A DNA stretch of 39,865 nucleotides from an uncultured Chitinophagaceae bacterium (GTDB lineage: Bacteria; Bacteroidota; Bacteroidia; Chitinophagales; Chitinophagaceae): NCBI GenBank assembly GCA_903830285.1, contig CAIKTE010000195.1, positions 1 to 39,865 of the forward strand. Direction: 5' to 3'. Below, one piece after another: positions 1 through 39,865 of the stretch (the first letter of the stretch is position 1; every line of letters begins with the position of its first letter). The notes beneath the pieces were generated by a model. That model searched no databases and was not told the origin of the DNA. It worked only from the letters and a program-made list of their open reading frames with translations. The position numbers were made by a program, and so were the translations under genes.

Positions 1-2
1 AT

Positions 3-620
3 AAATTATTTGTGGATATTGATTATTACGTCAACGTGTATGACAATTTTATTGGTCAGTTAGATGTTACCCAACCGATCAGAGGTTCGATCGGCCAAAG
101 CGGAGGATCAAACGATAGCACAGCTTATTTTGCCTATACAGGGGGAGCATCAGTGAAAAAATATAAAATGTGGACCAACTCTAAAAGTATTGTCAGCAAT
201 CAGGGGATTGAATTGGGATTGAGTTATAACTTCTTCAAAAATTTTAATCTTTCAGCAAACCTGAGTTATGCTGCACTAAAAGAAATAACATCATCCGATG
301 CATTTACTCCGGCTTTTAACACACCGAAATGGATCACTAATATTTCTATCGGCAATAGGGAGATCATCAAGAATGTTGGGTTTAATGTTGTTTGGCATTG
401 GCAGGATGCATTTTACTGGAACAGTCCTCTGGCTAACGGTATAGTGAACGCCTACAATACAGTTGATGCGCAAATAAACTATCGTTTTCCGGAATTGAAA
501 ACGATCATTAAGTTGGGTGCCAGCAACCTTTTGAATTCATATCACACACAATATATTGGTGGACCTTCGGTGGGTGGTTTCTATTATGTAACATTCATTT
601 TTGATAATAACTTAAAATAA
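3..620 (+). CDS. TonB-dependent receptor, C-terminal fragment (cut by window edge)
   Basis: This is the last ~206 residues of an outer-membrane TonB-dependent receptor; the frame is open to the left edge, so the GTG at 12 is internal and not a start. The visible part is the end of the beta-barrel: alternating aromatic/polar strands and a closing segment (GASNLLNSYHTQYIGGP, then a strand with Phe at FIFDN) of the kind seen at the end of SusC/FecA-like receptors, where 'GASNLLN' marks the penultimate strands. Such proteins import siderophores, cobalamin, glycans or peptides using TonB-ExbBD energy. The substrate cannot be told because the plug and most of the barrel lie outside the window. The stop is followed by a hairpin and then a tRNA gene. 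Confidence 0.85.
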   Translation, partial: KLFVDIDYYVNVYDNFIGQLDVTQPIRGSIGQSGGSNDSTAYFAYTGGASVKKYKMWTNSKSIVSNQGIELGLSYNFFKNFNLSANLSYAALKEITSSDAFTPAFNTPKWITNISIGNREIIKNVGFNVVWHWQDAFYWNSPLANGIVNAYNTVDAQINYRFPELKTIIKLGASNLLNSYHTQYIGGPSVGGFYYVTFIFDNNLK

Positions 621-630
621 TCAGAATTTA

Positions 631-659
631 AAAGCAGCATAAGAAATCCATGTTGCTTT
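631..659 (+). terminator. Hairpin after the TonB receptor
   Basis: AAAGCAGCA (631-639) pairs with TGTTGCTTT (651-659) with one G-U, loop of 11 nt. It lies 11 nt after the receptor stop and just before the tRNA. There is no T-run after it, so it may be a weak terminator or an mRNA 3' end structure and not a classic intrinsic terminator. Confidence 0.35.
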
Positions 660-663
660 ATAC

Positions 664-734
664 AGCCTTGTGGCCGAGTGGTGAGGCAGGGGTCTGCAAA
701 ACCTTTTACGGCGGTTCGAATCCGCCCATGGCGT
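664..734 (+). tRNA. tRNA-Cys (anticodon GCA)
   Basis: A cloverleaf can be drawn by hand. D-stem is GCC/GGC (673-675/685-687) with GG in the loop; the anticodon stem 689-693/701-705 encloses CTGCAAA, giving anticodon GCA at 696-698. The variable loop has 4 nt, and the T-stem GGCGG/CCGCC (710-714/722-726) holds TTCGAAT. The discriminator is U (734), the main identity base of tRNA-Cys. CCA is not encoded, as is usual in Bacteroidota. The acceptor stem is imperfect: 664-670 against 727-733 gives an A-G mismatch at pair 1-72 and a U-U mismatch at the fifth pair. All other arms look functional. Confidence 0.85.
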
Positions 735-857
735 CAAAAAATTAAAACCTATATAATTAATAGACTTTGTTTCTTTGCATAATAAAACAACCTGAATATT
801 TCAAGTACATACACCATACCGAAAAAAACAGATAAATCTACAGGCCTGGGTACAAAT

Positions 858-2333
858 TTGCTTTTCCCTGTCTTTTTAAAGTTGGAAGACCTTCGTTTGA
901 CCATTATTGGCGGCGGCGCCATTGCATTGGAAAAATTACATGCTATACTTACCAATTCTCCAAATGCTACTATTAAGCTGATCGCGATCAACATAAAAGA
1001 TGAAATATGGCAGTTAGCCGAAACACATTCAAATCTTTCGGTGAATCAAAAAGCATATGATCCGGATGATCTTACTGAAACGAATATTCTGATCATTGCA
1101 GTAAACGATATTACTCTTGCATCGCTTATCAAAAAAGCGGCGTCTGAAAAAAACATATTGGTGAATGTGGCTGACAAACCGGAACTCTGTGATTTTTATC
1201 TGAGTTCTATTGTAAAAAAAGGGAATCTAAAAATTGCTATTTCAACCAACGGCAAATCTCCCACATTGGCCAAACGTCTGAAAGAAATATTGAATGATGC
1301 TTTACCGGAAGAAGTGGATGGCATTTTAAACAACCTGAGTGTGATTCGGGGCAAGTTAAAAGGCAATTTTGCAGATAAACTTCAGCGGATGAATGAGATC
1401 ACCAAAATTTTATCTATACAGGAAAAAATGGAGAATAAAGATCATAAACATCTCAATAAAAAAATAAGCATTTGGTTTGTTATTGCAATTGTTTCTGTTT
1501 TATTGGGCTATACATTATCGCTCGCTATTCCTGTTGAACATTTGTTCAATCAATCCAGAAGCTTTTTAGAACAATTAGATAATCGATTTTACTGGATGAT
1601 ATTAATAGGTTTCGGTGTGGAGATGATCGCAGGCAGTATGGGCATGGGATATGGCGCCATCTGCACTTCAGTACTTTTATCTTTAGGATTAAGCCTTCCG
1701 GTTATTTCAAGCAGTGTGCATACTTCAGAAATGTTTGGTTCTGCTGCATCAGCCATCAGCCATTTCAAATTCAGGAATATCAATAAAAAATTATTTAAAT
1801 CATTGGCCATTCCTGGCGTTATTACAGCTATTCTTGGGGCATTATTCCTGATACGCTTTGGAGAAGCATATGCTTATATCCTTAAACCACTGGTCTCTTT
1901 TTATACTTTATATCTGGGCATTAATATTCTAACAAGAGCATTTACCAAAAAGAAAAAGAATCCGGGCAAATTAAAATATGCAGGATGGCTGGGTGCTATT
2001 GGAGGTTTTATAGATTCGGTTGGCGGTGGTGGGTGGGGTCCATTGGTTACCAGTACCATTATTGCAAAAGGCAGGGAACCCAGATATGCAGTAGGCACTT
2101 CTGTTGCTGCCAAATTTTGCATCACTGTTGCCAGTGCATTTACTTTTTTTACAGTTATCGGTATCAGTCAGTGGCCTATCATCATCGGGTTGATTTTCGG
2201 AGGCGTAATGGCTGCACCTCTTGCAGCTAGGCTTACAGGGAAATTGCCCAGTAAAGGCATGTTCATTGCTGTAGGTATCCTAGTGATCGGAATCAGTTTG
2301 AGAACGATCTTAAAGTCTTTTCATTTGATATAA
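858..2333 (+). CDS. Siroheme synthase (Met8/CysG-N) - TauE/SafE (TSUP) permease fusion
   Basis: Residues ~1-195 are a precorrin-2 dehydrogenase/sirohydrochlorin ferrochelatase domain: a dinucleotide-binding TIIGGGAIALEK near the N terminus, then NVADKPELCDF with the conserved Asp, and ISTNGKSPTLAKRLKE. This domain makes siroheme, the cofactor of assimilatory sulfite and nitrite reductases. Residues ~200-491 form a polytopic membrane domain of the TauE/SafE family (TSUP, anion or sulfite/organosulfonate export), with repeats such as GSMGMGYG and the matching GGFIDSVGGGGWGP. Siroheme synthesis and a sulfur-anion transporter are thus in one chain, which suggests a role in sulfur assimilation or sulfite detoxification. 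No ATG exists in frame: the stop at 783-785 is followed only by TTG (858), CTG (846) and ATT candidates. TTG at 858 fits the family's usual 'LFPVFLKL' N terminus, but the coding-looking stretch just upstream leaves a longer protein possible. Confidence 0.88.
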   Translation: MLFPVFLKLEDLRLTIIGGGAIALEKLHAILTNSPNATIKLIAINIKDEIWQLAETHSNLSVNQKAYDPDDLTETNILIIAVNDITLASLIKKAASEKNILVNVADKPELCDFYLSSIVKKGNLKIAISTNGKSPTLAKRLKEILNDALPEEVDGILNNLSVIRGKLKGNFADKLQRMNEITKILSIQEKMENKDHKHLNKKISIWFVIAIVSVLLGYTLSLAIPVEHLFNQSRSFLEQLDNRFYWMILIGFGVEMIAGSMGMGYGAICTSVLLSLGLSLPVISSSVHTSEMFGSAASAISHFKFRNINKKLFKSLAIPGVITAILGALFLIRFGEAYAYILKPLVSFYTLYLGINILTRAFTKKKKNPGKLKYAGWLGAIGGFIDSVGGGGWGPLVTSTIIAKGREPRYAVGTSVAAKFCITVASAFTFFTVIGISQWPIIIGLIFGGVMAAPLAARLTGKLPSKGMFIAVGILVIGISLRTILKSFHLI

Positions 2334-2493
2334 TTTTTCCTGTCTTAAATCCTTCCGCCACTTCGATACTTCGTATCATTTAGGGTTTATTGTTATCCAA
2401 ACTCATTCAAACAAATATTTGAAATCGTTACTAAAAAAAGATTGATTTTATAGAATATTATCCAGTTGTGACTTGATTCAACTAAATTATCAT

Positions 2494-2880
2494 TCAAGCA
2501 GCTTTTTGAGAAATAAAATTCCTAATGATTGAAACAACATTTTCCATTTCATCGGTCTTATCTAAAAAATAATCAGCACCATATTTTTCACATTCTGTTC
2601 TGTAACTGCTGATCGTAAAATGTGTAAGCACGATAACTTTTACTTTTAGTTCATTTTGCTTAATATGCTTTAGTAATTCGATACCACTTTTTTCAGGCAT
2701 CCCGATTTCTACGATTACAAAATCAGGATGAAAGGAATCAAACACTGTCAAGGCGTTATCAATATCTGTAGATATTTTAAAGGTATTGTTTGTCCCTGTA
2801 GCAGCAAGTAGTCCTTGTAAACGGCAGGCGGTGAAGATCGAATAGTCCACTAGCAGTATTTTAAGGTCATTATTTTTCAT
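2494..2880 (-). CDS. Stand-alone receiver-domain protein, Glu in place of phospho-Asp
   Basis: A single CheY-like receiver domain of 128 residues, with no output domain. It starts with ILLVDYS (D12 retained, the second acidic residue replaced by Y13) and keeps the switch Thr (T86 in VIVLTHF) and Lys (K108 in FLDKTD). The phospho-acceptor position reads VIVEIGMPEKSG, so E58 stands where Asp is expected. From family knowledge, Asp-to-Glu often mimics the phosphorylated state or abolishes phosphorylation; a constitutive or phosphorylation-independent switch is therefore inferred. I chose the ATG at 2880: the open frame runs to 2904, but the upstream eight residues are not family-like and overlap a possible TTTG promoter element (minus strand, 2897-2904). 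The gene is divergent from hemN; no sensor kinase is nearby. Confidence 0.82.
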   Translation of the reverse strand: MKNNDLKILLVDYSIFTACRLQGLLAATGTNNTFKISTDIDNALTVFDSFHPDFVIVEIGMPEKSGIELLKHIKQNELKVKVIVLTHFTISSYRTECEKYGADYFLDKTDEMENVVSIIRNFISQKAA

Positions 2881-2970
2881 AGACCGGAATTTGACACAAA
2901 GCACAGTAAAAAAACAAGGTTTTACAATAATGATACTTGTGAAAACAAAGTAGTTTTTTATGATTCATTT

Positions 2971-2986
2971 GTAGTAATGTGACTAC
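2971..2986. promoter_or_regulatory. Small inverted repeat between the receiver gene and hemN
   Basis: GTAGT (2971-2975) and ACTAC (2982-2986) form a perfect 5-bp inverted repeat with a 6-nt centre in the divergent spacer. It is of a size that could bind a dimeric regulator, but it matches no consensus I recognise (it is not an FNR box). Low confidence. Confidence 0.2.
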
Positions 2987-3099
2987 ATAACCTTTATTTT
3001 AAAAATGACATACAGCTTACAATTCAAATGCGAAAATGGGCTTTGGTCATATTTTCCGGTAGTACAATAAATATTTTTGCTTTCCAGAATGATAAGATT

Positions 3100-4467
3100 A
3101 TGCAAGTACCATTTGATCTACTAAAAAAATATAACATTCCTGTTCCGAGGTATACAAGTTATCCTACAGTTCCAGTTTGGAAAGAAAGTATGAATTTGCA
3201 AGACTGGAAAAAAGTTTTTCAAAAACAGTTTGATCTAAGTAATGAAACTGAGGGTATCAGTCTCTATCTGCATTTACCTTTTTGCGAATCACTTTGCACT
3301 TATTGCGGCTGTAATAAAAAAATAACTAGTAATCATTCCGTTGAAGAAGAATACATGCAGGTGGTTTTAAAAGAATGGAATTTGTATCTGCAGTTGATGC
3401 ATACAAAACCGGTAATACGTGAGTTACATATAGGAGGTGGAACTCCTACTTTTTTTTCACCCAAGAATTTAGAAAAATTATTAACTGCTATTTTTGATAC
3501 AGCCATCATTCACAACAAACATGAATTCAGTTTTGAGGGTCATCCCAACAATACTACCAAAGGACATTTACAAGCTTTATATGATCTGGGTTTTAGAAGG
3601 GTGAGTTATGGTGTACAGGACAATGACCCCGAAGTACAACGGATCATTAATCGTATTCAACCGTTTGAAAATATTCAACGGGCTACTGCTGAAGCAAGAG
3701 CTATCGGTTATCAATCCGTGAATTTTGATCTGATCTATGGTTTACCCAAACAAACTTTAGAAACGATGGAGAAAACTATTTTACAATCCATCAGTTTACA
3801 TCCAGATCGTGTTGCATTTTACAGTTATGCGCATGTTCCTTGGACCAGTAGGGGTCAACGATTATTTGACGAAAATGATCTACCAAGCACAGAAACAAAA
3901 ATGAAATTGTATCAACTTGGTAAGACATTATTTGTCAAAAATGGTTACTGCGATATTGGTATGGACCATTTTGCACTACCAAGCGATGATCTGTTCAAGG
4001 CAAGAGAAGAAGGTTGGTTACATCGTAACTTTATGGGCTATACAACTCAGCATACAAGTATATTATTAGGTTTGGGTGTTTCAAGTATCAGTGATGTAGG
4101 TATTGCCTTTGCTCAGAATCAAAAGACCATTCATGATTATTATACAGCGATCAACAATGGAGAATTGTCTGTTACTAAAGGCTATTTTTTAACTGAAGAG
4201 GATACTGTCTTTAGAAAATATATTTTGAATATTAGTTGTCAGGGCAAAACAAATTTCTTACCACAACATTTAGATCTGATCGAACAATACAGTTTTCCTG
4301 AATTGAAAAAATTATCAGAAGATGGACTTGTTGAATATAATGATTCCGGTTTAGTTGTTACAGAACTGGGATTAAATTTCATTCGAAATATTTGCAAAGC
4401 ATTCGACCTTCATTTGTTACGTAACGAATCGAAACAGGGAAAACCACAATTCAGTCAAGCAATTTAG
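3100..4467 (+). CDS. hemN: Oxygen-independent coproporphyrinogen III oxidase HemN
   Basis: A radical-SAM enzyme converting coproporphyrinogen III to protoporphyrinogen IX without oxygen, a late step of heme synthesis in the cytoplasm. The [4Fe-4S] motif C62-x3-C66-x2-C69 followed by GC is in HLPFCESLCTYCGC, the extended CxxxCxxCxC form of true HemN. GGGTPTFF and the GVQDNDPEVQ and FDLIYGLPKQT segments are family motifs. The C-terminal HemN domain contains RNFMGYTTQ. The start at 3100 (MQVPFDLLKKYNIPVPRYTSYP) is chosen because it gives the normal 455-residue length and the family N terminus; an ATG at 3028 would add 24 hydrophobic residues without a family match. It is divergent from the receiver gene and convergent with the beta-CASP gene. 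Confidence 0.95.
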   Translation: MQVPFDLLKKYNIPVPRYTSYPTVPVWKESMNLQDWKKVFQKQFDLSNETEGISLYLHLPFCESLCTYCGCNKKITSNHSVEEEYMQVVLKEWNLYLQLMHTKPVIRELHIGGGTPTFFSPKNLEKLLTAIFDTAIIHNKHEFSFEGHPNNTTKGHLQALYDLGFRRVSYGVQDNDPEVQRIINRIQPFENIQRATAEARAIGYQSVNFDLIYGLPKQTLETMEKTILQSISLHPDRVAFYSYAHVPWTSRGQRLFDENDLPSTETKMKLYQLGKTLFVKNGYCDIGMDHFALPSDDLFKAREEGWLHRNFMGYTTQHTSILLGLGVSSISDVGIAFAQNQKTIHDYYTAINNGELSVTKGYFLTEEDTVFRKYILNISCQGKTNFLPQHLDLIEQYSFPELKKLSEDGLVEYNDSGLVVTELGLNFIRNICKAFDLHLLRNESKQGKPQFSQAI

Positions 4468-4508
4468 CAGAGAGCTTTATTTGTTTTTTTGGATGCTGTT
4501 TAGTTAAT

Positions 4509-4544
4509 ACACGAAGAAATTATTCAAGAGTAAATTCTTCGTGT
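4509..4544. repeat. Inverted repeat at the hemN / beta-CASP convergence
   Basis: ACACGAAGAA (4509-4518) and TTCTTCGTGT (4535-4544) form a perfect 10-bp inverted repeat with a 16-nt loop that spans the stop codon of the minus-strand gene. No T-run follows on either strand, so an intrinsic terminator is uncertain; it may still be a 3'-end structure for both convergent mRNAs. Confidence 0.4.
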
Positions 4545-5923
4545 AAATGCGGAACTCGAACATCTTTAAATCCTTTTTTCAATAATCGCTTTTGAAATTC
4601 CAATTGGACATCTTCTTCGCCGTGAACAATAAATAAGGTTTTCACTAAAGAAGGGTTTTGACAGGATAAAAATTGACAGAGATCATCATAATCGCCATGT
4701 GCACTCATGCTTCTCATCGTACCAATTTCTGCAATCACTTTAAAATATTCACCATAGATCTTTACTTCTTTTGCTGCATTCATTAATTTACCTCCCAGCG
4801 AATGGGGCTCGCAATAACCCACTATTAAAATTGTATTTCGTTTATCACCAATATTATTGGCGATATGATGTTTAATGCGTCCTGCATCGGCCATGCCGCT
4901 TGCAGAAATAATGATGCAGGGCTGATGCAGATCGTTCAATGCTTTACTTTCATCTACACTTTTTATGAATTTCAATCCTGGAAAATCAAATGGATCGCTG
5001 TCACTGAGTAATAATTTTTTGATGGTACTGTTGAAATTTTCAGGATGACTTTTTACAACTTGTGTTGCTTCCATACTCAACGGGCTATCAACAAAAACGG
5101 GTACTTTTGGCAAGCGGTTAGTATTAAACATTTCATTCAAAAAATACAGCAATTCCTGTGTTCTTCCTACACTGAAAGAAGGAATGATCAATTTGCCTTT
5201 TTTCTCAACGCAGGTCTTTACTATCCAGTCATGAAATACATTTAAAGTATTGGAGAATTCTTCATGTATCTTATCGCCGTAAGTGCTTTCAATTAAAATA
5301 TAATCTGCCTGCGGAAAAACATGCGGCGAACATAGAATAACATCACCGTACCTTCCCACATCACCGCTAAAAGTTAAATGGATCGTTTCATTGTTTTCTT
5401 TCAAACGTAAATGCATGGCAGCACTGCCGATAATATGGCCTGCATCGGTAAACATCACTTCAGCTTCGCTGCAAACAGTTGTCCATTCTCCATATGCAGC
5501 TGTTTGCATCAATGGAAATACATTTTGAGCATCATCCAGATCATAGAGAGGTTCAAATGGAGGGAGCCCTTGTTTCGCTCTGCGTTTATTCATGAATTTT
5601 GTATCATCCCTTTGTATCTGCGCAGAATCTTCCAATAAAATTTCAGTCAGATCTTTTGTGGCAGGAGTGCAGAATATTTTTCCCGCAAATCCTTGTTTTA
5701 CTAATCTTGGGATCAAGCCAGAATGATCAATATGCGCATGTGATAAAATTAAATAATCAACCGATGATGCATCAAAACCAAATGAAGCATTTAATACATC
5801 GGTGTCTTTTCCCAATCCCTGAAACAATCCGCAATCCAATAATATCTTTGTACCGCTATTTAATGTTAGCAAATGTTTGGAACCTGTAACTGTTCTTGCC
5901 GCTCCATGAAAAGCTATTTTCAT
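4520..5923 (-). CDS. Metallo-beta-lactamase/beta-CASP RNA nuclease-like protein
   Basis: A 467-residue protein of the CPSF73/RNase J-like superfamily (COG1236 type). The metallo-beta-lactamase core carries LSHAHIDHSG (HxHxDH zinc ligands), FTDAGHIIGSA and FSGDVGRYGD. The inserted beta-CASP domain has VPVFVDSPLS and IIISASGMADAGR, and the closing RMBL (Zn-dependent hydrolase, RNA-specificity) part has MRSMSAHGDYDDL and FIVHGE. It is predicted to cut or trim RNA in the cytoplasm with two zinc ions; the exact substrate is not known. It is the last gene of a minus-strand run (malic enzyme, mlaE, thioredoxin-like, DUF4442), separated from DUF4442 by 80 nt, so it may be cotranscribed or have its own promoter. 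Confidence 0.9.
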   Translation of the reverse strand: MKIAFHGAARTVTGSKHLLTLNSGTKILLDCGLFQGLGKDTDVLNASFGFDASSVDYLILSHAHIDHSGLIPRLVKQGFAGKIFCTPATKDLTEILLEDSAQIQRDDTKFMNKRRAKQGLPPFEPLYDLDDAQNVFPLMQTAAYGEWTTVCSEAEVMFTDAGHIIGSAAMHLRLKENNETIHLTFSGDVGRYGDVILCSPHVFPQADYILIESTYGDKIHEEFSNTLNVFHDWIVKTCVEKKGKLIIPSFSVGRTQELLYFLNEMFNTNRLPKVPVFVDSPLSMEATQVVKSHPENFNSTIKKLLLSDSDPFDFPGLKFIKSVDESKALNDLHQPCIIISASGMADAGRIKHHIANNIGDKRNTILIVGYCEPHSLGGKLMNAAKEVKIYGEYFKVIAEIGTMRSMSAHGDYDDLCQFLSCQNPSLVKTLFIVHGEEDVQLEFQKRLLKKGFKDVRVPHLHEEFTLE

Positions 5924-6003
5924 AATACCCTCCGTCCCTGAAAGGGAACTTTTAAGAACCCAATACTTCAGGATTTTTTATAATTATAATAATATTCCCA
6001 CAG

Positions 6004-6507
6004 TTACTCCCCATTAGGGGCTGGGGATTTTGCTTTAAAACTCCAGGTAAAAACAAATCTCGCTACTTCTTCATTCATTTCATTCAGACCAACAGAAATA
6101 CATTGTATCGTTACCCCTTCTCCTGTTGCAAGTGTTTCTTCAATAGCATCAGCAATTTTATTACCGTCACCACATTTGAAAATAATTTTGCTGACTGCTT
6201 TCTTTAAAAAATCGGCTTCCACTTTTACTACCAGCATGCTAACTGATGGTTTACGTTGATAGATCTGTCCAAAAGCAAGGATGCCTGTGCTCAATTCCGC
6301 TGCCATACTTAGCACTGCAAAATAAATGGAACGAAAAGGATTTTGATTCACCCATTTAAAACGAACGGCTACTGTGGCATTCGCTTCATTCAATTCAACA
6401 ATTTTCAATCCGCTGATAAACCCCATCGGCAGTTTGTTTAACATGAATAACCGATATTTAACCGGATTCGTTATTTGTTTTTTGAATAAATGAAACTGTT
6501 TGTTCAT
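6004..6507 (-). CDS. DUF4442 family hotdog-fold protein
   Basis: A 167-residue protein resembling the DUF4442/PaaI-like thioesterase (hotdog) fold. Recognisable features are the N-terminal segment with PMGFISGLKIVELNEANATV, a central helix with FRSIYFAVLSMAAELSTG, and a strand with VSMLVVKVEADFLKKA. By family analogy it may bind or hydrolyse an acyl-CoA or acyl-carrier thioester, but no activity can be read from the sequence. The start codon overlaps the stop of the upstream thioredoxin-like gene by one base (TAATG), which indicates translational coupling. Confidence 0.75.
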   Translation of the reverse strand: MNKQFHLFKKQITNPVKYRLFMLNKLPMGFISGLKIVELNEANATVAVRFKWVNQNPFRSIYFAVLSMAAELSTGILAFGQIYQRKPSVSMLVVKVEADFLKKAVSKIIFKCGDGNKIADAIEETLATGEGVTIQCISVGLNEMNEEVARFVFTWSFKAKSPAPNGE

Positions 6508-7004
6508 TAGTAATTCTTATAGTATATAGGATTGAGTGAGGCAGGAGACCAATCCTTGAAAAACTCTAAAACTTTTGTTTTGCTATATCCTTTCCCCTCT
6601 TCTAAATAAGATGAATTTTGTGTATGTATTCTGTAGCCATTCTTGTCTAAGATAATAAATACCGGAAACCCAAAACGCTGAGGGAATCCATACTTTTCGA
6701 ATATGGCTTTATTTTTATTTTCCTGACTGTAATTTAAATGGTAAACAATAAAGTTTGTTTGAATAACAGAATCCATTTGTTTATCTTCTGTTGTAAACTT
6801 GTTAAACCGTAAACACCAACTGCACCAATTTCCACCGGCTTGAATCAATACATGTTTACCTGTTTTATTCGCTTTTATGATTGCAGCTTTAATATCAGCT
6901 TCTGCATTCGCATTCGGATCATACAACTTTGCTATATCTGAAAAATTTGCTTTGCCGGCAATTGATAAAGCTAAACAAACGAACATTAAAAGTTTTTGCA
7001 TCAA
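6507..7004 (-). CDS. Secreted thioredoxin-family protein (CxxC, WCSWC)
   Basis: 165 residues with an N-terminal signal peptide (MMQKLLMFVCLALSIAGKA) and one thioredoxin-like domain. The active site is GGNWCSWCLRFNKF, a CSWC motif like that of the DUF255/thioredoxin_7 group, and the cis-Pro-side segment is GFPVFIILD. It probably acts in the periplasm as a thiol-disulfide reductase or isomerase; the partner is unknown. It lies 26 nt after the mlaE stop and is translationally coupled to DUF4442. An envelope maintenance role would fit its neighbour, the MlaE permease, but this is inference. Confidence 0.82.
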   Translation of the reverse strand: MMQKLLMFVCLALSIAGKANFSDIAKLYDPNANAEADIKAAIIKANKTGKHVLIQAGGNWCSWCLRFNKFTTEDKQMDSVIQTNFIVYHLNYSQENKNKAIFEKYGFPQRFGFPVFIILDKNGYRIHTQNSSYLEEGKGYSKTKVLEFFKDWSPASLNPIYYKNY

Positions 7005-7030
7005 ATTATTTTGAATAGTGTTTCAATATT

Positions 7031-7774
7031 CTATGAAGGTAAGAAGAATGCAGCCAGTGCATAATCGGCAAACAAAATTAAAATACAACTTACCACAACA
7101 GCAGTTGTGCTTGCTCTTCCTATTTCCAATGCGCCGCCTTTTACATAAAATCCGAAATAAGCAGGGATACTGCTGAGAATAAATGCAAATGTATATGCTT
7201 TGTACATGGCAAAGACCATGTTATACGTATTGAGATTTTTTCTTAACCCGATATCAAAAATATCAGCAGAAATAATACCTGTAAGACTTCCTGCCATACG
7301 TCCGCCCCAAATTCCCAATACTGCGGAAATGATAATTAAACAGGGCACTACAATTAATGACGCCAGGATTTTAGGAAGAATGAGATAACTCTTACTGTTG
7401 ATGCCCATGATCTCCAAAGCATCTATTTGTTCACTGATACGCATATTACCCAATTCGCTGGCGATCTTGCTACCAATTACACCAGCCAATACAATACTTA
7501 ATACGGTGGGCGATAATTCGAGGATCATACTATCACGAACAATCTGTGCAATGGTAGATGCTGGAACCAATGGGCTAACCAACTGATATGCAGTTTGTAC
7601 CGTTGTTACCGCACCTAGAAAAATGGAAATGATAATAACGATTGGCAATGCGCCAATGCCTATCTCCACACATTGATGCATGAGTTCCTTCCAATACATT
7701 TTATGGTTCTCAGGCTTAGTGAACATTCCCTTTAACATCAATAAAAATGTACCAAAATGTGTGAAAAAACTCAT
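7031..7774 (-). CDS. mlaE: MlaE/YrbE-family ABC transporter permease
   Basis: A 247-residue inner-membrane permease of the Mla (maintenance of lipid asymmetry) type. Diagnostic segments are the central ELSPTVLSIVLAGVIGSKIASELGNMRISEQIDALEIMGIN and the hydrophobic helices before and after it. Such permeases move phospholipid between the inner membrane and periplasmic MCE proteins, driven by an MlaF ATPase. In this window the ATPase gene is not adjacent; a matching MlaF is at 23564-24346 on the other strand, about 16 kb away. No MCE-domain (MlaD) gene is seen here. It begins 44 nt after the malic enzyme stop. Confidence 0.93.
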   Translation of the reverse strand: MSFFTHFGTFLLMLKGMFTKPENHKMYWKELMHQCVEIGIGALPIVIIISIFLGAVTTVQTAYQLVSPLVPASTIAQIVRDSMILELSPTVLSIVLAGVIGSKIASELGNMRISEQIDALEIMGINSKSYLILPKILASLIVVPCLIIISAVLGIWGGRMAGSLTGIISADIFDIGLRKNLNTYNMVFAMYKAYTFAFILSSIPAYFGFYVKGGALEIGRASTTAVVVSCILILFADYALAAFFLPS

Positions 7775-7818
7775 GAAATATCATTTAAAAACTAAAAATA
7801 GAAAACTAATAGAGAAAA

Positions 7819-10158
7819 CTATTTTTTTCTTTTTTTCAGTCTTTGCCACCAGTTTGTTTTTTGTACTGCTTCATGTGTATTAGTACGACTTTTCATTTGT
7901 GCATCCACTACTGCGATCAATGCCATATTCACGATGCTTCTTTCACTGCTTCCCAATTGTAATACATGTACCGGTTTTTTCAAGCCCAATAAAATAGGAC
8001 CGATCGCATCGGCACCACCGATTTCTTTTAATAAATTATAAGCAATATTTCCTGCTGTTAGATTAGGGAATATCAACACATTCACGCTTTGATCTACCAA
8101 TTCACTGAATGGATAATTATCTTTCAGTATCTCATTGTTAAATGCAAGACTTCCCTGCATTTCACCATCCACGATCAAAGAAGGATTTCTTTTCTTTACG
8201 ATCTTCACTGCATCAGAAACCAATTTTGCTTCAGGCGAATCACTACTGCCAAAATTACTGTAACTCAACATTGCGATCTTTGGTGTAAGATTAAAGTTTT
8301 TTACTTCTTTTGCAACCAGCATGGTAATATCTGCCAACTCCTCTGCAGTTGGATTAAAATTCACGGTAGTATCAGCTAAGAACAAAGGGCCTTTCTTGGT
8401 GAGCAATAAATACATGCCAGCGATCTTAGAAACACCTTCTTCTGTACCAATAACATGCAATGCTGGACGAATGGCATCTGCATAATTTCTGGTAAGACCT
8501 GATATCATAGCATCTGCATCGCCTGTTTCCACCATCATGCAACCAAAGTGGTTGCGGTCTTTCATGATCTTCACGCTTTCATATTCGTTGTAACCTTTAC
8601 GTTGACGTTTCTTGAAAAATAATTCGCCGTATTCTTCGCGTTTAGTTTCCATGTCATCACTACGTGGATCGATGATCGGAAGATCAGTGAGATCAATATT
8701 ATTATCTTCAGCAATTTTCCTGATCTTATCTTCAGAACCTAGTAAGATCGGGTAAGCAATCCCTTCATCGTAAGCAATGCTTGCTGCTTTCAATATTTTC
8801 TGATTATCCGCTTCTGCAAATACCAATCGCTTAGGGTCACTCTTTGCTTTACTGCCAATGGCACGCATCAACTGATTATCTAATCCCAAACGTTTATTTA
8901 ATTCGATGGCATATTCATCCCAGTTCTCAATCGTTTTTTGTGCCACACCGCTTTCAATCGCTGCTTTAGCAACAGCAGGTGCTACAGTTGATAATAATCT
9001 CGGATCAACAGGTTTGGGAATGATATAATCAGGACCAAAATTCAAACTTGTATGATTATAAGCCAGACTAACAATATCCGGTACAGGTTTTCTTGCCAAC
9101 TCTGCCAAAGCCTTTACAGCAGCAAGTTTCATCTCCTCATTAATTTTTGTGGCTCGAACATCCAATGCGCCACGAAAAATATAAGGGAAGCCCAAAACAT
9201 TATTCACCTGATTGGGATAATCCACCCTTCCAGTTGCCATGATCAGATCCTTTCTAACACTTGTGGCATCTTCATAAGTGATCTCAGGATCAGGGTTGGC
9301 CAAAGCAAATACGACCGGTTTTTTAGCCATTGATTTGATCATCTCTTTCGAAACAACATTACCCTTACTTAATCCAATAAAAACATCTGCATCTTTAAAC
9401 GCTGTTTCCAAACTGCAATCGGGTCTTTTAGTAGCAAATTCCAATTTCATTCCATCCAGGCCTTCACGTCCTTCATGAATTAAACCTTTACTATCGAACA
9501 TGAAAAAGTTTTCTTTCTTCGCTCCCAATGCGATGTATAATCTGCAACAGGAAATAGATGCAGCACCTGCACCATTCACCACAAATTTTGCGTTCTCTAT
9601 TTTCTTTCCCTGAATTTCTAATGCATTCAATAAGGCAGCACTACTGATGATGGCAGTGCCATGCTGATCATCATGCATGACCGGAATTTTCATTCTTTCT
9701 TTCAAATGCTGTTCTATATAAAAACATTCAGGAGCTTTGATGTCTTCCAGATTAACGCCGCCGAATGTAGGCTCCAGTGCTTTTACGATCTGCACAAATT
9801 TTTCCGGGTCTTTTTCATTGATCTCAATATCAAATACATCTATATCTGCAAAAATCTTAAACAAGACGGCTTTACCTTCCATAACAGGCTTGCCCGCTTC
9901 GGGACCAATATCGCCCAAGCCTAATACAGCCGTGCCATTGCTGATAACGGCTACCAGATTCCCTTTGGCAGTATATTTATAAACATCTTCAGGATTGGCA
10001 GCAATTTCCAAACAAGGAACTGCAACACCGGGACTGTAAGCCAATGACAGATCCCTTTGTGTTTTTGCTTCTTTGGTAGGAACCACTTCAATTTTACCGG
10101 GGCGGCCTTTGGCATGATATTCCAATGCCTGTTCTTTTCTCAGATCTTTTTTGTCCAT
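7819..10158 (-). CDS. maeB: NADP-dependent malic enzyme with phosphotransacetylase-like domain
   Basis: 779 residues, the usual length of MaeB-type enzymes. Residues ~1-430 are the malic enzyme (oxidative decarboxylation of malate to pyruvate with NADPH): [45 protein letters not shown] and a Rossmann segment [13 protein letters not shown]. Residues ~440-779 match phosphate acetyl/butyryltransferase ([35 protein letters not shown]), which in this family is regulatory (acetyl-CoA sensing) and not catalytic. It supplies pyruvate and NADPH, next to mdh in function. It leads a minus-strand run with mlaE 44 nt downstream. A near-consensus -7 element (TACCTTCA, minus strand 10281-10274) lies ~115 nt upstream. 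Confidence 0.96.
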
Positions 10159-10467
10159 GATTATTTTTTTAACAAGCTGATGAATCTTTACTAATCGTTC
10201 CTTGTACGGGGAAGAACTTGAACTTTTATCAATACATCAGCAATTGTCTAATACTAATTTCTTGTTTAAACGATGAAGGTAAGTGCAGTGAAAAATACTT
10301 TTTATGAGATTTATCACATAGCAATTTTCATCTTGATGCAATTTACGACTTAATTTGCTGAGATTTTTTTCAAGCTGATGATATTATAATTCAACAGCAG
10401 AACTGTGTACTAAGGGTTTCCTATAAAGTGATGCAACCATGATGGAATGAAAACATTCATCAAGCCA
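10159..10467. other. 309-bp spacer between maeB and the M20 gene
   Basis: AT-rich non-coding DNA between the start of maeB and the end of the upstream M20 gene, both on the minus strand. It should hold the maeB promoter and leader; only a weak -7-like element at about 10274-10281 is visible. A short imperfect hairpin (GTTC...GAAC, about 10197-10218) is present. I see no gene, RNA gene or clear terminator in it. Confidence 0.5.
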
Positions 10468-11658
10468 TTACAATTGTACACTCGCGCCTAACCATGCCAT
10501 CATGCCGATACCTGTTTCAATGGCTGATTCATCAATATTGAATTTAGGGGTATGCACTCCATGAATGATCCCTTTGGCTTCATTGCGAACACCCAACCTA
10601 TAAAAACATCCCGGAACGATCTGTGTATAATATCCAAAATCTTCGGCACCCATCCGCATTTCAGTTTCGAATACATTTTCTTTTCCCATAAATTCATCAG
10701 CTAATTTCCATGCAGCATCTGTTAATGCATGGTCATTATCAACAGTCGGATAACCCACGTCGATCAATAGATCTATTTCTGCTCCCATCGAATGCACCAA
10801 TTCAGTTGCCAGTTTTGTGATCAATCCATGTGCTTTATAACGCCAGCCTTCATCCATAGCACGAAAAGTTCCCATTAACTTCACTTCACTTGGAATAACA
10901 TTGGTAGTATGTCCACCCTGAAAAGAAGAGATCGTTAATACCGATGGTGACAAAGGATTTTTATTTCTGGAAATGATCTGTTGCAATGCAACCACTAAAT
11001 GCGATGCAATTAAAACAGTATCGGTTGTTAAATGAGGAGCTGCTGCATGTCCCCCTTTCCCTTTGATGGTTATATAAATCTCATCGGCACTTGCCATCAC
11101 TCTTCCTTTTCGGAAACTTAATTTACCAACAGGTAATTCAGGATGCACATGTAATGCCAGAATGCCCTGTGGTTTCGGATTTTCGAGCACGCCATCCTTG
11201 ATCATCAGGCTTGCACCGCCGGGATTTTTTTCTTCTCCAGGCTGAAAGATCAATTTTAATGTTCCTTCCCAGTCACTTTTTATTTCATTCAGGATCTTTG
11301 AAGCTCCCAGCAAAATAGTAGTGTGTACATCATGGCCGCAAGCATGCATCACTCCTTTATTTTTTGATTGATAGGCTATATCGTTTCCTTCCTGAATGGG
11401 CAATGCATCCATATCAGCACGTAAAGCCATGATACGGCTTTCAGGATTCTTTCCTTTGATAGTGGCCACAACTCCTGTTGTTGCTTTTATTTCATAATCG
11501 ATCCCGAACTCTTTCAGTTTAGACTGAATGAATTTAGATGTTTCAAATTCTTTATAGCTCAATTCAGGATTGGCATGCAGATGATGACGTACTTCTATGA
11601 ATTCGCCGGCATATTGATTTGCCAATGATTTTATTTTATCTATCAAACTATCTTGCAT
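10468..11658 (-). CDS. M20 family metallopeptidase / amidohydrolase
   Basis: 396 residues of the M20D group (N-acyl-amino-acid or hippurate-type amidohydrolases, IAA-amino-acid hydrolase-like). Metal-binding elements visible are MHACGHDVHTT, the PGEE motif with the catalytic base Glu, ALHVHPELPVG, and the C-terminal MGAEDFGYY. The inserted dimerisation (lid) domain covers roughly residues 185-295, with GKGGHAAAPH. It removes an acyl group from an amino acid; the substrate cannot be assigned. There is no clear signal peptide, so it is presumably cytoplasmic. It is last in the deoC-ALDH-ALDH-SPOR-M20 run, 25 nt after the SPOR gene. Confidence 0.93.
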   Translation of the reverse strand: MQDSLIDKIKSLANQYAGEFIEVRHHLHANPELSYKEFETSKFIQSKLKEFGIDYEIKATTGVVATIKGKNPESRIMALRADMDALPIQEGNDIAYQSKNKGVMHACGHDVHTTILLGASKILNEIKSDWEGTLKLIFQPGEEKNPGGASLMIKDGVLENPKPQGILALHVHPELPVGKLSFRKGRVMASADEIYITIKGKGGHAAAPHLTTDTVLIASHLVVALQQIISRNKNPLSPSVLTISSFQGGHTTNVIPSEVKLMGTFRAMDEGWRYKAHGLITKLATELVHSMGAEIDLLIDVGYPTVDNDHALTDAAWKLADEFMGKENVFETEMRMGAEDFGYYTQIVPGCFYRLGVRNEAKGIIHGVHTPKFNIDESAIETGIGMMAWLGASVQL

Positions 11659-11683
11659 AAATCTGTTTTAATTGACCCTTGAC

Positions 11684-12121
11684 CTATTGATTAATTTCTT
11701 CCTCACTCTTTGGCACATATTCGATCGCATCCTCCACAACATAAATTCCTTGCGAGAATAAATTACTTATTTGTTTACGGAAATTTTCGGCATCTTCTTT
11801 CTTTAAAAAGTTTCCGATACGTACCTTAAAATTAGGTGACTGAAAAATAGTATAGATCTTCTGATCAGGAAATTTTGCTGCCAGATCATTCTTTGTTTTA
11901 AATGCCTCATCACGATTGGCTGTGCTGACCACCTGTACACGAAACCCTTTGTATTGCCCGTTGCTTGTTAACATCGAAGCATGCTTATTGATCTGAATTT
12001 GCTTTTGCGTAAGAATATCTAACCGTGCATCTTTATGAACAATAATGGTATCACTTGCAAAAGAAAACTTTGCAAAGAATAATGCGACAATAAAAAATAA
12101 TAGTCTCCTCACATTCATCAT
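11684..12121 (-). CDS. Secreted SPOR-domain protein
   Basis: 145 residues: an N-terminal signal peptide (MMNVRRLLFFIVALFFAKFSFA), a short linker, and a C-terminal SPOR domain from about residue 55 (FRVQVVSTANRDEAFKTKNDL ... FKVRIGNFLKKEDAENF). SPOR domains bind denuded septal peptidoglycan glycan strands, so a periplasmic cell-wall-associated role is expected. It is 24 nt after the truncated aldehyde dehydrogenase. The context (aldehyde and amide hydrolysis genes) gives no obvious functional link, so co-transcription may be only positional. Confidence 0.85.
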   Translation of the reverse strand: MMNVRRLLFFIVALFFAKFSFASDTIIVHKDARLDILTQKQIQINKHASMLTSNGQYKGFRVQVVSTANRDEAFKTKNDLAAKFPDQKIYTIFQSPNFKVRIGNFLKKEDAENFRKQISNLFSQGIYVVEDAIEYVPKSEEEINQ

Positions 12122-12145
12122 TTAAAATTTATCATCCAACATCGA

Positions 12146-13030
12146 TCAATATCCTGCTTTTGCAGATCCCACTGTTTCTATCGGATGCCATGTTGTTTTA
12201 ATTTCCTGTGTATCTGTAATAAAATAAGGTGACTGTCCTTCATCATTCTTCCAGTTGATTGTATCATAGAACAATACACGTTTCACATTCAAAGATGCTT
12301 TTTCCTGAATTAGCTTTTTTGTTGCTGTATCATTCTCACAATAAACAACAGCATTGATGTCCATATGATTGGCAAAATATTTTACCAGTTCAGATGGCTT
12401 ACCTGTTAGAATATTGATCACTCCACCGGGGACATCAGATGAATTGATCACTTCAGCAAATGTTACGGAACACAATGGCTTATCTTCTGATGCCAGCACT
12501 ACACAAGTATTTCCTCCTGCGATCGCAGGTGCGATTACAGAAACCAATCCCAACAAGGCAGTATTCTGAGCTGCAACAATTGAAACTACCCCTGTTGGTT
12601 CAGGAACAGAAAAATTAAAGTGTGATGATGCAACTGGATTCACAGCACTAAACACTTGTTGATATTTATCGCACCAACCTGCATAATAAATTAGTCTGTC
12701 GATAGAAAGATTTACTTCGGTCTCTGCATCTTTTGCTGATGAATCCTGTTTGATCAGTTCATCAATAAACTGTGCTCGTCTTCCTTCCAGCATTTCTGCA
12801 ATGCGATATAATATCTGCGAACGGTTGAATGCAGCCCTGCCACTCCATCCGCCAACTGCGTTTCTTGCTGAAACAACAGCATCACGAACATCTTTCCGTG
12901 AGCTTAAACAAACATTAGCCAATGCCTGTCCTTTTTTATTTTTTGCAACATAATATCTGCCGCTTTCAGTTCTTGGAAACTGACCGCCGATATAGATCTT
13001 GTATGTTTTTAAAATTTCTATTCTACTCAT
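12146..13030 (-). CDS. Truncated aldehyde dehydrogenase-fold protein without catalytic domain
   Basis: 294 residues resembling the N-terminal and NAD-binding parts of an aldehyde dehydrogenase: YIGGQFPRTESGRYY, YYAGWCDKYQQVF, EPTGVVSIVAAQN, PAIAGGNTCVVLASE, DVPGGVINILTGKP. The normal 'LELGGK' base region is replaced by VKRVLFYDT, and the ~200-residue catalytic domain with the nucleophilic Cys is missing. The C-terminal tail (ITDTQEIKTTWHPIETVG) looks like the oligomerisation hairpin joined directly to the coenzyme domain. It cannot be a working dehydrogenase. It follows the catalytic ALDH gene by 92 nt; together they mirror the domain order of ALDH16, whose second domain is a non-catalytic ALDH-like module. 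A partner or scaffold subunit is the best inference. Only 24 bp separate it from the next gene, so no frameshifted remainder exists. Confidence 0.88.
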   Translation of the reverse strand: MSRIEILKTYKIYIGGQFPRTESGRYYVAKNKKGQALANVCLSSRKDVRDAVVSARNAVGGWSGRAAFNRSQILYRIAEMLEGRRAQFIDELIKQDSSAKDAETEVNLSIDRLIYYAGWCDKYQQVFSAVNPVASSHFNFSVPEPTGVVSIVAAQNTALLGLVSVIAPAIAGGNTCVVLASEDKPLCSVTFAEVINSSDVPGGVINILTGKPSELVKYFANHMDINAVVYCENDTATKKLIQEKASLNVKRVLFYDTINWKNDEGQSPYFITDTQEIKTTWHPIETVGSAKAGY

Positions 13031-13045
13031 TATTAGTATTTTTTA

Positions 13046-13092
13046 TTTCACACAAAGCTCACTAAGTATTCAACGAATACAAAGGCTTTGTG
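13046..13092. repeat. CACAAAG-type palindromic spacer element, copy 1
   Basis: TTTCACACAAAGC starts at 13046; CACAAAGC (13051-13058) pairs with GCTTTGTG (13085-13092), and inside it GTATTC/GAATAC (13066-13071/13075-13080) makes a second perfect hairpin. A related element with the same TTTCACACAAAG, CACTAAG and TTCTTTGTTTC words lies on the other side of the ALDH gene. It resembles the widely dispersed 'CACAAAG...CTAAG' intergenic repeats of environmental bacteria. Confidence 0.6.
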
Positions 13093-13122
13093 TACATTGT
13101 ATTCTTTGTTTCTTTTGGAAAA

Positions 13123-14598
13123 TTATAGTTTCAAATATGCACCCAACCCATGCAGACCTCCTTCTCTTCCAAAGCCACTTTCTTTATATCCGCCAAAAGG
13201 TGATGTTGGATCAAACTTATTATATGTATTCGCCCAAATAACACCTGCGCGCAATTTTGATGTAAGATTGAAAACCTTAGAACCCTTGTCTGTCCATACT
13301 CCTGCGCTTAAACCAAAAGCTGTATTGTTTGCCTTTTCAATTACTTCATCATCTGTTCTGAAAGTTTGGATCGCTAATACCGGTCCAAAGATCTCTTCTT
13401 GTACAATGCGGCTTGATTGCGCCACATTGGTAAATAATGTTGGTTTACAGAAGAACCCTTTTCTTGGCAATACACAATTGCTTTCGAAAATTTCCAGTCC
13501 TTCTTTTTTTCCAATGTTGATGTATTTATGAATGGTCTCTAATTGTTGTTTTGAATTGATAGCACCCACATCCGTATTCTTATCCATCGGATCCCCCACA
13601 ATTAAAGTAGCAATTCTGTCTTTCAATTTTTGCATCACGATCTTGTAAACCGATTCCTGGACAAACAATCTGGAACCCGCACAACAAACATGGCCCTGAT
13701 TAAAAAATATACCATTGATGATTCCTTCCACTGCCTGATCTATCGCCGCATCTTCAAAAATGATATTGGCAGCTTTACCGCCTAATTCAAGCGTTATCTT
13801 TTTATTGGTTCCTGCAACAGCTCGCTGAATGATCTTACCTACATCTGTAGAACCGGTAAATGCAATCTTATTAATGTCGGGATGATTCACGATCGCCGCA
13901 CCTGTTGCACCTGCTCCTGTAATAATATTTACAACACCTGGAGGAAGATCACTTTCCTGAATGATCTCAGCCAACTTCAAAGCTGTAAGTGATGTGGTTT
14001 CTGCAGGTTTCAATACAACTGTATTTCCTGTTGCCAATGCCGGCGCGATCTTCCAGGCTGCCATCAACAAAGGAAAATTCCATGGAATGATCTGTCCCGC
14101 AACACCCAAAGATCTAGGTTGCTTATTTGGAAATGCATATTCTAATTTATCTGCCCAGCCTGCATAATAAAAGAAATGATTAGCTGCTAAGGGAATATCA
14201 ATATCTCTACTCTCACGAATAGGTTTACCACCATCCAATGTTTCGATCACTGAAAATTCTCTGGCACGTTCCTGGAGCATTCTTGCAATTCTGTAAATAT
14301 ATTTTCCTCTTTCCTTTGTCGGCATTTTGCTCCACACATTATTGTAGGCATTACGTGCCGCTTTCACAGCCTTGTCTACATCCGCTGCATTTGCATTTGC
14401 AATACTTGCTAATTTTTCTTCTGTTGCAGGATTGATAGTATCAAAATATTTTTTGCTCAATGGCTTTTCAAATTTTCCATTGATGAACAGGTCGTATTGT
14501 GCATCAATCTTTGCACTGCTCTTGCTTTCCGGTGCCGGTGCATATTTCAACGTATCGAATTTTAATTTCAGTGTATTATTTTTTGTTGCTTTCGCCAT
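13123..14598 (-). CDS. NAD(P)-dependent aldehyde dehydrogenase, catalytic subunit
   Basis: 491 residues, a complete class of ALDH that oxidises an aldehyde to its acid. Visible motifs: GQIIPWNFPLLM, LKPAETTSLTA, FTGSTDVGK, general base Glu in TLELGGKAAN, and the nucleophile Cys at residue 305 (NQGHVCCAGSR, aligned with C302 of ALDH2). EEIFGPVLAI and SPFGGYKESGFGREGG complete the fold. It is the second gene of a deoC-led minus-strand cluster, ~105 nt after deoC; DERA releases acetaldehyde, an obvious substrate. The closest architecture I can name is the N-terminal catalytic domain of ALDH16, given the non-catalytic ALDH-like gene directly downstream. An ordinary broad-range ALDH is the alternative. 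Confidence 0.93.
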   Translation of the reverse strand: MAKATKNNTLKLKFDTLKYAPAPESKSSAKIDAQYDLFINGKFEKPLSKKYFDTINPATEEKLASIANANAADVDKAVKAARNAYNNVWSKMPTKERGKYIYRIARMLQERAREFSVIETLDGGKPIRESRDIDIPLAANHFFYYAGWADKLEYAFPNKQPRSLGVAGQIIPWNFPLLMAAWKIAPALATGNTVVLKPAETTSLTALKLAEIIQESDLPPGVVNIITGAGATGAAIVNHPDINKIAFTGSTDVGKIIQRAVAGTNKKITLELGGKAANIIFEDAAIDQAVEGIINGIFFNQGHVCCAGSRLFVQESVYKIVMQKLKDRIATLIVGDPMDKNTDVGAINSKQQLETIHKYINIGKKEGLEIFESNCVLPRKGFFCKPTLFTNVAQSSRIVQEEIFGPVLAIQTFRTDDEVIEKANNTAFGLSAGVWTDKGSKVFNLTSKLRAGVIWANTYNKFDPTSPFGGYKESGFGREGGLHGLGAYLKL

Positions 14599-14608
14599 AA
14601 TTTATTTT

Positions 14609-14698
14609 TTTCACACAAAGGAACTAAGGATATCAAGTTCACTAAGTGTTATTATTATTTTCTTTGTTTCGTTGCAATCTTAGTCGCTTTGTGTGAAA
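14609..14698. repeat. CACAAAG-type palindromic spacer element, copy 2
   Basis: TTTCACACAAAG (14609-14620) and CTTTGTGTGAAA (14687-14698) form a perfect 12-bp inverted repeat, with inner CTAAG/CTTAG words in register. It fills nearly the whole deoC-ALDH spacer and shares words with the element at 13046-13092, so the ALDH gene is bracketed by two members of one repeat type. Confidence 0.65.
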
Positions 14699-14703
14699 CC
14701 AAA

Positions 14704-15624
14704 CTAATCAACTGAAAAATAATTGGCAGATTGATATACTCCTGTCCTTTCTTTTTCCAATTGCATCAGCACATCATTTGCCAGACTGCTTGCGCCAAAT
14801 CGGAACCAATGATTATTCATCCATGCCTCTCCCAATGTTTCCTGCAGCATCACCAAATAATGTAATGCCAATTTAGATTTTGAGATACCACCTGCAGGTT
14901 TCATAGCGATCATCTTTCCTGTCTTGTAATAAAAATCCCTGATCGCTTCAAGCATTACTAATGTTACTGGCATGGTTGCAGCAGGTGTTATTTTTCCGGT
15001 AGATGTTTTAATAAAATCCGCCCCTGCATACATCGCTATATCACTCGCCTTTCTAACATTATCATAGGTAACCAGTTCGCCTGTTTCTAATATCACTTTT
15101 AATCTTGCAGCACCACATGCTTCTTTTACTACCGCAATCTCATCAAATACAAAATTATAATCCCCCTGTAAAAATCTTCCTCTTGAGATCACCATATCAA
15201 TTTCATCAGCACCATTATTCACTGCATATTTTACATCACGGATCTTTACATCGCGAGATGCTTGTCCGCTCGGAAATGCAGTTGCAACGGATGCCACATT
15301 GATACCTGAATTTCCCAAAGCTTTTTTTGCAACACTTACCATGGATGGATATACGCAAATTGCCGCTACTGTTGGCAATCCCGGATAAGCATCATGTAAA
15401 TGCCGGGCTTTATAACAAAGCTGTTTTACTTTACCATCTGTGTCCTTTCCTTCTAATGTGGTGAGATCGATCATATTCAAAGTGAGCTTCAAACCATTCA
15501 GCTTTGATTCGGCTTTAATGCTTCTTTTCGTGAAACGGGAAGCTCGCTCTTCCACACCTACATGATCTATATGCGGACTGTATCTAAAATCAGGGACAGT
15601 AACTATCTTTTTTTCTGCAGTCAT
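14704..15624 (-). CDS. deoC: Deoxyribose-phosphate aldolase DeoC (long, eukaryote-like type)
   Basis: Cleaves 2-deoxyribose-5-phosphate to glyceraldehyde-3-phosphate and acetaldehyde, ending deoxynucleoside catabolism. The Schiff-base Lys is in ADFIKTSTGK, the second active-site Lys in MKPAGGISKSK and the acidic pair in GADEIDMVI. At about 306 residues it is longer than the 259-residue E. coli enzyme; the N-terminal extension (LTLNMIDLTTLEG) and the C terminus (FRFGASSLANDV ... TGVYQ) resemble animal DERA. The start at 15624 is chosen over the TTG at 15645 because that TTG is part of a promoter -7 element. It leads the ALDH cluster, which could oxidise the acetaldehyde it makes. Confidence 0.95.
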   Translation of the reverse strand: MTAEKKIVTVPDFRYSPHIDHVGVEERASRFTKRSIKAESKLNGLKLTLNMIDLTTLEGKDTDGKVKQLCYKARHLHDAYPGLPTVAAICVYPSMVSVAKKALGNSGINVASVATAFPSGQASRDVKIRDVKYAVNNGADEIDMVISRGRFLQGDYNFVFDEIAVVKEACGAARLKVILETGELVTYDNVRKASDIAMYAGADFIKTSTGKITPAATMPVTLVMLEAIRDFYYKTGKMIAMKPAGGISKSKLALHYLVMLQETLGEAWMNNHWFRFGASSLANDVLMQLEKERTGVYQSANYFSVD

Positions 15625-15642
15625 ACTATTTGTTGTGTATAT

Positions 15643-15672
15643 CAAATGTAGTTAAAAGAAAAAGGTTGTCAA
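15643..15672 (-). promoter_or_regulatory. Promoter of deoC (TTG-19-TACATTTG)
   Basis: On the minus strand TTG (15672-15670) is followed by 19 nt and TACATTTG (15650-15643), an exact match to the Bacteroidota TAnnTTTG -7 element. Transcription would begin about 5 nt further on, leaving a short leader before the ATG at 15624. Confidence 0.7.
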
Positions 15673-15708
15673 TAGAATTTGACAAGCTTTTTAAGTTGGT
15701 TAAATAGC

Positions 15709-16449
15709 TTATTTATCCAACCTAATATCAATAGTCCAATTTCCTTTTTCAAAAATATCAACCTTAACCTGCTCTGAATTGAAAGAAAGAAATAACGAAA
15801 TCGGAAACTCAGCATGTTTCAAAGTATATTTATTGGCAATTGGTGAATATTCATCATCAATTTTGTTTATATAGCTGCCTTTTAAAACTTGCAGATCCGT
15901 TAGTTTAGGTTTTGGAATAGAATTGCTCGAAGAAAATGTACTATCATTTCTTATCATTGAACCACCACCCATTAATGTCATTCCTCCACCCGTAATCGAT
16001 TTTACTATTATAGTTATATCGTCTCCCACTTTTCCGGTCTCATGCACATTTACTTCACTGATTTTATTGCTCATTATATCAACAATGAAAAACCCTTTAT
16101 GAGATCCTTTAAATTTTCCATTTACCCAAAATCCTTTTAGCTCGCTTGTATCAGAAGTATTTGTTTTTGCCAGATGTAATGTTCCTTCTCCTTCAAAAAC
16201 GCCTTTTTTCCAAAAACCATCATACCAATTACCATTTTTCCAAGAATATTTTCCTTTCCCGTCTGGATATCCGTTTTTAAAATTTCCAACATATGTATCG
16301 ATACCTATTGCCGTACCGTAACCATTGGCTATTCCTTTTTGGCATTCGCCTACATAATTTCCTTTTAAGGAATCTACAAATACAGAACAATCTTGTGCCA
16401 TGAGGCTACTATTGAACAATAGTATTAAAGCAACAATAATCTTTTTCAT
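15709..16449 (-). CDS. Secreted MORN-repeat protein
   Basis: About 246 residues with a signal peptide (MKKIIVALILLFNSSLMAQ). Residues ~30-130 hold four MORN-like repeats: YVGECQKGIANGYGT, YVGNFKNGYPDGKGK, YDGFWKKGVFEGEGT and LKGFWVNGKFKGSHKG. The second half has no family I recognise. MORN repeats form an extended beta-sheet used for protein or lipid contact; the target is unknown. The ATG at 16449 is preferred over 16455 because it gives the standard MKK signal start. It is transcribed in the same direction as secA but a strong terminator lies between, so it is probably a separate unit. Confidence 0.75.
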   Translation of the reverse strand: MKKIIVALILLFNSSLMAQDCSVFVDSLKGNYVGECQKGIANGYGTAIGIDTYVGNFKNGYPDGKGKYSWKNGNWYDGFWKKGVFEGEGTLHLAKTNTSDTSELKGFWVNGKFKGSHKGFFIVDIMSNKISEVNVHETGKVGDDITIIVKSITGGGMTLMGGGSMIRNDSTFSSSNSIPKPKLTDLQVLKGSYINKIDDEYSPIANKYTLKHAEFPISLFLSFNSEQVKVDIFEKGNWTIDIRLDK

Positions 16450-16529
16450 AAGCAATCGTTTAAGTTTAAGTAAAAGTAATTACCTGCCGTTTTCTTATTG
16501 ATAAAATAACAAATATGATGCCATGCATA

Positions 16530-16558
16530 AAAAAATCCCGATAGATTATCTATCGGGA
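16530..16558 (-). terminator. Intrinsic terminator of secA
   Basis: TCCCGATAGA (16536-16545) pairs perfectly with TCTATCGGGA (16549-16558), a 10-bp stem with a 3-nt loop. Read on the minus strand it is followed by a run of seven T (the A-run at 16529-16535), 5 nt after the secA stop. Confidence 0.9.
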
Positions 16559-16563
16559 CTTCT

Positions 16564-19500
16564 TTAAGCCTCTTTACCGTGACAGGCTTTATATTTCTTG
16601 CCGCTGCCGCAAGGACAAGGATCATTTCTTCCGATTTTTGGTCCCACTTTTATAGGCTCCTGTTTTACCGGTGCCGAAGGGTCGATATAATTATCATCAT
16701 GTCCTGCGCCATCCAATTCATCTTTTTGCGTGCGCATTTTGCTGAGATCGGTTTTTTGCTGACGGCCTTCTTTCACTTGCCCTTCATCTTCAATAGGAAT
16801 AGTTGAATGAGACAGGAACTCAACAATATCCCTGTTCACTTCACTATCCATTTGTTTGAAAAGGTTAAATGCTTCCACTTTATAGATCACTAAAGGATCC
16901 TTCTGTTCGTAAGTTGCAGTCTGCACACTTTGTTTCAAGTCATCCATCGCACGTAAATGTTCTTTCCATGCATCATCGATCAAACCCAGTGTAACATTGC
17001 GTTCCAAAGCATTGACCAATTCTGCGCCGCTGGTCGACAATGTTTTATCCATATTCGCCAATACCTGCATATTTTTTCTTCCGTCAGTAAAAGGAACGAT
17101 CACATTTTCAATATGATTGCCCTGTTTTAAACGGATATTTTTAAACACAGGTAAAGCCTTTGTTGCCAGTTCCTGTTTCTTATGCTGATAGTTCTCGATT
17201 ACTTCATCATATAATTTCTCAGCCAATTGCTGATCTGATGATTTGTTCAATTCATCAGATGTGATCTTAGTATCTGTCCCAAAATTCACTATCACTGCTA
17301 AACGGAATCCTTCATGATCATTTTGTTCTTTGAAAGAACTGATCAATCCTTCCGCAACTGAATAAAAGGCATTATCGAGATCCAATGCCAGTCTTTCGCC
17401 GAACAATGCGTGACTACGTTTGGTATAAATAACAGTACGCTGTTTATTCATCACATCATCATATTCCAGCAATCGCTTACGGATGCCGAAGTTGTTTTCT
17501 TCTACTTTTTTCTGTGCGCGTTCGATAGATTTAGTGATCATGCTATGCTGGATCACTTCACCTTCTTTGTAACCTGCAAAGTCCATCACTTTCGCAATAC
17601 GCTCACTTCCGAACATACGCATCAGATCATCTTCCAATGAAACAAAGAACATAGAAGAACCGGGATCTCCCTGACGACCTGCACGACCACGTAACTGCCT
17701 GTCCACACGACGAGACTCATGTCTTTCAGTACCCACAATTGCCAAACCACCTGATTCTTTAACACCAGGCCCGAGTTTGATATCCGTACCACGACCGGCC
17801 ATATTGGTCGCGATAGTGATGGAACCTGCAAAGCCTGCTTCAGCAACAATTTGTGCTTCACGGGCATGTTGTTTTGCATTCAATACATTATGCGGAACCT
17901 GTTTCTGGCGAAGCATCCTGCTCAGCAATTCACTCACTTCAACGGATGTTGTACCCACAAGAACAGGTCTTCCTGCATTGCGCAGTTTTGTTATTTCTTC
18001 TATTACTGCACCAAATTTTTCACGTTTGGTCTTAAATACCAGATCCTGATCATCGACACGGATACAAGGAATATTTGTTGGAATGGTTACCACGTCTAAT
18101 TTATAGATATCCCATAACTCTGATGCTTCCGTTTCTGCAGTACCCGTCATACCGCAAAGTTTATGGTACATACGGAAAAAGTTCTGCAAAGTAACAGTGG
18201 CATAGGTTTGTGTAGTTGCTTCGATCTTCACATTTTCTTTTGCTTCAATGGCCTGATGTAAACCATCGGAATAACGGCGGCCATCCAGGATACGTCCTGT
18301 TTGTTCATCCACAATTTTCACTGCTTCATCCATCACCACATACTCCACATCCTTATCAAATAAAGTATAGGCTTTTAATAATTGCTGTACCGTATGGATA
18401 CGATCTGCCTTAACAGAATAATCGTTGATGATGGATTCTTTCTGATGCAATTTATCTTCAGCCTCTAGAGCGGTATTCTTTTCAATATCACCCAATGCTA
18501 CACTGATATCAGGGATCACAAAGAAATTTGGATCTTCACCTGCTTTCGTAATGAGTTGAATTCCTTTATCAGTTAACTCAACAGAATTATTTTTTTCATC
18601 GATGTAGAAATATAATTCAGCATCAGCCTTAGGCATTTCACGTGATTGATCGGCGAGGTAATAATTTTCGGCCTTCTGCAATTTCACACGAATTCCCGGC
18701 TCACTTAAATATTTAATTAATGCTGTACTCTTCGGTAATCCGCGCTGTGCACGGAATAGAGCCAGTCCACCATCTTTAGGATCATCATTCCCTTCACCGA
18801 TCTTTTTCTTCGCTTCATTTAAGAATTGATTGGTAGCACGTTTTTGTGCTTCCACTATTTTTTCAATTCGCGGTTTCAGTTCAAAGAACTGTTCGATATT
18901 ATCTTGTCTGCCGATCGGACCGGAAATGATCAAAGGTGTTCTTGCATCATCGATCAATACACTATCTACTTCATCCACCATTGCAAAATGGTGTTTGCGT
19001 TGAACCATTTCATCCGGACTATGCACCATATTATCACGCAAATAATCAAAACCAAATTCGTTATTGGTGCCATAAGTGATATCAGCTAAATAGGCTTTGC
19101 GTCTTGCTTCACCATTGGGTTCATGCTTATCGATACAATCAACCGTCAATCCCAGCCATTCAAATAAAGTACCATTCCATTCACTATCACGTTTGGCGAG
19201 ATAATCATTCACGGTAACCACATGCACACCTTCTCCGGCCAGTGCATTGAGATAAGATGGTAATGTAGAAACCAGGGTTTTACCTTCCCCTGTTGACATT
19301 TCAGAGATCTTGCCCTGATGCAATACCACACCACCCAATAACTGCACATCATAATGCACCATGTTCCAGGTTACTTTACCACCTGCTGCAGTCCATGTAT
19401 TTTGAAAGATGGATTGATCACCATTTATTTTTACATAGTCTTTTGTTACAGAAAATTCTCTGTCGAGTTCAGTTGCTGTTGAAACCAACTCCGTATTTTC

Positions 19501-19872
19501 TTTAAACCTGCGTGCTGTTTCTTTTACCACAGCAAATGCTTCAGGCAAGATCAGATCCAGGATCACTTCGATCTGTTTATCGCGTTCTTTCTTTAATTTA
19601 TCAACTTCCTGATAAATAGCGTCTTTAGTATGAATATCGGCAGCCGGTAAATCGTCTGCTGTTTGTTGTTTTCCGGCAATTTCTGCATCAATATCTTTCA
19701 AATGTTCTTTGATGCGTTGTCTGAATTCAACGGTCTTATTCCTCAACTCGTCATTCGAAAGCTTATCATACTGCTGAAAGAATTGATTGATCTTGGCCAC
19801 ATAAGGCTGGATCTTGGCTACATCTTTCTCGCTCTTATTACCACCTAAAATCTTGGATAGAATATTCAACAT
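16564..19872 (-). CDS. secA: Preprotein translocase ATPase SecA
   Basis: The motor of the Sec pathway, pushing unfolded preproteins through SecYEG. 1102 residues, long compared with E. coli (901) but usual for Bacteroidota, which carry insertions in the nucleotide-binding domain region. Walker A is in EMSTGEGKTLVST (about residue 190), the DEAD-type box in FAMVDEVDSVLIDDART, helicase motifs in IATNMAGRGTDIKLG and RGRAGRQGDPGSS, and the C-terminal zinc motif in GRNDPCPCGSGKKYKACHG (SecB/ribosome contact). The start at 19872 has the family N terminus (MLNILSKILGG). A -7 element is seen ~95 nt upstream and a terminator directly downstream, so it is probably monocistronic. Confidence 0.98.
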   Translation of the reverse strand: MLNILSKILGGNKSEKDVAKIQPYVAKINQFFQQYDKLSNDELRNKTVEFRQRIKEHLKDIDAEIAGKQQTADDLPAADIHTKDAIYQEVDKLKKERDKQIEVILDLILPEAFAVVKETARRFKENTELVSTATELDREFSVTKDYVKINGDQSIFQNTWTAAGGKVTWNMVHYDVQLLGGVVLHQGKISEMSTGEGKTLVSTLPSYLNALAGEGVHVVTVNDYLAKRDSEWNGTLFEWLGLTVDCIDKHEPNGEARRKAYLADITYGTNNEFGFDYLRDNMVHSPDEMVQRKHHFAMVDEVDSVLIDDARTPLIISGPIGRQDNIEQFFELKPRIEKIVEAQKRATNQFLNEAKKKIGEGNDDPKDGGLALFRAQRGLPKSTALIKYLSEPGIRVKLQKAENYYLADQSREMPKADAELYFYIDEKNNSVELTDKGIQLITKAGEDPNFFVIPDISVALGDIEKNTALEAEDKLHQKESIINDYSVKADRIHTVQQLLKAYTLFDKDVEYVVMDEAVKIVDEQTGRILDGRRYSDGLHQAIEAKENVKIEATTQTYATVTLQNFFRMYHKLCGMTGTAETEASELWDIYKLDVVTIPTNIPCIRVDDQDLVFKTKREKFGAVIEEITKLRNAGRPVLVGTTSVEVSELLSRMLRQKQVPHNVLNAKQHAREAQIVAEAGFAGSITIATNMAGRGTDIKLGPGVKESGGLAIVGTERHESRRVDRQLRGRAGRQGDPGSSMFFVSLEDDLMRMFGSERIAKVMDFAGYKEGEVIQHSMITKSIERAQKKVEENNFGIRKRLLEYDDVMNKQRTVIYTKRSHALFGERLALDLDNAFYSVAEGLISSFKEQNDHEGFRLAVIVNFGTDTKITSDELNKSSDQQLAEKLYDEVIENYQHKKQELATKALPVFKNIRLKQGNHIENVIVPFTDGRKNMQVLANMDKTLSTSGAELVNALERNVTLGLIDDAWKEHLRAMDDLKQSVQTATYEQKDPLVIYKVEAFNLFKQMDSEVNRDIVEFLSHSTIPIEDEGQVKEGRQQKTDLSKMRTQKDELDGAGHDDNYIDPSAPVKQEPIKVGPKIGRNDPCPCGSGKKYKACHGKEA

Positions 19873-19966
19873 ATCATTAAGTCTGTTATATAAATAATTT
19901 GATTGCTTTTCAAAAAAGGTGCTACAAATGATTTTTCGTCAAAATGGCACTATTTTTCAAGGCCGC

Positions 19967-19974
19967 CAAAGGTA
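19967..19974 (-). promoter_or_regulatory. -7 element upstream of secA (TACCTTTG)
   Basis: Minus-strand TACCTTTG matches TAnnTTTG exactly. No well-spaced TTG is present (the nearest, at 20004-20002, is 27 nt away), so only the -7 half is supported. It would give a leader of about 90 nt. Confidence 0.45.
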
Positions 19975-20149
19975 AAGAAATTGAGCATAGAGAAACCAGA
20001 ACAATGGTTAAATAGCGGCTTTACCGATTACTTAACAGGTTTGAGAGATTTCATGGTCTGCCGATTATCGGAAGCATCCGGTTTCTGCAAAATAAACCGG
20101 TCCTCAAGGTTATGGAAGTAAAGATTGAGGTTTTGCTGTATCCTTCATA

Positions 20150-20220
20150 CCTTCTCCCTGTTTTCTTTTGGTCTTGTTCGGGTCAAGTCCACTAATTAGT
20201 GGACTTGACCCGAACAAGAT
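20150..20220 (-). repeat. Palindromic repeat element, copy A (perfect 48-bp palindrome plus tail)
   Basis: Positions 20172-20219 are a perfect palindrome of 48 bp centred at 20195/20196 (arms start TCTTGTTCGGGTCAAG, centre CACTAATTAGTG). A one-sided tail, CCTTCTCCCTGTTTTCTTTT (20150-20169), is related to the reverse complement of the tail beside the second copy at 35045-35115, so the unit is about 70 bp and the two copies are in opposite orientation. Confidence 0.85.
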
Positions 20221-20428
20221 ACGAAGAAGAGACCTGTAAATCCTTATTGTAGTAACTGAAAAAAGCGATACAATTATGCAGTTCAAACAAAATTAATTTA
20301 CAACTAACCGGTAAGCAGGGTTAAGTATGCTTCAGCAAATTAATTCCGCCAACTGGTTAGTATAATCCTTTTGCAGAAAGAATTTCCACAGATTTTACTA
20401 TGCAGATGGAATTTAGGGGCTTTTCTGT

Positions 20429-20436
20429 TACTTTTG
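20429..20436 (+). promoter_or_regulatory. -7 element upstream of atpG (TACTTTTG)
   Basis: TACTTTTG matches TAnnTTTG; no good TTG partner is seen 19-22 nt upstream. It would give an untranslated leader of about 110 nt before atpG. Confidence 0.45.
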
Positions 20437-20549
20437 CTGCCGATTAAAAAAAGTTCAAAAGTTTGTATGTTTTAGGGAATGATGAAGTAATTAAGTGTTT
20501 CGAGCTGTCCCTAAACCAATAAACCCATAAACGAATAAACTTTCTACCA

Positions 20550-21431
20550 ATGGCAGGTCAGTTAAAAGAAGTCCGTAACAGGATCAAAAGTGTTCAGGGT
20601 TCACAGCAGATTACCAAGGCGATGAAATTGGTAAGTGCCGCTAAATTGCGTAAAGCACAGGATGCCATTATTCAAATGAGACCCTATGCTAAAAAACTAC
20701 AGGAAGTACTCAGCAATATTGTAAGTAATTCTGACGGAGGCGGCGGTTTAAAACTGGCAGAAGAAAGACCCATCGAAAAGGTTTTACTGATCGTGATCAC
20801 CAGTGACAGAAGTTTGTGCGGAGCCTATAATTCAAATATCATGAAACTGGCAAAACAAACTATTTCTGATAAATATGAAGTTGCTTTCAAAAAAGGCAAT
20901 GTAACCATCTGGAATATTGGTAAAAAAGGATATGAAGGATTGACCAAAGCCGGTTATAAAACAGATGCTACTTACCGAGATATTTATTTGCATCTAAGTT
21001 TTGAAAATGTGCAGGCTGCTGCTCAAGCTGCGATGAACGCATTTGAGAATAAAGAGTTTGACGCCATTGAGATCATTTACAGTGAATTCAAGAATGCTGC
21101 TACACAACGTTTTGCAGCCGAACAATTTTTGCCTATTCCAAAAACTAAGACCATTGCAGGGGCAAAGAAATCAGATTTCATTTTTGAACCTGAAAAAGAT
21201 GCATTGATCGCAGAGTTAATGCCTAAAATACTCAACACACAATTATTCAAAGCAGTATTGGATGGCGGTGCCAGTGAACATGGTGCAAGAATGACCGCCA
21301 TGGATAAAGCAACCGAAAACGCTAACGAATTATTAAAGACCTTAAAGATATCTTATAACCGTGCAAGACAGGCTGCCATAACAACAGAGCTTACAGAAAT
21401 AGTAAGCGGGGCTGCTGCATTGCAGGGATAG
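20550..21431 (+). CDS. atpG: F-type ATP synthase gamma subunit
   Basis: The central rotor stalk of F1, coupling rotation to ATP synthesis at the cytoplasmic side of the inner membrane. 293 residues, normal length. The N-terminal helix KEVRNRIKSVQGSQQITKAMKLVSAAKLRKAQ and the C-terminal helix with EHGARMTAMDKATENANELLK and YNRARQAAITTELTEIVSGAAAL are the signature coiled-coil halves; the middle Rossmann-like part has VITSDRSLCGAYNSN. Unlike common ATP synthase operons, no atpA or atpD lies next to it: upstream is a long spacer and divergent secA, downstream scpB. Confidence 0.98.
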   Translation: MAGQLKEVRNRIKSVQGSQQITKAMKLVSAAKLRKAQDAIIQMRPYAKKLQEVLSNIVSNSDGGGGLKLAEERPIEKVLLIVITSDRSLCGAYNSNIMKLAKQTISDKYEVAFKKGNVTIWNIGKKGYEGLTKAGYKTDATYRDIYLHLSFENVQAAAQAAMNAFENKEFDAIEIIYSEFKNAATQRFAAEQFLPIPKTKTIAGAKKSDFIFEPEKDALIAELMPKILNTQLFKAVLDGGASEHGARMTAMDKATENANELLKTLKISYNRARQAAITTELTEIVSGAAALQG

Positions 21432-21488
21432 AACCCCATCCCCCAAAGGGGTATGATATTTATTAACTTGAAACTTTAAACCTAAGAC

Positions 21489-22256
21489 TTGGAACTTTCT
21501 GCCATTATACCACATATTGAAGTACTAATTTTTGCCAGTGAAAAACCATTGACCGGTTTGGAGATCGTGGAACTGATCAACAATGCTTTTGGTTTTATGG
21601 AAGAACGTGTTTCATTGGATCAGGTAGAAAGCTGTCTCGAAGGCATCCATGAGAAATATGCTTCTGAATTCTACCCTTTTGAAGTAAAAGAAAGCGGTGG
21701 CGGATGGCAATTCCTCACCAAGAAAGATTTTCACAAGACCATTACACAACTAAATGGCGATAAATTCCTGAAACGCCTGTCCAATGCCGCTTTGGAAACA
21801 TTGGCCATCATCGCTTATAAACAACCCATCACCAAGGGTGAGATAGAATCTATCCGTGGCGTGAACAGCGATTACAGTGTTCAGAAATTATTGGAAAAAG
21901 AGCTCATCATCATTGCCGGCAGAAATGAAAAAATGCCGGGCCATCCTTTAGTATATACCACTTCTAAAAACTTCATGGATTATTTCGGTATCAATACCAC
22001 CGAAGATCTGCCTAAGATCAGAGAAGTATTGGCGGAACAGATGATCGAAGGGACCATCATTAATCCCGAAGATTTTACCAGTAATACAGAATTGCCTTTT
22101 GAAGAAGAAACAACTGAAGAAAGAATCGTTGTCGAAGAACCAATTGAAGAAACAATCATTGTTGAAGAAACCGTGATCGAGATCAATGAAGAAGGTGAAC
22201 TGATCGAAAATAAAGACGAACAAGAACAGGAAGACAAAAGCTCCACTCCAGAATAA
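21489..22256 (+). CDS. scpB: Segregation and condensation protein ScpB
   Basis: Kleisin-associated winged-helix subunit of the SMC-ScpAB condensin that organises the chromosome. Residues ~1-175 are the two winged helices: IPHIEVLIFASEKPLTG, FLKRLSNAALETLAIIAYKQPITKGEIE and IRGVNSDYSVQKLLEKELI are family motifs. Residues ~200-255 form a Glu-rich tail with near-repeats (EEPIEET, VEETVIE), unusual but common as low-complexity ends. The start must be TTG at 21489: an in-frame stop lies at 21483-21485, and the next ATG is far inside the first domain. It is 57 nt after atpG and may be cotranscribed; scpA is not in the window. Confidence 0.93.
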   Translation: MELSAIIPHIEVLIFASEKPLTGLEIVELINNAFGFMEERVSLDQVESCLEGIHEKYASEFYPFEVKESGGGWQFLTKKDFHKTITQLNGDKFLKRLSNAALETLAIIAYKQPITKGEIESIRGVNSDYSVQKLLEKELIIIAGRNEKMPGHPLVYTTSKNFMDYFGINTTEDLPKIREVLAEQMIEGTIINPEDFTSNTELPFEEETTEERIVVEEPIEETIIVEETVIEINEEGELIENKDEQEQEDKSSTPE

Positions 22257-22280
22257 ACTTACCTTAAATAAGTTGATGTA

Positions 22281-22313
22281 TTGCAGCAGTAAATAGAGAT
22301 ACTGTTATCTTCG
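22281..22313 (+). promoter_or_regulatory. Promoter of lysA (TTG-22-TATCTTCG)
   Basis: TTG (22281-22283), 22 nt, then TATCTTCG (22306-22313), one base from TAnnTTTG, with exactly 4 nt between it and the lysA ATG. Transcription would start at or next to the ATG, giving a leaderless or nearly leaderless mRNA. Confidence 0.6.
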
Positions 22314-22317
22314 CAAC

Positions 22318-23532
22318 ATGTCAGAAAGTTTATCCCTGCAACAATTAAAAGAAGCGGCCGAACAATTCGGTACGCCATTGTATGTGTATCATGCAGAAAA
22401 AATTACAGAGCAATACCAAAAACTGCAAACTGCTTTTTCAAGGTCGGATGTACAAATATTTTATGCCTGCAAAGCATTAACAAATATCAATGTCCTGAAA
22501 CATGTAAGATCTTTGGGATCCAATATTGACTGCAGCTCCATCAATGAAGTAAAACTCTCACTGCATGCAGGTTTTACGCCCAACAGGATCTTATACACTT
22601 CAAACGGAATTGCATTCGATGAAATTGAAGAAGCAAAAGAGCTGGGTGTTCATATCAACATAGATTCACTTTCTAATTTAGAAAAGTTCGGGAAAAAGTT
22701 CGGACACAGTTATCCTGTAGGCATTCGTTTACGACCGAATATTTTAGCGGGTGGTAATTTAAAAATATCAACAGGTCATGATAAAAGTAAATTCGGAATA
22801 CCGATTGATCAGATCGATAAGATCTTATCGCTTGTTACAACATATAATTTATTGATCAAGGACCTCCATATCCATACCGGCAGCGAAATAAAAGATGTGG
22901 AAGTTTTTGTGAAAGGAATTGAAGTGCTTTTTGATATTATTCCAAAGTTTCAGGAACTTGAATTCATTGATCTTGGAGGTGGCTTTAAAGTACCATATAA
23001 AGATGGCGATGCAGAAACGGATATTGAATTATTGGCAGCCAAAGTGAAAGAGGCTTTTGACAGACATCCCAACCCCAATGGTAAATCTTTGCAGGTTTGG
23101 TTTGAGCCTGGTAAATACCTGGTGAGTGAATGCGGCTATTTGATCACACAAGTGAATGTACTCAAAGAGAGTACTGCAACTGTTTTTGCGGGAGTAAACA
23201 GCGGCTTCAACCATTTGATACGACCCATGTTCTACGATTCTTATCATCGTATCAAAAACATCAGCAATCCTGATGGGGAAGAAAAAAAATATTCTGTTGT
23301 TGGAAATATTTGCGAGACGGACACTTTTGCATGGGACAGGAAACTGAATGAAGTAAGAGAAGGTGATTATCTTGTTTTTTATAATGCCGGTGCTTATGGT
23401 TTTGAAATGAGCAGCAATTTTAACAGCAGGTATAAACCCGCTGAAGTATTATTTAAAGAGGGCAAGATGCATTTAATAAGAAGAAGAGATACATTTGATG
23501 ACCTGTTGAAAAATCAGACAGAAGTTTTATAA
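22318..23532 (+). CDS. lysA: Diaminopimelate decarboxylase LysA
   Basis: PLP enzyme of the alanine-racemase fold that makes lysine from meso-diaminopimelate, the last step of lysine synthesis. 404 residues. The PLP Lys is in FYACKALTN (about residue 53); LHIHTGSEI, FIDLGGGFKVPY and WFEPGKYLVSECG are cofactor and substrate contacts. The CESxD-like element is NICETDTFAWDR, and the closing motif is YNAGAYGFEMSSNFNSRYKPAEVL. The variant CETDTF differs from the common CESGD but the rest is canonical for LysA. It has its own promoter and is followed 31 nt later by the MlaF gene. Confidence 0.94.
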   Translation: MSESLSLQQLKEAAEQFGTPLYVYHAEKITEQYQKLQTAFSRSDVQIFYACKALTNINVLKHVRSLGSNIDCSSINEVKLSLHAGFTPNRILYTSNGIAFDEIEEAKELGVHINIDSLSNLEKFGKKFGHSYPVGIRLRPNILAGGNLKISTGHDKSKFGIPIDQIDKILSLVTTYNLLIKDLHIHTGSEIKDVEVFVKGIEVLFDIIPKFQELEFIDLGGGFKVPYKDGDAETDIELLAAKVKEAFDRHPNPNGKSLQVWFEPGKYLVSECGYLITQVNVLKESTATVFAGVNSGFNHLIRPMFYDSYHRIKNISNPDGEEKKYSVVGNICETDTFAWDRKLNEVREGDYLVFYNAGAYGFEMSSNFNSRYKPAEVLFKEGKMHLIRRRDTFDDLLKNQTEVL

Positions 23533-23563
23533 CTAAAATACTGCCCTCAGGGGAAAAAGGTTA

Positions 23564-24346
23564 ATGATCGAAATACGAAACATAAAAAAATCATTTGGAG
23601 AACGGGTGATACTGGAAGACATCAGTGCAGTGATGGAAGCCGGTAAATGTAATTTGATCATTGGAACAAGTGGTAGTGGTAAAACGGTATTGACAAAATG
23701 TATAGTTGGATTGTTTCAACCCGATGAAGGTGATATTTTGTATCATGGCGAAAGCATGTTGAAGATGGATAAGCACGAACGCAAAGCTTTACGTCAGCAG
23801 ATCGGTATGTTGTTCCAGGGCTCTGCCCTGTTTGATTCGATGACCGTTGAACAGAATGTTCGCTTTCCGTTGGATATGTTTACCAACTGGACATTGGCAG
23901 AAAGAATGAAACGTGTGAATGAAGTTTTGGAAAGAGTGAATTTAAAAGATGCCAATCAAAAATATCCTGCAGAAATAAGTGGTGGTATGAAGAAACGTGT
24001 GGGTATTGCAAGGGCCATTGTATTGAATCCAAAATATTTATTTTGTGATGAACCCAATTCGGGTCTCGATCCGCAAACCTCTTTATTGATCGATAAATTG
24101 ATCAAAGAAATAACGAACGAGTTTCAGATAACTACGATCGTTGTTACCCATGATATGAATAGTGTGATGGAAATTGGTGATCATATTGTTTATCTGCATA
24201 ATGGCCGTAAACAATGGGAAGGAACTAATAAAGACATTATTTTTAGTAAGGATGAGTTATTAAACAGCTTCATATTTGCTTCTGAATTCCTACAAGATGC
24301 CAAACAAATGCGCATGATGGAAGCAAATGATCTTAAACATACTTAA
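23564..24346 (+). CDS. mlaF: MlaF-type ABC transporter ATPase
   Basis: 260-residue ATPase of the lipid-transport (Mla/Ttg2A) type. Walker A is GTSGSGKT (residues ~34-41), Q-loop in MLFQGSALFDSMTVEQNV (the FDSMTV stretch is characteristic of MlaF), signature ISGGMKKRVGIARA, Walker B YLFCDEPNSGLDP and switch His in VVTHDM. It would pair with an MlaE permease, most likely that at 7031-7774, to move phospholipid at the inner membrane. The separation from the permease gene and the lack of an MCE gene are unusual. It probably shares the lysA transcript (31-nt gap). Confidence 0.92.
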   Translation: MIEIRNIKKSFGERVILEDISAVMEAGKCNLIIGTSGSGKTVLTKCIVGLFQPDEGDILYHGESMLKMDKHERKALRQQIGMLFQGSALFDSMTVEQNVRFPLDMFTNWTLAERMKRVNEVLERVNLKDANQKYPAEISGGMKKRVGIARAIVLNPKYLFCDEPNSGLDPQTSLLIDKLIKEITNEFQITTIVVTHDMNSVMEIGDHIVYLHNGRKQWEGTNKDIIFSKDELLNSFIFASEFLQDAKQMRMMEANDLKHT

Positions 24347-24403
24347 TTCGTGGCATGGTTATAGACTCATGGTAATAATTGAATTCATTTCAAATATTAA
24401 ACC

Positions 24404-24700
24404 ATGAAAAAAATTGCACTCATTGCTTTTGGAGCATTCATTACATTCAACACAATTGCTCAAAGCCCAGTGGTTAAGAGCCAGTTAAAGGAAGTCAAAA
24501 CAGATAAAAAAGAGCTAAAAGAAGAAAGAGCTGAAAGGAATACTAAGATAGCTCATGGAAAAACCAAATCTGCCAAACATGATCAAAAAGAGATCAATTC
24601 AGAAAGAAAAGACTTAAACGCCACAAAGAAATCGTTAAAAAATGAAGGTGTAGAAAAGCCTGTTTCAAAAGCAACAGGTAAGCCATCCATTAATAATTAG
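24404..24700 (+). CDS. Small secreted Lys/Glu-rich protein, unknown function
   Basis: 98 residues: a clear signal peptide (MKKIALIAFGAFITFNTIAQ) and a mature part made almost entirely of Lys, Glu, Asp, Arg, Asn and Ser, with repeated KxxKKExKEER / KEINSERKDLNATKKSLK words. A heptad-like helix or disordered polyampholyte is likely; there is no Cys and little hydrophobic core. I recognise no family. It has its own intrinsic terminator directly downstream and is therefore probably a real short transcript. A cell-envelope or stress-protective role would be speculation. Confidence 0.7.
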   Translation: MKKIALIAFGAFITFNTIAQSPVVKSQLKEVKTDKKELKEERAERNTKIAHGKTKSAKHDQKEINSERKDLNATKKSLKNEGVEKPVSKATGKPSINN

Positions 24701-24718
24701 GTTGTTTTTTCTAATAAG

Positions 24719-24754
24719 ACTGTCAATCATTTACTTTTATTGACAGTTTTTTTG
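24719..24754 (+). terminator. Intrinsic terminator after the 98-aa gene
   Basis: ACTGTCAAT (24719-24727) pairs perfectly with ATTGACAGT (24739-24747), loop 11 nt, followed by a run of T on the plus strand. It separates the small gene from the thioredoxin-like gene. Confidence 0.85.
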
Positions 24755-24785
24755 TTTACGCAATAAGAACAATTAATTTTAAATC

Positions 24786-25289
24786 ATGAAAAGAGTTTTT
24801 ATCCTTTTGTTGATTTTGACTGCTGTTCCGTTTATTGCATACGAACAAACTCAGATTGCGCCTCAGCCTGCTTATCTGAAAGACCCAACCATCCCATCCT
24901 TTAAAGTATTTACTTGCCCCGACAGTGTATTATTCACCAAAGAAGATCTTCCTAAAGGAGTACCTGTTGTGATCATTTATTTCGCCCCGGATTGCGGTCA
25001 TTGCCAATACGAGGCCAAAGAGATCGTTCATAACATGGGTAAGTTGGAAAATGCTTTTTTTCTATGGGTGGCTTTTCGTCCCATGAACGAAATAACTGAA
25101 TTCGGGAAAAAATATGAGTTGGAAAAATACGGCAATATCAAACTGTCAAGAGATCCTAAATATTTTATCCCTTCCTTTTTTAAAGTAGAGTTTACACCAT
25201 TCATTGCTGTATATGACAGTCATGGGGCTTTTAAAAAAGAATTCCGGATGGGTGCCAAGCCCGAAGAATTGATCGAAGCCATTAAATAA
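24786..25289 (+). CDS. Periplasmic thioredoxin-like (TlpA/redoxin) protein
   Basis: 167 residues with a signal peptide (MKRVFILLLILTAVPFIAYEQ) and a thioredoxin-like domain. The active site is FAPDCGHCQYEAKEI (CGHC, as in DsbA/PDI), and the cis-Pro segment is VEFTPFIAVYDSHG. It is predicted to reduce or shuffle disulfides in the periplasm; TlpA-like proteins in Bacteroidota often serve cytochrome maturation or envelope proteins, but the partner is unknown here. It sits between two terminator-bounded units, upstream of mdh (97 nt). Confidence 0.85.
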   Translation: MKRVFILLLILTAVPFIAYEQTQIAPQPAYLKDPTIPSFKVFTCPDSVLFTKEDLPKGVPVVIIYFAPDCGHCQYEAKEIVHNMGKLENAFFLWVAFRPMNEITEFGKKYELEKYGNIKLSRDPKYFIPSFFKVEFTPFIAVYDSHGAFKKEFRMGAKPEELIEAIK

Positions 25290-25337
25290 CTGACGCAAAT
25301 CATCATTCCATAACCTTCGTTGCATTGAAATTGGCTT

Positions 25338-25345
25338 TAACTTCG
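25338..25345 (+). promoter_or_regulatory. Possible -7 element of mdh (TAACTTCG)
   Basis: TAACTTCG is one base from TAnnTTTG; a TTG at 25320-25322 lies 15 nt before it, shorter than usual. It would give a leader of about 35 nt before the mdh ATG. Confidence 0.35.
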
Positions 25346-25386
25346 CAGCGAAATAATACATGTTTAAACATAAATTTTATTAAACT

Positions 25387-26316
25387 ATGAAAGTTACAGT
25401 TGTAGGGGCAGGTGCCGTTGGAGCAACATCGGCCGATAATATTGCCCGTAAAGAAATTTGCCGTGATCTGGTTTTATTGGATATTAAAGAAGGACTTGCT
25501 GAAGGTAAGGCTCAGGATATGATGCAAACTGCAACACTCCTTGGCTTTGATACAAAAATCACAGGTGTAACCGGTGATTACTCAAAAACTGCAGATAGTG
25601 ATGTTGTTGTTATAACATCAGGTATCCCACGTAAACCAGGTATGACACGTGAAGAATTAATTGGCACAAATGCAGGCATTGTAAAGGGTGTTGTTGATAA
25701 TATTTTAAAGTATTCGCCTAATGCAATTATTATCATTGTAAGCAACCCAATGGATACAATGACATATCATGCTTTAAAAGCTTCCGGTCTGCCTAAAAAC
25801 AGGATCATTGGCATGGGTGGCACATTGGATAGCAGCCGATTCAAATATCAGATCAGCCAGGTATTAGGCTGTAGCCCATCAGATTTAAATGGAGTTGTAA
25901 TTGGTGGTCATGGCGATACTACCATGATCCCTTTAATTAAACATGCTTCTTGGAATAGTGTTCCTGTTACTAATTTCCTTTCACAAGAACAACAAGATAA
26001 AATTGTAAAAGATACAATGGTAGGTGGAGCTACACTTACAGGTTTATTAGGAACTTCTGCCTGGTATGCACCGGGTGCAGCTGTTGCTAAACTTGTTGAA
26101 TCAGTATTGAGAGATGAAAAGAAACTTCGTACTTGTAGTATATTGCTTGAAGGTGAATATGGTCAAACTGATATTTGCCTTGGGGTACCCGTAGTAATTG
26201 GGAAAAACGGCTGGGAAAAAATTGTTGATGTTCAACTCACTGAAGAAGAACAAGTAACTTTCAACAAAAGTGCCGATGCAGTTAGAAGCATGAATGAAGT
26301 ATTGAAGACATTATAA
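25387..26316 (+). CDS. mdh: Malate dehydrogenase (LDH-like type)
   Basis: NAD-dependent interconversion of malate and oxaloacetate in the TCA cycle. 309 residues, of the lactate-dehydrogenase-like bacterial MDH group. The NAD-binding glycines are VVGAGAVGATSADN, the discriminating Asp in LLDIKEG; substrate Arg residues are in SGIPRKPGMTREEL, which marks malate over lactate specificity. Catalytic His is in IGGHGDTTMIPL, and the SNPMD and GTLDSSRFK motifs are normal. It is followed by an intrinsic terminator and convergent with the glycosyltransferase. Confidence 0.96.
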   Translation: MKVTVVGAGAVGATSADNIARKEICRDLVLLDIKEGLAEGKAQDMMQTATLLGFDTKITGVTGDYSKTADSDVVVITSGIPRKPGMTREELIGTNAGIVKGVVDNILKYSPNAIIIIVSNPMDTMTYHALKASGLPKNRIIGMGGTLDSSRFKYQISQVLGCSPSDLNGVVIGGHGDTTMIPLIKHASWNSVPVTNFLSQEQQDKIVKDTMVGGATLTGLLGTSAWYAPGAAVAKLVESVLRDEKKLRTCSILLEGEYGQTDICLGVPVVIGKNGWEKIVDVQLTEEEQVTFNKSADAVRSMNEVLKTL

Positions 26317-26336
26317 TCACAAAAATCATTCTTCAT

Positions 26337-26364
26337 AAAAAACCTTTGCTTGCAGAGGTTTTTT
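26337..26364. terminator. Terminator between mdh and the glycosyltransferase
   Basis: AAAAAACCTTTG (26337-26348) pairs with CAGAGGTTTTTT (26353-26364) with one G-U and a 4-nt loop. A-run on one side and T-run on the other allow termination of both convergent genes; its end reaches the last base of the glycosyltransferase stop. Confidence 0.85.
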
Positions 26365-27350
26365 TATTGCGTAAACTCAATTGCTTTTACTGCAATAGTT
26401 TCAATATCCTGCAGTTCCATACATTTAAAATGTTTCTTTGGGCATTCTTTATATCCGATCTTACTGCAAGGCCTGCAGCTTAGACCAGCAACTTCAAACT
26501 TACTATTTGAAACCTGATCATTCCCGTAATACACATCCATCCCAAACTGTGGAACTGTATTTCCCCAAACAGAAATTACTTTCTTTTTAAATGCCGCTGC
26601 AATATGCATCAGTCCGGTATCGTGTGAAATGACAAGTCTTGCATTCCTTACCAGATCGGCGCTTTCATTCAAATTAAATTTGCCGCATGCATTATACACT
26701 CTGATCTCATTTACTGATGCAATTTCATCGCCGTTAAGTTTATCTTCTTTTCCTCCTAATAAAATGATCGGGAAATTAGTCTGTGAGCACAATTCCTTTA
26801 ATTTATGAACGGGTAATTTCTTTGTATCTAAAGCTGCACCAATTACTAGAGCGATATATCCGAATCTATGTGACATGGGAAGATCTTCCGGTTTGATACG
26901 ATCCTTTTCCGGAATAAAATAATCCAATCCCTTTCCATCATTTACCACAGCAAAACTTTTTACTGTTTCGAGATAACGGTCAACAATATGAATAGGTGGA
27001 AGCTTATTTATTTTGAATGCAGTCAATAACCACTTTTGAATATTGAGTTTATCGAATGAAAAACTTTTTACACCCAATGCGTGTTTTACTTTCCAGGTTC
27101 GGAGGTTATGATGCAGGTCAATGATATAATCGTACTCTTCCACTTGCAATTGATGGATCATGAATTCCCAACTTTTATTCAGCACAATTACCTTATCAAC
27201 ATTAGGATTCGTTTTCACTAACCCGTAAAAAGCTTCCTTCGTCAAAAAATGAACCGTAGCATCTTTCACCTGTTGTTTTAAACAACGGATAACTGGCGTT
27301 GTTAAAACAATATCTCCAATAGAAGAAAAACGGATGATGAGAAATTTCAT
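26364..27350 (-). CDS. Glycosyltransferase family 9 (heptosyltransferase-like)
   Basis: 328 residues, GT-B fold. The N terminus ILIIRFSSIGDIVLTTPVIRCLKQ is the family signature; the C-terminal sugar-nucleotide region has LVISHDTGLMHIAAAFKKKVISVWGNTVP. GT9 enzymes add heptose (from ADP-heptose) to the inner core of lipopolysaccharide or lipooligosaccharide on the cytoplasmic membrane face. The tail with GLSCRPCSKIGYKECPKKHFKCM is Cys-rich, as in several Bacteroidota members. It has its own -7 element 4 nt before the ATG and is 107 nt from the upstream MFS gene, so it is likely transcribed separately. Confidence 0.92.
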   Translation of the reverse strand: MKFLIIRFSSIGDIVLTTPVIRCLKQQVKDATVHFLTKEAFYGLVKTNPNVDKVIVLNKSWEFMIHQLQVEEYDYIIDLHHNLRTWKVKHALGVKSFSFDKLNIQKWLLTAFKINKLPPIHIVDRYLETVKSFAVVNDGKGLDYFIPEKDRIKPEDLPMSHRFGYIALVIGAALDTKKLPVHKLKELCSQTNFPIILLGGKEDKLNGDEIASVNEIRVYNACGKFNLNESADLVRNARLVISHDTGLMHIAAAFKKKVISVWGNTVPQFGMDVYYGNDQVSNSKFEVAGLSCRPCSKIGYKECPKKHFKCMELQDIETIAVKAIEFTQ

Positions 27351-27354
27351 GACG

Positions 27355-27362
27355 CGAATTTA
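27355..27362 (-). promoter_or_regulatory. -7 element of the GT9 gene (TAAATTCG)
   Basis: Minus-strand TAAATTCG (27362-27355), one base from TAnnTTTG, lies exactly 4 nt before the ATG, the same geometry as at lysA. No well-spaced TTG was found. Confidence 0.45.
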
Positions 27363-27457
27363 TGCCAATTATCTTTTAGAGGATTTTATAATGAGGCAGG
27401 CAATAAGTTTTGATCTGAAGGATTTTGCGAGAAACGAAAAGATTGCTGCTAAAAGAA

Positions 27458-28711
27458 TCAAGGCAACATCTCTTCTATTTCCAGTTCCACATAATTCAAA
27501 TCTTTGTGAAATGTTTCTTCTGTAAAATAAAAAGCTACTAATGTGATGCTCATTACGACAACGCCTGTTATGATACCGCTTTTAATGATGTTGAAGCCCC
27601 ATGATTTTTGAAACAGATCAAGGAACAGCATATTGATCAACGGTAATGCACCACGCACCATATTGGGAATAGTTGTTGCGGCCGTTGCCCGCAGATTAGT
27701 TCCAAATTGTTCTGCTCCCATTGTAATAAAAATGGCCCAGAACCCAGTACTGAATCCAAGAAATGCACAAATGACATACATACTTTGGTTAGTAGAATTA
27801 TAACTACTGAAGAAAAGTATCAATGCAACGATGCATAAACAATAATACAGCAGCAATGCTTTTTTACGGCTCTTGAAATACTGACTCACCAATCCAACAA
27901 ACATATCGCCAATAGCAATGGCTGCATAAGCAAACATGATGGAACGACCTGAATCGATTGTTATACTGCCAAACATTGCTTTACCAAAACGATCGCTTTG
28001 GTTGACTAATATCCCGATCACATACCAGGTGGGCAAACCGATCAAAATAGCCAGCACATATTTTTTCAATCGTTTACCATTATTGATCAGCATAAAGAAA
28101 TTACCTCGTTTTACATTGGTAGCTTTCACTTCTTTGAACATACCTGATTCTGCAACAGAGATCCTTAAGAACAATAATAAAACTCCTAATCCGCCCCCAA
28201 TTTCATAACACAAGCGCCAGTCCTTTGTTAACTGGTATGTAAAATATGCAACAACGGCGCCACTTAATCCAATGCCCGCCACCATGGATGTTCCAATTCC
28301 TCTTTTATTCTTAGGTAACAATTCACTCACTAAAGTGATACCTGCACCCAATTCACCTGCCAAACCTACACCGGCAACAAATCTGCACAAAGCATATTGA
28401 TCAACCGTATGTACAAATCCTGTAACAAAATTGGCAAGACTGTATAAAATAATGGATCCGAACAATACACTTAATCTTCCTTTTTTATCGCCTAATACAC
28501 CCCATAGAATTCCCCCCAATAACAAACCAACCATTTGCCAGTTAATGACCCTGGTACTATCGGCAAGTATTGTAGCATCGGTTGCGCCAACACCTATCAT
28601 ACTTGGTTTTTTAACAATGGTAAAAAGCAGCAAATCGTAGATATCTACAAAATAACCCAATGCTGCTACAATAACAGGAAGCGAGAGAATGCCGTATTTT
28701 TTTTGGTTCAT
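27458..28711 (-). CDS. MFS transporter (metabolite:H+ symporter-like), paralogue B
   Basis: 417 residues with 12 predicted membrane helices. The N-terminal Asp-bearing helix (YFVDIYDLLLF), the motif GDKKGRLSVLFGS (MFS motif A between helices 2 and 3), and AGELGAGITLVSELLPKNKRG (helices 4-5) resemble the metabolite:H+ symporter / sugar-porter-like MFS groups for organic acids. The next gene upstream is clearly paralogous along its whole length. Substrate is unknown. Last gene of the DAACS-DedA-MFS-MFS run, 45 nt after its paralogue. Confidence 0.9.
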   Translation of the reverse strand: MNQKKYGILSLPVIVAALGYFVDIYDLLLFTIVKKPSMIGVGATDATILADSTRVINWQMVGLLLGGILWGVLGDKKGRLSVLFGSIILYSLANFVTGFVHTVDQYALCRFVAGVGLAGELGAGITLVSELLPKNKRGIGTSMVAGIGLSGAVVAYFTYQLTKDWRLCYEIGGGLGVLLLFLRISVAESGMFKEVKATNVKRGNFFMLINNGKRLKKYVLAILIGLPTWYVIGILVNQSDRFGKAMFGSITIDSGRSIMFAYAAIAIGDMFVGLVSQYFKSRKKALLLYYCLCIVALILFFSSYNSTNQSMYVICAFLGFSTGFWAIFITMGAEQFGTNLRATAATTIPNMVRGALPLINMLFLDLFQKSWGFNIIKSGIITGVVVMSITLVAFYFTEETFHKDLNYVELEIEEMLP

Positions 28712-28756
28712 GGTATTGCAATGTTGAAACTAAAATACAATTAATTAGTTCAAAAA

Positions 28757-29983
28757 CTATGTTTCTATAAAGTTCAGATCCTTACCATAGGATTCTTTTG
28801 TACCGTATGCTGCAATAACAGCTAAGCTCATGATGATCAATCCGCAGATCCATCCACCGGTAAAATAATTATTTGTTATAGAACGTATCCCTTTAAATAA
28901 TAAAAGAACCAATGGCAATGCACCGCGCACCATATTAGGAATAGAGATAGCAGCAGTTGCCCTCAGATTCGTACCGAACTGTTCTGCACTCATGGTGATA
29001 TATAAAACAGAAATACCTGAACCCAAACCTAATCCCGCACAGATCAGATACATATTGGTGGCACTGCCAGCACTTTGTAAGAAATAAAGCAATATAAAAA
29101 CCGAACTGATACCATAATAAATGAATAAGGTCTTTCTTCTACTCTTGATATAATTGCTTAACAGACCAGCACTTAGATCGCCGATCACCAATGCGGCATA
29201 TTGACATAAAACCGCTTTGGCAGGATCTATATTTTCTATGCCCATCTCTTTACCGAATTGATCGGAGAAAGTAATCAATATACCGATCATATACCATACA
29301 GGTAACCCAATGATGATACCACGTATATATCTGAGGAATCTATCTTTATTGTTGAAGAACATGAAAAAATTACCCCTTTCTATTTTACTCTCTTTCAGAT
29401 TGGCAAACATTGAACTCTCCATCACACTCAGTCTTAAGAACAATAGCATGATCCCCATTCCTCCGCCAACAAAATAACAGAGTCGCCAGTTATCATTCGA
29501 TAATTTAAAAACAAAATATGCTGTTATTGCACCCAGTACTCCGGTTGTGGCAATGATAGTAGAAGCAATTCCCCTTTTTTCTTTCGACAGCATTTCACTT
29601 ACCAAAGTAATACTTGCTCCCAACTCACCTGCCAAACCAAAGCCTGCTATGAATCTCAGGATAAGGTATTGATGCGGGTCTGTAACAAATCCGTTGGCGA
29701 TACTTGCTAAAGAATACATGATGATGGAACTGAAGAGCACACTTAGCCTTCCCTTTTTATCTCCCATCACTCCCCAAAGAATTCCTCCTAATAGTTGACC
29801 GATCATTTGTACACTCAAAATATTCTCACCCTGGATCAATACTTCATTTGGAGATAAACCTAATGAAGCCAAACTGGGTTTGCGGATAATGTTGAATAAT
29901 AAGAGATCGAATATGTCCACAAAGAATCCCAATGCACCAACAATCACTGTCAATGAAAAAATGCTTTGCTGCTTTTGATTCAT
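28757..29983 (-). CDS. MFS transporter (metabolite:H+ symporter-like), paralogue A
   Basis: 408 residues, 12 membrane helices, colinear with the gene directly downstream: MNQKQQSIFSLTVIVGALGFF, FVDIFDLLLFNI, GDKKGRLSVLFSS, AGELGASITLVSEMLSKEKRG and the C-half ATNMYLICAGLGLGSG and EQFGTNLRATAA all have close matches. A tandem duplication is the simplest explanation. Both keep motif A and the intramembrane Asp, so both look functional. It starts 7 nt after the DedA stop. Confidence 0.9.
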   Translation of the reverse strand: MNQKQQSIFSLTVIVGALGFFVDIFDLLLFNIIRKPSLASLGLSPNEVLIQGENILSVQMIGQLLGGILWGVMGDKKGRLSVLFSSIIMYSLASIANGFVTDPHQYLILRFIAGFGLAGELGASITLVSEMLSKEKRGIASTIIATTGVLGAITAYFVFKLSNDNWRLCYFVGGGMGIMLLFLRLSVMESSMFANLKESKIERGNFFMFFNNKDRFLRYIRGIIIGLPVWYMIGILITFSDQFGKEMGIENIDPAKAVLCQYAALVIGDLSAGLLSNYIKSRRKTLFIYYGISSVFILLYFLQSAGSATNMYLICAGLGLGSGISVLYITMSAEQFGTNLRATAAISIPNMVRGALPLVLLLFKGIRSITNNYFTGGWICGLIIMSLAVIAAYGTKESYGKDLNFIET

Positions 29984-29990
29984 GCTTTAA

Positions 29991-30671
29991 TTATTGGGAA
30001 GGTTTTTTTCTTTTTCCAAAAACCAATTTAATGATCACAGGAGCCGTGGTTACCAAAACAATACCGAGTACAATTACTTCGAGATGTTTGGTAAGATCGA
30101 AATTATATTTCTCGATGAAGAATTTATGCAGATAATGTCCCCCAGCCAGCATCGTTGTTGCCCATGCAATACAACCCACTACATTAAAATAAGAGAATTT
30201 CTTTTTATCCATTTCAACGATACCTGCAACAATCGGAGCAAATGTTCTTACAATTGGAATAAATCTTGCAAAGATGATAGCACTGCCTCCATGTTTTTCA
30301 TAGAATTCATGTGCCTGTTCCAAATAATGTTTTTTGTATAAAAGATTATCCTTCCAGGAATACATTTTATGTCCAACTTTATTGCCAAACCAATACCCTG
30401 CAGTATTACCCAATATTCCTGCAACGCTTACCAATGTAACGATCAACAAAAGATTAATAACGTCACTGCCCGAATCAAATAAATAGGCGGCTAATTTATT
30501 ACTGAATATACCTGCCACAAATAATAAGCTATCCCCGGGTAAAAAGAATCCAACGAATAATCCGGTTTCTGCAAATACAATAAACAGCATCAGCCATAAA
30601 CCCCCGTTATCAATATAAAATTGAGGTTGCAGTAATTGATGCCATTCGAATGCTACTAATAATGTTAACAT
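29991..30671 (-). CDS. DedA family membrane protein
   Basis: 226 residues with the DedA (VTT/SNARE-associated) fold: ETGLFVGFFLPGDSLLFVAGIF at the N-side re-entrant region and FARFIPIVRTFAPIVAGIVEM in the centre, including the membrane-embedded Arg residues important in DedA proteins. DedA homologues flip or recycle lipid carriers (for example undecaprenyl phosphate or phosphatidylethanolamine) and depend on the proton-motive force; the exact role here is unknown. It is packed between the symporter (9-nt gap) and an MFS gene (7-nt gap), so it is clearly part of that transcript. Confidence 0.92.
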   Translation of the reverse strand: MLTLLVAFEWHQLLQPQFYIDNGGLWLMLFIVFAETGLFVGFFLPGDSLLFVAGIFSNKLAAYLFDSGSDVINLLLIVTLVSVAGILGNTAGYWFGNKVGHKMYSWKDNLLYKKHYLEQAHEFYEKHGGSAIIFARFIPIVRTFAPIVAGIVEMDKKKFSYFNVVGCIAWATTMLAGGHYLHKFFIEKYNFDLTKHLEVIVLGIVLVTTAPVIIKLVFGKRKKPSQ

Positions 30672-30680
30672 GTGATCACA

Positions 30681-31925
30681 TTAAGTTTTAGATGGATTTT
30701 CCAAAGCACCTTCCCATTTGCTTACTACAGTTGTTGCCAGTGCATTTCCCAGAACATTGGTCCCTGTTCTGAGCATATCGCAAAAATGGTCTATCGGTAA
30801 AATTAAGGCAACGCCTTCAGGTGGAATTTTAAACATGGCGCAAGTGGCTAATACAATGATCAATGAAGCCCTTGGTACACCTGCGATTCCCTTACTCGTT
30901 AACATCAATACCAATAACATCGTTAATTGTGTGCCGATGGGAAGATGAATGCCGTAAGCCTGCGCAATAGCCAAGCTTGCAAATGTCATGTACATCATAC
31001 TTCCATCCAGATTGAATGAATAGCCCAATGGTAAGATGAAAGCAACGATCTGATTCTTGCATCCGAATTTTTCCAGTTCTTCCGTTAGTTTAGGGAATAC
31101 TGCTTCACTGCTTGTTGTGCTAAAGGCAATAAGCAAGGGATTGCCGATACGTTGCAACAATTCTTTCATCCTTCCTTTTAATATGATCAATCCAACTGTA
31201 CTCAATATCACCCACAATAAAAATATTCCCAGCACAAAAAACCCATAATAGACAAAATAGAATTTAAAAATGCTCAATCCTTTTTCTGCAACAACTGCAG
31301 CCAATGTTCCAAATACGCCAACAGGTGCAAAATTCATGATATAATTCACCACTTTCAAAATGATGTGCGAGAAAGCATCAAATGCTTTGATAACAGGTTT
31401 TACTTTTTCACCCAATGATGCAGCTGCCACACCAAAGAAAATAGAGAACACTACGATCTGCAATATTTCGTTAGTAGCCATTGCTTCAAAAATGCTGGCA
31501 GGTATCACGTGCTCCACAAATCTTTGAATTGAGAATTCCTGTGTCTTACCCATCAGGTCTTTTAATCCCTCTGTATCTGCCTGAGAAAGATCAATATAGG
31601 AGCCCGGTTGAAAGAAATTTACCAGAACCATCCCTAACAGCAAACTTGTTAATGATGCAGAAATGAACCAGAGCATGGCTTTCCCGCCCACACGGCCAAC
31701 TGTTTTCAGATCACCCAGTTTGGCAATGCCCACTACCAATGTTGAAAAGACAAGTGGTGCGATTATTGATTTAACCAATCGTATAAAGATGGTTCCCAAT
31801 AATTTTATGTTTGCTGCAAATACTTTTATTGTTTCAGGAGAAGCCATTTCATGAACGATATAGCCCACGACAATACCGAGCAACATGGCAATCAAAATAA
31901 AAAAGGTGAGTTTATTCCCTTTCAT
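30681..31925 (-). CDS. Dicarboxylate/amino acid:cation symporter (DAACS)
   Basis: 414 residues of the GltP/DctA family. The helical-hairpin motifs are AFSTTSSEAVFPKL (serine-rich HP1), GYSFNLDGSMMYMTFA (TM7, NMDGT-like), SKGIAGVPRAS (HP2) and DHFCDMLRTGTNVLGNALAT (TM8). In TM8 the Arg that binds the substrate side carboxylate and the Asn are present, but Asn replaces the Asp seen in archaeal aspartate transporters (NVTGD); NxxGN is the DctA-like form, which would favour a C4-dicarboxylate. This is inference from motif comparison. First gene of the four-gene transport run. Confidence 0.92.
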   Translation of the reverse strand: MKGNKLTFFILIAMLLGIVVGYIVHEMASPETIKVFAANIKLLGTIFIRLVKSIIAPLVFSTLVVGIAKLGDLKTVGRVGGKAMLWFISASLTSLLLGMVLVNFFQPGSYIDLSQADTEGLKDLMGKTQEFSIQRFVEHVIPASIFEAMATNEILQIVVFSIFFGVAAASLGEKVKPVIKAFDAFSHIILKVVNYIMNFAPVGVFGTLAAVVAEKGLSIFKFYFVYYGFFVLGIFLLWVILSTVGLIILKGRMKELLQRIGNPLLIAFSTTSSEAVFPKLTEELEKFGCKNQIVAFILPLGYSFNLDGSMMYMTFASLAIAQAYGIHLPIGTQLTMLLVLMLTSKGIAGVPRASLIIVLATCAMFKIPPEGVALILPIDHFCDMLRTGTNVLGNALATTVVSKWEGALENPSKT

Positions 31926-32065
31926 TCTATCAGCAATTAGTGCGGCAATATAGTAATTAAGTGCTAAAGCCGTGTAATTGAAGCATTCATAAAACTTTTA
32001 TGCTACTGTATGATTTAATCAGTATTTTGCCAAATAGAATTTTATTAAACTTAACCAACTGTACT

Positions 32066-33586
32066 ATGAGTTTATTTAGAAAAAAGTCTTTGGATGTTTT
32101 AATGGCGCAGGCCGGTGATTCAGAAAAAGGATTGAAGAGAACACTCGGAGCAGGTAATTTGATCGCTCTGGGTATTGGTGCTATTATTGGTGCCGGATTA
32201 TTTGTAAGAACTGCTGCTGCTGCCGGACAACATGCCGGACCTGCTGTTACACTTTCTTTTATTGTTGCTGCCATAGGTTGTGCTTTTGCAGGATTATGTT
32301 ATGCTGAATTTGCATCCATGATACCAATTGCAGGTAGCGCTTATACTTATGCTTATGCAACAATGGGTGAATTAATTGCCTGGATCATTGGTTGGGCATT
32401 GATATTGGAATATGCATTGGGTGCAGCAACTGTGAGTATTGCCTGGAGTGAATTCTTAAACAAGCTGGTGGGGGGCAGCATTCCATATGAATGGAGTCAT
32501 TCGCCTTTCGAAAGAGCATTAGATGCTGCTAATGTAATGCATACCGGCATCATGAATGTTCCTGCTTTATTGATCTTATTAATGATCTCTGCCTTATTGA
32601 TCAAGGGCACTCAGGAATCTGCGGTTGTAAATGCGGTCATTGTAATTATCAAAGTTGCGATCGTTATTGTATTTATCATTATAGGTTGGCAATTCATCAA
32701 TCCTGCCAATCATCATCCTTATTTAATTCCTGCTGATGCAAAACCTGCCATTCAGCCTGATGGGACGGAATACAGTTATGCCGATACTTTCCGGCATGGA
32801 TGGGGCGGCGTACTAACGGGTGCCGCTGTAGTATTCTTTGCATTTATTGGATTTGATGCGGTATCTACTGCTGCACAGGAAGCGAAGAACCCTAAAAAAG
32901 ATATGCCCATCGGCATTCTTGGTTCATTAGTAATTTGTACCGTTCTATACATTTTGTTTTCTTATGTTTTAACTGGCGTTGCTCCCTATACAGATTTCGT
33001 AAAATCAGGTAAAGAAGCCTCTGTTGCCTATGCCATTGAAACATATATGCATGGCTATGGCTGGCTGGCTAAATTAGTGACTGTGGGTATTCTGGCCGGT
33101 TTCTCATCCGTGATATTAGTAATGTTGATGGGACAAAGTCGTGTATTCTATACCATGAGTACAGACGGCTTATTACCAAAAGCATTTTCTGAATTACATC
33201 CAAAATTCAGAACACCTTATAAATCAAATATTATCTTATTTGTTTTTGTAGGAGGTTTCGCAGGATTCATTCCTGGTGATGTTGCAGGTAACTTAACCAG
33301 TATCGGAACATTGCTGGCATTTATCCTCGTTTGTATTGGAGTGATCATCATGAGAAGAAATGATCCTGAAAGAATTAGACCATTTAAAACACCATTGGTT
33401 CCATTGATCCCAATTCTGGGAGCCATTGTTTGTGCTGCGATGATCTACTCATTGGACAACAGAACATTATTTACCGCATTTGTATGGATGATCGTTGGAC
33501 TGGTTGTTTACTTTAGTTACAGTAAAGTAAGAAGTAAATTGCACAATCCTTCGGAGATTCTGCCACATGCATCTGACTTTGAATAA
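32066..33586 (+). CDS. APC-superfamily amino acid permease
   Basis: 506 residues with about 12 helices, of the cationic amino-acid transporter-like / YfnA group. Diagnostic stretches are LGAGNLIALGIGAIIGAGLFV (helix 1 with the unwound substrate-binding GAIIGAG), FAGLCYAEFASMIPIAGSAYTY (helix 3 region), FFAFIGFDAVSTAAQEAKNPKKDMP (helix 6 region) and MGQSRVFYTMSTDGLLP. The start is placed at 32066 (MSLFRKKSLDVLMAQ); the frame opens at 32000, but the extra 22 residues are not family-like. It is divergent from the DAACS gene and closed by a strong terminator, so it is likely monocistronic. Confidence 0.92.
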   Translation: MSLFRKKSLDVLMAQAGDSEKGLKRTLGAGNLIALGIGAIIGAGLFVRTAAAAGQHAGPAVTLSFIVAAIGCAFAGLCYAEFASMIPIAGSAYTYAYATMGELIAWIIGWALILEYALGAATVSIAWSEFLNKLVGGSIPYEWSHSPFERALDAANVMHTGIMNVPALLILLMISALLIKGTQESAVVNAVIVIIKVAIVIVFIIIGWQFINPANHHPYLIPADAKPAIQPDGTEYSYADTFRHGWGGVLTGAAVVFFAFIGFDAVSTAAQEAKNPKKDMPIGILGSLVICTVLYILFSYVLTGVAPYTDFVKSGKEASVAYAIETYMHGYGWLAKLVTVGILAGFSSVILVMLMGQSRVFYTMSTDGLLPKAFSELHPKFRTPYKSNIILFVFVGGFAGFIPGDVAGNLTSIGTLLAFILVCIGVIIMRRNDPERIRPFKTPLVPLIPILGAIVCAAMIYSLDNRTLFTAFVWMIVGLVVYFSYSKVRSKLHNPSEILPHASDFE

Positions 33587-33593
33587 AAGCTTT

Positions 33594-33620
33594 AAAACCC
33601 CGCAATTGCGGGGTTTTTTG
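33594..33620 (+). terminator. Intrinsic terminator of the APC permease gene
   Basis: AAAACCCCGCAA (33594-33605) and TTGCGGGGTTTT (33606-33617) are a perfect 24-bp palindrome, folding to a GC-rich hairpin followed by TT, 7 nt after the stop. Confidence 0.9.
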
Positions 33621-33678
33621 TTAGTAGGTTGCAAACCGCTAAATTTGCTGCCGCTTGAATCAACAGTACAAGTGAGCC

Positions 33679-33712
33679 CCAAAGGGGTCCCTTTGGAACG
33701 TCGCAAGAGACG
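33679..33712 (+). repeat. Two short hairpins upstream of yebC
   Basis: CCAAAGGG/CCCTTTGG (33679-33686/33689-33696, 2-nt centre) is followed directly by CGTC/GACG (33699-33702/33709-33712). They lie ~70 nt before the yebC start in an otherwise AT-rich spacer. They could be a leader structure or a repeat remnant; a related CCCCAAAGGGG-type word also occurs after atpG (21440-21452). Confidence 0.4.
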
Positions 33713-33777
33713 ATGCCATGGAATACATATGTTGGTCAGCAAAATCATCCGTTTCAAATCATAAATGATAACTATTC

Positions 33778-34500
33778 ATGGGAAGGATTTTTGAAGTAAG
33801 AAAAGCTACGATGTTTGCCCGCTGGGACAGAATGGCTAAACAGTTTACCCGCATAGGCAAAGAAATTGTGATCGCTGTAAAAGCAAGCGGACCTGATGTT
33901 GCCACCAATCCTGCATTGCGCAGATGTTTCCAAAATGCGAAGAGTGTTGGTATGCCCAAAGACAGAGTAGAGGCAGCCATTAAAAGAGCGATGGGTAAAG
34001 ACACCACCAGTTATGAAGAGATCATGTACGAAGGCTATGCACCACATGGGGTGGCATTATTGGTAGATGCTGCAACCGATAATCATGTAAGAACGGTAGC
34101 GAATGTAAAGAGTCATTTTAATAAAGGTCATGGTGCCATGGGAAACAGCGGCAGTGTTAGTTTCCAATTTAAGAAAATGGGCGTGTTCAAACTAAAACCC
34201 GAAGGACTGGATATTGAAGATCTCGAATTGGAATTAATTGATTTTGGTTTGGATGAACTGGGAGAAAGTACCGATGATGAGGGCAACAATATTATTGTAT
34301 TACGTTGTGCCTTTGTAGATTTCGGCAAGTTGCAAAAGGCCCTGGAAGATAAAAGCATTACACCGATCAGTGCAGAACTGGAATGGATCCCTACAACCAC
34401 AGTTCCTGTTACAGATGAGCAGGCTGAGGATGTAAGTAAATTAATTGAACGTTTAGAACAGGATGAAGACGTAAATAAAGTGTTTCATAATATGGCCTAA
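33778..34500 (+). CDS. YebC/PmpR family protein (TACO1-like)
   Basis: 240 residues. The N-terminal domain ([30 protein letters not shown]), the middle [15 protein letters not shown] and [20 protein letters not shown], and the segment with [17 protein letters not shown] are the classical YebC blocks. Members were described as DNA-binding regulators; later work on YebC/TACO1 supports a role in translation of difficult (proline-rich) stretches on the ribosome. Which applies here is not visible. It is followed by a strong terminator, and the next gene has its own promoter-like element. Confidence 0.93.
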
Positions 34501-34522
34501 CCCCTGACCTAAAAGCTGTAAT

Positions 34523-34559
34523 AAAAAGAGACTGATATATTGATCAGTCTCTTTTTATT
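34523..34559 (+). terminator. Intrinsic terminator after yebC
   Basis: AAAAAGAGACTGAT (34523-34536) and ATCAGTCTCTTTTT (34543-34556) form a perfect 14-bp stem with a 6-nt loop, ending in a T-rich run 56 nt after the stop codon. Confidence 0.9.
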
Positions 34560-34566
34560 TAAGGGC

Positions 34567-34574
34567 TAATTTTA
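34567..34574 (+). promoter_or_regulatory. -7-like element before the DCC gene (TAATTTTA)
   Basis: TAATTTTA differs from TAnnTTTG by its last base and is exactly 4 nt before the ATG at 34579, matching the spacing at lysA. A TTG at 34540-34542 lies 24 nt upstream, inside the yebC terminator. Confidence 0.35.
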
Positions 34575-34578
34575 TAAA

Positions 34579-34998
34579 ATGGTTGATGTAATAGAAATAA
34601 AAGATCCTGTTGTTTTATTTGATGGTCTCTGCAACCTATGTGTGGGTTCTGTTCAGTTCATTATTAAACGTGATAGTCATAAGAAATTTCGCTTTGCATC
34701 ATTACAATCATCTTTCGGGAAAGCTGTTTTGAAGAAAGCAGGTGCGAGTGAAGATAATTTCAATTCATTTATCCTGTTGGAAGACGGAAAAATATCAACC
34801 CGATCAACAGCTGCTTTAAGAGTTTGCAAACAATTATCGGGAGGATGGAAACTACCGTATGCGCTGATCATTATACCTGCATTTATCAGAAATTATATTT
34901 ATGCTATCATTGCCAATAACCGATATAAATGGTTTGGTAAAAAAGAGGAATGCTGGTTGCCGGATGAGAAGCTTAAATCTTTATTCTTGGATCAATAA
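34579..34998 (+). CDS. DCC1-like thiol-disulfide oxidoreductase (DUF393)
   Basis: 139 residues of the DCC family: VVLFDGLCNLCVGSVQFIIKRD has the diagnostic DGxCxxC site near the N terminus, and the rest has the thioredoxin-like RFASLQSSFGKAVL and SFILLEDGKISTRSTAALRVCKQL segments. DCC proteins are predicted redox proteins; in Bacteroidota they are commonly small cytoplasmic or membrane-associated domains of unknown target. No signal peptide is visible. It is convergent with the 2-oxoacid dehydrogenase gene across a spacer containing a palindromic repeat and a bidirectional terminator. Confidence 0.88.
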   Translation: MVDVIEIKDPVVLFDGLCNLCVGSVQFIIKRDSHKKFRFASLQSSFGKAVLKKAGASEDNFNSFILLEDGKISTRSTAALRVCKQLSGGWKLPYALIIIPAFIRNYIYAIIANNRYKWFGKKEECWLPDEKLKSLFLDQ

Positions 34999-35044
34999 AG
35001 CTGTACAACATATAATCAGGCTGTTTTACACCTCTACGCTTCGG

Positions 35045-35115
35045 GTCTTGTTCGGGTCAAGTCCATTAGTTAGTGGACTTGACCCGAAGCAGGTACAAAG
35101 AAAACACGAAGAAGG
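35045..35115 (+). repeat. Palindromic repeat element, copy B
   Basis: Same core as 20172-20219: arms TTCGGGTCAAGTCCA (35051-35065) and TGGACTTGACCCGAA (35074-35088) are perfectly complementary (15 bp), with an 8-nt centre of one base difference each side from copy A, and degenerate outer ends. The tail AAAGAAAACACGAAGAAGG (35097-35115) matches the reverse complement of the copy A tail. It sits in the spacer between the DCC gene and the E1 gene. Confidence 0.85.
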
Positions 35116-35167
35116 CCTTACTGAAACCATAATCGATTTTAACAAAAAGCTAAGTCTTAACTAAAAA

Positions 35168-35208
35168 CAAAAAGGGTCAGGCATCTACCAGACACCTGAC
35201 CCTTTTTG
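35168..35208. terminator. Bidirectional terminator between the DCC and E1 genes
   Basis: CAAAAAGGGTCAGG (35168-35181) pairs perfectly with CCTGACCCTTTTTG (35195-35208), a 14-bp stem; the inner TCT/AGA can extend it across a 2-nt internal loop. A-run and T-run on opposite sides suit both convergent genes. Confidence 0.9.
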
Positions 35209-35225
35209 TAAATAATATCAACTCA

Positions 35226-37616
35226 TCATTCATTCAGCATCTGCTGAATAGTATTGAATATTTCTTCTGCATTGGGTTTACTGAAATAATCGCCATCACT
35301 TCCGTAGGATGGTCTGTGTGCTTTTGCGGTAATGGTTCTTGCAGCGACATCCAGCCATTGGTAACCGCCTTGTTCTTCCATTACTTTATTGAACATATAC
35401 GCAGCACCACCACCCGGAACATCTTCATCAATAAATACAATGCGGTTTGTTTTCTTTAATGATTCGAGTATGGCATGATGAATATCGAATGGCAATAATG
35501 TTTGTACATCTATGATCTCACAACTGATATTGAATCTTTCCAAACGTTCTGCTGCATCCTGAATGATCCTTAAAGTAGAACCGTAAGAAACAACCGTAAT
35601 ATCATTCCCTTCTCTGATGATCTCAGGAATACCCAATGGTACATTAAACTCTAATAAATTACCCGGTAACTTTTCTTTTAAACGATATCCATTTAAACAT
35701 TCGATCACCAATGCAGGATCATTGCTTCTTAATAAAGTATTATACATACCCACTGCCTGTACCATATTACGTGGTACACAAACATACATACCCCGAAGTG
35801 CATTGATGATCATTCCCATCGGACTGCCGCTATGCCATATTCCTTCCAGCCGATGTCCGCGAGTGCGGATAATGATGGGGCATGATTGCTGTCCTTTTGT
35901 TCTGAAATGTGTAGTAGACGCATCGTCACTTAGAGGTTGCAGCCCGTACAATAAATAATCTAAATATTGTATTTCCGCGATCGGTCTCAAACCTCTCAAA
36001 GCCATGCCGATTGCTTGGCCCATGATGGTCAATTCTCTGATACCTGTATCAAAAATCCGGTCATTGCCATGTTTTACTTGTAAGCCAGAAAATCCCTGGT
36101 TCACATCACCGATCTGTCCAACATCTTCCCCGAATGCAAATACCAATGGATCATGCTGGAACAGCATATCGAAATATTTATTCAATATCTCATAACCGTT
36201 AACCGTTGGAGCATCAAATTGAACAAGTGGCTTTATGATCTCAACCTTCAATGCGCTTTTAGGTCCTTCATTATACAAATGAGAGCTGTATAAATGCTGG
36301 CTCTCTTTCAATAAGCTGTTATAGTATTCTTTAAAGTCGGGAATGGATGGAGAATAAGGTGCTGCTTCCATTACCAATGATAAAGTTCGAAGTATATCTC
36401 TTCTTAAAGGCTCTACATTGTTTTGCAACTCAGCAGCTAATTGCTGCATATAGTTATATGAATCCATATCACTCACCACTATGGATCGGATCATCTCGGA
36501 AGCTTTTGCAACATGTTCACGAATGGGAGATAAAAATTTATCCCATGCTCTTACCTTGGCATCACGTACAAATTCTTTGGCTTCATAATCAATGCTGTTT
36601 AACTCTTCGTGTGTAGCAATATTATTGGCAACGATCCATTCCTTGAATTTTTTGATACAATCCCATTCACGCTCCCACTCCAAACGTTTAGGGTCTTTAT
36701 ACCTTTCATGACTACCACTGGTAGAATGACCTTGCGGCTGAGTCATTTCTTCCACATGGAATATAGCAGGGGTATGTGTTTCTCGGATCTTTTGTAAGCC
36801 CTCTTCAAATACTTCGCACATGCTTGCATAATCCCATGCTTTCACTTTATAGATCTCTATGCCGTTTGTATCTGCTTTTTTCTGCATTCCCTCCAAGGCA
36901 ACAGAAATAGAACCTTTTGTAGTTTGATAAGATTTAGGAACAGAAATCCCATACCCGTCATCCCAAACAAAAACTGCCAATGGAACCTGTAATACACCGG
37001 CTGCATTGATTGTTTCCCAAAAATGGCCTTCACTGGTAGCTGAATCACCTATGGAACAAAAACAAATTTCATTTCCATGATGACTCAATGTATCGAAACC
37101 TTGTAAACCGGGAGTATTTCTGAAGCATTTAGAAGCGAATGCCAATCCCAATGCCCTCGGCATTTGAGAAGCCGTGGGTGCCATATCGGAAGAGATATTT
37201 TTACGATTAGCTAAATCTAACCAGTTACCGTTTTCATCCACTGTTTTGGTTGCAAAATGAGAAACCATCTGACGGCCTGAACTAAATGGTTCATTCATCA
37301 GATCCGGATCAGCAAATAATTGGGAGAAGAATTGTTCTACACTTGCCAGTCCTGCTGCAAACATAAAGGTCTGATCACGATAATATCCAGCTCTAAAATC
37401 ACCTGCTTTAAAAAATTTAGACGCGGCAATCTGAGCAACTTCCTTACCATCGCCAAAAATGCCAAATTTGGCCTTACCGGTCAATACTTCGCGGCGGCCA
37501 ATTAAACTTGCTTCTCGGCTTACCATCGCTACACGGTAATCCTCAAGCACCTGAGTTCTAAATCCTTCGTAAGAAAGCATATCATCTTTATATGCCAAGG
37601 TAATTGTTTGTTCCAT
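35226..37616 (-). CDS. 2-oxoacid dehydrogenase E1, fused alpha and beta subunits
   Basis: About 796 residues. Residues ~1-420 are the thiamine-diphosphate E1-alpha part (IGDSATSEGHFWETINAAG with the ThDP motif; the usual GDG is GDS; and the EMTQPQGHSTSGSHERYKDP phosphorylation-loop-like region). Residues ~465-796 are E1-beta (FAFGEDVGQIGDVNQGF, DTGIRELTIMGQAIGMAL, IDVQTLLPFD, FIDEDVPGGGAAY). It decarboxylates pyruvate or a branched-chain 2-oxoacid and hands the acyl group to a lipoyl E2, which is not in the window. Substrate choice cannot be made by eye. The start at 37616 (MEQTITLAYKDD) is preferred over 37673: a promoter element lies 4 nt before it. Confidence 0.93.
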   Translation of the reverse strand: MEQTITLAYKDDMLSYEGFRTQVLEDYRVAMVSREASLIGRREVLTGKAKFGIFGDGKEVAQIAASKFFKAGDFRAGYYRDQTFMFAAGLASVEQFFSQLFADPDLMNEPFSSGRQMVSHFATKTVDENGNWLDLANRKNISSDMAPTASQMPRALGLAFASKCFRNTPGLQGFDTLSHHGNEICFCSIGDSATSEGHFWETINAAGVLQVPLAVFVWDDGYGISVPKSYQTTKGSISVALEGMQKKADTNGIEIYKVKAWDYASMCEVFEEGLQKIRETHTPAIFHVEEMTQPQGHSTSGSHERYKDPKRLEWEREWDCIKKFKEWIVANNIATHEELNSIDYEAKEFVRDAKVRAWDKFLSPIREHVAKASEMIRSIVVSDMDSYNYMQQLAAELQNNVEPLRRDILRTLSLVMEAAPYSPSIPDFKEYYNSLLKESQHLYSSHLYNEGPKSALKVEIIKPLVQFDAPTVNGYEILNKYFDMLFQHDPLVFAFGEDVGQIGDVNQGFSGLQVKHGNDRIFDTGIRELTIMGQAIGMALRGLRPIAEIQYLDYLLYGLQPLSDDASTTHFRTKGQQSCPIIIRTRGHRLEGIWHSGSPMGMIINALRGMYVCVPRNMVQAVGMYNTLLRSNDPALVIECLNGYRLKEKLPGNLLEFNVPLGIPEIIREGNDITVVSYGSTLRIIQDAAERLERFNISCEIIDVQTLLPFDIHHAILESLKKTNRIVFIDEDVPGGGAAYMFNKVMEEQGGYQWLDVAARTITAKAHRPSYGSDGDYFSKPNAEEIFNTIQQMLNE

Positions 37617-37620
37617 GCTA

Positions 37621-37628
37621 CAAAAATA
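37621..37628 (-). promoter_or_regulatory. -7 element of the E1 gene (TATTTTTG)
   Basis: Minus-strand TATTTTTG (37628-37621) matches TAnnTTTG and is exactly 4 nt from the ATG at 37616; no well-spaced TTG is seen. The position argues that the true start is 37616 and that the mRNA is nearly leaderless. Confidence 0.5.
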
Positions 37629-37798
37629 ATTATTAAGATATCTAGGAAAATCCGATGAAAACAGACTGTGCAAAGATTTAGTTTCCAGCTAAAAATCAAT
37701 TATTTTCGGAATTTTAAAGCTGATATTTTTCGGAAAACCTTAACCTGTTGGATAAATATAATTCTATAATTTTACCCGACTCTAAATTTAAATCAAGT

Positions 37799-38254
37799 AT
37801 GAAAAGAATTGCCTTCATTTTGACTGCCTTTTTTGTGATGAATATGGCGAAAGCCCAAACAGCAACTGTTGCAAAAGACGTCAACAAATTATTTGAGTTT
37901 GCCAATAGTGAGTATGATTTTGGAAAGATCACATTTGGGAAACCCGTTAAATATGATGTTTTGATTAAAAATATTGGAATTGATTCTGCATCATTGGACA
38001 ATGTTCAGGTGGGATGTCATTGCACCACTCCGGAATACGAAAAGGGAAAAAGATTTGGTCCGGGTCAAACCATCAAGCTTACTTTAGGTTTCAGCGGTGA
38101 TCAGATGGGAGTATTCAGTAAAATGGCCACCATTTATCTGAGTGGAGGATTGAGTAAAGTAGTTACTTTTAAGGGTGAGACCTTCACGCCTCCTGCTAAT
38201 CCTGCACCAGCAAATGCAGCTACCGAAAAATTAAAGACAGCTACTTCGAATTAA
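37799..38254 (+). CDS. DUF1573 periplasmic protein, longer paralogue
   Basis: About 151 residues: signal peptide (MKRIAFILTAFFVMNMAKAQ) and one DUF1573 Ig-like domain (FANSEYDFGKITFGKPVKYDVLIKNIG, then VGCHCTTPEY). The Cys-x-Cys-Thr-Thr-Pro motif at the loop is typical of the family. A tail rich in Ala/Pro/Asn follows. The function of DUF1573 is not established; such proteins resemble choice-anchor/MSP-like beta-sandwiches. The start at 37799 is preferred over 37748, which would put an extra hydrophilic segment before the signal peptide. It lies 25 nt before its smaller paralogue. Confidence 0.85.
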   Translation: MKRIAFILTAFFVMNMAKAQTATVAKDVNKLFEFANSEYDFGKITFGKPVKYDVLIKNIGIDSASLDNVQVGCHCTTPEYEKGKRFGPGQTIKLTLGFSGDQMGVFSKMATIYLSGGLSKVVTFKGETFTPPANPAPANAATEKLKTATSN

Positions 38255-38279
38255 TAAAAAAATCAAAATCAGTATCCTC

Positions 38280-38639
38280 ATGAAGAAGTTCTTCCTAGCC
38301 ATATTTTTATTTGTTTCCATTGTCAGCTTTGCGCAGGAATCGGTAAAATTCAGCAATACAAAACACAGTTTCGGAAAGATAAAAAAAGGAACACCGGTAA
38401 CTTATACCTTCACTTTTTCAAATGTAGGCACGAAACCATTAGTGGTGGAAGTAGCTACTGCCGACTGTGGTTGCACAACTCCTGATTATCCCAAACAACC
38501 TATTGCCAAAGGGAAAGAAGGCAAAATAAAAGTAACATTCAATGCTGCGGCATCGGGTGCATTCCATAAAAGTGTGAATGTAAAATTTGCAAATATCGAT
38601 ATGCCTACATTACTAAGTATTGATGGGGAAGTTCTATAA
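38280..38639 (+). CDS. DUF1573 periplasmic protein, shorter paralogue
   Basis: 119 residues with a signal peptide (MKKFFLAIFLFVSIVSFAQ) and one DUF1573 domain: FSNTKHSFGKIKKGTPVTYTFTFSNVG, then ATADCGCTTPDYPKQPI and the closing KVTFNAAASGAFHKSVNVKF. It has the same CxCTTP loop as the upstream protein and almost nothing else outside the domain. The pair is 25 nt apart and likely cotranscribed; a terminator follows. Possibly a periplasmic binding or structural protein. Confidence 0.88.
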   Translation: MKKFFLAIFLFVSIVSFAQESVKFSNTKHSFGKIKKGTPVTYTFTFSNVGTKPLVVEVATADCGCTTPDYPKQPIAKGKEGKIKVTFNAAASGAFHKSVNVKFANIDMPTLLSIDGEVL

Positions 38640-38671
38640 GCAAAAAATAATTGATAAGCTATATTGGATAG

Positions 38672-38700
38672 AACGCTGTTAGTAAACTAACAGCGTTTTT
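38672..38700 (+). terminator. Intrinsic terminator after the DUF1573 pair
   Basis: AACGCTGTTAG (38672-38682) and CTAACAGCGTT (38687-38697) form a perfect 11-bp stem with a 4-nt loop, followed by TTT, 33 nt after the stop. Confidence 0.9.
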
Positions 38701-38703
38701 CTT

Positions 38704-38733
38704 TTGTATGCTGTACTACGGCAGCTATCTTTG
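38704..38733 (+). promoter_or_regulatory. Promoter of the aminotransferase gene (TTG-19-TATCTTTG)
   Basis: TTG (38704-38706), 19 nt, then TATCTTTG (38726-38733), an exact match to the Bacteroidota consensus, with 4 nt to the ATG at 38738. The mRNA would be leaderless or nearly so. Confidence 0.75.
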
Positions 38734-38737
38734 TGTT

Positions 38738-39865
38738 ATGTTACAAATAAGTCAACGCGGACAATTAATGCCCGCATCCCCCATTCGCAAACTGGTACCC
38801 TATGCAGAAGCTGCAAAAAAAAGAGGTATTAAAGTGTATCATTTAAATATCGGTCAGCCTGATATCGAAACACCTAAATTGGTCTTAGATGCTGTAAGAA
38901 ACAGCAACTTTAAGGTATTGGAATACAGCCACAGTGCAGGCAATGAAAGCTACCGTAAAAAACTGGTTGGCTATTATAAAACTGTTGGCATTGATGTTAC
39001 TTATGATCAGATCATCATAACAACGGGCGGAAGTGAAGCTATTCTATTTGGCTTTATGGCTTGTCTTGATCCGGGAGATGAAGTAATCATACCTGAACCT
39101 TTTTATGCAAATTACAATGGCTTTGCAGTTGCAGCGGGTGTTAAGGTTGTTCCTGTTACTTCCAATATTGAAAGCGGCTTTGCTTTACCGGCCATTGAAG
39201 AATTTGAAAAGAAGATCACTGCAAAAACAAAAGCCATCGTGATCTGTAATCCCAATAATCCAACCGGATATTTATATACTGAAGCAGAAATGCTGGCTTT
39301 GAAAGATTTGATCATCAAACATGATCTGTATTTATTTTCCGATGAAGCATATCGTGAATTTTGTTATGAAGGAAAGCAGATCAGCGCCATGCATTTAACA
39401 GGTGTTGATGAACATGTTGTGTTGATGGATACCATCAGTAAAAGATACAGTGCCTGCGGCGGAAGGATCGGAGCCTTGGTTACAAAAAATAAAAAACTGT
39501 TAGATGCTGTGATGAAATTTGCACAGGCAAGATTAAGTCCGCCATCCTTTGCACAAATAGCCGGTGAAGCTGCTATTGATCTCCCTTCCAATTATTTTGA
39601 TACAACAAAAGCAGAATATAAATCACGCAGAGATCTGATCGTAAAAAGATTGAATGCAATGGAGGGTGTTTTCTGTCCAAATCCGGGTGGTGCATTTTAT
39701 GCCATGGCAAAATTACCCATTGATGATGCAGATGTTTTTTGTCAATGGCTATTAGAAGATTTCAATTACAATCATCAAACAGTCATGCTGGCCCCTGCAA
39801 CCGGTTTTTACGGCACTGAAGGATTGGGCAAACAAGAAGTAAGATTAGCCTATGTACTGAATCTG
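38738..39865 (+). CDS. Class I/II PLP aminotransferase (cut by window edge)
   Basis: 376 residues are visible and the frame is open to the last base, so the C terminus is missing. Fold type I aminotransferase, aspartate-aminotransferase-like: MPASPIRKLVPYAEAAKKRG, HLNIGQPDIETP (substrate loop), TTGGSEAILFG, ICNPNNPTGYLY, the DEAYREF region and the PLP Lys in MDTISKRYSACGGRIG. It transfers an amino group between an amino acid and 2-oxoglutarate in the cytoplasm; the exact substrate (Asp, aromatic, or other) is not decided by this part. It starts with ATG 4 nt after a consensus promoter. Confidence 0.92.
   Translation, partial: MLQISQRGQLMPASPIRKLVPYAEAAKKRGIKVYHLNIGQPDIETPKLVLDAVRNSNFKVLEYSHSAGNESYRKKLVGYYKTVGIDVTYDQIIITTGGSEAILFGFMACLDPGDEVIIPEPFYANYNGFAVAAGVKVVPVTSNIESGFALPAIEEFEKKITAKTKAIVICNPNNPTGYLYTEAEMLALKDLIIKHDLYLFSDEAYREFCYEGKQISAMHLTGVDEHVVLMDTISKRYSACGGRIGALVTKNKKLLDAVMKFAQARLSPPSFAQIAGEAAIDLPSNYFDTTKAEYKSRRDLIVKRLNAMEGVFCPNPGGAFYAMAKLPIDDADVFCQWLLEDFNYNHQTVMLAPATGFYGTEGLGKQEVRLAYVLNL

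Follow-up and report, generated by a model that had tools for sequence, protein, structure and literature searches.

The window analysed here, a stretch of 39,865 nt from an uncultured Chitinophagaceae bacterium, raises the question of why a full-length aldehyde dehydrogenase (ALDH) gene behind deoC is followed by a gene for a second, short ALDH that lacks the catalytic domain. A preliminary description had named this gene set (deoC, a complete ALDH and a 294-residue partner) and had read the last two genes as a two-gene version of ALDH16, in which a catalytic ALDH module and a non-catalytic ALDH-like domain follow each other in one chain. Open reading frames (ORFs) and Pfam/TIGR profiles confirmed the gene set, which is arranged as follows:

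14704..15624, minus strand: deoC, deoxyribose-phosphate aldolase (DERA), 306 aa from the ATG at 15624
13123..14598, minus strand: putative catalytic subunit, full-length ALDH, ORF of 491 aa
12146..13030, minus strand: non-catalytic subunit, short ALDH, ORF of 294 aa, homologue of the ALDH16 C-terminal domain

The deoC product is a DERA by its TIGR00126 (deoC) score of 172.6 bits (cut-off 117.3) and by its lysine motifs: both Lys206 in KTSTGK and Lys242 in KPAGG are present, which we take from E. coli DERA to be the catalytic lysines. Pfam DeoC/LacD was matched at 70 bits, and the best PDB matches (167 bits) were E. coli-type DERA chains, presumably E. coli entries. Reading of the ORF from an alternative TTG start at 15645 would give a protein of 313 aa.

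The long protein matched Pfam Aldedh with 543 bits over profile positions 6-457. The active site claimed for it earlier was borne out, with Cys305 in VCCAG and Glu271 in LELGGK, and Glu402 and Lys197 are also present. Its best PDB match was the N-terminal module of ALDH16 (483 bits; next match 442 bits). Alignment showed that the residues for aldehyde oxidation are kept in all 166 catalytic rows from two-gene (split) loci and in 35/35 rows from one-chain (fused) ALDH16. From these residues the catalytic subunit is predicted to oxidise aldehyde with NAD(P)+.

By profile searches the short protein reads as an ALDH fragment, because its only Pfam match is to the general ALDH family (Aldedh, 138 bits, only profile positions 7-233 of 461) and no NCBIfam cut-off was reached among the 25 matches listed. 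It is composed of a Rossmann part, a 24-residue hairpin segment and a C-terminal strand (KTTWHP), with a gap in the alignment where the catalytic Cys would stand. The best PDB match was residues 501-764 of ALDH16 at 154 bits, compared to 109 bits for the next family and 56 bits for ALDH16's own N-terminal half. The AlphaFold2 model (pLDDT 92.7) aligned best with ALDH16 residues 494-766 (Z 37.7, 1.7 Å, 273 residues), and ordinary ALDHs followed closely (Z 36-37.4); judged on this predicted fold alone, ALDH16 and ordinary ALDHs appear tied. Residues 6-286 of the model could be superimposed on ALDH2 residues 16-497 (273 residues, 1.8 Å), that is, on the N-terminal part and the last strand of an ALDH, so the "oligomerisation tail" reported before is real. 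The gene is neither a chance ORF nor in decay, since its dN/dS against three relatives was 0.05-0.09, a sign of purifying selection. Conservation by segment did not single out the flap: the last strand scored 0.85, no higher than the helix at 67-83 (0.86) and the segment 197-210 (0.87), and the hairpin had an intermediate value (0.76).

Next, phylogenetic trees were built for each module. Split and fused catalytic modules were separated from other ALDHs with a support of 100 in the quick tree and 100/99 in the careful tree, which places the long protein in the ALDH16 clade. The short proteins and the fused C-terminal domains grouped together against the N-terminal halves with 100 and 100/100, respectively, and by sequence the short protein is thus a second ALDH-like module, devoid of a catalytic domain, within the ALDH16 C-terminal clade. 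Trees and bit scores agree that it is closer to ALDH16 domain 2 than to unrelated ALDH families, as first proposed, and the two-gene reading is supported for both proteins. The split forms formed one group in the short-module tree (96/81); in the catalytic tree this group had 95 in the quick analysis vs 54/28, little support, in the careful one. The two ORFs do not make the single chain of ALDH16: they are separated by a stop codon and a 92-nt spacer and are out of frame. The order, catalytic and then non-catalytic, is preserved as gene order.

We then compared the parts missing in each subunit, using 166 catalytic rows (154 distinct) and 183 short rows (171 distinct). Not more than 14 residues follow GREGG in 159/166 catalytic rows, whereas 17-34 residues of the same chain, including the C-terminal strand, follow it in 16/16 ordinary ALDHs. 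The hairpin segment is 24 residues long in 183/183 short rows and 13 residues in 159/166 catalytic rows. Only the tail loss separates the groups cleanly, because the hairpin of an ordinary ALDH can be as short as 14 residues. Searching for the C-terminal strand by a loose regular expression discriminated poorly (33/166 catalytic and 16/16 ordinary rows), while tail length did discriminate. The K[TN]xW[HILV] tail was found in 182/183 short rows and the coenzyme Lys in 0/183. The two subunits are complementary: the catalytic one lacks the C-terminal oligomerisation strand, and the short one has the strand but neither the cofactor Lys nor the catalytic Cys. Such complementary loss and retention of flap parts fits a predicted docking of the short protein on the catalytic protein in the place that the other protomer takes in an ALDH dimer.

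To see how widely the arrangement occurs, deoC-ALDH-short ALDH triplets and fused forms were searched for in genomes, as suggested in the preliminary description; both were found, in the same order behind deoC. Among 392 genomes of the Bacteroidota phylum, a separate short gene and a catalytic orthologue were detected in the same 72 genomes. The two genes adjoin in 65/72 (deoC upstream in 65/65) and are apart in seven, and in three of the 72 they are on different contigs. In the genome_contigs loci with sufficient room, the pair was adjacent in 68/76 and apart in 8/76; short homologues are thus mostly beside the catalytic gene. The collected loci contain more than 100 adjacent pairs in all, and Ferruginibacter sp. 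HRS2-29 (L146) and Fluviicola chungangensis (L173) are examples of carriers in culture. At L332 and L333 the short gene has no catalytic gene within ~3.5 kb upstream, and three loci with room (L183, L190 and L206) have the pair with no deoC before it. Fused ALDH16 lies directly behind deoC in 33/34 loci, the remaining locus starting at a contig end. An oddity confined to Bacteroidota was ruled out, as the short gene is present in contigs of several phyla.

The best explanation, to which we assign a probability of roughly 77%, is a deoC operon encoding an ALDH16 made of two mutually dependent subunits, by which the acetaldehyde from DERA is oxidised; the acetaldehyde route is proposed because the pair is linked to deoC. 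The catalytic subunit would convert acetaldehyde to acetate with NAD(P)+. The oligomerisation strand with which a protomer of an ordinary ALDH reaches its neighbour is lost from it, and the short subunit retains this flap on a Rossmann body stripped of coenzyme-site and catalytic residues. If the short subunit docks in the way the C-terminal domain does within one-chain ALDH16, the product would be an obligate heteromer in which the short subunit is presumably needed for activity.

Such docking was not reproduced in a weak read-through model of the in-frame pair L209, for which just 13 paired rows, one of them truncated at a contig end, were aligned: the pTM was 0.57, pLDDT was mostly <50 at residues 427-476, and the 696 residues aligned with ALDH16 fitted only at 17.6 Å. 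An alignment that mixed pairs with single subunits had been set aside and replaced, as short subunits entered without a partner were matched to the catalytic half in it. The undocked halves would suit a short protein that serves as a regulator or adaptor and forms no stable ALDH16-like complex, being either a transient partner of the catalytic ALDH, DERA or another protein, or a homodimer through its flap; that the short gene can stand apart from the catalytic gene points the same way. We consider this quite unlikely, given that the short module also exists in one chain with the catalytic module, again in this order and after deoC, that both genes have an identical occurrence in the 72 genomes, and that the catalytic subunit is without the strand used by the classical homodimer.

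The split ALDH16 might instead act on another aldehyde, and its linkage to deoC would then reflect a wider nucleoside or carbonyl-stress operon. A review table gives the ALDH16 substrate as unknown (PMC10650815), and acetaldehyde is here a substrate predicted from gene linkage. Against this stand the constant position of deoC, next upstream in nearly all fused loci and, in the phylum sample, wherever the split pair is adjacent, and acetaldehyde being named as the DERA product in an excerpt of PMC6365646; we regard a different substrate as unlikely. Almost no credence is given to the idea that the short gene arose recently as a truncated copy of the ALDH next to it, has no relation to ALDH16 and is being lost. 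An ALDH fragment does adjoin an ALDH, but its product has only 33% identity to that neighbour, groups with the ALDH16 C-terminal domain and not with the neighbour's N-terminal half, and is encoded in several phyla; the trees and dN/dS ruled out a recent duplicate or pseudogene.

Among known systems, the fused ALDH16 of Loktanella sp. (PDB 6mvr/6mvs/6mvt/6mvu) is nearest in sequence to both modules, has the same order and is first on the fold list of the short module. It differs in being one chain, its identity to the short module is 36% over the structural alignment, and the short module falls in a clade of its own, separate from fused ALDH16; the Loktanella locus lies outside the 34 fused loci counted above. 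Ordinary ALDHs (ALDH1/2, BetB and PuuC; tetrameric or dimeric) have the catalytic fold and motif set in common with the catalytic subunit. ALDH16 was reportedly called enigmatic by Liu and Tanner for its extra domain and the dead human form. Excerpts of two papers present it as enigmatic on the same grounds and describe human ALDH16A1 as lacking catalytic residues (PMC8160307, PMC10650815). Human ALDH16A1, as an ALDH16 an expected relative, is set apart by these descriptions from the catalytic subunit here, which keeps Cys305 and Glu271. With a natural two-gene ALDH16, the extra domain could be deleted, added back or titrated with the enzyme unaltered, and the deoC neighbour in split and fused loci suggests that acetaldehyde is the substrate and that the enzyme serves in the use of DNA sugar. 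DERA is also paired with an aldehyde dehydrogenase in sugar-phosphate-utilising microcompartment loci, where, according to an excerpt of PMC4207490, the ALDHs are proposed to make acetyl-CoA. No shell protein was detected among the six genes scanned at the locus (three of them neighbours), and a microcompartment enzyme was rejected. Neither a split ALDH16 nor a link of ALDH16 to deoC was seen among the matches listed in the open-licence literature (title and start of abstract), which suggests that the two-gene form has no earlier description among them. Annotation would gain as well, the short protein being otherwise taken for an ALDH fragment.

It is possible, though we lean against it, that the two-gene state is ancestral: one of two tandem ALDH copies would have shed its catalytic domain and the other the oligomerisation flap, leaving an obligate heteromer dedicated to DERA-derived acetaldehyde, and one later fusion would have given the one-chain ALDH16 of Pseudomonadota and presumably of eukaryotes. 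The animal pseudoenzyme would in that case descend from a two-subunit acetaldehyde dehydrogenase.

The source genome contains an acs gene and PNP-family places. Its single PF00591 place lies in a 356-aa frame and, from this length, is probably an anthranilate phosphoribosyltransferase; no thymidine phosphorylase of the PF00591 family was therefore recognised in this genome. Three further features were noted around the genes:

15643..15673, minus strand: promoter-like site before deoC (ATTG, 19 nt, TACATTTG), read from sequence
14599..14703, minus strand: deoC/ALDH spacer with palindrome TTTCACACAAAG...CTTTGTGTGAAA, fold z -5.1
13031..13122, minus strand: ALDH/short-gene spacer with a related hairpin and one CTTTGTGTGAAA arm, fold z -3.8

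The site with TACATTTG is near TTTG-N19-21-TAnnTTTG, which we take to be the Bacteroidota promoter consensus. It overlaps a sigma-70-like match, a kind of match about equally frequent in the sequence (17) and in shuffles (15.0).

The operon lies on the minus strand and consists of three genes:

15624-14704, minus strand, ORF: deoC, encoding deoxyribose-phosphate aldolase (DERA)
14598-13123, minus strand, ORF: catalytic ALDH, 491 residues
13030-12146, minus strand, ORF: short ALDH-like protein, 294 residues

A MORN-repeat protein is encoded upstream of the operon, and a SPOR-domain protein and an M20 amidohydrolase downstream (Pfam). The source genome (3.99 Mb, 384 contigs) has eight PF00171 places including the catalytic and short genes, and a comparison of the short protein puts it closest, among named relatives, to MAGs with the labels Bacteroidota, Chitinophagaceae and Chitinophagales.

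Pfam Aldedh matches the short protein over profile positions 7-233 of 461. By the preliminary description's own test, a sequence nearer to unrelated ALDH families than to the second domain of ALDH16 would have refuted its reading; database matches and trees both show the opposite. Residues 501-764 of bacterial ALDH16, its C-terminal domain, give the top PDB match (154 bits), against 109 bits for the next ALDH family and 56 bits for the N-terminal half of ALDH16. The best fold match of its AlphaFold2 model (78 sequences, pLDDT 92.7, pTM 0.88) is ALDH16 494-766 (Z 37.7, 1.7 Å, 273 residues, 36% identity). Whole ALDHs, aligned as N-terminal part plus last strand, follow closely (Z 36-37.4), so ALDH16 is not singled out by fold alone; it is sequence comparison and trees that point to the C-terminal relationship. 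The short gene is under purifying selection (dN/dS 0.05-0.09 versus three relatives), and its product is no arbitrary ALDH fragment. The short protein also matched a phage-protein family, phrog_15577 (function unassigned, 502 positions, E 3e-16); apparently some viruses encode proteins resembling ALDHs.

The top PDB match of the catalytic protein is the ALDH16 catalytic module (483 bits), with retinal dehydrogenase 2 second (442). Cys305, Glu271, Glu402 and Lys197 are present and are conserved in all 166 split and all 35 fused catalytic rows (154 and 34 of them distinct). Judged from its sequence, the long protein is the half of ALDH16 that matches the short one. The trees of the two modules tell the same history. 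In a quick catalytic-module tree (35 split and 34 fused modules with 10 other ALDHs), the split and fused forms shared a joint group (support 100) and each formed its own (95 and 98). A careful tree of 46 rows, which kept six of the ten other ALDHs, set the other ALDHs apart (100/99) and recovered the fused group (100/98), but gave the split group 54/28. For the short module, the joint, fused and split groups were supported at 100, 97 and 93 in the quick tree (38 split and 34 fused rows versus 9 N-terminal ALDH halves) and at 100/100, 100/98 and 96/81 in the careful one (49 rows).

The two chains show complementary losses. The catalytic protein has 9-14 residues after GREGG in 159/166 split rows (16-48 in the other seven). 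In 16/16 ordinary ALDHs this tail is 17-34 residues long and takes in the last strand; the set comprises E. coli PuuC, FeaB, AldA, BetB, AldB and their paralogues, some of them nearly identical. The segment with the oligomerisation hairpin measures 24 residues in 183/183 short rows and 21 in 35/35 fused C-terminal domains; split catalytic rows have 13 in 159/166 (range 11-19), fused ones 11 in 35/35, and ordinary ALDHs 14-22. The last strand, K[TN]xW[HILV], closes the short protein in 182/183 split rows (a contig end cuts the gene in the remaining one) and 34/35 fused rows. The coenzyme-site Lys is missing from all 183 short rows and all 35 fused C-terminal domains, and the catalytic Glu position holds Glu in just 2/183 short rows. 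From these tail, hairpin and residue patterns we concluded that the last flap strand is gone from the catalytic chain, which retains the enzyme, and that the short chain retains the flap but no longer the enzyme. Segment conservation, computed on 105 thinned split short rows, is among the lowest in the former coenzyme region (0.51) and among the highest in the N-terminal loop (0.86) and last strand (0.85); helix 67-83 (0.86) and segment 197-210 (0.87) are equally conserved, and the hairpin is intermediate (0.76).

In ALDHs the flap of one protomer is established to pack against its neighbour, and ALDH16 reproduces this packing within a single chain, as Liu and Tanner reportedly described in 2019. 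PMC8160307 summarises both arrangements. We infer ALDH16-like flap packing between the split subunits, which would pack as the ALDH16 modules do within one chain. As a stand-in for the complex, the in-frame pair of one locus (L209) was read through its stop codon and modelled from an alignment that added 12 more such pairs and 23 rows of the catalytic protein alone. The model is weak (pLDDT 77.5, pTM 0.57). Ordinary ALDHs match its catalytic half, and over both halves ALDH16 fits only at 17.6 Å. The model thus lends ALDH16-like docking no support, though at this quality such docking may still occur.

In favour of the preliminary description's reading, short homologues mostly lie near the catalytic gene. 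Short-gene matches (E up to 1e-35) occurred in 77 of 392 Bacteroidota-phylum genomes, as a separate gene in 72 and within 806-1061-residue frames in five. Catalytic orthologues (identity 65% or more) were found in the same 72; the fused genome G150 is absent from that list, and extra copies may be missed, as the best 4 to 6 candidates were scored per genome. In 65/72 genomes the short gene comes after the catalytic gene, in the same orientation and within 1 kb (between longest ORFs the median gap is 17.5 bases), with deoC upstream of the pair in 65/65. The seven non-adjacent genomes are confined to two genera. In four (family f66), deoC ends about 1 kb before the ALDH gene, from which the short gene is 4-7 kb downstream; in three (family f38), both genes are retained on separate contigs, and no deoC was found in flanks of up to 1.5 kb around the ALDH gene. 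At L091 (220000-231000 of G434:C11, genus g191), one of the four f66 loci, the genes between the catalytic and short genes include those for a PAS-rich histidine kinase and a DUF4476 protein.

The genome_contigs set shares some genomes with this sample. A locus counted as having room if it offered 1.5 kb of upstream sequence or already showed the catalytic gene, as 76/80 did; 68 of these were adjacent and 8 not (one of them at 1.3 kb). Three of the 8 non-adjacent genomes were checked, and all three have the catalytic gene elsewhere. deoC lies upstream in 57/68 adjacent loci; in eight of the other 11 the DNA ahead of the short gene is shorter than 1.8 kb, and at L183, L190 and L206 deoC was not found upstream of the pair despite room. 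In loci L080-L083 (family f55), 46-48 residues follow GREGG in the catalytic ORF and form a linker-like tail rich in Pro and Ser. Taken as longest ORFs, the catalytic and short frames differ and overlap by at least 100 nt, an arrangement that resembles a state shortly before fusion or after fission.

The genome search proposed earlier yielded both deoC-ALDH-short triplets and fused forms, in the same order behind deoC. Triplets occur in the actinomycete Nonomuraea gerenzanensis (L136) and in contigs labelled Woeseiaceae, Candidatus Neomarinimicrobiota, Planctomycetaceae and Lentisphaerae, and a Mariniblastus contig carries the catalytic-short pair. Among 299 genomes of G442's phylum (its contig is labelled Proteobacteria), 40 matched; the sole separate short gene was G442's own, the other 40 matches lying in 779-889-residue frames. 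Among 148 genomes of G445's phylum (labelled Planctomycetaceae), 20 matched, 12 as separate genes and 8 in 810-936-residue frames; the 11 separate loci besides G445 comprise eight triplets, one ALDH-short pair and two short genes alone. Same-strand deoC lies directly upstream of the fused gene in 33/34 loci (5/5 Bacteroidota-phylum, Sinorhizobium medicae, 20/20 G442-phylum loci selected from the 40 matches, and 7/8 G445-phylum), the exception, L315, starting at a contig end. The short genes of L332 (556-1599) and L333 (3551-4516), at 41% identity, have no catalytic ALDH within about 3.5 kb upstream and may form a stand-alone branch. The split loci L149 (labelled Streptomyces griseus) and L159 (Spirochaetia) closely resemble Bacteroidota ones, with 72% and 65% identity to the window, and their contigs are probably mis-binned or mislabelled.

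On sequence grounds, the locus is a widespread and conserved two-gene form of ALDH16. Of the two-subunit ALDH16 suggested initially, the two-gene form and the ALDH16 domain order stood; ALDH16 has both modules in one chain, whereas the window has two genes, so we call the split form an ALDH16 variant and not a member. No description of a split ALDH16 was found in titles and abstract openings among the matches listed from open-licence literature. DERA yields acetaldehyde and glyceraldehyde 3-phosphate, according to PMC6365646. A non-acylating ALDH beside it would convert acetaldehyde to acetate, which could then be activated by acetyl-CoA synthetase. The genome of the window has an acetyl-CoA synthetase gene and purine-nucleoside-phosphorylase-family genes; no thymidine phosphorylase was recognised in it.

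Immediately upstream of deoC, at 15643-15673, is a promoter-like site of the TAnnTTTG type; the site covers an alternative TTG start at 15645, and the ATG at 15624 is therefore favoured as the deoC start. Both operon spacers (14599-14703 and 13031-13122) contain hairpins with the 12-mer CTTTGTGTGAAA, which has five exact copies genome-wide, three of them in the operon spacers (reversed control: none), and the hairpins look like copies of a single small palindromic repeat.
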